Source: Sulfurimonas hydrogeniphila | GTDB taxonomy: Bacteria; Campylobacterota; Campylobacteria; Campylobacterales; Sulfurimonadaceae | Reading direction: 5' to 3' | NCBI RefSeq assembly: GCF_009068765.1 | Contig: NZ_CP035534.1 | Location: 1,550,001 to 1,614,000 of the forward strand | Length of the DNA: 64,000 nt | Shown: in pieces, positions 1 to 64,000 of the stretch | Layout of the letters: the number at the start of each line of letters is the position of its first letter | Numbering within the stretch: the stretch's first letter is position 1 | Position numbers and translations under genes: made by a program | Notes under the pieces: model-generated | Seen by the model: only the letters and a program-made list of their open reading frames with translations | Told to the model about the DNA's origin: nothing | Database searches by the model: none

Positions 1-134
1 ATATCAATATCATCACAGCAAAAATCCACTCAAGCAAATACAAAGTCCGAGACAGTTTTTTAATGGAAAAACAAAACAATATATGTAATAATGTTGAAAA
101 AATCTATGAATTATTATCAGAAAATACAAAATAA
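1..134 (+). CDS. C-terminal end of a GlnD-like ACT-domain protein (partial)
   Basis: An open frame runs from the window edge to a TAA at 132-134, giving about 44 residues. It contains ITAKIHSSKYKVRD followed by SFLMEKQN, which resembles the last ACT repeat of PII uridylyltransferase (GlnD) proteins, where a strand reading roughly SAKIHT-K-R-D-F is typical. The tail NNVEKIYELLSENTK looks like the helix that closes the domain. The gene lies 9 bases upstream of glmS in the same direction, so the two may be co-transcribed. The identification rests on a short fragment; another ACT-domain protein is possible. The start and most of the protein are outside the window. Confidence 0.5.
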   Translation, partial: INIITAKIHSSKYKVRDSFLMEKQNNICNNVEKIYELLSENTK

Positions 135-143
135 AGGGTCTGC

Positions 144-1957
144 ATGTGCGGAATTGTCGGATATATAGGAAACAAAAATACAAAAGAAATTTTATTAAAC
201 GGCCTCAAAGAGCTGGAATACAGAGGTTATGATTCTGCCGGCATTGCAGTGTTGAGTAATGGAGAATTTTCCAATTTCAAATCCGTAGGCAAACTTGTCA
301 ACCTTGAAGAAAAAACAAAAGATTTTGTGACCGACAAATTTGCAGTCGGTATCGGACATACCCGCTGGGCAACACACGGCAAACCAACAGAACTCAACGC
401 CCATCCCCATACCGGAATACACTCTTATGTCGTGCATAACGGCATTATAGAAAACTATGCGGAGTTAAAAAAAGAACTCCTCAAAGAAGGTAGCATTTTT
501 TTAAGCCAGACAGATACCGAAGTGATTGTACATCAATTTGAAAAAAACCTGAAAAATACCAAAAATGCTTTTGAAGCCTTTGAAAAAACAATTTTTGAAC
601 TCAAAGGGGCTTATGCAATTCTTTTAGTCACGAAAGAAGAAAAAAATAAAATATTTTTCGCAAAAAACGGTTCTCCCATGCTTGTAGGCATCAACGAAGC
701 AAATGAAAAATATTTTGCATCCTCGGACACACCGCTTATCGGACAGTGTGGTAAAGTCAATTACTTTGAAGACGGTGATTACGGCTATGCGACACCTGAT
801 GAGCTTGTTATTTTTGACAAGAACCGTGAAAAAAAAGAACCTCATTTCATACAGCTTACAAACAACAAACTCTCCGCACAAAAAGAGGGATACCGTTTTT
901 TTATGGAAAAGGAGATATATGAACAGAGTTCTGTTGTTGCCGATACGCTTTTAGGACGTTTGAGTGATAATGCAATCATTTTTGATGAACTGGGAAAGGA
1001 TTTTTTCGAAGGTATCAACGAGATAAAACTATGTGCCTGCGGTACTTCGTACCATTCGGCCCTGACAGCCTCTTACCTGTTTGAACGCTATGCAAAAATA
1101 AAAACTTCTGTTGAAGTTGCTTCAGAGTTTCGCTACCGTTCACCTCTCATGAATGAAGATACACTCTTTGTTGTTATATCACAAAGCGGTGAGACTGCAG
1201 ATACACTTGAGACACTCAAAATGGCCAAAAAAGCAGGATTAAAAACGCTTGTTATATGTAATGTTGACAACTCTTCCATGGTCCGCATTGCCGACAAAAC
1301 GATACTCACGCGGGCAGGCATTGAAAAAGGAGTGGCTTCAACAAAAGCCTTTGCAACTCAGGTCACGGTTTTTTGGATGCTTGCTTTACATGTAGCACAA
1401 AGCAAAAAAACACTCACCAAAGCTGCAATGGCACAACATATACACCATCTGCGCAGCATTCCTGCAAGTGTAAAGGTCAGTGATACCCTGCATGAACGCA
1501 TCAAACGGTTGTCAAAACGCTACTTGCACGGACACGGTTTTTTCTTTATCGGCAGGGATGTCTTTTTTCCATTGGCCCTTGAGGGTGCTTTAAAACTCAA
1601 AGAGATCTCTTATCTCCATGCCGAAGGGTATCCAAGCGGAGAGATGAAGCACGGACCTATTGCTCTGGCCGATCCGGAACTCTTCACCATTGCCCTGCTG
1701 CCGCAGCATATGCTTTATGAAAAATCAAAAAGCAATGCTGAGGAGCTGAGTGCAAGAGATTCTACTATCTGTGCCATCAGTCCTTTGGAATTTGACAAGG
1801 CGGATGACTTCATCCAGACAAAAAACATGAACACTATATGCTGGAGTTTTTTGAAATGATGGTTGTTTTACAACTCTTATCCTTAGAAATTTCGATTCGT
1901 CTTGGAAATGATGTTGATATGCCAAGAAACCTTGCAAAAAGTGTTACGGTAGAATAG
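144..1957 (+). CDS. glmS: Glutamine-fructose-6-phosphate aminotransferase, frameshifted near the 3' end
   Basis: GlmS makes glucosamine-6-phosphate from fructose-6-phosphate and glutamine, the first step to UDP-GlcNAc for peptidoglycan and LPS. The protein begins MCGIVGYIG, with Cys2 as the N-terminal glutaminase nucleophile; the glutaminase domain covers about residues 1-220. Two SIS isomerase domains follow, with SQSGET near residue 345 and [15 protein letters not shown] near 490. The first frame stops at 1859, giving 571 residues, short for the family. From about 1815 the next frame continues with [12 protein letters not shown] and ends at 1957 with the classic GlmS tail [12 protein letters not shown]. 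One missing base, probably a C in the ATCCAGAC context near 1813-1818 (family members read Ile-Pro here), restores a 604-residue protein. Because glmS is normally essential, a sequencing or assembly error is as likely as a real mutation. Confidence 0.93.
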
Positions 1958-1974
1958 ATATTTCTTGAAATCGG

Positions 1975-2195
1975 TACTTTCTCTGCCTGCAAGCCCGCAC
2001 TGAAGTACGGGTTCCGGAATGCAGTGACTCCCGGAATCGGTACTTTAGTGCCGACTCTTTGAACTTTTTTGCCACTCTCAGCCCACCCTAAAGGATGGGT
2101 TCCGAAAAATAGTAACTCCTCGGAATCGGTACTTCAGTGCCGACTGTTGTTACTTTTTTGCCACTCTCAGCCCGCTCTGCATTGGTTCTTCAAAA
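1975..2195. repeat. Cluster of dispersed hairpin repeats
   Basis: This fills most of the 340-base gap between glmS and the next gene. At least four short palindromic units are packed together: around 1992-2015 (CCCGCACTGAAGTACGGG), 2037-2054 (CGGTACTTTAGTGCCG), 2080-2100 (CCCACCCTAAAGGATGGG) and 2126-2143 (CGGTACTTCAGTGCCG), plus a decayed unit at 2169-2190. Spacers share the phrase TTTTTTGCCACTCTCAGCCC, which recurs at other loci in the window. No coding potential is seen. Confidence 0.85.
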
Positions 2196-2306
2196 CCTCT
2201 GTTTTATCACTAAAATGTAACTTATAGACAAAAATAACATTTTTCACTTTAAATTAATTTGTTTCTGGCTAATATATTAAAAACAATCCTATTATAAGTG
2301 AACACT

Positions 2307-4154
2307 ATGCAAACAAAATCAAAACTCCTACTCTTTGTCGCTTTAATGCTTTTGGGTCTTGGCCTGGCCACTATCGTAAATGTCTCTTTAAATTTCAGGG
2401 AATACAGTATAAAAGATGCCACACAAAAAGCTACAATGGCTGCAGCTATCGTCAAAGACGGGTTGACAGCACATATGGTCAACGGTATTATGGACAAAAG
2501 AAGTTATTTCCTCAACCAAATCAGCTCCAACAATGATAAAATAAAAAACTTGTGGATTGTCCGATCTGATAAAGTCATCAAACAATACGGAAAAGGCTTT
2601 AACAGTGAAACAGTAAGAGATGCGATTGATGAAGAAGTTTTAAAAACAGGAAAGATGGTTCAAAAAATTTCAGAATCGACTGAAAACTCTATGCTTAGAA
2701 TTACTATTCCCTATAAAGCCACAGTTGCAAACGGTCCAAACTGTCTCTCCTGTCACAATGTTCAGCGAGGAGATACACTCGGAGCCATCAGTATGGAGTT
2801 TGACATTACAGATATGCGTAATGCAGGGATGTTTACCATTTTGAAAATACTTGGAATAAATCTTCTTTTCATTGTCATTGTATTACTGCTGATCAACCAT
2901 TATGTAACACCCTATATGGAGCTTTTCTCCAATATGCAAAAAGGAATAAGAAAAGCCTACAAGGGAGACTTTTCCTATGAATTTACCACAAAAGTGAAAG
3001 GTGATGCCAAAAACATTGTCGATCAGCTTAATACGCTCTTTAGAAAAATGCAAGAGACCTTTGGCGACATAAAATACAACCTTGCAACATTTATTCCCCA
3101 GGGATGTGTCTCTTCAAGTGACCCTCTTCAAGAGGCAAAAACAATCATCGGAGAACTCTCAGATATATATAAATTTAAAAAGACGATTGAGCATGATCTT
3201 ACAAAAGAGATAGTCTATCAAAGAATTGTAGATGTACTGAGTAATAAATATGAACTTTCGCATTTTGCATTTTATGAAATAGATACACTCAAGGCTGTAA
3301 GAAAGCTTATTTACATCTCCAACGGCAAAAGTGTCTGCAATGACAAAGTGGATGAAGATGCATCATTATGCAGAGCACACAGAACAAATACGGCAGTAAT
3401 CTCAAGTGAATTTGTCAATTTATGCCGAGAATGCAGTTGTGAAGGATTGGAATATATATGTATTCCTTTTACCATTAATGATGAAAACTCTCTTGTCATT
3501 TCTATTACAACCAAAGAAAAAAATGAATTAAACAGAGTCAATAGTTTTATTAAAAGTATTGAAAACTATCTTGAAGCGGCTAAACCGGTTATAGAGAGTA
3601 AAATTTTAATGTCCAAACTCCGTGACACCTCTCTCAGAGACGCAATGACAGGACTTTATAACAGAAGATTTCTCGAAGAATTTATAGACACTTTTGCAAA
3701 TCAGGCAAAACGGGACAATACAACATACAGTGTTTTAATGCTTGATGTTGATTTCTTTAAAAAAGTCAATGACACCTACGGGCATGATGTAGGAGACAAA
3801 GTCATTGCCAAAATAGGAGAAGTACTCCGCAGCAGTATCAGAGAATCAGACCTGGCAATTCGATACGGAGGAGAAGAGTTTGTTGTCCTGCTGCACAATG
3901 CCACAGATGAAGGAACAAAAATGATTGCTTCAAAAATTCACTCTGAATTTTCAAAACTTGTTTTTGATGTCGGCAACGGAAAAACCATACAAAAAACCAT
4001 GAGTATAGGTATATCCAAGTTTCCCAAAGACGGTGATACTATTTGGAAATGTATCAAATACGCAGATACTGCTTTGTATGTGGCAAAAACGACAGGAAGA
4101 AATAAAATTGTTGAGTATAAACCGGAGATGTCAGAGGATGAGCACTTACGATAA
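2307..4154 (+). CDS. Membrane diguanylate cyclase with periplasmic c-haem sensor domain
   Basis: Predicted to make c-di-GMP from GTP in response to a periplasmic signal. An N-terminal membrane segment (about residues 5-28) is followed by a periplasmic domain containing CLSCH (C146-x-x-C149-H150), a c-type haem motif in the setting of the Tll0287-like (DUF3365) sensor family. A second membrane segment lies near 180-200, then a linker and a GAF-like region rich in cysteine (CRECSC near residue 375). The C-terminal GGDEF domain reads GGEEF at 521-525 and keeps the inhibitory I-site RESD five residues before it, so it should be an active, feedback-inhibited cyclase. An in-frame GTG at 2298 is an alternative start; ATG 2307 is preferred because it places the hydrophobic segment at the very N-terminus. 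It converges on mrp across a shared terminator. Confidence 0.88.
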   Translation: MQTKSKLLLFVALMLLGLGLATIVNVSLNFREYSIKDATQKATMAAAIVKDGLTAHMVNGIMDKRSYFLNQISSNNDKIKNLWIVRSDKVIKQYGKGFNSETVRDAIDEEVLKTGKMVQKISESTENSMLRITIPYKATVANGPNCLSCHNVQRGDTLGAISMEFDITDMRNAGMFTILKILGINLLFIVIVLLLINHYVTPYMELFSNMQKGIRKAYKGDFSYEFTTKVKGDAKNIVDQLNTLFRKMQETFGDIKYNLATFIPQGCVSSSDPLQEAKTIIGELSDIYKFKKTIEHDLTKEIVYQRIVDVLSNKYELSHFAFYEIDTLKAVRKLIYISNGKSVCNDKVDEDASLCRAHRTNTAVISSEFVNLCRECSCEGLEYICIPFTINDENSLVISITTKEKNELNRVNSFIKSIENYLEAAKPVIESKILMSKLRDTSLRDAMTGLYNRRFLEEFIDTFANQAKRDNTTYSVLMLDVDFFKKVNDTYGHDVGDKVIAKIGEVLRSSIRESDLAIRYGGEEFVVLLHNATDEGTKMIASKIHSEFSKLVFDVGNGKTIQKTMSIGISKFPKDGDTIWKCIKYADTALYVAKTTGRNKIVEYKPEMSEDEHLR

Positions 4155-4173
4155 ACAGATATAGAGGAAGCTT

Positions 4174-4196
4174 AAGCAACGCAAAAAGCGTTGCTT
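4174..4196. terminator. Bidirectional intrinsic terminator between the cyclase gene and mrp
   Basis: The inverted repeat AAGCAACGC / GCGTTGCTT with a short A-rich loop is followed by TGTTT on the plus strand and preceded by an A-containing run that reads as T on the minus strand. It lies between two convergent genes, so it probably ends both transcripts. Confidence 0.75.
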
Positions 4197-4208
4197 GTTT
4201 ATAAGTTT

Positions 4209-5366
4209 TTAGCTACAGCCGCATCCGCCGCCGCTTTGCTCTTTAGGTGCAGAAGCAGCACCTGTTGAACATGCACTTACACCCGGTGGTGTTGTCGGCT
4301 GAACAGACTGATTGTCCACTCCGCCGTTTGCATTGATCTCTTCAATTGTACTCCAGATAGATTCAGCAGCTTTCATATAACGTTTTGCTGTTTCTGATGA
4401 CGGGTCTGCAAAAATAATTGGTTTTCCTTCATCTCCACCGGTACGGATAGCCGGCTCAATTGGGATTTCGGCAATTATTTTCGTATCAAACTCATCCGCC
4501 ATTGGCTGAGATGTGCCTTTTCCAAAAATATCATACTCAACACCGGTATCAGGTGCAATAAATCCGCTCATATTTTCAACAATTCCGGCTATAGGAATGT
4601 TTAATTTTCTAAACATATCAAGTGAACGGCGTGAATCATCAAGTGAAACAGACTGTGGTGTTGTTACAGTCAGACCCGCAGTTACAGGCACAGCCTGTGC
4701 AAGTGAAAGCTGTGCATCACCTGTTCCAGGTGGCATATCAATCACTAAAACATCCAGTTCTGACCATAAAATATCACGTAAGAACTGCTCTATCGCTTTC
4801 ATAATCATAGCACCACGCCAGATTAACGACTGCCCTTCTTCCATGAGTGAGCCCATAGACATAACTTCAATACCGTATGCTTTCATCGGAAGCACTTTAT
4901 TTCCGGTTACTTCCGGTTTTTGATCAGAAATACCTAACATACGAGGGATATTCGGACCATAAATGTCAGCATCCAAAAGACCTACTTTTTTGCCTTGTTG
5001 CGCAAGTGCAATTGCAATATTTACAGCAGTAGTTGATTTTCCGACACCGCCTTTACCTGAACTCACCATCAAAAAGTTTTTGATTTGCGGTGCGATGTTT
5101 TTGCCTTGAGACGAACTTTCTTTTGGCATTTGCGGTGCTTTTATATTTACAGTAACATTTTCTGCCCCTGCTGATTTTAAAGCTTCTGTAGCTTCATCTT
5201 TAATTTGTTGTGCTACTTCCGGAGCTGATGATGTAATTTCAACAGTGAAACTTACATCATTTCCGTTTATTGCTATATCTTTTACAAAACCAAATGTTAC
5301 GATATCTTTGGTAAATCCTGGATACATAACTTTTGAGAGTGCCGATTTTACAATTTCTTCAGTCAT
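4209..5366 (-). CDS. mrp: Mrp/ApbC-type iron-sulfur cluster carrier ATPase
   Basis: A P-loop ATPase of the Mrp/NBP35 family that binds and delivers Fe-S clusters in the cytosol. Residues 1-80 form a MIP18-like (DUF59) domain. The deviant Walker A GKGGVGKS is at 104-111, followed by LLDADIYGPN (Walker A') and VIDMPPGTGDAQL typical of Mrp. Family members use a CxxC pair near the C-terminal part of the ATPase domain to bind the cluster; I do not see a clear CxxC there, but the protein has a Gly-rich tail ending GGGCGCS with a CxC pair. The gene is separated from thiC upstream by a copy of the dispersed hairpin repeat. ThiC is itself an Fe-S enzyme, so the neighbourhood is functionally consistent. 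Confidence 0.92.
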   Translation of the reverse strand: MTEEIVKSALSKVMYPGFTKDIVTFGFVKDIAINGNDVSFTVEITSSAPEVAQQIKDEATEALKSAGAENVTVNIKAPQMPKESSSQGKNIAPQIKNFLMVSSGKGGVGKSTTAVNIAIALAQQGKKVGLLDADIYGPNIPRMLGISDQKPEVTGNKVLPMKAYGIEVMSMGSLMEEGQSLIWRGAMIMKAIEQFLRDILWSELDVLVIDMPPGTGDAQLSLAQAVPVTAGLTVTTPQSVSLDDSRRSLDMFRKLNIPIAGIVENMSGFIAPDTGVEYDIFGKGTSQPMADEFDTKIIAEIPIEPAIRTGGDEGKPIIFADPSSETAKRYMKAAESIWSTIEEINANGGVDNQSVQPTTPPGVSACSTGAASAPKEQSGGGCGCS

Positions 5367-5388
5367 TCGTTTTCCTTTAATTTATTTA

Positions 5389-5500
5389 ACTTTTTTGCCA
5401 TTCTCAGCCCGCACTAGAGTGCGGATTCCCAAAGAGTCGCTTAACTTATTGGCATTGACCCTAAAGGATAGTTCCGACTATTTAAACTTTTTGACAATTT
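5389..5500. repeat. Dispersed hairpin repeat copy
   Basis: This lies between thiC and mrp. It contains the hairpin CCCGCACTAGAGTGCGG at 5408-5424, flanked by the family phrase TTTTTTGCCATTCTCAG, and the outer conserved phrase TTAACTTATTGGCATTGAC at 5441-5459, then a weaker unit. The outer phrase recurs in the copies at 10.9 kb and 40.0 kb. Confidence 0.8.
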
Positions 5501-5576
5501 TTGCTTTAAAAGTGTACTATATCTAAATAAGATAAATATTGTCTTGTTTAAAATCAATTTCTTTTTAAGCCAGACT

Positions 5577-6980
<1,404 letters not shown>

Positions 6981-7157
6981 TTACTCCTCAATATTATATT
7001 TTCATTCTTTATATATGATGGAAATATAATCAAATAAAGTTAATCTAACATAAAGTGAAACAATTGATGAGATTATTTATGTAAGTGCTTAGTCAAAAAA
7101 TGTGAACATAAAAATGACAAATTTACACATTCAAGATAAAAAAAAGCTTTCTATGTG

Positions 7158-7163
7158 TATAAT
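7158..7163 (+). promoter_or_regulatory. Predicted sigma-70 -10 box of the ispDF operon
   Basis: TATAAT lies 33 bases upstream of the ispDF start and follows the T-rich, A-rich stretch usual for epsilonproteobacterial promoters, which often lack a clear -35 box. A ribosome binding site TAGGAG follows at about 7185-7190. Confidence 0.5.
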
Positions 7164-7195
7164 TTCGTAACACTTTTATATATGTAGGAGACTAT

Positions 7196-8320
7196 TTGTC
7201 TGATTTAACGCTTGTACTATTGTCAGCCGGTAGTTCTAGTCGCTTTGACACCTCTGTAAAAAAACAGTGGTTGCGGATACAGCACAAACCTTTATGGCAG
7301 TTTGTAGCAGACAGGTTTGCTCACAGCGGGCTTTTTTCAAAAATTATTATTGTTTCATCCGAAGAAGATATTGCCTTTATGCAAAACTATGCCGATTACT
7401 CTTTTGTAAAAGGAGGCAGTTCCAGACAAGACTCTTTGCAAAATGCCTTACTACATGTAAAGAGTGAATATGTTCTTGTCAGTGATATAGCAAGAGCCTG
7501 TATCAGCGAAGATTTGCTTCAAAGAATACTTGCGCAAAAAGAAGAAGCTGACTGTATCGTTCCTTTTTTACCTGTAACAGACACCATAGTATATGAAAAT
7601 ACGACAATAGACAGAGACAAAGTCAAAAAAATCCAAACACCCCAACTCTCCCGCACTAAAATACTTCAAAAAGCCCTGCAGACACCTACTGAATTTACAG
7701 ATGAGAGCAGTGCCATTGTTGCCTACGGAGGAACCCGCACCTTTGTTGCAGGGGATGAAGATGCCTGCAAGATAACTTTTACCCATGATTTAAACAGGCT
7801 TCCCTGCCTCGAAGCACCATCAAGTGACATTTTAAGCGGCAACGGTTTTGATGTCCATGCTTTTGACGAAAAAGGAAAAATGTTTCTTGGTGGTGTAGAG
7901 ATAGATGCTGATTACGGATTTAAAGCCCACAGTGACGGAGACGTTGCTCTGCACGCACTTATAGACGCCCTTTTAGGGGCTGCAGGCATGGGTGATATAG
8001 GCATGCTTTTTCCGGACAACAACAGTGCCTATAAAGATATAGATTCAAAAGAACTGTTACGAACAGTCGTGACAAAAATCTATAGCTACGGTTTTGAAAT
8101 TGTCAATGCAGACATTACAATAGCCGCACAAAAACCAAGACTTGCAAACTATAAAGATGCAATGAGAAAAACTATTGCAGAAATACTTAAAATCGACAAA
8201 GCAAGAGTCAATGTCAAAGCAACAACCACAGAAAAACTTGGTTTTATAGGCAGAAGTGAAGGTGTTGGAGTCATTGCCAATGCAAATTTAAAATATTTTA
8301 ACTGGAAGATAATAGGATAA
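7196..8320 (+). CDS. ispDF: Bifunctional IspD/IspF enzyme of the MEP isoprenoid pathway
   Basis: This fuses MEP cytidylyltransferase (IspD, about residues 1-205) and MECDP synthase (IspF, about 212-374), as is characteristic of Campylobacterota. IspD shows the nucleotide-binding segment LLSAGSSSRF and the KKQW that replaces the usual PKQ. IspF shows the metal-binding pair D219-x-H221 in GFDVHAF, then KAHSDGDVALHALIDALLG and the MGDIGMLFPD loop. The chosen start is TTG 7196, preceded by TAGGAG at suitable spacing; no better ATG is in frame nearby. It heads a four-gene block in the same order as in Campylobacter (ispDF, HP1021-type regulator, sulfurylase-like, pgpA). The regulator begins one base after the stop. 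Confidence 0.96.
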   Translation: MSDLTLVLLSAGSSSRFDTSVKKQWLRIQHKPLWQFVADRFAHSGLFSKIIIVSSEEDIAFMQNYADYSFVKGGSSRQDSLQNALLHVKSEYVLVSDIARACISEDLLQRILAQKEEADCIVPFLPVTDTIVYENTTIDRDKVKKIQTPQLSRTKILQKALQTPTEFTDESSAIVAYGGTRTFVAGDEDACKITFTHDLNRLPCLEAPSSDILSGNGFDVHAFDEKGKMFLGGVEIDADYGFKAHSDGDVALHALIDALLGAAGMGDIGMLFPDNNSAYKDIDSKELLRTVVTKIYSYGFEIVNADITIAAQKPRLANYKDAMRKTIAEILKIDKARVNVKATTTEKLGFIGRSEGVGVIANANLKYFNWKIIG

Positions 8321-8321
8321 C

Positions 8322-9209
8322 ATGAAGATATTAATTATAGAAAATGAAGTGTATTTAGCCCAGAGTATTGCAACAAAACTAGGTGAACTTGGTCACACAT
8401 GTGAAATGTGTACATCCACCAGAGATGCCATCGGGAGTAACAACTATGATGTTGTTTTACTCTCGACAAACATCAACGGACAGGATTTTAACCCGCTTAT
8501 AGAAACATTTAAGAACTCTATCGTTATTTTAATGGTTTCCTACATTAGCAATGACACGGTTTCAAAACCACTGAGTGCCGGGGCAAAGGACTATATCCTC
8601 AAACCTTTCATGATTGAAGAGCTTGTACGGAAAATTGACCATTATCAGGATTATGAAAAACTCAAAAAACGCACTGAAGCCTATGAAAAATATCTTGCAC
8701 ACACATTTTCCAATACAAAACATGAACAGAATTTGGATGAAATTGAGTTGCCGCTTTTCGTATCATCCAATTTTCAAAAATATGCGGATGCATTCGCCTT
8801 TGAATATGCCCAAAAGAAAAATCTTCCCATACATTTTTTATCATTAAGTGATTCAAAAGCATTAAATGAGATAGCTTCGCTGCCACAAAATTCAATTATA
8901 TATATCATTGATTATCAGGCACTCAAAAAAAGTGATAAAAAACGTTTTTGTGACCTGATACAGGGGAAAAAAGCCATTATCGCCAGCAGCGATAAAATTG
9001 AGGAAGTCGCCTACCCTGTTATAGAGATAAAAAGCGACAGCAATGTTTTTGACAAAGGAGAAATCCTGCCAATAGAAGATTATGTCAAATTTATTGTTTT
9101 AAACTATCAAGACAAATATCCGGATACAGAATTGTCAAAAAAACTTGGGATAAGCCGCAAAAGTTTATGGGAAAAAAGAAAAAAATATGACATCATCAAG
9201 AAAAAATAA
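8322..9209 (+). CDS. Atypical orphan response regulator of the HP1021/Cj1608 family
   Basis: The protein has 295 residues, matching the HP1021 (Helicobacter) and Cj1608 (Campylobacter) family, which act as master regulators of replication initiation and oxidative or metabolic responses. The N-terminal receiver fold is recognisable, but the phosphoacceptor Asp is Ser48 (DVVLLSTN) and the acidic pocket reads IIENE, so it is probably not phosphorylated; the conserved Lys is present in YILKPF. The C-terminal end, roughly residues 265-295 (LSKKLGISRKSLWEKRKKY), is a Fis-like helix-turn-helix. The position directly after ispDF is the same as in Helicobacter and Campylobacter, which supports orthology. 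It overlaps the next gene by 23 bases, indicating one transcript. Confidence 0.85.
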   Translation: MKILIIENEVYLAQSIATKLGELGHTCEMCTSTRDAIGSNNYDVVLLSTNINGQDFNPLIETFKNSIVILMVSYISNDTVSKPLSAGAKDYILKPFMIEELVRKIDHYQDYEKLKKRTEAYEKYLAHTFSNTKHEQNLDEIELPLFVSSNFQKYADAFAFEYAQKKNLPIHFLSLSDSKALNEIASLPQNSIIYIIDYQALKKSDKKRFCDLIQGKKAIIASSDKIEEVAYPVIEIKSDSNVFDKGEILPIEDYVKFIVLNYQDKYPDTELSKKLGISRKSLWEKRKKYDIIKKK

Positions 9210-10377
9210 AACAATTTATATAGACAAAGAGGCTGCTTCTGTTCTTGAACTCGTTACAGAAGGCCTTTTGGCCCCTGTAACAAAACTTATGAATGAACAG
9301 GAATCCAAGGAAGTCCTGCAAACCGGTCTTGTAAACGGTCAGTCTTTTCCCTTCCCTTTTATATTGGCTCCTTCGGGCAAAAAAAATGAAAAAATCATTC
9401 CTACCTTGGAGCCGGGCGAAGAAGTTACTATTATCTGCAATGGTAAAGAGTTTGCTGTGCTGTGTGTCGAAGAAACTTTTCAAATTAATCCCAAGGAACG
9501 GGTAAAGCACATCTATGGCACTGATGACCTCACCCATCCGGGTGTCATGGCCACCATTAAAAGAATAGGCACCTGGGCACTTAGCGGTAACTATACCATT
9601 CTCAGTAAAACAAAACACAAGAACAAAATAAAAATCCAAAAAGCAAAAGAACTCATAGGAGCAAAACACACCTCCTCTTTGATGATGGGAGTCAACCCGC
9701 TTCACCGTGCCCATGAAAGGCTGATTCGCCAAACACTTGAAAGTACCGATCTGCTTGTTATATTTTTACTCAAACCTTATGACAATGCAAATTTAAAGTA
9801 TGAAGTACGGAAAGAAGCATTAGAATATTTTATCAATAATTTTCTTCCTAAAAACCGGGTAATTATTATTCCTCTTGAAAACAGCTATATCTTTGCAGGC
9901 TACAATGAAATTATTGTCGATGCAATTGTCGCAAAAAACTATGGCTGCGACAGACTGACCATTGGCCGTAATCATGCCGGTTTAGGCATGTTTTATGACT
10001 GTAATTCAAACAAATCGATCATAGACAAAGTTACAGGCATAGATATCGAGATTACCGTTGCAAGTGAGTATGTGTACTGTGATGAGTGCAAAACGCTTGT
10101 GAGCAAAAACACCTGTCCTCACGGACAGCATCATCAGATCTCTTACCATGCGGACTCAATTTTGGCACTTTTGGAGGCAGGACTTTTACCTCCTGCTGTT
10201 CTTATACGGAAAGAAATTTCATCATTTTTACTTTCTAAACTCTTTCCGAACAGGTTTAAAAATCTTGAAAAACTCTATTATGACACTTTTCCGGTAAAAG
10301 GTTTGCTTGAAGAACATACAGAAAAAGATTTTTATCTTGAGTTAATGAAACTCTATCAAACAACATCACTGACATAA
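9187..10377 (+). CDS. ATP-sulfurylase-like nucleotidyltransferase (Cj1609-type)
   Basis: The fold order is that of sulfate adenylyltransferase: a PUA-like N-terminal domain (about 1-145), then the nucleotidyltransferase domain with NPLHRAHE (170-177) and TIGRNHAGLG near 265, and the zinc-type Cys set YCDECKTLVSKNTCPHG found in bacterial Sat. However, the sulfate-binding motif QxRN reads MGVN (167-170), GRDHAG reads GRNHAG, and the usual C-terminal SGT-x-(V/I)R signature is not recognisable. It may therefore not act on sulfate, although it is the syntenic equivalent of Campylobacter Cj1609, itself annotated as sulfate adenylyltransferase. The start ATG 9187 lies inside the preceding regulator gene. 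The precise reaction is unknown. Confidence 0.75.
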   Translation: MTSSRKNKTIYIDKEAASVLELVTEGLLAPVTKLMNEQESKEVLQTGLVNGQSFPFPFILAPSGKKNEKIIPTLEPGEEVTIICNGKEFAVLCVEETFQINPKERVKHIYGTDDLTHPGVMATIKRIGTWALSGNYTILSKTKHKNKIKIQKAKELIGAKHTSSLMMGVNPLHRAHERLIRQTLESTDLLVIFLLKPYDNANLKYEVRKEALEYFINNFLPKNRVIIIPLENSYIFAGYNEIIVDAIVAKNYGCDRLTIGRNHAGLGMFYDCNSNKSIIDKVTGIDIEITVASEYVYCDECKTLVSKNTCPHGQHHQISYHADSILALLEAGLLPPAVLIRKEISSFLLSKLFPNRFKNLEKLYYDTFPVKGLLEEHTEKDFYLELMKLYQTTSLT

Positions 10378-10385
10378 GGAAAACA

Positions 10386-10892
10386 ATGAACTGGTTTTTT
10401 CTCACTTTAGGCTACAGCGGACTCTCTCCTAAAGCTCCCGGGACTATGGGAACACTGGCTTCACTGCCGCTTGGTATGGCAATACTTGTCTACTTTGATG
10501 CAACTACACTTTTTTTGGCGGCACTGCTTATTTCGATTATAGCCATTAAAGTTATTAACAAATATGAAGATGAAACAGGCAATCATGATGACCAAAGAAT
10601 AGTGATAGATGAACTTGCCGGGATGTGGTTTGCACTCAGTGTTGCACCCGCTGTCGGTGTTGCAAGCACTGAGATAACGGATCTTCAAAATGGGTTTTTG
10701 GTGCAGGCACTTCTCTCTTTTGTTCTTTTTCGATATTTTGATATAACAAAACCCTCTATTATAGGGAGAATAGACCGTGAAGCAAAAGGCGGCGTCGGCG
10801 TGATGGGAGATGATATTATTGCAGGTTTTGCGGCCGGAATCTCCTCAGCTGCGCTTTGGCAGGGATGGCTCTACATCAGTAAAATGATATAA
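10386..10892 (+). CDS. pgpA: Phosphatidylglycerophosphatase A
   Basis: A 168-residue integral membrane phosphatase that dephosphorylates phosphatidylglycerol phosphate. The signature DDQRIVIDELAGMWFAL (about 62-79) contains the conserved acidic residues of the PgpA family, followed by FRYFDITKPSIIGRIDR and the Gly-rich GGVGVMGDDIIAG near the C-terminus. Several hydrophobic segments are present. It starts 8 bases after the sulfurylase-like gene with a good AAGGAAAAC ribosome binding site and is the last gene of the ispDF block, as in Campylobacter. Confidence 0.95.
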   Translation: MNWFFLTLGYSGLSPKAPGTMGTLASLPLGMAILVYFDATTLFLAALLISIIAIKVINKYEDETGNHDDQRIVIDELAGMWFALSVAPAVGVASTEITDLQNGFLVQALLSFVLFRYFDITKPSIIGRIDREAKGGVGVMGDDIIAGFAAGISSAALWQGWLYISKMI

Positions 10893-10900
10893 AACATCCC

Positions 10901-11016
10901 CCGTCAATGCCATTAAGTTAAGCAAATCAATACTTTCTCGGAACCGGTACTTCAGTGCCGGCTGTTACAATAGTCTTGCCACTCTCAGCCCGGACTAAAG
11001 TCCGTGTTGCGAAAAA
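10901..11016. repeat. Dispersed two-hairpin repeat, full-length copy
   Basis: This appears to be the most complete unit: outer phrase GTCAATGCCATTAAGTTAAG (10902-10921), hairpin 1 CCGGTACTTCAGTGCCGG (10944-10961), spacer ACAATAGTCTTGCCACTCTC, and hairpin 2 CCCGGACTAAAGTCCG (10989-11004). The copy interrupted by the IS element at 38.5-40.1 kb has the same order in the opposite orientation. It fills the gap between convergent pgpA and the ywbE-like gene. Confidence 0.88.
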
Positions 11017-11211
11017 TCAATATATCTCCTTTACCCGTCCTACTTCGCCACTCATCAAACGGACTTTAATACCGTGAGGGTGTGTTGCAGATTTTGTAAG
11101 AATATCTCTGACAATCCCGTCTGTTAAATAGCCGCTTTCCTGATCCTGCTTTAAAACGATGGCAACAGAAGCACCCTGTTTGATATCTGCTCTTTTCGTA
11201 CCCTTATTCAT
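11017..11211 (-). CDS. YwbE-family (DUF2196) small protein
   Basis: A 64-residue protein with the YwbE/DUF2196 pattern: RADIKQGASVAIVLKQDQ, SGYLTDGIVRDILT, THPHGIKVRLMSGEVGRV. It is a small beta-rich fold of unknown function. A longer frame begins at 11256, but ATG 11211 is preferred because it has AAGG six bases upstream and matches where family members begin. It overlaps the end of the mechanosensitive channel gene by 8 bases, so the two are translationally linked. Confidence 0.85.
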   Translation of the reverse strand: MNKGTKRADIKQGASVAIVLKQDQESGYLTDGIVRDILTKSATHPHGIKVRLMSGEVGRVKEIY

Positions 11212-13042
11212 GTTCATCCTTTGTTTCATTATAAATTGAGAGAGACGGAAAGGCAAATTCTAAAGAGTTTCTTTCAAAAATTATCATTATTTTTTCCATA
11301 ACATCCTGCTTCGTCTTCAGCCACTCTTCCCACTCCACTGATTTTGAAAAACAGTATACAAGTATGTTAATGCTTGAATCTGCAAACTCGTCAAGATACA
11401 CAAGCAGTGTCTTTTTGACACCTTCAAGATCATCTTTAGAAACAAGTTTTGCTATATGTCCATACTCAATCTCATGCTCATATTTTGTATTTTTTGTTGC
11501 AATTTTCGGATGATTTTGCAGCATTTCTCTGATTTCTTTGATGGCATTTTTAATATCTTCCTGTCTGGAGTCATATTTTACACCCAGTTTCATCTTTATT
11601 CTGCGTCCAAGTTTTCTTTTGTTCCAGTTTTTTATATCTTTGGATGCAAAGGTGCCGTTTGGAATGGCAATAAGAGCATTATCAAAGGTTCTTAGTGTTG
11701 TCACACGCAGACCGATTTCAACAACAACACCCTCTTTGCCGTCAACTTCTATCCAGTCGCCTTGTGAAAATACATCGCTGAAAAGGACAGAGAGTGTTCC
11801 AAAAAAGTTTGAAATTGTATCTTTTGCTGCAAAAGCAACCGCAAAACCACCAATTCCAAGACCAGAAAGTACAGCGGTCAAGTCAACACCGGCAAAATAC
11901 AGAACAATCAGCAAACCGATAATGACAATAAAGAAATTGATAATTTTCAATCCGACATTAATCAGTTCGCTTTTTATATTTGATTTTTCTTTTTCAAAAG
12001 TATTGAGCTTGATAATGGCTGCCGTATTGACAATAATATAAATAATATATGTAAAATAAAAGCCGTATATCATGTTAAATATACGACTTACTTCCTCTAT
12101 GGAGCTGAAATTATTGTAAACATATATAACCATGTTTACATTAATAATCAGGATGAGGATCTCTATACTTTTACGCAGTTTCTCAAGAATCTGTTCAGAG
12201 TATCTGCTTAAAAAGTCTATTTGAAGAAACAGTTTTTGCAATGCGATATAAAAAACTTTTCTTAAAACATAAATTACCAAAATCAGCAAAAAGATAATAA
12301 TAAGCTTCACAACACTCAGTCCGTACGACTCTAAAAACCCATCTACAGCTTTCACCACCGTAAAGGAGTTAATAAAAACAACAGGCTTGATTATATGGTA
12401 TTTGACATATTTGTTCAGTCGGTAGAGTTTATTCTCTGCTTTGTATAAAAAGGCTATAAAATCACTGTTTATCTCCTGCAGCGCATAGTATTCCTCTATA
12501 TTTTTTTTTGCCGCTTTTAAGATGGGAGAAGGATCTTTGAGTGCCAAAATATGTTTATAGTCTTTTGCTGTAATTTTACTCAGGGCTTCTTGATTCTGTG
12601 CCGTATAAACATTTAATTTTTCTTCAAAATCCTGAATATTCGGTACATCCAACGACAAAAGTACATTTTTAATCAATATGTTCTGATTTTTGACAATTTC
12701 ATACGACTTCAATTGTGCCTCATCTCTGATTACGGCATATCCGTTACCCAGCCGTCTGTTAATCGCAATGATTTTTTTCAGTGAAAATATTTCCTTGCTG
12801 AAATCCTGCACATTCTCAATATACTGCTGTTTGTTTGAGATGATAGTATTGAGTTCCTGATCATACATGTACTCCTGTTTTTGCAGTAAATTTTCTATCT
12901 GCTCCTGGGAGAGATTTGCATCATTCATTTGATACACCAGCTGTAACTGTGCATCTATAAACTCTGAGTATTTTACCTTTGCACTCAATGTCCCGGCAAA
13001 TATAAAAACAAAAGTCAGTAAAATTAATTGAACTTTTTTAAT
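11204..13042 (-). CDS. MscS-family mechanosensitive ion channel with signal peptide, probable ATT start
   Basis: A small-conductance mechanosensitive channel homologue of about 612 residues. After a signal peptide and a long periplasmic helical region (to about residue 215) come several membrane helices; the MscS pore helix and beta domain read LSGLGIGGFAVAFAAKDTISNFFG and GDWIEVDGKEGVVVEIGLRVTTLRTFDN. The first common start codon in frame, TTG 12988, would begin after the hydrophobic core. Upstream in the same frame is ATT 13042, seven bases after AAAGGA. Starting there gives the N-terminus MKKVQLILLTFVFIF, then an AxxxxSA-type cleavage site before KVKYSEF. ATT starts are rare (infC is the known case). 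The gene follows gdhA by 13 bases and overlaps the ywbE-like gene. Confidence 0.88.
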   Translation of the reverse strand: MKKVQLILLTFVFIFAGTLSAKVKYSEFIDAQLQLVYQMNDANLSQEQIENLLQKQEYMYDQELNTIISNKQQYIENVQDFSKEIFSLKKIIAINRRLGNGYAVIRDEAQLKSYEIVKNQNILIKNVLLSLDVPNIQDFEEKLNVYTAQNQEALSKITAKDYKHILALKDPSPILKAAKKNIEEYYALQEINSDFIAFLYKAENKLYRLNKYVKYHIIKPVVFINSFTVVKAVDGFLESYGLSVVKLIIIFLLILVIYVLRKVFYIALQKLFLQIDFLSRYSEQILEKLRKSIEILILIINVNMVIYVYNNFSSIEEVSRIFNMIYGFYFTYIIYIIVNTAAIIKLNTFEKEKSNIKSELINVGLKIINFFIVIIGLLIVLYFAGVDLTAVLSGLGIGGFAVAFAAKDTISNFFGTLSVLFSDVFSQGDWIEVDGKEGVVVEIGLRVTTLRTFDNALIAIPNGTFASKDIKNWNKRKLGRRIKMKLGVKYDSRQEDIKNAIKEIREMLQNHPKIATKNTKYEHEIEYGHIAKLVSKDDLEGVKKTLLVYLDEFADSSINILVYCFSKSVEWEEWLKTKQDVMEKIMIIFERNSLEFAFPSLSIYNETKDEHE

Positions 13043-13055
13043 GGGAAATCCTTTA

Positions 13056-14411
13056 TTATATACCTTCAGCTATCATAGCATCAGCTACTTTTTTAAATCC
13101 TGCAATATTTGCACCATCAACATAATTCCCCTCTACTCCATAGTCTTTTGCCGTAAGCGCCACCCGTTTACAGATCATCTGCATCGTCTCCTGAAGCTTG
13201 TAGTTCACCTTTTCATAACTCCATTTACTCATAGAAGCATTTTGACTCATCTCAAATTCACTCACAGCCACACCCCCTGCATTGGCAGCTTTAGCCGGTG
13301 CAAAGCATACTTTATGCGATTGCAGCAAAGCAATAGCATTTGGAGTCGATGGCATATTCGCACCCTCAGAAACACTCACGCAGCCGTTTTCTATAAGGTT
13401 TTGTGCATCCGCTTCAAAGAGTTCGTTTTGCGTAGCGCACGGAAAAGCCGCATAACACGGAATATTCCAAACAGCATGCTCCCCTTCAGGGTACTCTGAT
13501 ACAGGCGTATATTTTGCCTCTGTATGTGTCTGTACATACATTTCCAAAGAATTGCTTCGATTCAGTTTTAACTCTTTTACCAGAGCCAGGTCAATCCCTC
13601 TTGGATCATACACTGTCCCGTGAGAATCCGAACATGTCACTACAACAGCACCAATCTCCTGCAGCTTTTCGATTACATGTAAAGCAACATTTCCAGCACC
13701 GCTGACTGTGCATATTTTCCCCTCAAGCGGCTCTTTGTTTTCAATTTCAAGCATACTCTGTGTAAAATAGACCACCCCGTAGCCTGTTGCTTCGGGACGC
13801 ATTAAAGAACCTCCGAAAAAATAGGGTTTTCCGGTCAAAGCACCTTCGTATGAAGATGTAATCTTTTTATACTCTCCAAAGAGATAGCCGATTTCCCGGG
13901 CACCGACTCCGATGTCACCGGCAGGAACATCTATGCGCGGCCCGATATATTTATGCAACTCTGTCATAAAGGCTGTACAAAACTTCATAACTTCAAAGTC
14001 ACTTTTTCCTTTTGGATCAAAATCACTCCCTCCTTTGGCACCACCTATAGGTAAACCCGTCAGTGAGTTTTTCAAAATCTGCTCAAAACCCAAAAACTTC
14101 AAAATCCCTTCATTCACACTCGGATGAAAACGGAGTCCTCCTTTATAGGGTCCGAGTGCGTTGTTAAACTGTACTCTGTATCCTGTATTTACCTGTATTT
14201 GATTATTGTCATCCAGCCAGGTCACTTTAAACTTTATAATCCTGTCAGGAACGACCAATCTGTCTAAAATTCCGAATCTGCTGTATCTCTCATCAGACTC
14301 AAGCAACGGGGCAATCGAGTAAATCACCTCCTCCATCGCCTGGTAAAATACATTGTTTTCAGCACAGTTACCATGCTCAAATTTTTTAATTTCTTTCTCT
14401 GCTATCGACAA
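13056..14411 (-). CDS. gdhA: NADP-type glutamate dehydrogenase
   Basis: A 451-residue hexameric-type GdhA that aminates 2-oxoglutarate to glutamate. Conserved segments include YRVQFNNALGPYKGGLRFHP, the catalytic-lysine region LPIGGAKGGSDFDPKGKSD, and GPRIDVPAGDIGVGAREIGYLFG, with the nucleotide-binding turn VSGAGNVALHVIEKL. The frame is open to 14492, but TTG 14411 (Leu28 of the longer frame) is chosen because AAAGGA lies upstream at the right distance and the resulting N-terminus (MSIAEKEIKKFE) fits the family length. It is followed closely by mscS. It contains one exact TTACATGTAA palindrome at 13673. Confidence 0.95.
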   Translation of the reverse strand: MSIAEKEIKKFEHGNCAENNVFYQAMEEVIYSIAPLLESDERYSRFGILDRLVVPDRIIKFKVTWLDDNNQIQVNTGYRVQFNNALGPYKGGLRFHPSVNEGILKFLGFEQILKNSLTGLPIGGAKGGSDFDPKGKSDFEVMKFCTAFMTELHKYIGPRIDVPAGDIGVGAREIGYLFGEYKKITSSYEGALTGKPYFFGGSLMRPEATGYGVVYFTQSMLEIENKEPLEGKICTVSGAGNVALHVIEKLQEIGAVVVTCSDSHGTVYDPRGIDLALVKELKLNRSNSLEMYVQTHTEAKYTPVSEYPEGEHAVWNIPCYAAFPCATQNELFEADAQNLIENGCVSVSEGANMPSTPNAIALLQSHKVCFAPAKAANAGGVAVSEFEMSQNASMSKWSYEKVNYKLQETMQMICKRVALTAKDYGVEGNYVDGANIAGFKKVADAMIAEGI

Positions 14412-14586
14412 AAAGAATCCTTTATAAACTACTATTGTGAAGGAATTGTAGCACAAGCTGGAAAAAAAGTAAAAACTATTGAAAAAAGTCACAAATTTAT
14501 CATAAAAGCCCTTGCTTTAAGTCAGTCATAATATATAACATATTATTATGTGACAATCTTGTGATTTACTTATAAGGAACATATTC

Positions 14587-16500
14587 ATGTTTAGAAACAA
14601 AAGCATAAAAGAACTGATGTGGCTATTAACAATAGTTATTGTTGTATCTCTCGTCGGTGCAGCCGGATTTACATATTATGCGCTTAACAGCATAGAAAAA
14701 GAGTTCAATGAGATAAAAGAGAGTTCCATTGACACATCTCTGACTATCTATGATATAGAAAAAAGAATGAACTATATCAGCAGAAATGACAGAGATGTTA
14801 TGCTCGGCGGCGATATTGAAAAAGACAAAAGAGAGCTCAGAGAAAATATCAGTGCAATTGCAGAAAATTTCAAAAAACTTGAAAAAGTGTCCAAAAACGG
14901 TTCCAATGCAGAACTTCTGAAAAAGGCAAAATATTCAACACTGAAATTTATCAATGAAGCATATAAGTATATAGATTCTTTAAGCGCTGATGATATTAAA
15001 AACAACAAAGAAGGCATTTACCACGTTTATCATCAAAAACTCTCGCCTTTGGCTATGGAGTCACGAAAATATTTTAAAACATTTGTAAAAAACAAAAAAG
15101 AACAATTTATAAAAGATATGAAAGCCATGAGAAGCGCCATAACATTTTACAAATTATTTGTACTTGGTTCAAGTCTCCTTATTATCATTATATTATTTTT
15201 GCTCACTACAAAAATCAGAACTTCCATAGTTTCGGGTATCAACAGATTCAGATGTCTGATAGAGACTGCTTCCAATGGTGATTTCAGCAAAAAGAATGAA
15301 ATCAGAACACAGGGAGACACCGAACTTGATGCTATGGGCAAAGCACTCAAAATCCTTATAGAACACACTGAAAATATGATTCATGAAGTAAATACTGCTA
15401 TAACAAATGCCTCCCAGGGTGACTTTTCCAAACCTATCTCTACTGAAGGAATGCACGGAGAGTTCCTGGTTGCTATCAGAAATGTCAGTAAAAGTATAGA
15501 TTTTATGCGTGAACAGTATCAAAAAGCACAAAGAGACTCTTTTAACTCAAAACTGAGTGTAAAAAGCGTCAATGTGTCCGAATCTCTTACCGTTATTCAA
15601 TCTGATTTAAAAACAAATATAGAAAAAATCAAAGAAGTAACACATGCTACAGATTCTGCTGCAAAACTTGCAAATGACTCTCGGGCAAATATCAACACTG
15701 TTGTCAATGGACTGCATGAACTCAATGAACAGGTAGGTACAAACCATTCAAATATAGATGAACTTGCTTCACAAACAAATAATATTACATCAGTCATCGA
15801 GCTTATTACCGATATTGCCGATCAGACAAATCTTTTAGCTCTTAATGCTGCCATAGAAGCAGCCCGTGCAGGTGAACATGGTCGAGGATTCGCAGTTGTA
15901 GCAGATGAAGTCAGAAAACTTGCAGAACGTACACACAAGGCTACAAGCGAAATTTCAATCTCTATAAAATCACTCCAGCAGGGTATGAGCGAAATTCAGA
16001 CAAGTTCTGAACTGATGAAAGAGACAGTAGATGCCTCTACCGCTAAAATAGAAGAGTTTGAAACGACACTCATTGAACTGAGTGACTCCTCAACAAAAAT
16101 TGTAGACCAGTCATACTATATGGAAAACAGTATATTTATTGTACTGGCAAAAATAGATCATATTTTATATAAATCACGAGCATATAACTCTTTGATTTCT
16201 TTGAAAAAAGTACTCAAAGCAGTCTCTTCTCATGAATGTAATCTTGGAAAATGGTATGATCATGAAGGAAAAGAACGATTTAGCAATACTTCGGCTTATC
16301 CGCAAATAGCACAACCTCATAATATTGTCCATGAAAATGCAAACAAAAATCTTGCATTCCTTGATAAAACAAACGCGCAAGAAGAGGTATTGGAACATGC
16401 TCAGGATATTTTACACAACTTCGAAGATATGGAAAAAGCATCAGAAGAACTCTTTATACTTCTTGACACTATGCTGAGTCAAACACAAAGAGAAGAATAA
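14587..16500 (+). CDS. Methyl-accepting chemotaxis protein with C-terminal CZB zinc domain
   Basis: A 637-residue transducer. One membrane helix (about 12-32) and a second (about 195-212) enclose a periplasmic, helix-rich four-helix-bundle-like ligand region. HAMP-like repeats follow, then the MCP signalling hairpin tip [21 protein letters not shown]. The C-terminus carries a chemoreceptor zinc-binding (CZB) domain: a His/Cys motif [10 protein letters not shown] near 550 and a further His set PHNIVHENA. In related receptors this domain senses hypochlorous acid or zinc and redox state. It is divergent from gdhA; the ribosome binding site AAGGAA sits ten bases before the ATG. Confidence 0.93.
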
Positions 16501-16509
16501 GCTCTTTGT

Positions 16510-16881
16510 TTACTCCCACTCCTCATATTTGGAGTGAGAGTGCTTGTCTTTTTTATACCGTTTGGCATTTTTACTTTTCTCCAACTGGTTTATACTGTAA
16601 AGCAGTTCTTCTTTAATATTATCAATATCTTCATCAGAATCTTTATAGCCTATCATTTTTTTTACGAGCTGTTGCAGATCCTGCAGTTCACCCTTGTACA
16701 GTTGCACCTCTTCCACCCGATTGAGCAGTTTCAGCGCATTGTCAATCTTTTTATTGTACTTTTCATGGTCCAGGGCATCGCTGTTTAGCAAGTAGGACAA
16801 AATACTTTTTTTAAATCTTTCCAGTGCTCGGATATACCGAAGCCTGTTTGCATTCTCGATTGCTTTTTTTGATGCTGCCAT
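16510..16881 (-). CDS. Hypothetical coiled-coil protein
   Basis: A 123-residue, highly charged, helix-rich protein with repeated Leu heptad spacing (LLNRVEEVQLYKGELQDLQQLVKKM) and a Lys/His-rich C-terminal tail. There are no membrane segments and no recognised domain. It faces the chemoreceptor gene convergently with only 9 bases between the stops. Length and charge suggest a cytosolic structural or nucleic-acid-associated protein, but nothing specific can be supported. Confidence 0.6.
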   Translation of the reverse strand: MAASKKAIENANRLRYIRALERFKKSILSYLLNSDALDHEKYNKKIDNALKLLNRVEEVQLYKGELQDLQQLVKKMIGYKDSDEDIDNIKEELLYSINQLEKSKNAKRYKKDKHSHSKYEEWE

Positions 16882-16906
16882 TGTAAGCCTATTATTTATT
16901 TATGAG

Positions 16907-16912
16907 TATAAT
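16907..16912 (+). promoter_or_regulatory. Predicted -10 box for the rhodanese gene
   Basis: TATAAT in the short divergent gap between the coiled-coil gene and the rhodanese gene, 48 bases before the ATG. A GGAG ribosome binding site follows at about 16946. Confidence 0.4.
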
Positions 16913-16959
16913 TATACAAGAGATTTCTAAGAACTCGAACAATATTTGGAGAAAATACC

Positions 16960-17358
16960 ATGAAAAAAGCAATTTTACTGCTGATGCTCTTTGCTCTGTC
17001 CTTAGCAGCAGAAGTAAAAAATGAATATATTTCACAAGAATTACTCAAGCAAAATATTCCTATTGTAGATATCAGAACACCGGGAGAATGGAAAGAGACC
17101 GGTCTTTTAAAAGGTGCAATTCCTATCATGTTTTGGGATGCAAGAGGAAACTATGATGTAAGAAAATTTTTAAATGAATTACATAAAAAAGTTGACACCA
17201 CAAAACCTTTCGCCCTTATCTGCCATACAGGCAGCAGAACTTCCATAGTCGCGCCGTGGCTTGCAAAAGAGTTTGGGTATAAAGTAATCAACCTCAAGGG
17301 TGGAATGGAGTATGCAACCAAAGGGTTACATCTCAAAACAGTATCCTACAGGCAATGA
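16960..17358 (+). CDS. Exported rhodanese-like sulfurtransferase
   Basis: A 132-residue single-domain rhodanese. An N-terminal signal peptide (MKKAILLLMLFALSLAAE) directs it to the periplasm. The rhodanese start VDIRTPGEWKETG is present, and the active-site loop reads CHTGSRTS with the catalytic Cys near residue 89. Members of this class transfer sulfane sulfur or handle periplasmic polysulfide, which fits a sulfur-oxidising organism, but the substrate is not known. Its stop overlaps the start of a 41-residue membrane peptide by ATGA. Confidence 0.9.
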   Translation: MKKAILLLMLFALSLAAEVKNEYISQELLKQNIPIVDIRTPGEWKETGLLKGAIPIMFWDARGNYDVRKFLNELHKKVDTTKPFALICHTGSRTSIVAPWLAKEFGYKVINLKGGMEYATKGLHLKTVSYRQ

Positions 17359-17480
17359 GTCGATTAAAAACAGTTTTAAAATTTCTTCTTTTTCTGACAC
17401 TCCGAATTGTGATAACATTCGGAGTGCTTGGATTGCTGATTTTTCTTCTCTGGGGTGCTCTTTATCTTATTTTTTACTAA
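17355..17480 (+). CDS. Small membrane protein translationally coupled to the rhodanese
   Basis: A 41-residue frame beginning at the ATGA overlap with the rhodanese stop. It has a basic N-terminus (MSRLKTVLKF) followed by two hydrophobic stretches ending LWGALYLIFY, so it should sit in the inner membrane. No family is recognised. The four-base overlap and the composition of a genuine membrane peptide support a real gene, possibly a partner of the exported rhodanese. Confidence 0.6.
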   Translation: MSRLKTVLKFLLFLTLRIVITFGVLGLLIFLLWGALYLIFY

Positions 17481-17487
17481 ATCCGAA

Positions 17488-17997
17488 TCAGAGTAATGAT
17501 TTTATAACATTACTGACCCCTTGGTGCAGATTATAATTGGCTATTGGAAAGTCCAGACTTTCATTTTCCAAGTTCACCGTATACCTGCTTAAATATGTCC
17601 CTAACTCACTCAAGTCTATCGGTGTGTACTGCTCACATTTCTCCTCTTCAAGTTTTGTCCGTACTAATTTATTTGCCTCATTAGAGTGTGCAAGGGTAAA
17701 AGCCAGTGTTTTCAAACTCAAAAAATCACTCCATCGAAGAAAAATTTCGGGAGTCAACGTCTCTATATACTCTCCTTCCGGTGTAAACAACAGGTCATTG
17801 TCCCGCAAAGGAATCAGTACCGATAAAATTGCACGTGAAAAGGGGGCCACTTTATCACTCCAAAATGGTGACTCATTTCTTGTTTTGAGCTCTTTTTCAA
17901 TTTCATTTACTATCGTATCTAGACTTTCATTTTTAAAAAGTTCATATGTTTTTTGTTTCATACCCTCATCCATGTAATATTTTTTATAATCATACAC
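17488..17997 (-). CDS. Hypothetical protein
   Basis: A 169-residue soluble protein with no recognised domain. An acidic, helical N-terminal third (ESLDTIVNEIEKELKTR) is followed by a hydrophobic segment SPFWSDKVAPFSRAILSVL and an LRDNDLLFTPEG region. The ORF is clean and uses codons like its neighbours. The stop lies 8 bases from the stop of the small membrane peptide, convergently. It is divergent from the DUF445 gene, with 39 bases between the starts. Function unknown. Confidence 0.65.
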   Translation of the reverse strand: MYDYKKYYMDEGMKQKTYELFKNESLDTIVNEIEKELKTRNESPFWSDKVAPFSRAILSVLIPLRDNDLLFTPEGEYIETLTPEIFLRWSDFLSLKTLAFTLAHSNEANKLVRTKLEEEKCEQYTPIDLSELGTYLSRYTVNLENESLDFPIANYNLHQGVSNVIKSLL

Positions 17998-18005
17998 TTT
18001 TAGTA

Positions 18006-18011
18006 TATAAT
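18006..18011 (+). promoter_or_regulatory. Predicted -10 box for the DUF445 gene
   Basis: TATAAT sits 26 bases before the ATG of the DUF445 gene and is followed by a strong AAGGAG ribosome binding site at 18024-18029. Confidence 0.5.
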
Positions 18012-18036
18012 TTCACATTTAAAAAGGAGCAATAGT

Positions 18037-18744
18037 ATGAAATTACATAAAAGTTTTATCACAAACCTCACTGCGCTGTTTCTTGTTGGAATATCTTTTA
18101 TAGTGCCTTTATACAAAGAAGCTTTATTATATGCAGGTCTGTTTGCACTCTCTGGTGCCTTGACAAATCAGTTGGCAATTCACATGCTCTTTGAAAAAGT
18201 ACCGTTTTTGTATGGTTCCGGTGTTATCGTAGAGAGATTTGAAGCATTTAAAAGTGCTATAAAAAATCTTATCATGAATGAATTTTTCACAAAAGAACAG
18301 CTGGAAAAGTTTTTTGCCAATGAAGAAAAAAAAATAAACCTTGTACCTATCATAGAAGAGACAGATTTTACACCTGCTTTTGATGCTTTAAGCAAAACAG
18401 TAATGGAGTCCTCTTTTGGCGGCATGTTAGGGATGTTCGGCGGAGAAAATGCCTTGAACACTTTAAAAGAACCTTTTACAAACAAACTTAAATCAGCAGT
18501 CATAAAAATAGTCACATCCAAAGCATTTAATGACACCCTGCAACACCACCTTAGCCATTCATCCTTAAATGACGATATGATACAATCAATCGAACGCGTT
18601 GTAGATGCAAGACTAAGTGAACTGACGCCTCAAATGGTCAAAGATATCATACAAAAAATGATACATGAGCACCTTGACTGGTTGGTTGTATGGGGTGGCG
18701 TATTTGGAGGGCTGATCGGACTACTGAGTTCTTTTATACTATAG
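18037..18744 (+). CDS. DUF445 membrane protein
   Basis: A 235-residue member of the DUF445 (YheB/YjiN-like) family. Two N-terminal membrane helices include the diagnostic GALTNQLAIHMLFEKVPFLYGSG, followed by a cytosolic or periplasmic helical domain and a C-terminal membrane anchor (WGGVFGGLIGLLSSFIL). Function is not established for the family. It is preceded by AAGGAG and converges on the S4-domain gene with 4 bases between stops. Confidence 0.85.
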   Translation: MKLHKSFITNLTALFLVGISFIVPLYKEALLYAGLFALSGALTNQLAIHMLFEKVPFLYGSGVIVERFEAFKSAIKNLIMNEFFTKEQLEKFFANEEKKINLVPIIEETDFTPAFDALSKTVMESSFGGMLGMFGGENALNTLKEPFTNKLKSAVIKIVTSKAFNDTLQHHLSHSSLNDDMIQSIERVVDARLSELTPQMVKDIIQKMIHEHLDWLVVWGGVFGGLIGLLSSFIL

Positions 18745-18748
18745 AAGT

Positions 18749-18955
18749 TTAAACAACTTCTATAGTTACATCATCACCTACACTCAACACATCGCCTGCT
18801 CTTATTTTGGCTCGTTTTCGCAGTTCAACTTCTCCATTACGGGTCACATATCCGTCAGCTACAATCATTTTTGCCTGTGCGCCGCTGTCTACAAGATCTA
18901 ACACTTTTAATAATTTATACAACTCTATATACTCATCTTTTAACTCAAATTTCAT
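18749..18955 (-). CDS. S4-domain RNA-binding protein
   Basis: A 68-residue stand-alone S4 domain: KLLKVLDLVDSGAQAKMIVADGYVTRNGEVELRKRAKIRAGD carries the usual pattern of an S4 RNA-binding fold (YbcJ/YaaA-like). It may bind rRNA or tRNA. It overlaps the end of the GIY-YIG gene by 11 bases on the same strand, so the pair form a small operon. Confidence 0.85.
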   Translation of the reverse strand: MKFELKDEYIELYKLLKVLDLVDSGAQAKMIVADGYVTRNGEVELRKRAKIRAGDVLSVGDDVTIEVV

Positions 18956-19205
18956 CTACTCTCCTCTTTATAATTTTCAGTTTTTCTGACCGTGATAATT
19001 TTTTTATTTCATATTCACGCTTTGAAGCACTGCTTCTGTTTGTATGTTCTTCATTATATACCAATCTTACCGGTCTTCTGATTTTAGTATATTTTGCACC
19101 TTTTTCTGAATAGTTATGTTCAGAAACCCGTCGTTTCAAATCTGTTGTTATCCCTGTATACAGGCTATTATCACTACATTGTAAAATATATACATAATAT
19201 ACCAT
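18945..19205 (-). CDS. GIY-YIG nuclease-superfamily protein (UPF0213)
   Basis: An 86-residue single-domain protein with VYYVYILQCSDNSLYTGIT (the GIY-YIG pair is Y-V-Y-I / Y-T-G-I here), the Arg in LKRRVSEHN, and the downstream Glu in SASKREYEIKKL. This is the YhbQ/YazA family, cytosolic, with a predicted role in DNA repair or turnover. It overlaps the S4 gene. Confidence 0.9.
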   Translation of the reverse strand: MVYYVYILQCSDNSLYTGITTDLKRRVSEHNYSEKGAKYTKIRRPVRLVYNEEHTNRSSASKREYEIKKLSRSEKLKIIKRRVDEI

Positions 19206-19300
19206 TTATACGTCCTTTCATCAAACTATATCATAACTACAGTATCATTTTGTAACAATTTCTTAAAAATATATGAATTTAGTTGTAAATAACAAAAAGT

Positions 19301-19306
19301 TATAAT
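19301..19306 (+). promoter_or_regulatory. Predicted -10 box for the response regulator
   Basis: TATAAT in the AT-rich divergent gap between the GIY-YIG gene and the response regulator, 59 bases before the ATG, followed by TATAGGAAAAG as ribosome binding site. Confidence 0.35.
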
Positions 19307-19364
19307 ATAATAAAGACTTAATTTATCACAAATTGGTCACTTTTTTTTAATATAGGAAAAGAAC

Positions 19365-20117
19365 ATGGAAAAACAAAAAGTAATAATAGTCGAAGATGAT
19401 GAAATCACATCACTTAACTTAAATATGTCTTTACAAAAGCACGGATACAGTGTGGTGGCGATGTGTGATAATGCTCCTATGGCAAAAAGTAAAATAGCTA
19501 CACACAATCCGGATGTCATTATTATTGATATCTCTTTACAAGAAAGCAATGACGGAATCGAACTTGCAAAAACTATAAAAGAAAAATATGATATTCCTTT
19601 TATTTATCTCACTTCGTACAGTGATGATGACATTATTGCCCAGGCAAAACTTACTGAACCTTATGGATATATTGTAAAACCTTTTGACCCCGGATCTCTG
19701 CATGCAACTATTCAAATGGCTTTGTTCAAATACCAACAGGAAAATGAGAGAAAAGAGAATATCAATTCACTCAAAGTAGATAAACTGAATCTTGAAAAAT
19801 TACTCTATTCCAAGCGTTCACAAGACAAACCAATTGTTCCGTTCGGGGGTGGTGATTACCATCTTGACATCAGTATATGCGAAACCTTTTACAAAGGGAA
19901 AAAAATCAAGCTTACAAAAAAAGAAAATGCTTTTTTACGCCTTCTTGTTGCCCAACTTGGTTTGGTTGTATCATTTGAGCAGGCAATGAACTATGTCTGG
20001 GACGAGCACGGTGCTACAGAAAACAGCGTCAGAACACTGGTTTGGAGACTGCGGAATAAACTTGAAACAGACATTATAAAAAATGCCTCAGGAATTGGCT
20101 ATTATATAGAAGATTAA
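19365..20117 (+). CDS. OmpR-type response regulator
   Basis: A 250-residue regulator. The receiver domain (about 1-120) has the acidic pair in IIVEDDE, the phosphoacceptor Asp in VIIIDISL, and the Thr and Lys switch residues in YLTSYS and YIVKPFDP. A C-terminal winged helix (about 165-250) includes KLTKKENAFLRLL and the recognition region SVRTLVWRLRNKLE. Its stop overlaps the hybrid kinase stop (shared TTAA, convergent), so the two are candidate partners by proximity, although they are not co-transcribed. Confidence 0.93.
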   Translation: MEKQKVIIVEDDEITSLNLNMSLQKHGYSVVAMCDNAPMAKSKIATHNPDVIIIDISLQESNDGIELAKTIKEKYDIPFIYLTSYSDDDIIAQAKLTEPYGYIVKPFDPGSLHATIQMALFKYQQENERKENINSLKVDKLNLEKLLYSKRSQDKPIVPFGGGDYHLDISICETFYKGKKIKLTKKENAFLRLLVAQLGLVVSFEQAMNYVWDEHGATENSVRTLVWRLRNKLETDIIKNASGIGYYIED

Positions 20118-22408
20118 TTTATTTTAATGGATGCAATTTTTTCTTCTATTTCTTTCAGGGTTTGCTCATAATTATAGTCTGCATTTTCAAGTTTTGCCAT
20201 TCTTTCCATTTCAGTTGCATTTTTTTGTAAAATTTCAATTCTGAAATTTCCACTTGACCCTTTAATACTATGAGCCAGAAGTGCTGTTTTTTTATAATCT
20301 CTTGCAGCAACCGCTTTTGCCAAGTCACTCAGGGTCGTTTTCATTTTTTTGATAAAAAGTGTCAAAAGCATAATAAGTTCATCTTCATTCAACATCAACT
20401 CTTTCATCAGTTTCTTCGCATCCAACCCTGTAATCTTTTGGTTGTCAGCGGAAGATACATCTGTTTTATCTTCCTGTATAACACTGTAGGAATCCAGTTT
20501 CAGATATGCCATAAAAACACGTTCCAACTCTTTTAAAACCAGAGGCTTCCCTAAAAATGTGTCAAATCCGTTCAGTAAATCTCTCTCTTTACTCCCCTTT
20601 AACACATTGGCCGTCAGGGCAGAGATTGGCGTATGACTTAAACCGTTTTTTTCCTCGTATTCGATAATTTTAATGACGGCATCTGTTCCGTTCATAACAG
20701 GCATCTGTTCATCCATAAGAATCAAATCATATTTGTTTTTTTGATACAGTGCAACCGCTTCTTTTCCATTGTGAGCCAAATCAAATGTCAAGCCATATCT
20801 GTTGAGGACAATCTTCATTAATTCCTGGTTTGCCTCATTGTCCTCAGCAACCAGGATATGTCCCTTAAATCTATTGGATATTTTTTTATTATGAATTAAT
20901 GATAATTCAGGGTTGAGCAGCTCATTGAAATGTTTATGAATTTTTGAACAATACAGAGGAAAACTCATCGCTTTGATGTGCGCATAGTGTTCATATGTAT
21001 CATACTCTTTGCTCATAAGTGCTATATATTTTTTCCCAGAGTAGATAATCTCTTTTTGTATGTTTATGTCACATGTCTCATGTACAAATATACATATGTC
21101 AAACTCGCAGTCCAGCGTCTCTACAACACTGATGTTCATCGCAAAAATTTCAGCATACTTCAAAAAGGATTCATGTCGGAAATCCAAAACTTTGTCTTTT
21201 GCATAAAGTACCATTTTTAGTTTCTGAAAATCACTGATATCTTTAAATACCTGACACTCATCATTTTGCACTGCAACAGGAATATCCAGCCAAAAGGTAC
21301 TGCCCTCTCCCACCTGTGATTCTACATGAACACTTCCATTCATTAACTCTGCAAGCTGGTGTGATATACACAGACCCAGGCCCGTTCCCTCTTTGTTGTT
21401 GTTTTGGCTAAACTGTGCCTGTGTAAATGCTACAAATATACTTTCCATATCTTTTTCGTTTATGCCGACTCCGTTGTCTGTTACACTGATTTTCAGTTGG
21501 TTGTCATGACAGCTTGCTTCAACCTTTATCACACCGCCGTCGGGTGTAAATTTTATGGCATTACTTAAAAAATTTGAGACTATCTGTTGAATTCGAAGGA
21601 CATCGCCAAACAACTCTTTTGGAATACGAGGATCTATAAATGAAGTAATGGTAATATTTTTTGAATTTGCACTGGCTACAAAAAGCTCCATCGTATGGCT
21701 TAGCTCTTCATGCAGAGAAAAAATCTTTGGTTCAATCGTAAACTCACCGCTTCTCAGTTTTGAAAAGTCCAAAATATCATTGATAATACTCAGTAAGTTT
21801 TCGCCGCTGCTTAATATAATATCTAAATAATTTCTATGTTTATTGCTTATATCTTCATCCATCAAAAGGTTTACAAAGCCTAAAATAGCATTTAAAGGCG
21901 TGCGAATTTCATGAGACATATTGGAAAGAAAGTACTCTTTTGCCTGAGAAGCACGCAGTGCTTCCTGTCTTGCGTCAATAAGCTTTTGAAAAATACTGTC
22001 TGTATAATACTTTAAAATACCTTTAAAATTTTTATCAAAAATATACGAAATTTCTTCAAAGATCTCTTTTGAATTTATCTTCGCATCATAAGTGAACTCT
22101 ACCATAGAACGACGAAAATTACTGCATATCTCAAACAACTCGTCAGCACTGATTTCACGATGTTTCAAATAGGCCAAAAACTCCTGCATAACAGGACAGT
22201 CACCGATATCTCTCTCACCCGCGATTACACCCATAAAGTAGTCAAATACACCGCTGGCATATTTTTCTATAAATTCTTTTTCATCTATCTTATGTAAATG
22301 AAGGATCTCTTTTACAGAAGCATACGATATCCATTGCTGTAATATATCTGACTTTGAAGATACAAATACGCCTTTTACTGCTCTTAAATGGATGCTGCCT
22401 TCTTTCAT
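20114..22408 (-). CDS. Cytosolic hybrid sensor histidine kinase (HisKA-HATPase-REC-HPt)
   Basis: A 764-residue multistep phosphorelay kinase. The N-terminal about 145 residues are helical and could be a globin-coupled-like sensor, but I cannot assign them firmly. HisKA carries H166 in SNMSHEIRTPLNAILG; the ATPase has the N box (LSNAIKFTPDG) and GTGLGLCIS. A degenerate middle region is followed by a true receiver (ILVAEDNEANQ, phosphoacceptor in LILMDEQMPVMNG) and an HPt domain with LLAHSIKGSSGNF near 715. No membrane helix is seen, so input must be cytosolic or come through the membrane protein encoded 10 bases upstream, the pseudo-deformylase fusion, with which it forms an operon. Confidence 0.92.
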   Translation of the reverse strand: MKEGSIHLRAVKGVFVSSKSDILQQWISYASVKEILHLHKIDEKEFIEKYASGVFDYFMGVIAGERDIGDCPVMQEFLAYLKHREISADELFEICSNFRRSMVEFTYDAKINSKEIFEEISYIFDKNFKGILKYYTDSIFQKLIDARQEALRASQAKEYFLSNMSHEIRTPLNAILGFVNLLMDEDISNKHRNYLDIILSSGENLLSIINDILDFSKLRSGEFTIEPKIFSLHEELSHTMELFVASANSKNITITSFIDPRIPKELFGDVLRIQQIVSNFLSNAIKFTPDGGVIKVEASCHDNQLKISVTDNGVGINEKDMESIFVAFTQAQFSQNNNKEGTGLGLCISHQLAELMNGSVHVESQVGEGSTFWLDIPVAVQNDECQVFKDISDFQKLKMVLYAKDKVLDFRHESFLKYAEIFAMNISVVETLDCEFDICIFVHETCDINIQKEIIYSGKKYIALMSKEYDTYEHYAHIKAMSFPLYCSKIHKHFNELLNPELSLIHNKKISNRFKGHILVAEDNEANQELMKIVLNRYGLTFDLAHNGKEAVALYQKNKYDLILMDEQMPVMNGTDAVIKIIEYEEKNGLSHTPISALTANVLKGSKERDLLNGFDTFLGKPLVLKELERVFMAYLKLDSYSVIQEDKTDVSSADNQKITGLDAKKLMKELMLNEDELIMLLTLFIKKMKTTLSDLAKAVAARDYKKTALLAHSIKGSSGNFRIEILQKNATEMERMAKLENADYNYEQTLKEIEEKIASIKIN

Positions 22409-22418
22409 TGTTATACCA

Positions 22419-23237
22419 TTATCCTACATGTAACAAAAAGTATGACGCAACTGTAATGACAAACAGTTTCACCAAAGATATTGCAGTTGTTCCGACAATA
22501 TTGCCCAATTGGCAACTACTGCATGCGACATAAAGTTTTCCTTCATACTGAGCATAAAAAAAGTAAACTATGTTTAACCCAAGGACTCCGTATATCGTAT
22601 AAAGTTGATATGTCCATAAAGTCTGTAACGTCTGCTCCTTATCAATAAAGAAAGATGCTACAAGCGGAAGAAGCATAAAAAACATAACGACATGTATGAG
22701 TTTCAAAATTTTGTCTCTGAAAAAGACCGTAGGACAGTAATCGGCATTTGTAGTATTTATACCATTTTCTAAATTTTTTTCAAACTTCTCTTTTTCTTCT
22801 TTGGACATTTTTTGCACAAAAGTAGCGCCAAAGGTATAGTCTATTTTTCGCTGAATTCTTACAGAAAAATCTCCACTTGCCTGCAGTGACTTATCATTTC
22901 CGTTTCTGTCTTGATAAACAACGCTGATAGTTTCAAACCGTTGTATCTGTGCTGTTTTTCCAGGATAGTACAGTGTTGATTCTGTAGCCGTGACAGTACC
23001 CTTATGGTTTATCAACCGGGGGTTTATCATCTCTATCAGCTTCCCTTCATCATCTTTTACAATAATCAGGTTATAGTAACTCCCTATCTGATAAGCACTC
23101 AAAGCATCCAAATTATTTTCATTGATAGTATCTTTGAGATCTTCTATCAAGGCAAACAATTCATCATCAAATTTTCTTATGTCTACAGCGTATTCTATAC
23201 TCAGGGGCGTAGGATGCGTTATAATCTCTCTTACCAT
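22419..23237 (-). CDS. Catalytically dead peptide-deformylase homologue fused to a membrane domain
   Basis: Residues 1-145 follow the peptide deformylase fold: MVREIITHP, FDDELFALIEDL, then motif 1 as ALSAYQIG (Gln50 kept), motif 2 as ESTLYYPG instead of EGCLSxPG (metal-binding Cys lost), and motif 3 as QRKIDYTFG instead of QHEIDHLxG (both His ligands and the catalytic Glu lost). It therefore cannot bind the catalytic metal in the normal way. Residues 180-268 add three membrane helices, with CSSC at 239-242 between the second and third. The gene ends 10 bases before the hybrid kinase and is probably co-transcribed with it, suggesting a sensing or ligand-binding role. Automatic annotation would probably miscall it as deformylase. 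Confidence 0.8.
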   Translation of the reverse strand: MVREIITHPTPLSIEYAVDIRKFDDELFALIEDLKDTINENNLDALSAYQIGSYYNLIIVKDDEGKLIEMINPRLINHKGTVTATESTLYYPGKTAQIQRFETISVVYQDRNGNDKSLQASGDFSVRIQRKIDYTFGATFVQKMSKEEKEKFEKNLENGINTTNADYCPTVFFRDKILKLIHVVMFFMLLPLVASFFIDKEQTLQTLWTYQLYTIYGVLGLNIVYFFYAQYEGKLYVACSSCQLGNIVGTTAISLVKLFVITVASYFLLHVG

Positions 23238-23262
23238 TATTTTTTATACCTTATACACGAAA

Positions 23263-23293
23263 GAGTCTTGAATAAAATTTCAAGACTCTTCTT
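23263..23293 (-). terminator. Intrinsic terminator downstream of sqr and its small gene
   Basis: A perfect 12-bp stem AAGAGTCTTGAA / TTCAAGACTCTT with a short AT loop. It begins directly after the stop of the 58-residue gene on the minus strand, and is followed on that strand by a T-containing stretch. It separates the sqr transcript from the pseudo-deformylase/kinase operon. Confidence 0.7.
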
Positions 23294-23294
23294 G

Positions 23295-23471
23295 TTAATG
23301 ACTTTTACCTACAACTATAATCATTTTTATATTGATTATTATAAATCTGATAAACTGCCAGATTACACACGTACGCATTTTTCTAGCAAATGCCCCCGGT
23401 ATCATTGTTAATGTAAACTGATCATTCTTTTGAAAATTTACCTCTTCTTCAACATGTTTTACTTCGCTCAT
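23295..23471 (-). CDS. Small protein encoded directly downstream of sqr
   Basis: A 58-residue frame with an excellent ribosome binding site (GAGGAG, five bases before ATG). An acidic N-terminus (MSEVKHVEEEVNF) is followed by TMIPGAFARKMRTC and a hydrophobic, basic C-terminal half (WQFIRFIIINIKMIIVVG) that could associate with the membrane. It begins 15 bases after the sqr stop and ends at a terminator, so it is almost certainly co-transcribed with sqr. No family is recognised; a role in anchoring or regulating the quinone reductase is a guess from context. Confidence 0.65.
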   Translation of the reverse strand: MSEVKHVEEEVNFQKNDQFTLTMIPGAFARKMRTCVIWQFIRFIIINIKMIIVVGKSH

Positions 23472-23486
23472 AATATCTCCTCTTTT

Positions 23487-24956
23487 TTATTCTGGAATTA
23501 ATGTCCAACCTGGATTTAGTTTTGCTTTATAGATAAACAGATAGTGTAAAATATGTTTAATCCAGTGCCCAGCAAGACCTATTTCACCAAATGTATAGTC
23601 TGTATCACGCCCTGTTCCCGGATATTTTTCAAAATCAGGAACAACAGGATAGACTGTCATAGCAGCCGCAGTTCCGTCAAACAAACCTTTTCCGGCACTT
23701 GCAACACAGGCAGCACCCATTTCAGCCATTGACGCTTCATGCAGGTGGGCATTTTCGCCTTTTGTAATCATATCACAAACAGAGTGTGCAACCGCTTTTC
23801 CGATAATACCAGAAGGCATACCCGTTCTTGGAGGCGTCGGATTAATCGGTGTTCCGTTTGGTGATTTCATCGGTTTAGAGATAAGATGTGGCGGAGCAAA
23901 AGCAATACCTGCAGCAAACATATTTTTATAAGTAGGATTTTGGTATGTTCTTGGCCAGTCACTTGCTTTCCACTCTTCGTATGGCTTTGGCGTATAGTCC
24001 GCATCCACTTTCATGAAGCCGTTTGGAGCAAATACCGTATCAGTAATATCTTCACCGGCTTTGTTGTAGGCTTTTAAACCAACACCCGCAAAAGGAGGAA
24101 TAAGCATTGCAAAATCAAACTCTTCTTCACCAGTTGAACCGTCAAGCAGTTCATACTCAACTTTTCCGGCTTCTACTTTACTTGTATGTGCACCGATAAG
24201 CCAGTCAACATTTCTTTCGGCAAAAAGGGATTCTGCAAACAGTTTGGAAGAAACAACATAGCCGCCAACTTTCATATGCAGTCCGCCCATACCGAAGTCA
24301 CCTAAAAAAGATTCATTGGAAATCCATTTCATATCCGCCATGTCACGCACACCGGCTTTTCTTAATTCATGCTCAATATTGAAAATATACTCAAATGCAG
24401 CCCCCTGACATGTACACATTCCGTGTCCTGTTCCTATTAGGAATTTTTGACGGGTACCGCCTTTCATTTTTTCAATGGCTTCATTTAATTTTTCTGAAGC
24501 ATGGACTGCATGGTCAGCTGTACAGACAGAAACAGTATGCTCACCCAATTGACTACCTTCGCCTAAACCCGGAGTAGCTCCGAAATTCAGCTTTGGTCCT
24601 GTCGCATTGACAATATAATCATACTCTATATTTTCAGTCTGTCCTGCTTTGTCAGCACTTGTATACTCAATAGTCACAAAAGGTTTATCACTTGACTGCG
24701 AACCTTCCGGATTTAAAGAGAGCGCTTTTGCCTGACGATAATCAATACCGGCTTTTGCATAAACAGGCGCTAAATCAAATGTCACATCCTCTTTTTTCAT
24801 TTGGCCGACACCCACCCAGATGTTTGACGGAATCCAGTTCCACTTGGCATTTGGAGTGACAACAACAACTTCATGATCTGAGCCTAACCATTTTGCAGCG
24901 AATGTAGCTGTTGTATGACCAGCAACACCACCACCTAATACAACTAATCTTGCCAT
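23487..24956 (-). CDS. sqr: Sulfide:quinone oxidoreductase family flavoprotein
   Basis: A 489-residue FAD enzyme of the SQR family that oxidises sulfide to sulfur or polysulfide and passes electrons to the quinone pool at the membrane surface. The N-terminal dinucleotide fold reads LVVLGGGVAGHTTATFAA; a second nucleotide segment reads YDYIVNATGPK. Candidate redox cysteines occur in GMCTCQG (near residue 180) and in GAACVAS towards the C-terminus. The C-terminus (GLAGHWIKHILHYLFIYKAKLNPGW) is the amphipathic membrane-contact region seen in SQRs. The start ATG has GAGGAAA upstream. Several SQR types coexist in Sulfurimonas; I cannot assign the type from sequence alone. It is followed by a 58-residue small gene. 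Confidence 0.88.
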   Translation of the reverse strand: MARLVVLGGGVAGHTTATFAAKWLGSDHEVVVVTPNAKWNWIPSNIWVGVGQMKKEDVTFDLAPVYAKAGIDYRQAKALSLNPEGSQSSDKPFVTIEYTSADKAGQTENIEYDYIVNATGPKLNFGATPGLGEGSQLGEHTVSVCTADHAVHASEKLNEAIEKMKGGTRQKFLIGTGHGMCTCQGAAFEYIFNIEHELRKAGVRDMADMKWISNESFLGDFGMGGLHMKVGGYVVSSKLFAESLFAERNVDWLIGAHTSKVEAGKVEYELLDGSTGEEEFDFAMLIPPFAGVGLKAYNKAGEDITDTVFAPNGFMKVDADYTPKPYEEWKASDWPRTYQNPTYKNMFAAGIAFAPPHLISKPMKSPNGTPINPTPPRTGMPSGIIGKAVAHSVCDMITKGENAHLHEASMAEMGAACVASAGKGLFDGTAAAMTVYPVVPDFEKYPGTGRDTDYTFGEIGLAGHWIKHILHYLFIYKAKLNPGWTLIPE

Positions 24957-25075
24957 ATAATTTTCCTCTATAATTTAAGTTCTTGGTAACTTTATCAAAA
25001 TAATATCACAATGTTATCACATGATTTTCTTTCTTTTTTAGATAAATTTTAAAAGCAAAAGACACAACAGCCTGA

Positions 25076-25097
25076 AAATGCCTAAAACAGGGCATTT
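25076..25097 (-). terminator. Probable terminator of pepN
   Basis: Inverted repeat AAATGCC / GGCATTT with a nine-base loop, about 30 bases after the pepN stop on the minus strand and followed by TTTTC. The stem is short, so confidence is moderate. Confidence 0.5.
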
Positions 25098-25125
25098 GTA
25101 AAAACAGTAACTCCATAAATTAAGT

Positions 25126-27687
25126 TTATTTTAATATTTTATCAATAATTTCAAAACTGTTTTTTGAAAGCCCCTGTGTAGAAATTACACGCGAGAGTTC
25201 TTTTTTTATCAGTTCTTGATTATGTTTGTTCATTTTATCACAGACTTTAAAAGCACCGCAGAGCCCTGAAGCTATTTGCGGATTGATTTTATCTATTTCT
25301 ATGATTTTGTCAGCCAGGAATTTATACCCGCTTCCGTCTTTGGCATGAAAATGTTTATGGTTTCGCGCGAAAGAACCGACTAAAGAGCGGACAAGATTAG
25401 GTACTTTTTCATCATATACTTTATCTCTTTGTAATTTTTCAACACGTTCGAGCACATCATAACGGCTCGAAGATGCCAAAATTGCAAAATATTTGTTCAT
25501 GACGAGTGTTTCATCTTTATATCTGTTATAAAAATCCTGCAGTGCAACTTCAGCATACGATACATGTAAGTTTTCCAAAACATCCAAAGCAACAATACGG
25601 TCAGTCATCGTAAGTGATTCTTCATACTGCTTTTGTGCCAACTCTGCGACCTCACTATTTTTCAAAATAGAGAGAATTTTCAATGCTCTGTTTTTTATAG
25701 CTCGTTTTGCAATATGTTTTGCTTCTAAACTTCCTGATGCAGGCAGATGATTTTGTTTATAAATATCTAACAACTTCTCTTTGTATTTTTGCGCTATATG
25801 CAACAACAGTTGATCCTGTGCATCATATATCACGTCAAAATCTATCTCTTTTTGCAGTTGCATAATTGCCGAAACAGACGGCAGTTCCAAAAGCAGTGCT
25901 TTGTAAGACAAGTCGACATCCAAATCAAGCAAATGTCCATAGGCATCTACAAAATCATTATTGATTGCATTCGACTCTATAATTTCATTGATTGTCCGGA
26001 GTGCAAAATTCTGTGTTGCCTCATACTGCGTAAAACTGTTTGTATCATACTTCATTAAAAAGGCATAGTTGTTTTCTTCCTGTTCTACAATTATCGGTGC
26101 AGAAAAATCCCTGTTTATCGAAAGTACCGGTTTTTCTTTTAAATTATCAAATACAAAAGTTTCACTTTCTTTCGATATTATCAAAGTTTCTGCCAAAATC
26201 TCATTGCCATCTCTGTCTAAAAGCCCCATCTTTAAAGGGTAATAATAAGGCTTTTGTTTTTTTCCATCAACATCATCTGGAACTTTTTGTGTTAATACTA
26301 TGCTATATGTCCCGTTTTCAAACGACTCCTTTACATGTAAACGCGGTGTACCGCTTTGTTTGTACCATCTTTTAAAAAGTGCCAAATCAAAATCACCGCA
26401 TTGATACATCGCCCATAAAAAGTCATCAGTGGTAACCGCCTGTCCGTCAAAGGTTTCAAAATACAAATCCATTGCCTGTCTGTAGTTTTTCTCACCCAAA
26501 AGTGTATAAACCATGCGTATCACTTCTGCACCCTTTTCATAGACCGTAGCTGTATAAAAATTGTTCATAGATATATAAGACTCCGGCTGAATAGGATGGC
26601 GTGTCGGGGAAGCATCTTCGACAAACTGTCTTTCTCTGAGTGCTTTTACATCTTCAATGCGTTGCACCTGTACTGAATTCATATCTGCTGAAAAGCACTG
26701 GTCGCGAAAAACTGTCAGTCCTTCTTTGAGTGTGAGTTGAAACCAGTCTCTACATGTAATGCGGTTTCCTGTCCAGTTGTGAAAGTACTCATGCGCTATC
26801 ACAGACTCTATTCCCATAAAATTGGCATCAGTGGCTGTATCGGTATCTGCCAATACATAGGCGGAGTTAAAAATATTGAGTCCTTTGTTCTCCATTGCAC
26901 CCATGTTAAAACTGTCAACCGCTACAATATTGTATATATCCAAATCATAGGCACGCCCGTATTTCTCTTCATCCCATTTCATAGAGGCTTTAAGCGAGTG
27001 CATGGCATGATGACACTTCTGCTCATTTCCCAAATCGCAGTAAATATTCAATGCGACTTTATTGCCTTGTATTGTTGTAAATTCATCACTTATACTGCCA
27101 AGATGCCCTGCCACAAGCGCAAAAAGATACGAAGGTTTTGGATGCGGATCCTGCCAGGTTACCCCATGGCGTTCATTGAAATTATCATGACATTTAATTT
27201 TATTGCCGTTACTGAGTAAAACAGGATACTTCTTTTTGTCTGCAAAAATCGTCGTTGTAAACAGACTCATGATATCCGGACGGTCAAGGAAAGGTGTAAT
27301 ACTTCTAAATCCCTCAGGCTCATTCTGGGTACAAAAAATATCGCCTGATTTATACAGCCCTTCAAGTTCTGTATTGTCTTGCGGATATATTTTGTTTTTT
27401 ATTTTTAGCTCAAACGCATCAGGAACATTGAGAACAGTCAGGTGTTCCTCTTCGATAATATAACGGCTCTCCTGCAACTTTAAGGCGTTTAAAGAAAGCT
27501 CTAAAAGTTCCAGATTCACAGCATCAAGAGTTAAATCATTCACACTTGCATCTATTTTTTTTATCTGCATAGTATTTGTCACAAGTGTCTCTTTTTCAAA
27601 TAATTCAAACAACAAATCAACACTTTCAATTGCATAGGCGGGCTTTTTATAATCTTTTAGATATTTTGCTTTTACTTCTGTATTCAT
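25126..27687 (-). CDS. pepN: Aminopeptidase N (M1 family zinc peptidase)
   Basis: An 853-residue cytosolic M1 metallopeptidase that removes N-terminal residues from peptides. The substrate-binding motif GAMENKGLN precedes the zinc site H299-E-Y-F-H303 with the third ligand Glu322 in TLKEGL. The C-terminal half is the helical DUF3458-type domain usual for bacterial PepN (E. coli about 870 residues). The start at 27687 follows a modest ribosome binding site. It carries three TACATGTA palindromes (25561, 26332, 26751). It is divergent from the EAL gene with a 99-base gap. Confidence 0.96.
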   Translation of the reverse strand: MNTEVKAKYLKDYKKPAYAIESVDLLFELFEKETLVTNTMQIKKIDASVNDLTLDAVNLELLELSLNALKLQESRYIIEEEHLTVLNVPDAFELKIKNKIYPQDNTELEGLYKSGDIFCTQNEPEGFRSITPFLDRPDIMSLFTTTIFADKKKYPVLLSNGNKIKCHDNFNERHGVTWQDPHPKPSYLFALVAGHLGSISDEFTTIQGNKVALNIYCDLGNEQKCHHAMHSLKASMKWDEEKYGRAYDLDIYNIVAVDSFNMGAMENKGLNIFNSAYVLADTDTATDANFMGIESVIAHEYFHNWTGNRITCRDWFQLTLKEGLTVFRDQCFSADMNSVQVQRIEDVKALRERQFVEDASPTRHPIQPESYISMNNFYTATVYEKGAEVIRMVYTLLGEKNYRQAMDLYFETFDGQAVTTDDFLWAMYQCGDFDLALFKRWYKQSGTPRLHVKESFENGTYSIVLTQKVPDDVDGKKQKPYYYPLKMGLLDRDGNEILAETLIISKESETFVFDNLKEKPVLSINRDFSAPIIVEQEENNYAFLMKYDTNSFTQYEATQNFALRTINEIIESNAINNDFVDAYGHLLDLDVDLSYKALLLELPSVSAIMQLQKEIDFDVIYDAQDQLLLHIAQKYKEKLLDIYKQNHLPASGSLEAKHIAKRAIKNRALKILSILKNSEVAELAQKQYEESLTMTDRIVALDVLENLHVSYAEVALQDFYNRYKDETLVMNKYFAILASSSRYDVLERVEKLQRDKVYDEKVPNLVRSLVGSFARNHKHFHAKDGSGYKFLADKIIEIDKINPQIASGLCGAFKVCDKMNKHNQELIKKELSRVISTQGLSKNSFEIIDKILK

Positions 27688-27775
27688 TATTACTCTTTCA
27701 TTTTTAATACTGATATTTTACTTAAATTTTCCATGAAAATTCATTAATTTTAAAGTATAAGAAAGTTTTATACAA

Positions 27776-27781
27776 TATAAT
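27776..27781 (+). promoter_or_regulatory. Predicted -10 box abutting the start codon (possible leaderless mRNA)
   Basis: TATAAT ends five bases before the ATG at 27787, and there is no ribosome binding site between them. Transcription would be expected to begin at or next to the A of the start codon. Confidence 0.4.
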
Positions 27782-27786
27782 TCCAC

Positions 27787-29706
27787 ATGTTCAATTCAAA
27801 ATTAATAAATTTCAAAAACTTACTTGTTTTTATCCTCATATACACACTCTTTTTCTTTCTTTACGGATTATATTCTTACAGTACGGCCGAAAAAGCCTTG
27901 CATGCAAATATTAAACAAGAACTGCTCCATGGTGCAAACAGTGTCCCTTTGATTCTTAAAAGTACCTACCATGATGATAATTTGCTTGCAAAGAAACCTT
28001 CGTATGCACAAGATTTTGAAAATATTAAAAATCTTACTCAGTTTATCCGTAATACCCATCTTGCATATGTATACTCCTTCGTCCGGGATAAAAACAATAT
28101 CATCAGATTTTCAAGTTCAAGTGCCAAAGAAAAAGATTTGGAACAAAACAGCAGTGACATCTACTCTTTTGATACATATACAGACCCACAACTGCAAGAG
28201 CTTTTTAACACTGCAAACTTCAACCAACCTCTTTTTAATCATTCAAAAGACAAATGGGGAGACTTTTACAGTGTCTACATCCTTAAACAGACAAAAAACG
28301 GTAAAAAATATGTTGTCGGTGCCGATTACAATATTGAGGACATCATCACACTCAAACATATACTTTTAAGTAAAATTCTGTATTTGATTGTCCCTGTATT
28401 TTTTATCATTCTGTTTTATATGTTTTTCAACTTCATCGTTGTCAAACGTTTAAACAGTATTGTGACACAAAAAACAGACGAAATTGAAAAGGCTTACAAT
28501 GTTGATGCACTTACGCAGCTTGAAAATGCCAAAAAACTTGTTTATGACTTAGCTAAAAAACACAATGACATTCCCTTTTTTATTGCCATTTTGGATATTG
28601 AACATTTTGGTATGCTGAATGATATTTACGGTTATGCCTACGGAAATGAATATCTGAAATATGTTGCAAAACTGCTGCAAAAAAATATCTCTTTGGACCT
28701 GAAACTGTATAAACTCCATGCAGACTTGTTTTGCATAGTCAACACACAGACAATGCCGGTAAAAACATTTATGCAAAAAACAGAAGATATACTCTCTGCT
28801 TTGCATCACCAAAAATTTACCTGTGAGGGATATAAAACTACACTCAGTATGAAAGCCGGCATAGGAGAAGTTGTTGAAAGTTCCAATCCATTTATTCATG
28901 CCGAAATAGCCTTGAAGTTTGCAAAAAAACACAATATGCTCTTAGCCCTGTATCATGAAAATATGAATCACAACAAAAAAAACAAACGTATTTTGGATGA
29001 TATAGATTATGCCCTGCAATATAACAAGGTCTACAGCTATCTGCAACCCATATATGATGTCAAACAGCACAAAATCATCAAATATGAGACACTTATGCGC
29101 CTAGAGAGACAAAACGGAGAGATTGTTGCTCCATGGTATTTTTTGGATGTAGCCAAAAAGACACCTCTTTATCATAAACTCTCTCTGCAAATGTTTACAC
29201 AGGTTATTCAAATAGCCAAAAAGAACCCTTCTTTAAGCTTTTCTTTTAATATTTCCGCTTTGGATATTCAAAATTCAGAATTCTGCGAAGCCATTTTTAC
29301 GCAGGCGGTCCAAGAAAATATTGCCCGGCAGTTAACCTTGGAAATTTTAGAAAGTGAGGAGTTTGACAATTTTGATGCACTCTGTAAATTTATACAAAAA
29401 GCAAAAGATGCCCGGATCACAATTGCCATGGATGATTTTGGAAGCGGATATTCCAATCTTTCAAATGTCATTAAACTGAATCTCAATTATCTTAAAATTG
29501 ACGGTTCCATAGTCAAATATATTGCATCAGACATACATTATGAAAAACTCTTTAAAAATATTATCAATTTGGCAAAAGAGCTTGACCTTATAACCATTGC
29601 TGAGTATATAGAAGACGAGACGATACAAAACAAGGCTATAGAACTTGGGATTGATATGCTCCAGGGCTATCATATAGGAAAGCCTCTGCCCGATATTTTA
29701 GACTAG
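27787..29706 (+). CDS. Membrane c-di-GMP phosphodiesterase with degenerate GGDEF and intact EAL domain
   Basis: A 639-residue protein. Membrane helices near 11-32 and 195-220 flank a periplasmic Cache-like sensor region. The GGDEF domain (about 240-395) has HADLF where GGDEF should be, so it is unlikely to make c-di-GMP and may bind GTP as a regulator. The EAL domain (about 405-639) keeps the catalytic set: ETLMRL, Asn in FNISALD, Glu in LEILES, the DD pair in AMDDFGSGYSNL, Lys in LKIDGS, Glu in IAEYIEDE and Gln in QGYHIG. It should hydrolyse c-di-GMP. Its stop shares a CTAG with the rhlE stop from the opposite strand. Confidence 0.9.
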   Translation: MFNSKLINFKNLLVFILIYTLFFFLYGLYSYSTAEKALHANIKQELLHGANSVPLILKSTYHDDNLLAKKPSYAQDFENIKNLTQFIRNTHLAYVYSFVRDKNNIIRFSSSSAKEKDLEQNSSDIYSFDTYTDPQLQELFNTANFNQPLFNHSKDKWGDFYSVYILKQTKNGKKYVVGADYNIEDIITLKHILLSKILYLIVPVFFIILFYMFFNFIVVKRLNSIVTQKTDEIEKAYNVDALTQLENAKKLVYDLAKKHNDIPFFIAILDIEHFGMLNDIYGYAYGNEYLKYVAKLLQKNISLDLKLYKLHADLFCIVNTQTMPVKTFMQKTEDILSALHHQKFTCEGYKTTLSMKAGIGEVVESSNPFIHAEIALKFAKKHNMLLALYHENMNHNKKNKRILDDIDYALQYNKVYSYLQPIYDVKQHKIIKYETLMRLERQNGEIVAPWYFLDVAKKTPLYHKLSLQMFTQVIQIAKKNPSLSFSFNISALDIQNSEFCEAIFTQAVQENIARQLTLEILESEEFDNFDALCKFIQKAKDARITIAMDDFGSGYSNLSNVIKLNLNYLKIDGSIVKYIASDIHYEKLFKNIINLAKELDLITIAEYIEDETIQNKAIELGIDMLQGYHIGKPLPDILD

Positions 29707-30977
29707 TCTCTCTTGGTTGTCTTACGCTTTTTCGGATTTCGTTTCGTCTGTATGCCTGTGGTATTTTTACTGTAGTGACGAATTCTTTTACTTTCAGGCT
29801 TTTTATGCTCTGCTTTGAGTTTGACTTCATCCACATCTTTTCTTCGTATCGTCGGGTCCGGTTCAAAACCTTCTACCACTTCTTGAGGAATTTTTTGTCC
29901 TATAAGCTTTTCTATATCTTTTATGTCATATTTTTCATAAATATCAATGAGAGAAATTGCCTCACCTTCACGTCCTGCACGCCCCGTACGACCGACTCTG
30001 TGAACATAATCTTCAGGAATTGAAGGCAGTTCGTAGTTAATGACATAAGGCAACTCTTCTATGTCCAAACCACGTGAAGCAATGTCGGTTGCCACCAATA
30101 CTCTTGTTTTACCCTCTTTAAACTGCTTGAGTGTTTTTAAGCGGTTTGCTTTTGTTCTGTCTCCGTGAAGAATCCCACATTTTAGTCCGTCTTTTTGCAG
30201 TTCCTCAAAAAGTCTGTCGGCACTTGCTTTTGTTCTTGTAAAAACCAAAACCTGAGGAAAGTTTCTTGAACCGATGAGATACGCCAAAAGCTCGGCTTTT
30301 CTTGCAGTATCCACAAGATAGGCCACCTGATTGATTGTATCTACCGTTGTATTTTTCTTCGCTGTTTCTATAAATGCCGGTTTGGTCAAAATCAGTTTGG
30401 AGAGCCTGCGTACCTTGTCACTGAATGTTGCCGAAAAAAGAAGTGTCTGATGTCTCTTTGGCATAAGCGGATGAATTTTTCGAATATCTTTGGTAAAACC
30501 CATATCTAACATTCTGTCCGCTTCATCAAGCACAAAGATTTCCACATCTTTGAGGCTCAGACCGTTTTCTATATGTTCCAAAAGACGTCCGGGCGTTGCA
30601 ATAACAATCTCCGTTCCCTTTTTCAAGGCTTCACGCTGCTTTTGCAAATCTTTGCCGCCAACCAGAATCGTTGTCCGAATCTCCATATATTTTGATAAAG
30701 CCGTAATATCATCATGTATCTGTATACTCAACTCCCGTGTAGGAGAAAGTATAACAGCACGGACTCCTTTGCCCTGTACAGGTTTTCTCAGTTTTTGCAG
30801 TATCGGCAAAACAAAAGCGGCTGTCTTGCCCGTTCCCGTCTGTGCTGTTGCAAAAACATCTTTTTTTGCCAGTACCAAGGGGATAGCCCTTGTTTGCACC
30901 AGAGTAGGCTCTGTATAGCCCAAATCCTTTATAGCATCCAGTAACGGCTTAAAAACTCCCAGCTTTTCAAATGACAT
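29703..30977 (-). CDS. rhlE: DEAD-box ATP-dependent RNA helicase, RhlE type
   Basis: A 424-residue RNA helicase that remodels ribosomal or messenger RNA. The Q motif region (GYTEPTLVQTRAIP), motif I AQTGTGKTAAF, motif II DEADRMLDMGF, motif III SATFSDKVRRLSK, motif V ATDIASRGLDIEELPYVINY and motif VI HRVGRTGRAGREG are all present. The C-terminal about 60 residues are Lys/Arg-rich and probably bind RNA. It lies between two EAL-domain genes and converges on the first of them with overlapping stops. Confidence 0.95.
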   Translation of the reverse strand: MSFEKLGVFKPLLDAIKDLGYTEPTLVQTRAIPLVLAKKDVFATAQTGTGKTAAFVLPILQKLRKPVQGKGVRAVILSPTRELSIQIHDDITALSKYMEIRTTILVGGKDLQKQREALKKGTEIVIATPGRLLEHIENGLSLKDVEIFVLDEADRMLDMGFTKDIRKIHPLMPKRHQTLLFSATFSDKVRRLSKLILTKPAFIETAKKNTTVDTINQVAYLVDTARKAELLAYLIGSRNFPQVLVFTRTKASADRLFEELQKDGLKCGILHGDRTKANRLKTLKQFKEGKTRVLVATDIASRGLDIEELPYVINYELPSIPEDYVHRVGRTGRAGREGEAISLIDIYEKYDIKDIEKLIGQKIPQEVVEGFEPDPTIRRKDVDEVKLKAEHKKPESKRIRHYSKNTTGIQTKRNPKKRKTTKRD

Positions 30978-31097
30978 TTTCTTCCCTCAATTAATATATC
31001 TAATTTTAGCATATTTTCTTCCCTTTGTATCACATTTTGTTTATAAATCAGATAATAAAATTTAATAGCTGTTTCAGCAATACTTGTGATAATTTTG

Positions 31098-31106
31098 TGA
31101 TATAAT
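31098..31106 (+). promoter_or_regulatory. Predicted extended -10 promoter (TGnTATAAT)
   Basis: TGATATAAT, an extended -10 element, ends 24 bases before the ATG of the GGDEF-EAL gene in an AT-rich gap divergent from rhlE. Confidence 0.5.
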
Positions 31107-31130
31107 TACCAAAAAATTAAAAGTTAGCGA

Positions 31131-32981
31131 ATGATTCAAGCCTATAAACATTATTTACATATACTGCTTAACACTGAACAGGTCAGTGAAGATGAACTCA
31201 AAGAAGCATCTATTATTATAGTACCGATGATTATAGGGCCCATAAGCCTTGTCTGGGCTCTTATTTATATCGCTTTTGAACAGTATATTCCGGCACTCAT
31301 CCCTCTTTTTTACTCTTGTGTCTCATTTATAAACCTTTGGTGTTACAGGCGAAATAAAAATTTGTTAATCATTCAGAAAGTCCAAATGTTACTGGTCCTT
31401 ATTTTACCATTTCTGCTCATGTGGACCTTAGGAGGCTTCGCACAGGGAAGCTATGTCATGATTTGGGCATTTTTTGCCCCTATTGCCTCGCTTATTCATG
31501 AAAAAGAGCAAAAGTCTCAGTACTGGCTCTATTCATTTGTAGCCCTGGTGGTGTTGTCAGTAGTCATAGATCCTCTCCTGATTACACATTACAATCACAC
31601 CATACCGCCGCTTGCACAGGAAGTTTTTTTCTTTTTGAATGTTACTGCCGCTTTGTGCGGTATATATCTTTTACTCAAATATTTTATTCGCAAAACAGAT
31701 ATCAACACAAAAGAAAAACTCAAAGAAAAACACAATGAACTCATGGAATATACCCAGGATGAGTTAACCAAAATGTTTTACACAGACTCTCTGACAGGTT
31801 TGCCAAACAGACGGGCCCTGATAGAAGCAAAAAAGGAGATACACAATTTCTCGCTTCTTTTGATAAACATAGATACTTTCAGTCAGATCAATGATCTTTA
31901 TGGTGAAAAATTCGGAGACAAGGTTCTTATAAAATTTTCTGAATTTTTGCAGGAAAATCTTAAAAAGAATCCGGAATGCAAACTGTTCAGACTCAGCGGA
32001 GACGAGTTTGTTTTACTCTCCAAAGAGAAAAACCGCGACACACTCAAAAATAATCTCACAAAACTTATAGAGGAGATACACAAACATCCTCTTACAATTG
32101 AAGACCATGATATCTATTTAAACATAACCGTCGGCATCTCTTTTGAAGAAACAGAACTTCTCCTGCCAACTGCAAATATGGCACTCAAACTTGCAAAAAA
32201 AGAGTCAAAAAATATCGTTTTTTACAGTGATGAAGCCTCACTCAACGAAGAATATGAAAATAATCTAAAATGGATTCAGGAGATAAAAGATGCCATCCTT
32301 GAGAACAGAATTGTTATGTTTTTTCAACCTATTATGGATAACAAAACGCATACAGTTACCAAATACGAATCACTGATACGGCTTGTAGACAAGAAAGGCA
32401 ATATTATTACACCATGGCACTTTTTGGAAATTGCAAAAAAAGCCAAACTTTATAAAAAACTGACAAAAATTGTGATCAGAAAGAGTTTTGAAGCTTTTAA
32501 AGACAATACCTATGATTTTTCCATTAATTTAACCATTGAAGACATTCTGGATCACAATATGAATGAATATATTTTTCAAATGCTACAAAACTATGGCATA
32601 GGGAAGAGAGTTATTTTTGAAATTGTCGAGAGTGAAAGTATAAAAAACTTTGACACCGTTGAACGCTTTATAAAGAAAGTGAAATCCTACGGATGCCGTA
32701 TTGCCATAGATGATTTTGGCACAGGGTACTCAAACTTTGAATACCTTATGAAACTGCAGGCAGATTTCATCAAAATAGACGGCAGTATTATCAAATCCAT
32801 TCTAAACAACAAAAGTTCAGAAGTTTTGACCTCCGTCATTATTTCCTTTGCCAAAGAGATGAATATAAAAACAATAGCAGAATATGTTGAAACGAAAGAG
32901 ATACATGAAAAACTCATAAAAATGGGTGTAAACAAATCACAGGGTTATTATATAGACAAACCGAGTGCAGACCTGCACTAA
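31131..32981 (+). CDS. Multi-pass membrane GGDEF-EAL protein
   Basis: A 616-residue protein with about five or six N-terminal membrane helices (residues 25-190, MASE-like) and no large periplasmic domain. The GGDEF domain reads SGDEF (in LSGDEFVLLS), a variant compatible with cyclase activity in some proteins. The EAL domain keeps ESLIRL, Asn in FSINLT, Glu in FEIVES, AIDDFGTGYSNF, Lys in IKIDGS, Glu in IAEYVE and Gln in QGYYIDKP, so it should be a competent phosphodiesterase. With the 27.8 kb protein it flanks rhlE; the two EAL modules are clearly related and may derive from duplication. Confidence 0.9.
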   Translation: MIQAYKHYLHILLNTEQVSEDELKEASIIIVPMIIGPISLVWALIYIAFEQYIPALIPLFYSCVSFINLWCYRRNKNLLIIQKVQMLLVLILPFLLMWTLGGFAQGSYVMIWAFFAPIASLIHEKEQKSQYWLYSFVALVVLSVVIDPLLITHYNHTIPPLAQEVFFFLNVTAALCGIYLLLKYFIRKTDINTKEKLKEKHNELMEYTQDELTKMFYTDSLTGLPNRRALIEAKKEIHNFSLLLINIDTFSQINDLYGEKFGDKVLIKFSEFLQENLKKNPECKLFRLSGDEFVLLSKEKNRDTLKNNLTKLIEEIHKHPLTIEDHDIYLNITVGISFEETELLLPTANMALKLAKKESKNIVFYSDEASLNEEYENNLKWIQEIKDAILENRIVMFFQPIMDNKTHTVTKYESLIRLVDKKGNIITPWHFLEIAKKAKLYKKLTKIVIRKSFEAFKDNTYDFSINLTIEDILDHNMNEYIFQMLQNYGIGKRVIFEIVESESIKNFDTVERFIKKVKSYGCRIAIDDFGTGYSNFEYLMKLQADFIKIDGSIIKSILNNKSSEVLTSVIISFAKEMNIKTIAEYVETKEIHEKLIKMGVNKSQGYYIDKPSADLH

Positions 32982-33060
32982 AACATTTTTCACTGCTGTT
33001 TATAAGTTCTCTCCTGCTATAATCGTGGTCAAATATAATTTATATAAAACAAGTACAGAG

Positions 33061-33549
33061 ATGATAAGAAAAACTTTAAAAAAAACCTCCAAACATAAAA
33101 AACTCAGAGATTTAATAAAAAAATATAAAATACCCCCAGAGTATCTTGCAACAAACCGTAAAATGATTTCACGCGGTGTACTTATAGGTCTCTTTATAGC
33201 ATTTATTCCTATGCCTATGCAGATGGCAGCCGTTTTGCTTTTTGTGCCCTTTATAAAATTCAATGTACCTGTAGCTCTTGCCATGTGTTGGCTGAGCAAT
33301 CCTTTGACAATGCCTCCAATGTACTATATGGAGTACCTGACCGGTTCATTTTTGCTTGGCATACAACCGGAACCTGTACAAATGACACTTGAATGGTTTT
33401 CAAACAACTTAGACAATATTTTCATACCTCTTTATTTTGGTACTACGATCTATTCTGTTTTTGGTTCCATTGCAGGGTACTTCTTAGTAAACTTTCTTTG
33501 GAAACAATCTGTTGAAAAGGAAAAAAAGAAACATTATTCAGACAGGTAA
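33061..33549 (+). CDS. DUF2062 membrane protein
   Basis: A 162-residue member of DUF2062. A basic N-terminus (MIRKTLKKTSKHKKLRDLIKK) is followed by the family core SRGVLIGLFIAFIPMPMQM and WLSNPLTMPPMYY with two or three membrane helices. Proteins of this family occur near lipid and cell-wall genes, but the function is not established. A longer frame from 32965 overlaps the preceding gene; ATG 33061 is preferred because it has an AGAG-type ribosome binding site and matches the family start. Confidence 0.82.
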   Translation: MIRKTLKKTSKHKKLRDLIKKYKIPPEYLATNRKMISRGVLIGLFIAFIPMPMQMAAVLLFVPFIKFNVPVALAMCWLSNPLTMPPMYYMEYLTGSFLLGIQPEPVQMTLEWFSNNLDNIFIPLYFGTTIYSVFGSIAGYFLVNFLWKQSVEKEKKKHYSDR

Positions 33550-33588
33550 ACTGCTTTGTTTTTGCTTCACCTTTTAGTCTTTAAAGAC

Positions 33589-33622
33589 GCATAGTCCAGA
33601 CTGAAGTCTGGATTCCAAAAGA
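33589..33622. repeat. Dispersed hairpin repeat, single unit
   Basis: Hairpin TCCAGACTGAAGTCTGGA at 33595-33612 followed by TTCC, the usual tail of the family. It lies between the convergent DUF2062 and lgt genes. Confidence 0.75.
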
Positions 33623-33633
33623 GATATTAAGGC

Positions 33634-34419
33634 TTAAACCTTTTGACTCTTTTTATAACTCCACGCCATTAGGCCAATGCCTACAATCAAAAAGGGAATA
33701 CTAAGCAGCTGCCCGGTTGTCAAATCAATTCCTAATGAATAATCAGCTTGGCGAACTTTGACAAATTCAATTAAAAATCTTGCACTGAAAACCAACACAA
33801 GAAAAAGCCCAAACAAAAAGCCCTTTTGCAGCTTCTTATAGTTTCCTTTATAAATCAATGTCAATACAAAAAAGATAAAAAGGTACGACAAAGCCTCATA
33901 GAGTTGCACAGGATGTCTTGGAATCATATCCACCCTGCTAAAGACAACAGCCCAGGGCAGGTCACTCGGTTTGCCTATAATTTCGGAATTTATAAAATTT
34001 CCCATGCGGACAAAAAAACCAAAAAGTGCCGTGGGGATTACAAGCCGGTCAATCAGCCATAAAAAGTCTGTTTTATACTTTTTACATCCGTAATACAGAA
34101 CAATCAAAACACCCAGTCCACCACCGTGAGAGGCCAATCCGCCTTCCCATACGGCAAAAATCTTCATAGGATGTGCCAGATAATAATCCGGATCATAAAA
34201 CAGGACATGACCAAGTCTTGCTCCTATAACTATTCCGACGACCGCATACAAAAAAAGCGGTTCAATCGTGCTTTCATCTTTGTTTTCCAAACGATAGACC
34301 CATTTCATAAACTCCAGACCCGAAAGTATCGCTGCAGCAAACAACAGCCCGTACCAATGTACCTGCAAGGGTCCAAATGAAATTAAAATAGGGTCAGCGT
34401 TCCAGACAAAATGATTCAT
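33634..34419 (-). CDS. lgt: Prolipoprotein diacylglyceryl transferase
   Basis: A 261-residue seven-helix inner-membrane enzyme that transfers diacylglycerol from phosphatidylglycerol to the lipobox cysteine of prolipoproteins. The Lgt signature RMGNFINSEIIGKPSDLPW and the upstream SHGGGLGVL (catalytic-region His-Gly-Gly) are present, along with RHPVQLYEAL. Its start is one base after the stop of the Fe-S oxidoreductase gene, placing it last in the operon with hemN and the oxidoreductase. Confidence 0.96.
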   Translation of the reverse strand: MNHFVWNADPILISFGPLQVHWYGLLFAAAILSGLEFMKWVYRLENKDESTIEPLFLYAVVGIVIGARLGHVLFYDPDYYLAHPMKIFAVWEGGLASHGGGLGVLIVLYYGCKKYKTDFLWLIDRLVIPTALFGFFVRMGNFINSEIIGKPSDLPWAVVFSRVDMIPRHPVQLYEALSYLFIFFVLTLIYKGNYKKLQKGFLFGLFLVLVFSARFLIEFVKVRQADYSLGIDLTTGQLLSIPFLIVGIGLMAWSYKKSQKV

Positions 34420-34420
34420 A

Positions 34421-35704
34421 CTACTCTTTTAACGCCTCTGCTATAAGTTCAATCGGATTTTTAAAAACCGTCTCAACCCCAGCATTGTGCATAGAATTGT
34501 TTATCTGCATACGACAGGCACTGCACTCTGCACTGACAATCTCCGCCTTTGTTTCTTTAATCATGGCCGCTTTTGGCACACCTGCAGCTTTTGCAAAATG
34601 ATACTTTTCTGTCTGCATGGTCACACCGCCAAATCCGCAGCATAAATTCGGATCACTCATTTCCACTATTTTATAGTTTTGGCGAATCAGATTTCTCGGT
34701 TCTTCGTGAATGCCCTGCATCTTTTTCGCATGACAGGGGTCATGGTAGGTTACTATCGGACTTGCTTTTTTCTTGGATGCCAGAAGATGTTCCAAATGGG
34801 TATGGTGCTGCAGCCACTCCGTAGCCATAAAAACCTTCTCCATAACCGCTTTGGCACGGGCTTTCCATTCCGGCTGGTCATGAAAATAGTGTTCATAATC
34901 TATTTTGAGCATTGCACTGCATGTAGCCTCAGGAACGATAATAGCCTCAACATCTTTGGCAAAACTCTCAAAGTATTCTATGTTAAACTTTGCATTTGCA
35001 TCAACTGTATCAAAATCTCCCGTAAAATACGCAGGCGCAGAACAGCATTTTTGACTTTTTGCCAAAAATGCATCAATTTCAAGCACTTCTAAAATTTCTA
35101 AAAGAGAATCTCCTATGTTTTTGTAATTGTAATTTGCCAAACAGCCTATAAAAACAGCTACTTTTCGCTTTCCGCCGTTGTTTATATTTTCAGGATGAGA
35201 ATTTAAAAAAGATGTTTTTGTCAAACTCGGCATCAATCTGTCAGATTTTATAATCGGCAGATTGAAGCGTGATGTCATAGAATTAATATCATCTTTGATT
35301 TTAAATCCGCAGGTCTGAAAGGTATACCCAAGCTTAAATGCAATGTCATTGAGCCATCTGTGACGCAGAAGCAAAAAGAAGGCTTTTTTGTACCATGCTA
35401 TACCGAATTTTTGTGCAATGTCACTGCGCACCTGCTCTATTATCATATCTGTCGGCAGTGACTTGGGGCACACTTCAACACAGGCCGTACATAAAAAACA
35501 GCTCTCAAATATATCTTTTGCCGTCTTGTCAAGCTCCAGATTTCCGCGTTTGTACGCTCCCAAAAGGTCTATAAATCCACGTGGAGAAGTCACCTCATCC
35601 GCATTGACATTATGAATGGTACACACAGGAATACACTTCCCGCATTTGACACAATCATCAGCGATCTCATTAAAATTAAAAATATCTTCTGGTTTTTTAC
35701 TCAT
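34421..35704 (-). CDS. GlcF/LutA-like Fe-S oxidoreductase with two CCG domains
   Basis: A 427-residue protein with two ferredoxin-type motifs, CVKCGKCIPVC and CFLCTACVEVCPKSLP, followed by two cysteine-rich (CCG) domains: CLANYNY with SQKCCSAPAY, and YHDPCHAKK with NLCCGFGG. This architecture belongs to glycolate or lactate oxidase Fe-S subunits and heterodisulfide-reductase-like proteins. No flavin subunit (GlcD type) is encoded nearby. It lies between hemN (2-base gap) and lgt (1-base gap), so it may act with HemN as an electron donor or be a stand-alone oxidoreductase; the substrate is unknown. Confidence 0.85.
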   Translation of the reverse strand: MSKKPEDIFNFNEIADDCVKCGKCIPVCTIHNVNADEVTSPRGFIDLLGAYKRGNLELDKTAKDIFESCFLCTACVEVCPKSLPTDMIIEQVRSDIAQKFGIAWYKKAFFLLLRHRWLNDIAFKLGYTFQTCGFKIKDDINSMTSRFNLPIIKSDRLMPSLTKTSFLNSHPENINNGGKRKVAVFIGCLANYNYKNIGDSLLEILEVLEIDAFLAKSQKCCSAPAYFTGDFDTVDANAKFNIEYFESFAKDVEAIIVPEATCSAMLKIDYEHYFHDQPEWKARAKAVMEKVFMATEWLQHHTHLEHLLASKKKASPIVTYHDPCHAKKMQGIHEEPRNLIRQNYKIVEMSDPNLCCGFGGVTMQTEKYHFAKAAGVPKAAMIKETKAEIVSAECSACRMQINNSMHNAGVETVFKNPIELIAEALKE

Positions 35705-35706
35705 AC

Positions 35707-37077
35707 TTACACCGTCTTTGAAAATGTTTTGTCACTGCCGGCATGACGCTTCATATAGGCATCAAAAGGCATGGCAATATTTCGAATGAGCAGGGTGCCT
35801 GTTGGGGAACACTCTATATACTCATTATTCATTGTTATTAATTCTTCTTCCATAAAAGGTTTTAAATCCAAAAGTGCATCTTCAAAATACTTTTTAAATT
35901 CCAACCCAAACATAGCTTCAAATCTTTTAATATCAAGCTTGAAATTACTCATGAGTTCCATAATGACATGCTGGCGAATCATATCATCTTCACTCAAAGC
36001 CACTCCCCGTTCAAACGGCAGTTTGCCCGCATCAATTGCTGCTTCATACGAAGGCATATCTTTAAAATTCTGAGCATAGTAATCAACCCCTTCTCCGATG
36101 GAAGTTAGTCCTACTCCGATCAAGTCTGCTCCGCCTTTGGTGGTATAGCCTTGAAAGTTTCTATGCAACTCACCCTTGTCTATGGCTTTAAAAAGTTCAT
36201 CTTCTGGTTTCGCAAAATGATCCATACCTATCATTTTATACCCGTTGTTTGTTAAAAAGTCAATTGTGTACTGCATAATCTGCAGTTTTTCATCAGGACG
36301 CGGCAGTGTTGTTTCATCTATCTTGCGCATTGTCTTTTTCAGCCATGGCACATGTGCATAGTTAAATACCGCAAACCTGTCAGGATTTAACGTCAATGCC
36401 AACGAAAGCGTCTCTTTGAATGTATCAAGTGTTTGAAAAGGCAGCCCGTAAATCAAGTCAACATTGACTGAGTCCATATTGTATTTGCGTGCCAGATCCA
36501 TTGCATCTTTTGTGATATTGTACGGCTGGACGCGATGCACAGCAACTTGCACTTTTTCATTGAAATCCTGAATACCAAAACTTACACGGTTAAATCCGTG
36601 TTCACTCATCACACGCATTTGCTCTTCATTGATATGGCGCGGGTCTATTTCACAGGAAATCTCTGCATCTGCGACAAAATTCGGAAAATAGGACTTGATT
36701 TCAGTTATGATTTCATCTAGTTGTGCAGCAGAAAAAAAAGTAGGCGTACCTCCGCCAAAATGCATTTGAATCACGTCTCGCTTACAATCCAAATGCTCTG
36801 AGAGAATTTTCAGTTCACGCTTGAGATACTCCATATACCGAATCATTTTATCTTCTTTTGAGGTAAAAACAACATTACACCCACAAAAATAACAGGCATT
36901 TTTACAAAACGGTAAATGAAAATAAAGGCTCAAAGGACGAGAAGAGTCCTGTGTTTGCAGTTTTTTTATATATTCGTCATAACCAAAGGCATCATTAAAT
37001 TCCAACGCTGTAGGATACGAGGTATATCTTGGTCCCGGCTTGGAGTATTTTGTAAATTTTGCGAAGTCTAATTCCAT
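35707..37077 (-). CDS. hemN: Oxygen-independent coproporphyrinogen III dehydrogenase
   Basis: A 456-residue radical-SAM enzyme for anaerobic haem synthesis. The cluster motif CKNACYFC (CxxxCxxC) lies near residue 60, preceded by YTSYPTALEF and SLYFHLPF, and followed by MHFGGGTPTFF. The HemN C-terminal domain is present (GVALSEDDMIRQHVIMELM). The length agrees with true HemN rather than the shorter HemW. It is the first gene of a three-gene operon with the Fe-S oxidoreductase and lgt. Confidence 0.95.
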   Translation of the reverse strand: MELDFAKFTKYSKPGPRYTSYPTALEFNDAFGYDEYIKKLQTQDSSRPLSLYFHLPFCKNACYFCGCNVVFTSKEDKMIRYMEYLKRELKILSEHLDCKRDVIQMHFGGGTPTFFSAAQLDEIITEIKSYFPNFVADAEISCEIDPRHINEEQMRVMSEHGFNRVSFGIQDFNEKVQVAVHRVQPYNITKDAMDLARKYNMDSVNVDLIYGLPFQTLDTFKETLSLALTLNPDRFAVFNYAHVPWLKKTMRKIDETTLPRPDEKLQIMQYTIDFLTNNGYKMIGMDHFAKPEDELFKAIDKGELHRNFQGYTTKGGADLIGVGLTSIGEGVDYYAQNFKDMPSYEAAIDAGKLPFERGVALSEDDMIRQHVIMELMSNFKLDIKRFEAMFGLEFKKYFEDALLDLKPFMEEELITMNNEYIECSPTGTLLIRNIAMPFDAYMKRHAGSDKTFSKTV

Positions 37078-37195
37078 CTGTTGCTTCCCTCTGTCAATAA
37101 TTCATTGGATTATCTCCAAAAAGTGTTGAAGAACTCATAAAAGCATGTGAGTTTCGAATGAAATCTAATTTTCATTTTATATTTAAAGCCAACAC

Positions 37196-38482
37196 CTATT
37201 GAATGACACTCTTTTTGATATACGCTTCAGTATCTTGGATGTAATTGGTATTGATAGAGTATTTTCGACTGTCTAACGCACCCATTATATTGATAAAAGT
37301 AAAATACAACACGATAAAAATTAATATTTTTGTCATATACTTTTGTCCATATTCTTTAAGATAAATCACAACAGGAAGAATGGCAAAAGGAAAAACAATG
37401 ATAAGGTGCCAGTAGCTAAAAATAATCGGCGACAAAACAGAACTGACAAACACCCCGACAAGTGCACCAAACACATACAGAAGCAGCCATTCCTGTTTTG
37501 TTTCTATGGGTTGATGTCTTGTAAATAATTTTCCTTTGATAAGTGTATAAAAATATCTGTTTGCTTTGTAAGATATGTAAATTGTAAAAGCACCTACTGA
37601 AAAAACAAGTGCTTTATACCCATACACAAAAATCATCTGCACAAAATGCGAAGCCCCCAGCCAGTCAAAATGTGCACTGGCAATGAGCTTGTTTGGAAAG
37701 AAAAAAGAACCATAGCGCAACCAGTAAAGAAATGACTTCAGGACAGGATAGACATGCACACCGCCCCAGCCTATATACCGTCCCGTATCATCAGCATGAT
37801 GGATTATTGCACTGTTTTGCATCACGGTCAGCAAATAAGGCACCAAAGAGATACCAATAACAAGCGTTCCAAACAACACGCCGTACCAATTTACTTTTAC
37901 CATGTTTCTATAAAGCAGATAGAGTGAAATAAGCGCAAGTATAATCCACGAATAATGAAACTGCAACGCCAACCCTATAGCTGTTACATGTAAAAAAGAA
38001 TAAACAAAAGAACTTTTCTCACGCTGTTTGTAGGCAGTCCAAATATGCAGGGCAGAAAAGAAAAAAAGATATGACGGATTGTATAAAATGTTTTCAAATA
38101 AAAACCAGGGATTGAGCCAGTACAGCACCAAAAAGATCAAACGAACATCTGTTTTGTATATATCTTTGAGCACACTGTCCAAGAGAAAATAAGAAGCAAG
38201 ATGCAAAAATATCAAAAAAAGCATCGGTGACATCGGAGAATCATAAAGCATCACAGGCAGTGCTACCACATACGAAATCATACTTCCCGGTACATTACCG
38301 ACCGCACTTGCCGCATTGCCGTAGTTAATCCAGACATGATTATATGCCCCCATATAACCCTTGTAAAGCATTTGCGTTTGATCACCCGTAAGTATTTGGT
38401 GCTGTGCATAAAACCATGCCAAAAACAGACCCAAAACAAGTAAACTTATCTGAATAATTTTAAATCTTTTTTCTAAAAACAA
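37196..38482 (-). CDS. Polytopic membrane protein, possible GT-C type glycosyltransferase
   Basis: A 428-residue protein with about ten membrane helices. The first periplasmic loop after helix 1 contains GDQTQMLYKG, an acidic residue placed as in GT-C (PMT/ArnT-like) transferases, and a large loop follows about residue 240. There is no conserved signature strong enough to name a substrate. Location at the edge of the LPS cluster makes a role in cell-surface glycan modification plausible. It contains one TTACATGTAA palindrome at 37984. Confidence 0.6.
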   Translation of the reverse strand: MFLEKRFKIIQISLLVLGLFLAWFYAQHQILTGDQTQMLYKGYMGAYNHVWINYGNAASAVGNVPGSMISYVVALPVMLYDSPMSPMLFLIFLHLASYFLLDSVLKDIYKTDVRLIFLVLYWLNPWFLFENILYNPSYLFFFSALHIWTAYKQREKSSFVYSFLHVTAIGLALQFHYSWIILALISLYLLYRNMVKVNWYGVLFGTLVIGISLVPYLLTVMQNSAIIHHADDTGRYIGWGGVHVYPVLKSFLYWLRYGSFFFPNKLIASAHFDWLGASHFVQMIFVYGYKALVFSVGAFTIYISYKANRYFYTLIKGKLFTRHQPIETKQEWLLLYVFGALVGVFVSSVLSPIIFSYWHLIIVFPFAILPVVIYLKEYGQKYMTKILIFIVLYFTFINIMGALDSRKYSINTNYIQDTEAYIKKSVIQ

Positions 38483-38566
38483 ATCAACTTCCTTTTTTAA
38501 ATATTTGGAACCTAAACTTTAAACTTGAAAAGAGCACAAAGCCATTTAATCGGAATCGGTACTTTA

Positions 38567-39980
38567 GTCATAAGTATCTACACAACTTAAAACTCCATCT
38601 GCATAAAGTCATTGAGTTCTTTTTTAATGCTATGGAGTTCTTCAATATCATAAAGTTCAAGCATATCCATAGCAGAGAAGAAGTTCCATAAACCTGCTAA
38701 CAGAGCCGGAGAGGTAGATATCTTCTTTCTTGCTACCAATCTCCCGCTTAATCGAACTAAAAACTTTCTAATTGCCAGCATGTTTTTACTATTTGTATGT
38801 TCAATTTCCCATACAAGCAAACAGGCATAAGAGGCAACAAACAAGCGTTTAAATATAGCCTGTGCACTCTCTTGCTGCCATTTTTCCAAATTAAACCCTG
38901 AGCTTTTTAACAGTTTAAAATACGTTTCTATATTCCATCTGTAATAATACCACAATCCTATCCTTGTTATATCAACATCTTTTGGAAGATTGCTTAACAG
39001 AAGCCAGGTAGCAACTGTATTGTTCTTCTCATCTATGAGTCTTTGGACTATAAATCTGTTTTTTATTGGCTTGCCTTTTACTTTTTGTTTTATTGTTTTA
39101 CCTTGTGGCGTATCTGTCTTTTGATAGCTGTCTCTTGTTATAAGTATATCTACCGTATTAACATAAATTTTTACTTTTTTATTTTGATACTGTATAGTTT
39201 TTACATATTTGCCTTTATCCATTTTTTTGGACAACTCTTTTTGGGTAATATCTTCATCTTCATACCTGACTTTGACATTGTCTAATGCTCGTACTATATA
39301 TAAATCCTCTTTTTGCAGTCCTCTGAAAAACCCCGCACTGTCTGCTTCTCTGTCAATTACATGTACAATTTTCTTTTGTATGTTGAGGGATTGATTGATA
39401 TAAGCTATTCTTTGTGTTAATTCACCGAGATGGGTAAGATGACTCTTCATTGTAGGATTATAGCTTGAGAGCACTTTATCTTGTGTCTTTAGGTTCTGTA
39501 CCAAGGGAAGGATTGGTTTGCCGCTGCTGCTCTCAATTGCAAGGGAACTTTGCAACTCATATCCTCTTGATGAAGCATTATTTACATTGCTTCTGCGTTT
39601 TCGTATACAATCTGTTTTTGCCGTATGGTTTTTATAATTTATGAGTGACCAGTCATGGGCTACAAGTATATATTCATCACTGCTTTTATTAATAGTTTTA
39701 ATCCCTCTTGTAAGCATTGGCTCATTGAGTGACTCTATATCTACATGCTCATTATTGTAAAATCTCCAAGCACTTTGTGCTTGTGAAAATCCTTCAGTCT
39801 TTTGTAGCAGGTTTAATCCATTGGTACTGTGTTGTTTATGATTCATATGACTTTTTACCAGTCTCATATATCTTTTTTTTTAAACGCTCTTCCATTGCAT
39901 AAACTCTCTTGTTTTTTAAAATCTTATGCAATATCTATTCCGCTTTCTTTGCTTTTTTGAGTTGTGTAGATACTTATGAC
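38567..39980 (-). mobile_element. IS4-family insertion sequence, 1414 bp
   Basis: Perfect 21-bp terminal inverted repeats begin GTCATAAGTATCTACA on each side. Immediately outside is the duplicated target TTTA; if the outermost G/C pair is not counted in the element, the duplication is CTTTAG. It carries a single transposase gene spanning nearly the whole length. Intact ends and a clean duplication suggest fairly recent insertion. Only one copy is in the window. Confidence 0.93.
38587..39867 (-). CDS. IS4-family (Tn5-like) DDE transposase
   Basis: A 426-residue transposase. The catalytic triad is visible as D72 (VAHDWSLI), D172 (HVIDREAD) and E314 in the IS4 signature Y-(2)-R-(3)-E-(6)-K (Y307, R310, E314, K321). 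The N-terminal domain (AQSAWRFYNNEHVD) resembles the Tn5 transposase DNA-binding region. Upstream of ATG 39867 a run of nine A residues (minus strand) separates it from ATG 39895, which has AAGAGAG eight bases before it. That start opens MEERLKKK in another frame; loss of one A would join MEERLKKRYM directly to the transposase frame. The full N-terminus may thus be made by slippage at the A run. Confidence 0.92.
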   Translation of the reverse strand: MRLVKSHMNHKQHSTNGLNLLQKTEGFSQAQSAWRFYNNEHVDIESLNEPMLTRGIKTINKSSDEYILVAHDWSLINYKNHTAKTDCIRKRRSNVNNASSRGYELQSSLAIESSSGKPILPLVQNLKTQDKVLSSYNPTMKSHLTHLGELTQRIAYINQSLNIQKKIVHVIDREADSAGFFRGLQKEDLYIVRALDNVKVRYEDEDITQKELSKKMDKGKYVKTIQYQNKKVKIYVNTVDILITRDSYQKTDTPQGKTIKQKVKGKPIKNRFIVQRLIDEKNNTVATWLLLSNLPKDVDITRIGLWYYYRWNIETYFKLLKSSGFNLEKWQQESAQAIFKRLFVASYACLLVWEIEHTNSKNMLAIRKFLVRLSGRLVARKKISTSPALLAGLWNFFSAMDMLELYDIEELHSIKKELNDFMQMEF

Positions 39981-40084
39981 TTTAGTACCGACTGAGAGTG
40001 GAAAGACTATTGCATCAGACGGCACTGAAGTACCGGTTCCGAAAAAGCATTAATTTTCTTAACTTAATGGCATTGACAAAAAAA

Positions 40085-40456
40085 TTATTTAAATGTCCAA
40101 AACTTATGAATAACAAATGTAATAAGCGGCATTATAGCAACTATCACCAGTGTGTGCAAATAGCTGTTTTGAATCGGAAAAATATCAGAAAGCAGATAAG
40201 AAAACAGAAAAGTTCCGTACTGCACCAAAAAAAATTTCATGAACTTTTTTATATGAAAAGTGCTGTGAAATACATAGAGCGTTTGAAAAACATAAGAAAA
40301 GACAAACGCCGTAAAAAATGCTAAAGTATTGGCAACAAAAACAGAGGCCGCAAAAAAGTAAATAATTGCCCAGGCAGTCAAAAGATGCACAAGCGTTGCT
40401 ATGACTCCAAAAAAGCCGTATTTTGCCAACTGAAGTATATGACTTTTAATATTCAT
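40085..40456 (-). CDS. GtrA-family membrane protein
   Basis: A 123-residue four-helix membrane protein of the GtrA/DPMS family (ILQLAKYGFFGVIATLVHLLTAW), thought to flip or help present polyprenyl-linked sugars made by a GtrB-type transferase. It overlaps the end of that transferase gene (next feature) by 11 bases, the usual gtrA-gtrB pairing. Confidence 0.88.
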   Translation of the reverse strand: MNIKSHILQLAKYGFFGVIATLVHLLTAWAIIYFFAASVFVANTLAFFTAFVFSYVFQTLYVFHSTFHIKKFMKFFLVQYGTFLFSYLLSDIFPIQNSYLHTLVIVAIMPLITFVIHKFWTFK

Positions 40457-41378
40457 CTTCTACTATATAAATCGGTCGGTTTTTTGATTCTACATAAATT
40501 CTGCCGATATATTCGCCGAGTATGCCTATGCCCATCAGTTGAATACCGCCTAAAAAGAGTACAACCGTAATCATAGAAGCATACCCGGGAGTATCTGCGC
40601 CAAACAAAAGCGTTTTTAAGATAATCCATGAACCGTAAATAAAAGAGATAAAAGCAAGCCCCAAACCTATATATAGCCACACACGAAGCGGTGCCGTTGA
40701 AAAACTCGTGATACCGTCAAGCGCGAAGTTCCACAACTTCCAGCCGTTAAAACTGCTGTCTCCGGCAATACGCGCATCTCTTTTGTACTCAACAACCGCC
40801 GTTTTAAACCCAAGCCAGGCAAAAAGCCCTTTCATAAAACGCTGACTCTCAGGCAGTTTTTTCAGTTCTTCAACCACCCGTCGTGACATTAATCTGTAAT
40901 CACCGACATTATGAGGAATCTCAATATCTGAAATTTTATTATGAATTTTGTAAAAAAATTCGGCACTGATACGTTTGGCAACACTGTCTGTTGTACGATC
41001 GACACGCTTACCAACGACCACATCATAGCCTTCTTTGTATTTTTTGATAAAATCAAGTATCAACTCAGGCGGATCTTGTAAATCAACGTCTATAGGAACG
41101 ACAACTTCCCCTTTGGATGCATCAATCCCGGCTGTAAGTGCCGCCTCTTTGCCAAAGTTTCTTGAGAGATTTATTACTCGTACATTGTCATACTCTTTGG
41201 ATTTTTCTTTGAGCACAGACAAAGTACTGTCACGACTCCCGTCATTTACAAAGACTATTTCAAAATCTTCACCGGTGTACGCCAAAACAGAGAAAATTTT
41301 GTTCAGAAATACATCTATAACATCTTCTTCATTATAACAGGGAACGACTATGGATAAAAAAGGATTACTATTTTTCAT
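40446..41378 (-). CDS. GtrB/DPM1-like family 2 glycosyltransferase
   Basis: A 310-residue GT2 enzyme that probably transfers a sugar from a nucleotide donor to undecaprenyl phosphate. The N-terminal GT-A fold has LSIVVPCYNEEDVI, VNDGSRDSTL and the metal-binding VPIDVDLQDPPELI; LMSRRVVEELKKLPE follows. Two C-terminal membrane helices (about 230-300) anchor it. It is paired with the overlapping GtrA gene and is divergent from the acyltransferase gene. Confidence 0.92.
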   Translation of the reverse strand: MKNSNPFLSIVVPCYNEEDVIDVFLNKIFSVLAYTGEDFEIVFVNDGSRDSTLSVLKEKSKEYDNVRVINLSRNFGKEAALTAGIDASKGEVVVPIDVDLQDPPELILDFIKKYKEGYDVVVGKRVDRTTDSVAKRISAEFFYKIHNKISDIEIPHNVGDYRLMSRRVVEELKKLPESQRFMKGLFAWLGFKTAVVEYKRDARIAGDSSFNGWKLWNFALDGITSFSTAPLRVWLYIGLGLAFISFIYGSWIILKTLLFGADTPGYASMITVVLFLGGIQLMGIGILGEYIGRIYVESKNRPIYIVEDEY

Positions 41379-41449
41379 ACACTAATTATACCTTTTTTAA
41401 TTTTATTTGTGTACACTTTTCAGATAAATAAAGAGGTGCTTACAAAATC

Positions 41450-42118
41450 ATGAACATTGACAAAATAGTAAAACTCATACGATATACTGCAGGACTTCCA
41501 AAAAGTATTTATGTCAACCTGAGACTTTTGCCACTTTCACAGGCAGTTCTTCTGCCTATAATAGTTTCCCGTAAAACAAAACTGCGTTCGTTATCTGGAA
41601 AAGTGCAACTTTCCAAAGTAAAAACCGGCATTGTTCGCATAGGTTTTGGTGGGACAGATATGATGGACTATGCTTATGAACGCACTATTTTAAAAATTAC
41701 AGGAAAGATTCATTTTCAGGGCAAAACAAAAATTGGCGTAGGTGCAAAAATAATGGTCAGCGGAAACCTTACTTTAGGAGACAGGTTCGATATCACCGGT
41801 GACGCCACCATAATCTGTGCAAAAGAGATTGAAATCGGGAACAACACTATGATAGCGTGGCAAAGTATCCTTATGGATACCGACCAGCATGCTATTTATA
41901 ATGCGCAGCATACTGTTATCAATCAAGATAAAAAAATCACTATTGGCAATAATGTCTGGATAGGGGCGAGAAGTTTTATACTCAAAGGGTCTGTAATTCC
42001 GGATGGCTGTATTGTCGGTGCAAATACAACAATTACAAAATCTTTCACTACGAAAAAAAGTATTATTGCAGGCAATCCTGCTGAAATTTTAAAAGAAAAT
42101 ATAAGTTGGAATCATTAA
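41450..42118 (+). CDS. Left-handed beta-helix (hexapeptide repeat) acyltransferase
   Basis: A 222-residue protein with hexapeptide repeats (IGVGAKIMVSGNLTLGDRFDITGDATIICAKEIEIGNN) and the C-terminal acetyltransferase signature IGNNVWIGARSFILKGSVIPDGCIVGANTTI. The catalytic-type His occurs in DTDQHAIY. It probably acetylates a surface sugar. Its stop shares TTAA with the stop of the next, convergent acyltransferase. Confidence 0.88.
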   Translation: MNIDKIVKLIRYTAGLPKSIYVNLRLLPLSQAVLLPIIVSRKTKLRSLSGKVQLSKVKTGIVRIGFGGTDMMDYAYERTILKITGKIHFQGKTKIGVGAKIMVSGNLTLGDRFDITGDATIICAKEIEIGNNTMIAWQSILMDTDQHAIYNAQHTVINQDKKITIGNNVWIGARSFILKGSVIPDGCIVGANTTITKSFTTKKSIIAGNPAEILKENISWNH

Positions 42119-42663
42119 TGCATCCAGTTCGTGATACCTTTTTTCACAACAACAGCCGGATTGCCAACAGCGATAGAAAAAGCAGGAATATTTTTTGTCA
42201 CAGTAGCATTGATGCCTAACACACTTCCGTCCCCTATATCTACTCCTTTTAAAACAGTAACGTTATCAGCAAGCCAGACGTGTTTGCCTATTGCAATGTC
42301 TTTCCCTTCATTGATAACAGCAGTGTCTACATAAATAAAATGCCCGTCTGAAGTCATAATTTTCACATTTCTAGACAACATACACTCATCCTGAATAATT
42401 AATTTTTTGCCCTCTTTTGCTGAGAGATAGCAACCGTGACCCACAATAGTATTTTTACCTATATGTATGGAACAGTTGTCTCCTAAAATTTCTATCTGTG
42501 TGTATCGTATCGTTACACCGTCTTCAATAGTCAGGCTGTTATTTTTTCCTTTTATGGAAATATCACAGTTGGTAATTTTTGCGTTTTTTGAAAGCGACAA
42601 AACGACGCTGCCTTTGATTCTTATTTTATTGCGGAGCTTCTGAAGGAGTGTAAATTTTTTCAT
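42115..42663 (-). CDS. Hexapeptide-repeat acyltransferase
   Basis: A 182-residue left-handed beta-helix acyltransferase with IGKHVWLADNVTVLKGVDIGDGSVLGINATVTK and the terminal AVGNPAVVVKKG. The His in TSDGHFIY is the likely catalytic base. It starts by ATGA overlap with the preceding GT4 gene, so it is the third gene of a minus-strand LPS operon. The target sugar is unknown. Confidence 0.88.
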   Translation of the reverse strand: MKKFTLLQKLRNKIRIKGSVVLSLSKNAKITNCDISIKGKNNSLTIEDGVTIRYTQIEILGDNCSIHIGKNTIVGHGCYLSAKEGKKLIIQDECMLSRNVKIMTSDGHFIYVDTAVINEGKDIAIGKHVWLADNVTVLKGVDIGDGSVLGINATVTKNIPAFSIAVGNPAVVVKKGITNWMH

Positions 42664-43739
42664 CTTATTACTCTGTAGAGTTTCTCAAGCTGTGCAGTAT
42701 AATCAAACTTTTCTTTTACTTTTTTAAAAGCTGCTTGAGCAATTCCTTCCTTCACATGTAAATCATTATATAAAAATCGGATTTTCTCTCCCAAGTCATC
42801 TACACTTCCGTCAAACAGCAGTCCATCCACACCCTCATCTATAATTTCCAATGGCCCCCCTTTGCATGTAGCTATGACCGGAATTCTGTTTGCCATCGCT
42901 TCAATGACTACAAGTCCAAAGGTTTCGTTTTCTGTGGCAAGCACATTCACGTCAAAAAGTTGCATATGCTCATTCACATCTTTTGTAAAACCGGTAAAAA
43001 TCACTTGTTGTTCTATACCCAGCTTTTTTACATACGCCTGCAGTTCCTGTGCATAATTATCATCCATAAAAGCTCCCACAACAACTGCTTTTAGATTTGC
43101 ATCTTTTAAACCAACGACAGCTTCTAAAACTTTATACTGTCCTTTGCCTTCTTCTATTCTGCCGACAATTCCGACAACAAAAGCATCTTTAAGTTGATAT
43201 TTTTGTCGCAATTTCGCCACTTTATCTGCATCTGTCTCCGGAGTTTTTACGCCAAGATAGACCATTTCAAGTTGTGGTCTTACTTCTGCAGGAATGAACT
43301 TTTCAAGCTGTTTTTTCACCTGCAGGGTTACTGCATGTATCATATCAATATTTTTATAAAGCCATTTATGGTAAAAATCATCTTTAAAACGGGTCATTCC
43401 CATATGTCGGCTCTGCACCAGCTTTGGTTTTTTTCTGCTCAGTACTTTAGCCAAAACAGCCGTTACGATATCTTTACTCCAGTGAAAATGTACTATATCA
43501 ATGTCATTTTCATCTATATATTTAGCCAGTTGCAAAGCCGGTATAAATGGAAAAAATTTATTTCGTTTAAGATAAAATTTGTCATTGATATCAAGATAGT
43601 CATCAAGTTTGCTTTGCGGTGCTACAACCACTTTACATGTAGTCTTTTTAGAAAACTCTTCATAACAACTTGCCACAAACATCTCAAGCCCACCCAGTCC
43701 GTGTGCCAGACACAATTCCAAAATATTTTTATTTTTCAT
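42660..43739 (-). CDS. GT4-family glycosyltransferase
   Basis: A 359-residue GT-B enzyme. The N-terminal Gly-rich loop (LAHGLGGLEMFVA) and the C-terminal donor-binding region (VGIVGRIEEGKGQYKVLEA, then LATENETFGLVVIEAMANRIPVI with the EX7E motif) are typical of GT4. Cytosolic, membrane-associated, probably adding a hexose to the LPS core or O-chain. It overlaps the upstream heptosyltransferase-like gene by 11 bases and the downstream acyltransferase by 4. Confidence 0.92.
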   Translation of the reverse strand: MKNKNILELCLAHGLGGLEMFVASCYEEFSKKTTCKVVVAPQSKLDDYLDINDKFYLKRNKFFPFIPALQLAKYIDENDIDIVHFHWSKDIVTAVLAKVLSRKKPKLVQSRHMGMTRFKDDFYHKWLYKNIDMIHAVTLQVKKQLEKFIPAEVRPQLEMVYLGVKTPETDADKVAKLRQKYQLKDAFVVGIVGRIEEGKGQYKVLEAVVGLKDANLKAVVVGAFMDDNYAQELQAYVKKLGIEQQVIFTGFTKDVNEHMQLFDVNVLATENETFGLVVIEAMANRIPVIATCKGGPLEIIDEGVDGLLFDGSVDDLGEKIRFLYNDLHVKEGIAQAAFKKVKEKFDYTAQLEKLYRVIR

Positions 43740-44754
43740 ACAGTTTGTCTATGAGTTGTTTTGTAACGGCGAATACATCCGCAACTTCCGGTGAGGTATA
43801 TTCAACATTAAAAACACAGTCATGCTTCTCTTCGCGTGGCCAATACCGAAACGGCGGTATATGAAAAAAGATGCCTACTGTCGGAATCTCCAATGCAATG
43901 CCCATATTTCGCACACCGGTGTCATTAGAAACAAGGCATCGACTGTTTGCCAAAAAGTGCATTACTTCTTCTATGGGCATAACTTCTTGAAGTTTTATGT
44001 TTTTTCTCTCTTTGAGCGGTTCGTAAATTTCATAAAATTTTTCATCTTTGCCGATACCTTGAAGAATAACATGATCATAATCCTGATAGTTTTGGGACAT
44101 CTTTGCAATTAACTCCCGAAACTTATCTTCCTCCCAACACTTGCTTTTTGTCGAAGCACCGGCAAAATAAACAATTTGTTTGAGATCCTCTGTTTTCGGG
44201 TATAGTTTTTCCAATCCGTAATGAAGCGGAAACTCTGTTTTTGCCCCTAAAATATTGAGCATATGTTCCACAGAAACAGCCTCCACAACAAAATCACTTC
44301 TGAGTGTCGCTATATCAAAAAACATTCTTCTGATAGTTCTATACGGGTAACCTATTTTTAATTTTGCCTGAGACAAAAAAACCAGTAAAAGGCTCAAAGT
44401 ACTGTCTGTCAAATCAAATATAATATCCTGAGGAGGCAGTTCTTTTGCCTCTTTTATCCGCGTAAGAAGTCCTGTTTTTGAACCGTCTTCTTTATATCTG
44501 CTCATTACATGTAATGCATCTGTCAGATCCTCTGGAATACCGTACATATAATGTTTTACAACACTTAAAGTAATTTTTGCATTGGGGAAAAATTTACGAA
44601 GTTCTATCAAAAAAGGACGTATGTTCATAAAATCGCCGATAGCCGCATGACGGATAACTGTTATACTTTTTATATCTTGCGGTTTTTTGTCTTTTAAATA
44701 TTCTCGTGCTTTTTGAGATGCAAACGCACTGCCTCTTCTAAAATTTAACTTCAA
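43729..44754 (-). CDS. GT9-family heptosyltransferase-like protein
   Basis: A protein of about 341 residues of the ADP-heptose:LPS heptosyltransferase family: SITVIRHAAIGDFMNIRPFLIEL at the N-terminus, then IVYFAGASTKSKCWEEDKF and CLVSNDTGVRNMGIALEIPTVGIF at the donor site. The frame is open to an ATG at 44793, but TTG 44754 has AAAGGC at good spacing and gives the more family-like start MKLNFRRGS. It is the first gene of the minus-strand operon and divergent from the kinase gene. Confidence 0.85.
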   Translation of the reverse strand: MKLNFRRGSAFASQKAREYLKDKKPQDIKSITVIRHAAIGDFMNIRPFLIELRKFFPNAKITLSVVKHYMYGIPEDLTDALHVMSRYKEDGSKTGLLTRIKEAKELPPQDIIFDLTDSTLSLLLVFLSQAKLKIGYPYRTIRRMFFDIATLRSDFVVEAVSVEHMLNILGAKTEFPLHYGLEKLYPKTEDLKQIVYFAGASTKSKCWEEDKFRELIAKMSQNYQDYDHVILQGIGKDEKFYEIYEPLKERKNIKLQEVMPIEEVMHFLANSRCLVSNDTGVRNMGIALEIPTVGIFFHIPPFRYWPREEKHDCVFNVEYTSPEVADVFAVTKQLIDKLYEK

Positions 44755-44812
44755 GCTAATGCCTTTTTTTGTATAATTATTTTTATTATACAAAATTATT
44801 TATGAGAGTTCT

Positions 44813-45553
44813 ATGAAATACAAACTAAATCCGTCTTTTGAAAATGAGTTTAAAGATTTTTTGCTGCACATGCAAAAATATTTCAGGGATAACAAAAACT
44901 CTATTCACAAAGCCCGCAATGAACTAAAAATAATTTCTTACAAAGAGATACAGACTGTTGTCAAATCTTTTAAAATTCCAAACTTCTTTCGTCGCATTTT
45001 TTATACCTGTTTTCGGGATTCAAAAGCAAAAAAATCGTATGACAACTCCATAAAAGTAGGCAATTTTGCACCTGAACCTATTGGGTATATTGAGTTTTAC
45101 AGACAGGGACTTCTGGCTGAGAGTTATTTTGTGGCAAAAAAATTTGATTATGATTTTACAATCCGAGAACCTTTACTCGATAAAAATTTTCCAAAAAGAG
45201 AAAAAATTCTAAAAGCCTTTGCCCGCTTCAGTCTGCAACTGCATAATGCCGGTATATTTCACAATGACTATTCTCCGGGAAATATTTTGATCAAACAAGA
45301 AGCTGAAAACTATATATTTAAAATAGTAGATGTTAACCGCATGGATTTTTGTTCCCTAAATGAAAATAAAAGAGCAAAAAGCTTTGCAAAACTCTGGGCA
45401 AGCAATGCAGATTTACAGATCATTGCGCAGGAGTATATGCAACACCGCAAAGTCAAAGAAGATTTTGTACAAAAGGTTATAGAGTATTCTGTTCAAAACA
45501 AAAGACGAAAAAACTTCAAAAAACGACTCAAAGGAAAAGAAATTGATTGGTAA
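44813..45553 (+). CDS. LPS core kinase (Kdo/WaaP kinase family)
   Basis: A 246-residue protein-kinase-like fold used for phosphorylating LPS core sugars. The catalytic loop reads FHNDYSPGNILI (H150-x-D152 with N157), followed by the metal-binding VDVNR. The N-terminal Gly-rich loop is weak, as in this family. It overlaps the next glycosyltransferase gene by 11 bases, so they are co-translated. The exact acceptor (Kdo or heptose) cannot be told from the sequence. Confidence 0.82.
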   Translation: MKYKLNPSFENEFKDFLLHMQKYFRDNKNSIHKARNELKIISYKEIQTVVKSFKIPNFFRRIFYTCFRDSKAKKSYDNSIKVGNFAPEPIGYIEFYRQGLLAESYFVAKKFDYDFTIREPLLDKNFPKREKILKAFARFSLQLHNAGIFHNDYSPGNILIKQEAENYIFKIVDVNRMDFCSLNENKRAKSFAKLWASNADLQIIAQEYMQHRKVKEDFVQKVIEYSVQNKRRKNFKKRLKGKEIDW

Positions 45554-46316
45554 TATCTCTGCTGTCGTATTAGCAAAAAACAACGAAGCAACTATACAAA
45601 AAACACTCCAATCTCTGCGCGAATTTGAAGATGTTGTGGTGTATGACAACGGTTCTACTGACAAAACAATGGAGATTGCAAAACAGTTTTCAAATGTAAA
45701 CTTAGTCCAAGGCGAATTTAAAGGTTTTGGCTGGAGTAAAAACAGAGCGGCAGGTTTTGCCAAAAATGATTGGATTCTCATCATCGACAGCGATGAAGTC
45801 ATCGATGATACTTTGAAAAAGACACTGCAACAAAAAAAGCTTGATGCGCACACTGTCTATATTCTAAATTTTCGAGCTTTTTACAAAAATATAGAAGTCA
45901 AACACTGTGGCTGGAACAATCAAAAAATCAAACGCCTCTACAATAGAACCGTCACAAAGTATAATGACAATGATGTCCATGAAGACATCATCACAGAGGG
46001 TTTGCATACAGAGATTTTAGACGGCAACGTACTGCATTACAGCTACCAGAGCATAGAGCAGTTTATAAACAAAGCCAACACCTACTCCACTCTTTTTGCA
46101 AAAAACAATGCAGGAAAAAAATATTCCTCTCCGGCAAAAGCTTTCTTTAACGGAGCCTATTCTTTCATTAAAACCTATTTTTTCAAACAGGGATTTCGAG
46201 ACGGCTATGTGGGACTTGTCATCGCCTATTCGCATATGGTGACGAATTTTTATAAATATATCAAACTCTATGAACTCAATAAAGAACAAAAAAACAAAAA
46301 ACCCGGTCGGCACTAA
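45543..46316 (+). CDS. GT2-family LPS core glycosyltransferase (WaaE/KdtX-like)
   Basis: A 257-residue glycosyltransferase: ISAVVLAKNNEATIQKTLQSL, VYDNGSTDKTMEIA and the metal-binding ILIIDSDEVID, then HYSYQSIEQFINKANTYS, a pattern of the WaaE family that adds glucose to the inner core. The start is TTG 45543 within the 3' end of the kinase gene. The last codons and stop (PGRH-stop) lie inside a copy of the dispersed hairpin repeat, which has supplied the C-terminus. Confidence 0.88.
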   Translation: MIGNISAVVLAKNNEATIQKTLQSLREFEDVVVYDNGSTDKTMEIAKQFSNVNLVQGEFKGFGWSKNRAAGFAKNDWILIIDSDEVIDDTLKKTLQQKKLDAHTVYILNFRAFYKNIEVKHCGWNNQKIKRLYNRTVTKYNDNDVHEDIITEGLHTEILDGNVLHYSYQSIEQFINKANTYSTLFAKNNAGKKYSSPAKAFFNGAYSFIKTYFFKQGFRDGYVGLVIAYSHMVTNFYKYIKLYELNKEQKNKKPGRH

Positions 46317-46364
46317 AGTACCGATTCCAAAATATTTCTCGGAACCGGTACTGCAGTGCCGGCT
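46301..46364. repeat. Dispersed hairpin repeat overlapping a stop codon
   Basis: Hairpin CGGCACTAAAGTACCG (46309-46324) contains the TAA of the preceding GT2 gene, and a second hairpin CCGGTACTGCAGTGCCGG lies at 46345-46362. Both have the family core. It lies between two convergent genes. Confidence 0.82.
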
Positions 46365-46383
46365 GGTGTATGCCTGAATATTT

Positions 46384-47349
46384 TTATACGTTTAGCAAAT
46401 CATGTTTCACTGCTTCAAACATCTCTGCACGCTTGGCTTTATCACTCGGCAACATATAATGTGTTTGCAGTTTTTCATCCCCAACGGCTTTCCATCTCTG
46501 CGCACTTGCAAACTTTGAGTCACCAAAAAATGTCATCGTCGGGGTTCCTACTAAAGATGCCAAATGATAGGTACCTGTAGAAGTAGAGATAAAAAGTTTA
46601 AAACTGCTGATAAGTCTTGCAAAATTTACTATGCCGTCATTTGAGAGATAAAAAACAGCATCAGTATCTTGCAGACGCTTTTGCATCTCTTCTTCCAGGC
46701 TTTTTTCATCCGGACCAAAAGTTAGTACTACACTATACCTGTTTACATGTAAGGTTTCACGAATCAGTATTTCATACTCATCCAAATTCCAGTTGGCATC
46801 CGAAGAACCGCCAAAACCTACATGAAAAGCTATAACATCTTTTGTTATATTATACTTTTGGCAAAACTTTTCATACTCCTTTTGGGCATTATCAAACTGA
46901 AGCAGTGGTTTTGGATATTGCAGTTTAATATCCGGAAAAAGAGTTTGTGTCAGTGCAAGATTGTATTCAAACTCAGCCATTTTAACTTCACTGCGTCTCT
47001 GTTTTATTCGTTTGTTATAAAAGATCTGCGCTATTTTTGTTGCGGGAGCAATTCTTGTTGGTATGCCTGCTAAAAACTGTGCAAGTGCCACTCTTGTATT
47101 TGAAAAAAGCGTGACTGATGCATCAATATCTGAATGTTTGAGCTTTTTGGCAAGTGAAAAAACAGAGCTTTTTCCATCATCTACAATAACCTCATCTATA
47201 AAGTTACATGTAAGTGCCAAAGCTTTGTTCACAGGAGCGACAAGTGCTATGATTTTATTTTTAGGATTATGCTGTTTAAGGAGATACATTGCCGGCAACG
47301 CTGTTATAAAATCGCCTAGCTTGTCTGTACGCACGACCAATATTCTCAT
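46384..47349 (-). CDS. GT9-family heptosyltransferase
   Basis: A 321-residue heptosyltransferase: MRILVVRTDKLGDFITALPAMYLL (Asp of the acceptor loop), IAFHVGFGGSSDANWNLDEY, and FISTSTGTYHLASLVGTPTMTFFG at the ADP-heptose site. Probably adds a heptose to the inner core. It is encoded alone on the minus strand between the WaaE-like gene and the glycosidase-like gene and holds two exact TTACATGTAA sites, one of which (47204) is not in the usual Leu-His-Val frame. Confidence 0.9.
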   Translation of the reverse strand: MRILVVRTDKLGDFITALPAMYLLKQHNPKNKIIALVAPVNKALALTCNFIDEVIVDDGKSSVFSLAKKLKHSDIDASVTLFSNTRVALAQFLAGIPTRIAPATKIAQIFYNKRIKQRRSEVKMAEFEYNLALTQTLFPDIKLQYPKPLLQFDNAQKEYEKFCQKYNITKDVIAFHVGFGGSSDANWNLDEYEILIRETLHVNRYSVVLTFGPDEKSLEEEMQKRLQDTDAVFYLSNDGIVNFARLISSFKLFISTSTGTYHLASLVGTPTMTFFGDSKFASAQRWKAVGDEKLQTHYMLPSDKAKRAEMFEAVKHDLLNV

Positions 47350-47438
47350 TCCGTATTATCCTAACAAAAGAATTCAAAACTAATTTTTATTTTTTTCGGA
47401 AACGATGCTTTAGCTTCGTCTTTTAGGCATATAAGCAA

Positions 47439-47468
47439 ATCAGCCCAGGTTAAAATCCAGGTTCCAAA
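47439..47468. repeat. Dispersed hairpin repeat, degenerate unit
   Basis: TCAGCCCAGGTTAAAATCCAGGTTCC has the family flanks (CAGCCC and GGTTCC) but a mismatched core, AGGTTAAAATCC. It is in the 190-base divergent gap before the glycosidase-like gene; nothing else is seen there. Confidence 0.6.
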
Positions 47469-47539
47469 AAAACTACATAATTTTTATAATCTGTCTCAGT
47501 TTTTATGTATTTTATCCTAAAAAGGATATAATCCTACTT

Positions 47540-48829
47540 ATGAAAAAACCTTTTACCTGGGATGATTATTCCGACCAACCGGCACCGCTGCAAGACAAGA
47601 GATACAAAAAGTTTATGCGTAAAAAAGAGAAATTTTCTTTGCTTTTCACATTTGTCTCTTCTTTGATTATTCTTCCCTTGAGTATTTTAATGATGCCCTT
47701 TGTCAAAAGAAAAGAGGTTAATACAGCAAACTTTTTTTCTTTAGGTGTCGACTGGCAGAGAAACACTCAAGAGACACAGGCAATGCTTGAAGAGTTGAAA
47801 GTAAAAAGCATTCTTGTCCGTTTTAAACTTTGGGAGATGGACCGACTCAATGAACTTGCAGCATTTATCAAGCAAAACAGCAATAAGCAGATTATACTTA
47901 AAATCCTGCAGGACCGTGAACATATAGAAGATTTACAACTCCTTAAAAATAATTTACATGTAATCTTTACAAGCTTGGGCACCTCTGTAACACGCTATGA
48001 AATCGGTTCAACACTCAACCGTGCAAAGTGGGGATTTTTCTCCGTACGCGAATATCTTGATTTTTATAAAGTTGCATATGATTTGAAAAAAAAGGAATTT
48101 CCCGACATTCGGCTTCTTGGCAGCGGTGTTATAGATTTTGAATTTTACTTTACTGTACACACTCTTTTTAACTTTTGCAAATGCAGATATGACGGCATTG
48201 CGGCACTTTTATATGTTGACAGACGTGGTGCTCCTGAAAATACACAGCTCGGATTTACCCTAAGCGATAAAATTGCCCTGCTGAGCACTCTGGTGTGGCT
48301 CTCTTTAAAAACAAAGCAGGAGTTACATGTAACCGAAGTGAACTGGCCTCTCTCAAATACGGCACCTTATGCACCGACAAGTGAGTATGAATGTGTCAGT
48401 GAAGCACTCTATGCTGATTATATGCTGCGCTACTATCTTTTGACTTTTGCTTCCCAGCAGGTCGATTCCGTCTCCTGGCATCAGCTCATAGCTCCCGGCT
48501 ACGGTCTGGTTGACAACAGAGAAGGGATTAAAAAAAGAGAAGCTTTTTATACTTACATGTACATGCTTCAAACACTTGAAAATGCGCAGTTTTTACGCAT
48601 GGATATTAAACGAGGCTACTACACAATGCAGGTACTTGTCAATGACAAGATACTTCAAATCCACTGGTCACTCAAAGAAACAACCCTCCAAAATCAAGAC
48701 TTTTTTGATGTTTACTCCAAAACCGGTGAAAAAATAGAAGATGAAACCTTGACTGTCGGCTCTTCTCCTTTGTATATTTTCATTACAAAAGAGGTAGGAA
48801 AACAGGTCAATGCAAGTGAGCGCATCTAA
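47540..48829 (+). CDS. Membrane-anchored glycoside-hydrolase-like (clan GH-A fold) protein
   Basis: A 429-residue protein with one membrane helix (about 33-55) and a C-terminal TIM-barrel-like domain. The segment YEIGSTLNRAKWG (153-165) sits where GH-A enzymes carry the acid/base motif (E-x-G/W-NEPN-x-x-x-W); Asn-Glu is replaced by Ser157-Thr158. The second catalytic position is kept as VTEVNWP (Glu266), like the nucleophile strand (ITEFGW). SGVIDFEFYF and LYVDRRGAPE follow the expected barrel order. It is probably an inactive or retooled glycosidase that binds glycan. It ends one base before waaF in the LPS cluster. The assignment is from motif pattern only. Confidence 0.6.
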   Translation: MKKPFTWDDYSDQPAPLQDKRYKKFMRKKEKFSLLFTFVSSLIILPLSILMMPFVKRKEVNTANFFSLGVDWQRNTQETQAMLEELKVKSILVRFKLWEMDRLNELAAFIKQNSNKQIILKILQDREHIEDLQLLKNNLHVIFTSLGTSVTRYEIGSTLNRAKWGFFSVREYLDFYKVAYDLKKKEFPDIRLLGSGVIDFEFYFTVHTLFNFCKCRYDGIAALLYVDRRGAPENTQLGFTLSDKIALLSTLVWLSLKTKQELHVTEVNWPLSNTAPYAPTSEYECVSEALYADYMLRYYLLTFASQQVDSVSWHQLIAPGYGLVDNREGIKKREAFYTYMYMLQTLENAQFLRMDIKRGYYTMQVLVNDKILQIHWSLKETTLQNQDFFDVYSKTGEKIEDETLTVGSSPLYIFITKEVGKQVNASERI

Positions 48830-48830
48830 T

Positions 48831-49805
48831 ATGAAAATTTTAATCATTTTGCCAAACTGGCTGGGTGATGCCATCATGGCAACTCCGGCCATAGAACTTT
48901 TGGCTTTAAAATATCCCAATGCACAGTTTACTTTTGTCGGCAGTTATGTCAGCATAGAAGCACTCAAACACCACCCTTTATGTGAACGTGCCATTGTTGA
49001 TGAGACAAAAAAAGCATCTTCGCGTCTTGTGGCAACCTACAGACTGGCAAAAGAGCTGGGAACTTTTCATCTGGCAGTCAGCTTTCGGGATCAAATCCAT
49101 TCTACACTGTTACTGCGTTTTACAAACACCGTCATCTGCTGTGCAAGGGCTTCGTGGCATTCAAGACTGCTTCTTTCACACACACCGAAGATCAGAACAA
49201 ACCAACACTTGGTAGAGCAGTACACACAAATTGCCATGGTCAATGTAGATGATTTTACCCAGGAAATTCCACCGCTCAAACTATATATAAAGGCAAAAAG
49301 TTTTGAAAAACCGACACTTGGTATCAATGCCGGTGCAACCTACGGCAGTGCAAAAAGATGGTACCCCGAACGTTTTGCCAAAGTTGCGGCTTATTTTAGC
49401 AAACAGTATGACATTATAATATTCGGCGGGCCCAATGAGGTCGAAATGGCACAAGAGATAGAAGATAATCTCAAAGCTTTACATGTAAACAACTATATAA
49501 ATTTAGCCGGAAAAACAAATATAGAGGAGTTGTGTGCAAATATCGGCGGCTGTTCTCTTTTTATTACCAACGACAGTGGACCTATGCATGTAGCTGCCGC
49601 GTATCAAGTACCCACAGTAGCTATCTTTGGACCGACAAGATATAAAGAGACTTCGCAGTGGAAAAATGAAAAGAGTATCATCGTACGGCATGAACTCGAT
49701 TGCAGTCCGTGTATGAAGCGGGAATGCCCACTTAAGCATCACGACTGCATGAAAGGCATTACAGCTTCTGAGGTTATAGAAGCTGTAAAACAGTCAGCAG
49801 TTTAA
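48831..49805 (+). CDS. waaF: Lipopolysaccharide heptosyltransferase II
   Basis: A 324-residue GT9 enzyme that adds the second L,D-heptose to the inner core. The start MKILIILPNWLGDAIMATPAIELL is the standard WaaF N-terminus; the donor site reads LFITNDSGPMHVAAAYQVPTVAIFGPT, and the C-terminal Cys-rich DCSPCMKRECPLKHHDCM is characteristic of WaaF. ATG 48831 directly follows the TAA of the glycosidase-like gene; a longer in-frame start at 48810 exists but adds seven atypical residues. Its stop overlaps the yfaZ stop (TTAA). Confidence 0.93.
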   Translation: MKILIILPNWLGDAIMATPAIELLALKYPNAQFTFVGSYVSIEALKHHPLCERAIVDETKKASSRLVATYRLAKELGTFHLAVSFRDQIHSTLLLRFTNTVICCARASWHSRLLLSHTPKIRTNQHLVEQYTQIAMVNVDDFTQEIPPLKLYIKAKSFEKPTLGINAGATYGSAKRWYPERFAKVAAYFSKQYDIIIFGGPNEVEMAQEIEDNLKALHVNNYINLAGKTNIEELCANIGGCSLFITNDSGPMHVAAAYQVPTVAIFGPTRYKETSQWKNEKSIIVRHELDCSPCMKRECPLKHHDCMKGITASEVIEAVKQSAV

Positions 49806-50377
49806 AATTCAAATTTAAACCCTATATATCCTGATGCATTGTATGTGAAATTTCCTCTTAGATCATCATAATCAGTTCTGATGTGCCGGTATCCAAGCAC
49901 AACATGACCATGATCGATAACCTCGGCATCACATTCCACTCTGTATTCAAAATATTTATTTGCTTTGTCAAAGCTTAAAACTTTTGGCGCATAATAAACA
50001 TCTGCGTGTAAAGCCATAGGGACGACTGTTGCCGAAGGTAAAGCATACTCAAATACAATTCCCAAAGGCAAAGCTCTGTAATCCTTTGTATAGTTCGCTT
50101 TAATACCCAAACCAACAGACAGGTCACTCTCACCCACCTCTTTTTTCATTAAAAAACTAACTTCATACAGTGCTTCATTGTTTACACGATTTGCATTATC
50201 AGCATCTAAAAATCGAACTCCCACAAACATTGTTTCCGGTTCAACATTCTCATTAAACTGTCCAACATCAAGATTTGCATTTAATTCTAAATCTTCATTG
50301 TTTATATTGATACTTGCACTGTTCATTGCAAATACAGCCACAGCCGAAACTGCCATTAAAGTGATTTTTTTTAACAT
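49802..50377 (-). CDS. YfaZ-family outer-membrane protein
   Basis: A 191-residue protein with a signal peptide (MLKKITLMAVSAVAVFAMNSAS) and alternating hydrophobic beta-strands ending in the aromatic outer-membrane signature GYIGFKFEF. It matches the YfaZ family of small predicted beta-barrels. The function is unknown. The start overlaps the end of hldE by 7 bases, so it is co-transcribed with the heptose genes hldD and hldE. Confidence 0.85.
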   Translation of the reverse strand: MLKKITLMAVSAVAVFAMNSASININNEDLELNANLDVGQFNENVEPETMFVGVRFLDADNANRVNNEALYEVSFLMKKEVGESDLSVGLGIKANYTKDYRALPLGIVFEYALPSATVVPMALHADVYYAPKVLSFDKANKYFEYRVECDAEVIDHGHVVLGYRHIRTDYDDLRGNFTYNASGYIGFKFEF

Positions 50378-51801
50378 ATTTTTCCTTGTATTTTTTCTAT
50401 TGTTTTTGTTGTACTTTTGCCATCGACAAAATCAACCAGTCGTAACTCACCAGCAAATTCCGTACCTATAACCTCTTTTCCTGCATAATCCCCTCCTTTT
50501 ACAAGCACATCCGGCTCTATCATTTTAATCAGTTCATAGGGTGTATCTGCTTCAAAAGGCACGACAAAATCGACCGCTTCAAGTGCAGCCAGCAAATAGG
50601 CTCTGTCCTCCGCAGGATTTACAGGACGGCTCGGACCTTTGAGACGAGAAACCGAGGCATCAGAATTAAGCCCGACAATCAAAACATCCCCAAAACTTTT
50701 GGCAATTTGCAAATACTTTACATGCCCTACATGCAAGATATCAAAACAGCCATTTGTAAAGACTATTTTTTTACCGCTTTTTTTGTATCTTTGCACAATG
50801 GCATCGATCTCTTCAAAATTTTTAATATGCGCATCCGAGGTACTTTTATGCAAAGAAGCCTCATAATCTTCTATCTCATCAATGGTTACTGTAGCCGAGC
50901 CTATTTTGCCAACCACGACACCTGCTGCAAGATTTGCAAATGCTGCTGTCTCTTCAAGACTTTTGCCGACACTTAAAGCAAATGCAATAGAGGCTATCAC
51001 CGTATCACCCGCACCTGTTACATCAAATACTTCTTTGGCAACGGTAGGAAAAATTTTTACTTCCTCTTCATATGTTGCTATTCCCTCTTCTGAAAGTGTT
51101 ATCAAAGAAACATCCAAATCACACTCATTTTTCAGTTTCAAGAGTGCTTTTTTTAAAGATGCTTCATCATTTATATCAATACCTGTTGCCAAAACCGCTT
51201 CTTTTTTATTTGGTGTCAGCAGATAAGCTCCACGATATTTTGAAAAATCTTTTCCTTTTGGATCAACCAAGACTTTTACATTATGTTTTTTTGCAAGTTT
51301 GATGATGCCCTGTGAAAGTTCCTGTGTCAACACACCTTTGCCGTAGTCGGACAAAATCACTGCATCATAAGTATCAATACTTTTTGCAAGGGAATCTAAA
51401 ATCTTTTGTACACTTCTTGGAAGTATGTCATTTTTACTCTCTTTGTCATATCTGAGAATTTGTTGGGAAACGGCAATAACACGACTCTTTTTTGATGTTT
51501 TTCTGTTCTTCTCTATAATTAAATTTTGCGTATTGACATTAATAGCATGCAACATTTTCACAAGTTCTTTACCATTGTCATCATCACCCATCACACTGCT
51601 GACACTGACATTTGCACCCAAAGCTTTTAGATTGTTAACCACATTTCCCGCACCGCCTAAAACTGTCGTTTCTTTATTGATATCCACAACCTGCACAGGT
51701 GCTTCAGGAGAGATTCGTTCACAACTCCCCCAAAGGTAGTGGTCAATCATCAAATCGCCCAGAACCAAAATGTTTGGTTTTGCCTCTTTAAATACCTGCA
51801 T
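50371..51801 (-). CDS. hldE: Bifunctional heptose-7-phosphate kinase / heptose-1-phosphate adenylyltransferase
   Basis: A 476-residue fusion that catalyses two steps of ADP-heptose synthesis. The N-terminal ribokinase-like domain (1-320) has VLGGAGNVVNNLKALGA and DVTGAGDTVIASIAF with the catalytic Asp. The C-terminal cytidylyltransferase-like domain (about 340-476) has VFTNGCFDILHVGHVKYL (HxGH) and RLKGPSRPVNP. It starts immediately after the hldD stop (no gap) and overlaps the yfaZ-like gene. Confidence 0.96.
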   Translation of the reverse strand: MQVFKEAKPNILVLGDLMIDHYLWGSCERISPEAPVQVVDINKETTVLGGAGNVVNNLKALGANVSVSSVMGDDDNGKELVKMLHAINVNTQNLIIEKNRKTSKKSRVIAVSQQILRYDKESKNDILPRSVQKILDSLAKSIDTYDAVILSDYGKGVLTQELSQGIIKLAKKHNVKVLVDPKGKDFSKYRGAYLLTPNKKEAVLATGIDINDEASLKKALLKLKNECDLDVSLITLSEEGIATYEEEVKIFPTVAKEVFDVTGAGDTVIASIAFALSVGKSLEETAAFANLAAGVVVGKIGSATVTIDEIEDYEASLHKSTSDAHIKNFEEIDAIVQRYKKSGKKIVFTNGCFDILHVGHVKYLQIAKSFGDVLIVGLNSDASVSRLKGPSRPVNPAEDRAYLLAALEAVDFVVPFEADTPYELIKMIEPDVLVKGGDYAGKEVIGTEFAGELRLVDFVDGKSTTKTIEKIQGKIC

Positions 51802-52809
51802 CTATTTTACTTCTGTCTCATATATACGTTTAATTTCCGGCACATAAGCTTTTATGCCCTCTTCCATCTCATAAGCCGGTGTATAGCCCAAAGCCTCTTT
51901 CGTTGTTGCTATATCTGCTTCTGTATGAAACTGGTACGAACCGATATACGGGTTTGGAATATATTCGCATTCCAAAGAGGTACCCAGCTCTTTTTGCAAA
52001 ATATCAACAATATCCTGAAAACTTCTCGCCTTTCCTGTTCCGACATTGTATATACCGCTTGTATTTGGCTGCATTGCTTTTATATTGGCCTGTATAATAT
52101 CTTCTATATAGATAAAATCTCGAAGAATTTTATCGCTGCCTTCAAAAAGACGGGGATTTTTTCCTGCAAGTATCTGATGTCCAAACTGCAACACCATTGA
52201 AGCCGTTGTGTTTTTAAAATATTCACGCGCACCGTACACATTAAAATAACGAAGCCCTACTATATTGATATCGCACTCTTTCATATACTCGCGGCTTAAA
52301 TGATCCATAGAGAGTTTTGAAAAACCGTACACATTGTTTGGTGCCTCTCGCCCAACTCGCTGCGGAGACTCAGCATTTCCGTATGTTGCGGCAGAAGATG
52401 CATATATCATACTGGCATTATGTGCCACAGCCAGGTCAAGCAGATCTTTATAGGCATTGACATTTGTTTTTATCATCAAATCCTGTTCCTGTGCCGTTGT
52501 ATCAGAAATGGCCGCTTCATGGAAAATATAATCAAAGTCATAATTTACTTCCAAGTCAAGCAGTAAATCTTTATCGTTAATATCACCGCTGATAATTTCA
52601 CCGTTAAAGCCTATGAGATTTTTAAAATGTCCGAAACTTTTTAAATTTCCGTTACTCAGTGTCTCTGTACTTCGAAAACTGTCAAGTACCACAATTTTGG
52701 CATCCGGATGGTTTTCTTGAAAATAAAATGCTAAATTTGAACCGATAAATCCCGCACCGCCTGTAATAAGTATTGTTTTGTCTTTTAAGTCATCTTCTAT
52801 GTATCGCAT
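51802..52809 (-). CDS. hldD: ADP-L-glycero-D-manno-heptose 6-epimerase
   Basis: A 335-residue short-chain dehydrogenase-type epimerase: N-terminal ILITGGAGFIGSNLAFYF (NAD(P) fold), ASSAATYGNAES, and the catalytic Tyr-x3-Lys in VYGFSKLSMDH. It produces the L,D-heptose used by the heptosyltransferases of this cluster. It is the first gene of the hldD-hldE-yfaZ operon, divergent from the cytochrome gene. Confidence 0.96.
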   Translation of the reverse strand: MRYIEDDLKDKTILITGGAGFIGSNLAFYFQENHPDAKIVVLDSFRSTETLSNGNLKSFGHFKNLIGFNGEIISGDINDKDLLLDLEVNYDFDYIFHEAAISDTTAQEQDLMIKTNVNAYKDLLDLAVAHNASMIYASSAATYGNAESPQRVGREAPNNVYGFSKLSMDHLSREYMKECDINIVGLRYFNVYGAREYFKNTTASMVLQFGHQILAGKNPRLFEGSDKILRDFIYIEDIIQANIKAMQPNTSGIYNVGTGKARSFQDIVDILQKELGTSLECEYIPNPYIGSYQFHTEADIATTKEALGYTPAYEMEEGIKAYVPEIKRIYETEVK

Positions 52810-52885
52810 CTTCCCATCCGTCTAAATAAATTTTAATAAAATGATACCTTTTAATTCATTAACAAGTATTTAAGACTTTACCCAT

Positions 52886-52891
52886 TATAAT
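52886..52891 (+). promoter_or_regulatory. Predicted -10 box of the cytochrome c gene
   Basis: TATAAT 30 bases before the ATG, followed by a strong AAGGAA ribosome binding site at 52911-52916. There is no clear -35 box, as is common in this class. Confidence 0.55.
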
Positions 52892-52921
52892 ATAAATTGA
52901 ATTCGAAATTAAGGAAACAAA

Positions 52922-53209
52922 ATGAAAAAAATCGTAATCGCTTCAATCGCTACATTAGCATTAGTTACAGCTGCATCTGCTGCAGTAAACGGGAAAGCTT
53001 GTGCTGCATGTCATGGTGCTAACTGGGAAAAGAAAGCAATGGGTAAATCTAAAGTTGTTGCTAACATGACTCACGCTGAAATTGCTGAGGCTCTTAAAGG
53101 GTATAAAGCTGGAACTTTCGGCGGACCAATGAAAGGTATCATGAAAGGGCAGGTTGCTCGTTATTCTGACGCTGATTTAGAAGCTTTTGCTCAAACAATC
53201 GGTAAATAG
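52922..53209 (+). CDS. Cytochrome c553-type periplasmic cytochrome
   Basis: A 95-residue class I cytochrome c. A signal peptide ends near residue 20 (ALVTAASAA); the haem motif is C27-A-A-C-H31 in KACAACHG. Candidate axial methionines occur in GGPMKGIMKGQ. It is an electron carrier to the cbb3 oxidase in this class, which fits the ccoS and ccoI genes on the other side. The gene uses more even, GC-richer codons (GCT, AAA-rich), suggesting high expression, and ends at a terminator. Confidence 0.93.
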   Translation: MKKIVIASIATLALVTAASAAVNGKACAACHGANWEKKAMGKSKVVANMTHAEIAEALKGYKAGTFGGPMKGIMKGQVARYSDADLEAFAQTIGK

Positions 53210-53217
53210 TATTTTTA

Positions 53218-53239
53218 GAGTTACCTTTTTAGGTAACTC
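53218..53239. terminator. Bidirectional terminator between cytochrome c and ccoS
   Basis: Perfect 8-bp stem GAGTTACC / GGTAACTC with loop TTTTTA, in the 40-base convergent gap. Short T runs lie on both sides. Confidence 0.7.
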
Positions 53240-53249
53240 ATTCTTACCG

Positions 53250-53492
53250 TCATTCAGGTCTGTAATCTTTCTTTCGCAGACTTTCTTTCTTTTTATCTTT
53301 TAACTCTTTTACTCTTTGCTCTTTTTCATAAGCATCATTTAAATCATCTGTTCCGTCAAATTTTACCGCATTTAAAAAATGTTCCGAATCATCAAACTGC
53401 CCTTTCTTTATCGCCCATATCAAAGCCACAACAGCTATGCTTCCTAAAAAAATAGACACTCCAAGCATCATACCTATTACCCAACTGCTCAT
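53250..53492 (-). CDS. ccoS: Cbb3-type cytochrome oxidase assembly protein CcoS
   Basis: An 80-residue protein with one N-terminal membrane helix (VIGMMLGVSIFLGSIAVVAL), then the CcoS motif WAIKKGQFDDSE and a charged tail. CcoS is needed for cofactor insertion into the cbb3 oxidase. It begins 3 bases after the ccoI stop, the conserved ccoI-ccoS pair. Confidence 0.92.
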   Translation of the reverse strand: MSSWVIGMMLGVSIFLGSIAVVALIWAIKKGQFDDSEHFLNAVKFDGTDDLNDAYEKEQRVKELKDKKKESLRKKDYRPE

Positions 53493-53495
53493 ACT

Positions 53496-55895
53496 CTAAT
53501 CCTTATACCCAAATTTGATTCTCATTGAATTTCCTACTACTATTAATGAGCTGATACTCATAGAAATTGCGGCAATAAGAGGAATAATATATCCTGCCAT
53601 TGCCAACGGAATTGTAATAGCGTTATAAATAAAAGAGAGTGCAAGATTCTCTTTTATCATTGTAAATGTTTTTTTAGAGATTTTAAAACTGTCATAAAGT
53701 GAACTGAATGTATCATTTAAAAGCACTACATCACTCACCTCTATGGCAATATCACTTCCGTTGCCCATTGCTATTGCAATATCTGAACCTGCCAAGGCTA
53801 AAATATCATTCACCCCGTCCCCGGCCATAACGGTTACTTTGGCATCTTCATGCAGGTTTTCTATAAATACGGCTTTGTCCTGAGGTGTCAGTTCATATTT
53901 GTACTGTTCAATTCCAACGAGTTGCGCTACTTTTTTGGCACTCTCTTCATGGTCTCCTGTGAGCATAATTATCTCTATACCCATTTTTCTAATTTTGGCT
54001 ATAGCCTCTTTTGCATCCTCACGCGGTATGTCAAAAAGTTCATATTTAGCCAAAAGTTCTCCGCCGTACGCAAAATAAAATTCACTGTTTTGGCTTGAAC
54101 TACAGACGTCAATCCCTATGGTTTGCATGAGTTTCGCGTTCCCGCCTGCAAGCATCTTACCGTCATACATCGCGCTCAAACCCTGCGAAGGTATATTTTG
54201 AAAGCTTTCCAGTTCTAAGGGATCCAAATCCTCATCAAAAATATATTTTTCCACACCTTTGGCAACAGGGTGTTTTGAGTTAAGCAATAACGAATAAAGC
54301 ATAGACTTGTGAAACGGCAGAAATATCTCCTCTTTGACAACCTCAGGTCGACCTTTTGTAATCGTTCCTGTTTTATCAAGTAATAAAACATCTGCCTTTG
54401 CCATTGTCTCAAGCTGAGCAGCTTCCTTAAAAAGTATCCCCCTTTTTGAAGCGATAGAGAGACCGACCAGTGTTGCGACAGGTGTCGCCAGAGCAAGGGC
54501 ACAGGGACAGGCTATCACTATAACGGCAATACTGATCATAAAAGACTGCTCAAAATTGGATGAGTAAAGATACCATCCAATAAAAGTTATAAAAGAGAGT
54601 GCCAGTATCACTTCGGAAAAATATTCACTCAGCCTGTTTGCCAACTGCTGAATTTTTGGCTTGTTATTCATTGCATTTTCCAGCAAGGCTACAATATTAC
54701 TCATTGTGGAGTGTGCAAAATCTCTCGTAACTTTATATTTGACATCGGCATCAATACTTACCGTTCCACTGATGATATTCTCTCCTGCAGTTTTAAAAAC
54801 AGGCTCACTCTCACCGGTCAGGCTTGATTCATCAAAATTTCCGCTTCCTTCTTGTATCTCACCGTCAAGAGCAACACGTTCTCCTGAATTTACCAAAACA
54901 ATTTCGCCTACAATGACATCATTGACATTTTTCGTACTAATCTTTTTATCCACAACAACTTTAACATCATTTGGCAGATGATGATTCATAATATCCAAAG
55001 TATCGGCAATACTTTTTTTACTTAAAACCTCTAAGAATTTTCCAACCAGTACAAAAGTAATAATCATCGTCACCGAATCAAAATAGGCTTCACCACTGCG
55101 CGTAACAGTAATATAAATAGAGTATATATAGGTTAGTATCGCCCCAGTAGCAACAAGTGTGTCCATATTTACTGTTTTTGTCTTCATCCCGTAATACATT
55201 CCGCGAATGAAAGGCCATCCACTGTAAAAAAGTACAGGAGTTGCTAAAACCCACTCTCCGATATTGAGTATATGTTTGATATTTTCAGATATACCACTGA
55301 AATAACCGGCATACTGCGCAACCATAATCGTCATCATGTTCATCGTCGCAAAAACAGCAACAGCCATCCGTGTGTAATATTCCTTTCGCTCCTTATCTGC
55401 TTTTTGTTCCTGCAGTGAAGCATCATAAGGGTATGCATCATATCCGATGGCACGAATCATATCTATAATTTTGGAGAGTTTGACCGTATCATCATCCCAG
55501 ACAATCTTTGCTTTGTTGTTTGTATAATTGATGTTCGTAGCAATAACACCTTGCATATTTGTCAAAGCTTTTTCGTTCAGCCAGACACATGCAGCACAGT
55601 GAATACCCTCAATAACCAAAGAAACTTCACAGAAGCCATCTTTATTGAGTGTAACAAAGCGTTCATAAAATGCCGGCGAATCAAAATTTAAAGAGTCTTC
55701 GTACTGCTGTGAAGGCGGTGCAAGTTTATTATTGCCCAGCTTATCATAAAAACCGTCCAATCCTTCATCTGAAAGTAAATGAAATACACCCTGACAGCCG
55801 TTACAGCAAAAGTAATGTTCATCCTCTTGTATCATTACATCTTTTGAAAATTCTAAATGACAGTGATCACAGGCTATTTTATCTGACAACTTCAA
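53496..55895 (-). CDS. ccoI: Copper-transporting P-type ATPase for cbb3 oxidase maturation (CcoI/FixI-like)
   Basis: A 799-residue P1B-ATPase. The N-terminus has a Cys-rich metal-binding module (CDHCHLEF, FCCNGCQG) and a heavy-metal domain with GIHCAACVW. The membrane CPC motif is in CPCALALATPV, phosphorylation occurs at DKTGTITKG, and the hinge reads GDGVNDILALAGSDIAIAMG. This arrangement is that of CcoI/FixI, which supplies copper to cytochrome c oxidase. The start overlaps the asparaginase-like gene by 17 bases, and ccoS follows immediately, within an apparent operon that begins at gmhA. Confidence 0.94.
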   Translation of the reverse strand: MKLSDKIACDHCHLEFSKDVMIQEDEHYFCCNGCQGVFHLLSDEGLDGFYDKLGNNKLAPPSQQYEDSLNFDSPAFYERFVTLNKDGFCEVSLVIEGIHCAACVWLNEKALTNMQGVIATNINYTNNKAKIVWDDDTVKLSKIIDMIRAIGYDAYPYDASLQEQKADKERKEYYTRMAVAVFATMNMMTIMVAQYAGYFSGISENIKHILNIGEWVLATPVLFYSGWPFIRGMYYGMKTKTVNMDTLVATGAILTYIYSIYITVTRSGEAYFDSVTMIITFVLVGKFLEVLSKKSIADTLDIMNHHLPNDVKVVVDKKISTKNVNDVIVGEIVLVNSGERVALDGEIQEGSGNFDESSLTGESEPVFKTAGENIISGTVSIDADVKYKVTRDFAHSTMSNIVALLENAMNNKPKIQQLANRLSEYFSEVILALSFITFIGWYLYSSNFEQSFMISIAVIVIACPCALALATPVATLVGLSIASKRGILFKEAAQLETMAKADVLLLDKTGTITKGRPEVVKEEIFLPFHKSMLYSLLLNSKHPVAKGVEKYIFDEDLDPLELESFQNIPSQGLSAMYDGKMLAGGNAKLMQTIGIDVCSSSQNSEFYFAYGGELLAKYELFDIPREDAKEAIAKIRKMGIEIIMLTGDHEESAKKVAQLVGIEQYKYELTPQDKAVFIENLHEDAKVTVMAGDGVNDILALAGSDIAIAMGNGSDIAIEVSDVVLLNDTFSSLYDSFKISKKTFTMIKENLALSFIYNAITIPLAMAGYIIPLIAAISMSISSLIVVGNSMRIKFGYKD

Positions 55896-56364
55896 ACTTC
55901 CCTATATTTCTATTTTTTTGAATGTTTTTCCAAGGTTCGACTAAGCCGCTCATACATATATAAACACCATTTTTTTCTACCGCTTTTGCATATCCGATAG
56001 CCATACCAAGATTTAAGGATGCTTCAATATTGTCAATTTCAAACGGTTTCATAGCGCCCGTAATAATGATTTTTCTGTCATCAAATACTTCATCCAAAAA
56101 CTCGGCACTGAGCTCCATAGTGTCGGTGCCATGCACTATCACAAAAGTATCTTCTGTTGATTCCCGTATAATATCAGCAAGCATACGTCTGTCATTACTG
56201 TCCATCTCCAGACTGTCTTTGTAAACGACTCCTGCAAGATTGTACACTTCCTGAGCACTGAATAAAATTCTTTCAATAGCTGCATTGTCATAAGGAACTT
56301 CAAGTTCTCCGCTTATTTCATTGTATCGTTTGTTAAATGTACCACCACTGTTGAGTATCAGCAT
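55879..56364 (-). CDS. Short asparaginase-like protein (N-terminal domain only)
   Basis: A protein of about 161 residues corresponding to the first domain of type I/II L-asparaginase. It keeps both Thr-bearing motifs: NSGGTFNKR near the N-terminus and VHGTDTMELSAEFL (about 78-91), plus IITGAMKPF. The second domain of the usual 330-residue enzyme is absent, but the gene sits tightly in an operon (overlapping ccoI by 17 bases, 1 base after gmhB), so it is unlikely to be a degraded remnant. ATG 56364 is chosen over 56385 because GGAA lies seven bases upstream and it follows the gmhB stop. Activity is uncertain. Confidence 0.8.
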   Translation of the reverse strand: MLILNSGGTFNKRYNEISGELEVPYDNAAIERILFSAQEVYNLAGVVYKDSLEMDSNDRRMLADIIRESTEDTFVIVHGTDTMELSAEFLDEVFDDRKIIITGAMKPFEIDNIEASLNLGMAIGYAKAVEKNGVYICMSGLVEPWKNIQKNRNIGKFEVVR

Positions 56365-56365
56365 T

Positions 56366-56878
56366 TTATTTCCATATTTCATCAAGTTTACTGACTGTTT
56401 TTGTTGCTTTGGAACTTCTGATCTGATTCATTTCATCAAATAAATATGTTTCTGAAATACCGGCATTTATGGCAGCCTCAATATCCCGTTCCTTATCACC
56501 AATCATTAAAGAATGTGTTAAATCCAAATTAAATTCTTTTTGTGCTTCCAAAATCATTCCCGGTTCAGGTTTTCTGCAACTACATTTTATATTAATATCC
56601 GGATGATGCGGGCAATGATAGACTTTTGCAATATCAATATTTCTCTTTTTAAACTCTTGTATCATCCAGTCTGTAAGCAACTCAAAATCTTCTTCTGTAT
56701 AATATGCTCTCGCTATACCAGACTGATTTGTTACAATAATAATCAAATATCCTAAATTCTGATAATGTTTACACAAATCAAATATACCATCAATAAATTC
56801 AAAATCTTCTCTCTTATAGAGATACTCTTTTTCAACATTGACAACACCGTCTCTATCTAAAAAAAGTGCCTTTTTCAT
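56366..56878 (-). CDS. gmhB: D-glycero-beta-D-manno-heptose 1,7-bisphosphate 7-phosphatase
   Basis: A 170-residue HAD phosphatase: FLDRDGVVNVE (nucleophile and acid/base Asp), IVTNQSGIARAYY, the zinc loop CPHHPDINIKCSCRKPEPGM with its Cys/His ligands, and MIGDKERDIEAAINAGI. It supplies heptose-1-phosphate to HldE. It is preceded by gmhA at 3 bases. Confidence 0.95.
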   Translation of the reverse strand: MKKALFLDRDGVVNVEKEYLYKREDFEFIDGIFDLCKHYQNLGYLIIIVTNQSGIARAYYTEEDFELLTDWMIQEFKKRNIDIAKVYHCPHHPDINIKCSCRKPEPGMILEAQKEFNLDLTHSLMIGDKERDIEAAINAGISETYLFDEMNQIRSSKATKTVSKLDEIWK

Positions 56879-56881
56879 CTC

Positions 56882-57475
56882 TTATCTGCCAACACCCTCA
56901 CCAAATATCTCTTTCTCAATGATGTCGCAAAGAATATGTCCTATCAATATATGAGCTTCCTGAATTCTAGGTGTTGCATTTGAAGGAACAATAAGGGCAA
57001 TATCAGCCATTTTTGCCATTTCACCACCATCACGACCCGTGAGAGCAACTGTCATAATCTTTTTTTTCTTTGCAGACTCAAATGCCTTAATAATATTAAG
57101 TGAATTACCAGAAGTTGAAATACCGATAAAAATATCACCTTCTTGTCCCATTCCTTCAAGTTGACGGGAAAAGACCTGATCATATCCGTAATCGTTGCCA
57201 ATGGCAGTAAGATTTGATGTATCTGTAGTAAGCGCCAATGAAGGAATGGAAGGTCTGTCAAAACCGTACCTGCCCACAAGTTCCGCAGCAATATGCTGTG
57301 CATCCGCAGCACTGCCTCCGTTTCCTGCAAGAATTGTTTTTTTGTTTGCATGACGGTATATATTCACGCACTCATACGCCACCTTTTCTATCTTAGAAAG
57401 TAAATCATCATTTTCATAAATAGCCTGTTTTGTTTCATATGATTTTTTAATTTGATCTTTTATATATTTTTTCAT
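56882..57475 (-). CDS. gmhA: Phosphoheptose isomerase
   Basis: A 197-residue SIS-domain isomerase converting sedoheptulose-7-phosphate to D-glycero-D-manno-heptose-7-phosphate, the first step of ADP-heptose synthesis. The signature [21 protein letters not shown] is present, with [17 protein letters not shown] and [16 protein letters not shown] at the C-terminus. It is the first gene of the gmhA-gmhB-asparaginase-ccoI-ccoS unit, 120 bases downstream of the 5S rRNA gene on the same strand. Confidence 0.96.
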
Positions 57476-57597
57476 ATATCATCCTAAAATTATATATAAA
57501 ATAATATCATAGAATTACTTAGTAAAAGGTAGATTTGGTAAAAAAGTCAGTTGTTTGATTAAAAAGATTGAAAGTTAGAAAGAAAAATCTGATCAAC

Positions 57598-57713
57598 TAG
57601 GCAGCGACCTACATTCCCACAAGTGAAACCTGCAGTATTATCAGCGATGAGAGGCTTAGCTTCTGGGTTCGGAATGGGGCCAGGCGTTTCCCTCTCTCTA
57701 TAGCCACCTAGAC
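57598..57713 (-). rRNA. rrf: 5S ribosomal RNA
   Basis: On the minus strand the sequence begins GTCTAGGTGGCTATAGAG and ends TCGCTGCCTAGTTGATC; the ends pair to form helix I, and the conserved loop CCGAACCCAGAAGCTAAG is present. The 3' end extends into GATCAGATTTTTC, which can pair with sequence 5' of the gene and act as a terminator for the operon. Confidence 0.92.
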
Positions 57714-57760
57714 AAGATCAGATATAAAGACATCTGACTGATGTATTTATATCTGATCTT
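57714..57760 (-). other. Hairpin immediately 5' of 5S rRNA
   Basis: A perfect 15-bp inverted repeat, AAGATCAGATATAAA at 57714-57728 and its complement at 57746-57760, separated by 17 bases. It lies in the precursor between 23S and 5S, adjacent to the mature 5S end, and is probably a processing signal. Its GATCAGAT could alternatively pair with the 3' trailer of 5S. Confidence 0.65.
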
Positions 57761-57807
57761 ATATCAGTTAAGAGTTGAGTAATATCAATTGTTAAAGTCA
57801 ACAAACT

Positions 57808-57882
57808 CTTCGGAACCCAGACTTCAGTCTGGGCTAATTGGCTTAAAAGCCTAAAAGGCAAGGTTAAAACCTTGTTTCCGTC
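57808..57882. repeat. Dispersed hairpin repeat inside the rRNA operon
   Basis: Hairpin CCCAGACTTCAGTCTGGG (57816-57833), preceded by CGGAA, and a second palindrome AAGGTTAAAACCTT followed by GTTTCCG (57860-57880), both with family flanks. It is located in the 252-base 23S-5S spacer, so it is transcribed with rRNA. Confidence 0.8.
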
Positions 57883-57924
57883 ATACTAAATAACTTCTTA
57901 ACATATCTCTTATTAGTATATATA

Positions 57925-60891
<2,967 letters not shown>

Positions 60892-61078
60892 TATGAATAC
60901 ATTAAACAAGATGAATGATCTGTTATTGTAGTTATTTAGTTTTTAATTATATCTCTATAATTAAAGTTGTTGACTTTAACAATTGTAATTTAATGATCGT
61001 TTGGTTTTTAAACCAAATATAAATTCTTATGACTTTAAGAACTTATATTTAATTTAGAAACTTGTTTCTTAGATGAGT

Positions 61079-61135
61079 TGTGCTTAAAAAAGAAGCGAAG
61101 CATACTTTAGTATGTGAGTTTCTTTTTTAAGTGCA
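61079..61135 (-). other. Long hairpin in the tRNA-Ile to 23S spacer
   Basis: An imperfect inverted repeat of about 57 bases, with arms TTAAAAAAGAA / TTCTTTTTTAA and apex GCATACTTTAGTATGT. The apex has the same ACTTTAGT core as the dispersed repeat family. It lies 14 bases downstream of tRNA-Ile on the transcript; a role in processing is likely. Confidence 0.6.
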
Positions 61136-61148
61136 AATCGCTAAGAAA

Positions 61149-61225
61149 TGGTGGGCCTACCAGGACTTGAACCTGGGACCTCACCCTTATCAGGGGTGCA
61201 CTCTAACCAGCTGAGCTATAGGCCC
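61149..61225 (-). tRNA. ileT: tRNA-Ile (GAU)
   Basis: A 77-base cloverleaf on the minus strand: acceptor GGGCCTA pairs with TAGGCCC, the D arm has AGCTCAGCTGGTTAGAG, the anticodon loop is CTGATAA (anticodon GAT), and the T arm is GGTTCAAGTCC. CCA is encoded. It is the only tRNA in the 16S-23S spacer; most relatives also carry tRNA-Ala here. Confidence 0.97.
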
Positions 61226-61398
61226 TTTCTGGTGCTTTTAACTTTATTCTGCGTCAGAACCTTTACTTCAGTTGTCACGTACAGTTTATACGCTCCGCCT
61301 TCAGCAAAGAACCTTCCTTGACTAAAGCTAAAATCCCTCAGAAAGCAAAGCCCTCTCAAGGTTACACCTTTGACATAATCGTAATTCAAATGAACACA

Positions 61399-63302
<1,904 letters not shown>

Positions 63303-63479
63303 TCAAACATTTTTAAAAGCTTCTACTTGAAGTCTCTCTAGGCCTTTTAAATCAGGTCTCTCTGTTTGTGGATGGGAATTATAGGGGAGTATTGCTTAGA
63401 GACTGCTTAATGTTTGGTGGGTTTTTTAAAAAGTTTTTGAAGTTTTTATTTGTTACTTTTTATAGAAGTTTGTTGGCAG

Positions 63480-64000
63480 CTAAGACTCTATAATCCAGCC
63501 GCCGCCTATAAGTTTATAATCATCATAAAATACCGCGGCCTGTCCGACTGCAACACCGAATACACTCTCTTCGAGTTTCAGATAGGCTACATCTGCTTCT
63601 ATTTTTACATGGCACTTGACTGCTTTAGTTCTGTAACGCAGTTTCACTGTTGTGTCAAACTCTTTTCTGTCATCAAACATATTGAGATTATTGAGTTTTA
63701 CATCATAACATGCCAGATCTTCTTTTTTCCCGACAACTATTTGATTTTTTTTCGGATTAATACTCAGTACAAAATGAGGATCATGGGCACCATGTACTGT
63801 AAAGCCTTTACGCTTTCCAATCGTATAGTGCATATATCCCTTATGTTCACCTATAACATTGCCATTTTGATCAAGAACTTCTCCCGGCTGATCAACCTGA
63901 ACATAGTCTTTTAAAAGGTCCGTATATGTTGTTTCCACAAAACAGATTTCACTTGATTCTGCCTGAGATGAAAATGATTCCAATCCTTTTATGGATGCAG
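63480..64000 (-). CDS. mnmA: tRNA-specific 2-thiouridylase MnmA (3' part, truncated by the window)
   Basis: The C-terminal about 173 residues of MnmA, which adds sulfur to U34 of Lys, Glu and Gln tRNAs. Recognisable segments are AESSEICFVETTY (SQEICFV in relatives), GEVLDQNGNVIGEHKGYMHYTIGKRKGF (the beta-barrel GxHxGxxxYTIGQRKG motif) and VAVGQAAVFYDD near the C-terminus. The frame is open through the window edge at 64000, so the start and PP-loop domain are missing. It is upstream of the rRNA operon on the same strand. Confidence 0.93.
   Translation of the reverse strand, partial: ASIKGLESFSSQAESSEICFVETTYTDLLKDYVQVDQPGEVLDQNGNVIGEHKGYMHYTIGKRKGFTVHGAHDPHFVLSINPKKNQIVVGKKEDLACYDVKLNNLNMFDDRKEFDTTVKLRYRTKAVKCHVKIEADVAYLKLEESVFGVAVGQAAVFYDDYKLIGGGWIIES

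Follow-up and report, generated by a model that had tools for sequence, protein, structure and literature searches.

A membrane-joined, catalytically dead deformylase family linked to a sulfide:quinone reductase locus in Campylobacterota

In a 64,000-nucleotide stretch of the Sulfurimonas hydrogeniphila genome (NZ_CP035534.1, positions 1,550,001 to 1,614,000 of the forward strand; hereafter the window), we identified a protein, here called P, in which a dead peptide deformylase (PDF) fold is joined to a membrane part that carries three cysteines. Loss of the active site is a trait of the whole family, and the dead deformylase is genuine and widely distributed within part of Campylobacterota. 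The most constant neighbour of P, more constant than the hybrid histidine kinase that follows it in the window, is an upstream gene for sulfide:quinone reductase (SQR). Shared presence and position, together with a small open reading frame that lies between the two genes (SM), tie P to SQR. We therefore give about even odds to the view that, in sulfur-oxidising Campylobacterota, P serves the SQR locus as a membrane accessory derived from a dead PDF. Its role is probably in sulfide metabolism rather than in the trimming of proteins. SQR, SM and P together form the system that merits study, and the kinase is a secondary part of the story.

Table 1 Features of the locus, in coordinates of the window.
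Feature	Coordinates	Strand	Remarks
OmpR-type response regulator	19365..20117	plus	convergent to the kinase gene, with a 4-base overlap at the 3′ ends
Hybrid kinase, HisKA-HATPase-REC-Hpt, predicted globin-like N-terminal domain (1 to ~150)	20114..22408	minus	Pfam and model
P, 272 aa	22419..23237	minus	dead PDF domain (~3-150) and three-helix membrane part with Cys168, Cys239 and Cys242
Hairpin between SM and P	23261..23290	minus	−17.8 kcal/mol, z −5.2
SM, 58-codon ORF, small protein with one hydrophobic stretch	23295..23471	minus	conserved behind SQR
Sulfide:quinone reductase (SQR), 489 aa, probably type IV	23487..24956	minus	match to 3hyv

An earlier, sequence-only reading of this DNA had traced a deformylase fold in P, and both sequence and structure comparison confirm it. 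Residues 3–149 match the Pfam model Pep_deformylase (PF01327) with E = 1e-27, the same call is made for 63 of 63 aligned family members including the window sequence, and the PHROGs match is to one general deformylase family; NCBIfam deformylase models match below their cut-offs (TIGR00079, 71 bits versus 103.95 needed). An AlphaFold2 model built from 63 sequences (pLDDT 83; pTM 0.52, which leaves the placement of the cysteines relative to the deformylase domain unfixed) resembles solved PDF structures with a Foldseek E value of 6.5e-12 to 2ew5 and a VIA Z of about 19 across about 142 residues, and retains the C-terminal helix of the fold (146–158). The same reading had reported that motif 2 (ESTLYYPG) has lost the Cys ligand and motif 3 (QRKIDYTFG) both His ligands and the catalytic Glu. 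Alignment to the intact deformylase of the same genome (L152:2841-3365, motifs EGCLSVP and QHEMDH) places these losses exactly there, with Cys replaced by Thr, His by Arg, Glu by Lys and the second His by Tyr, so that HExxH becomes RKxxY.

These replacements are shared across the family. None of the four catalytic residues of PDF is left in 104 of 105 distinct P relatives, the exception (L117) keeping a single His. The position of the metal-ligand Cys holds Thr in 99 rows, Ser in 4 and Asp in 2, and the HExxH positions hold Arg130 in 102, Lys131 in 102 and Tyr134 in 101. PDF motif 1 (GxGLAAxQ) is altered as well: its first Gly is Leu in 92 of the 105 rows and Gly in none, the second has become Ala in 60 rows and remains Gly in 43, and the Gln is kept in 103. 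Recurrence across 105 distinct relatives shows that the changed motifs are more than a chance feature. P thus resembles PDF (PF01327; for example H. pylori 2ew5) in fold and in the positions Gln50, Glu86, Arg100, Gln129, Asp133 and Gly137, but differs in lacking the metal-ligand Cys, the His pair and the catalytic Glu, in its altered motif 1, in its added membrane part with three Cys and in its linkage to SQR. Arg, Lys and Tyr in place of the metal site, and the alteration of motif 1 (GIG), make formyl-peptide binding by P appear unlikely. Two deformylase structures contain hydrosulfide according to their titles (4az4 and 4al2); because P has no metal ligands, they offer at most a hint.

P is under purifying selection for something other than deformylase activity. 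We estimated dN/dS at about 0.1 (0.14 against relative L031, dS 0.48; 0.09 against L032, for which a dS of 1.74 is near saturation), and 21 polar, charged, Tyr or Cys positions are at least 97% conserved in the 105 rows. The residues that replace the catalytic set (Thr88, Arg130, Lys131 and Tyr134) are themselves nearly invariant, and such conserved substitutes together with the low dN/dS indicate that P is not decaying. That P is a functionless, decaying duplicate might be argued from the missing catalytic residues, from the intact deformylase elsewhere in the genome and from a Sulfurovum mangrovi relative annotated as two coding sequences, but purifying selection, the 21 conserved positions and retention across many genera and several families of Campylobacterota contradict this explanation, which we regard as almost certainly wrong. 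The same conservation bears on a further explanation, that Thr88, Arg130, Lys131, Tyr134 and Gln50 carry out new chemistry, without a metal, at the former active site. These five residues are as nearly invariant as those of an active or binding site would be; however, they suggest no substrate, and their conservation also fits anion binding or protein contact, so that new chemistry seems improbable to us. A contig scan with P as query, which extended beyond Campylobacterota, returned 95 relatives, of which 80 were kept; every title among these 80 that names a group names Campylobacterota, and one says only 'bacterium'.

The membrane part of P comprises three hydrophobic helices (about 173–194, 201–235 and 244–271). 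Cys168 lies just before helix 1 and is present in 103 of 105 rows, and Cys239 and Cys242, each present in all 105, lie between helices 2 and 3; the motifs are CPT and CxSCQ(I/L)GN. The three helices and the CSSC pair had been recognised in the sequence-only reading; the pair stands between the last two helices and not behind the third. By eye, P lacks a signal peptide and helix 1 opens with the charged residues RDK, and the deformylase domain and all three Cys therefore probably face the cytosol, a topology drawn from hydropathy and charge as judged by eye. One or two family members also match CrgA, GPI2 and PsiE weakly in Pfam (best E 0.00044), which we attribute to membrane composition. Three partial matches that might have represented a stand-alone membrane part (G057:C31, G057:C71 and G024:C100) begin no more than 90 bases from the edge where their contig starts and are more probably truncated genes. 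Searching plasmids for the membrane part returned one record, from Sulfurovum mangrovi (NZ_CP087125.1), which is labelled a plasmid yet has rpsI and rplM. In this record P is annotated as two 'peptide deformylase' coding sequences (L155:5497-6312), reflecting either a broken gene or a sequencing error.

The gene upstream of P encodes an SQR whose residues 3–423 align with the Aquifex aeolicus enzyme 3hyv (3.2e-45), the nearest solved structure. Its Cys residues at SVCTADHA, MCTCQGA and AACVASAG align with SICTAEHA, SCFGPA and AICIADFG of 3hyv, and the three Cys of SQR have a redox role. We take 3hyv to be a type I SQR. According to the available part of PMC4584964, types I and IV form one clade, no type I SQR occurs in any genome-sequenced member of the Epsilonproteobacteria, and all sequenced Sulfurimonas share a conserved type IV enzyme; the available part of PMC7952632 likewise describes type IV as conserved in 11 genomes. 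The SQR beside P is therefore probably of type IV, a label that stays only probable because, at E 1e-90, this SQR is missing from 4 of the 32 genomes that represent the window's genus. In this comparison it is the neighbour of P, and not P itself, that corresponds to the type I/IV enzymes, with three Cys common to both, whereas the locus encodes P and SM in addition.

We scanned 397 Campylobacterota genomes, counting P matches down to 1.1e-67 (the next match being 2.6e-37) and SQR matches with E up to 1e-90. P is encoded at 87 loci, spread over 79 genomes, and SQR in 111 genomes, among them all 79 with P (Fisher p 1.4e-57 across the 397 genomes, with kinship ignored). At 71 of the 87 loci, P lies directly downstream of SQR, on the same strand and within 1 kb. 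The remaining 32 of the 111 SQR genomes have no P, and SQR does not need P there, a point against the accessory reading. The order SQR-SM-P recurs in 12 of 13 P loci examined from five other families (f4, f6, f7, f9 and f18), the exception being an f6 locus (L127) with no SQR. Flanking open reading frames around these loci differ in length among the five families, some being common within f6.

The gap of about 250 bases between SQR and P contains SM, which is preceded by a ribosome-binding-site-like GAGGAG. Its consensus over 80 distinct sequences is ...TM.Pg.fa..mRTcviwQfiRFiiINiKMliVV.KSH, and no model in Pfam or NCBIfam matches it. Among 102 rows with at least 700 bases upstream of P, SM is present in 78 of the 78 that are SQR-linked, and it also stands behind SQR at 20 of 20 P-less loci, taken from 20 of the 32 genomes of that kind. 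Because SM follows SQR with or without P, the locus is best described as an SQR locus in which P is optional. The same arrangement is found in Sulfurovum mangrovi, where an SM relative annotated as 'hypothetical protein' lies between an 'FAD-dependent oxidoreductase' 80% identical to the SQR of the window and the two 'peptide deformylase' coding sequences. The deformylase enzyme docks near the ribosome exit, and P could on that model be a membrane-tethered helper of translation or insertion, its PDF fold holding nascent SM or SQR at the membrane. Retention of the fold, including the C-terminal helix, and the short, hydrophobic nature of SM would suit such a role; SM and SQR both occur without P, however, and we think a helper of this kind quite unlikely.

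A hairpin separates SM from P. Within 55 nucleotides 3′ of SM, a fold under −8 kcal/mol is present in 77 of 80 loci with P, with z under −2 in 74 of 80 (single-base shuffles, 40 each), and as a control the same stretch folds under −8 kcal/mol in 17 of 20 P-less SQR loci. Its occurrence in P-less loci assigns the hairpin to the SQR-SM unit. The hairpin mostly lacks a T tract (at least five T in the next eight bases in 7 of 80 P loci), and its possible roles are to terminate, process or protect the message of SQR and SM. Should it end that unit, P may be transcribed apart from SQR, which somewhat weakens the accessory reading, and the control counts against an operon of all four genes, SQR, SM, P and the kinase.

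Behind P, the window contains a hybrid kinase and a convergent regulator. The sequence-only reading had described a cytosolic hybrid kinase 10 bases after P, with no membrane segment of its own, and a convergent OmpR-type regulator, and domain matches and hydropathy (best 19-residue value 1.23) agree on each count. It had further proposed that the deformylase fold was reused as an input module for this kinase. Reuse of the fold in a membrane protein is borne out by selection and structure, but the role as kinase input is weakened, as the kinase is not constant. Linkage to kinases does exist among relatives: of 73 distinct SQR-linked rows with 1 kb or more of downstream sequence, 54 have the kinase as the next gene after P. 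None of 19 rows without SQR linkage has it in that position, and the four P-plus-kinase loci fetched from other genera (L112 and L115–L117) all belong to the window's own family. Kinase and regulator follow SQR-SM in two genomes without P (G109 and G222), and do so too in two genomes of genus g25 (G209 and G408), where P is of the second clade described below and lies some kilobases off. An obligate partnership of kinase and P was accordingly rejected, each occurring without the other. At one Sulfurimonas locus, a gene that by eye resembles a substrate-binding protein takes the kinase's place behind P (L072:6875-7858).

P might still act as a membrane sensor that feeds the kinase, relaying either ligand binding by the dead PDF domain or an alteration of its Cys. 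The 10-base spacing, the frequency with which the kinase follows P, the kinase's lack of a membrane segment and the hairpin before P, which would allow P and the kinase to share a transcript apart from SQR, all favour such a sensor. By contrast, no kinase stands behind P in any of the 13 loci from the five other families (two of which, L123 and L127, have less than 1 kb downstream), the kinase accompanies SQR-SM without P in G109 and G222, and it has a predicted globin-like domain of its own with two invariant Cys. On balance we judge the sensor unlikely.

The N-terminal 155 residues of the kinase have a helical, globin-like predicted fold (pLDDT 92). The model gives Z values of 14.1 to 3pmd, 13.7 to 3zta and 11.8 to 2bnl, to be read against the value of about 13 that helical folds reach by arrangement alone, and it has no Foldseek match at E ≤0.001; the sequence has no Pfam match and no convincing match of other kinds. 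Cys71 and Cys95 are present in 52 of 52 sequences longer than 700 residues, and His39 in 51 of 52. In its predicted fold the domain would resemble the RsbR N-terminal and non-haem globin-like domains (2bnl, 3zta and 3pmd), but unlike them it has two invariant Cys, is fused to a hybrid kinase and lacks a Pfam sequence match. A cytosolic thiol sensor would be the natural reading of this model, and the domain is a possible sensor of reactive sulfur or redox state. Kinase and regulator, joined to the SQR locus in part of its range, probably use the domain of the kinase itself for sensing; control of the SQR locus by the two is possible and need not involve P. A longer form of the kinase (about 884 residues) carries an insert that by eye resembles a PAS domain.

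For P as an accessory of the SQR locus, the features above suggest a mechanism in which the cytosolic deformylase domain would serve for docking or ligand binding, with all three Cys at the cytosolic face of the membrane. P could sit beside membrane-bound SQR as a scaffold; alternatively, its Cys may accept, hold or report oxidised (sulfane) sulfur or thiol redox state. Handling of sulfane sulfur or redox state by these Cys is our leading guess, and it is context and conservation alone that suggest it. A more specific version, which we offer tentatively as possible but doubtful, is that P, SM and SQR join in a single complex where the Arg/Lys/Tyr/Thr site binds a sulfur anion or the tail of a partner and the Cys cluster takes the sulfane sulfur of SQR. 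Were it true, P would be a candidate carrier for sulfur after this SQR in Campylobacterota.

Pseudoenzymes are already a known kind of protein, and a dead, membrane-joined deformylase linked to SQR is undescribed in the literature searched: we found no description of a family-wide dead deformylase with a membrane domain tied to sulfide oxidation. P and SM go unmentioned in the available parts of two Sulfurimonas papers, PMC4584964 and PMC7952632, and the word deformylase is absent from that of PMC4584964. Given that Pfam calls a deformylase in every aligned member and RefSeq names the Sulfurovum mangrovi relative 'peptide deformylase', P is being misread. The available part of PMC7952632 describes this bacterial group as predominant in deep-sea hydrothermal environments and the functions of the different SQR types as still enigmatic. 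The SQR locus has two uncharacterised membrane partners, P and SM, one of just 58 codons, and they make the question of SQR-type function testable by gene deletion.

Phylogenetic analysis sets the 105 P rows apart from two intact deformylases on a long branch (midpoint root, with a warning of long-branch effects). The deepest P branch (f18) and the rows from f4, f6 and f7 are SQR-linked without the kinase, L127 excepted. Four rows of the window's own family, three kinase-linked (L115–L117) and one SQR-less (L118), cluster with the f4, f6 and f7 rows (support 90/91, unstarred), away from the remaining own-family P rows. On this tree, then, the kinase link does not trace back to one clean gain, and P or the whole locus may have been exchanged. 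Most of a second P clade (26 rows) lies apart from SQR, L101 and L106 being beside it, and this clade counts against reading P as an SQR accessory. Of 24 SQR-less P rows with enough upstream sequence, 14 have genes for a DsrE-like and/or a carboxymuconolactone-decarboxylase-like protein no more than 2.5 kb away; this favours the accessory reading, and DsrE proteins are often sulfur carriers. Second-clade P genes (for example L087:2505-3481 and L102:5012-5992) often come after genes of both these kinds, and the neighbouring DsrE-like protein has, by eye, a signal-peptide-like start.
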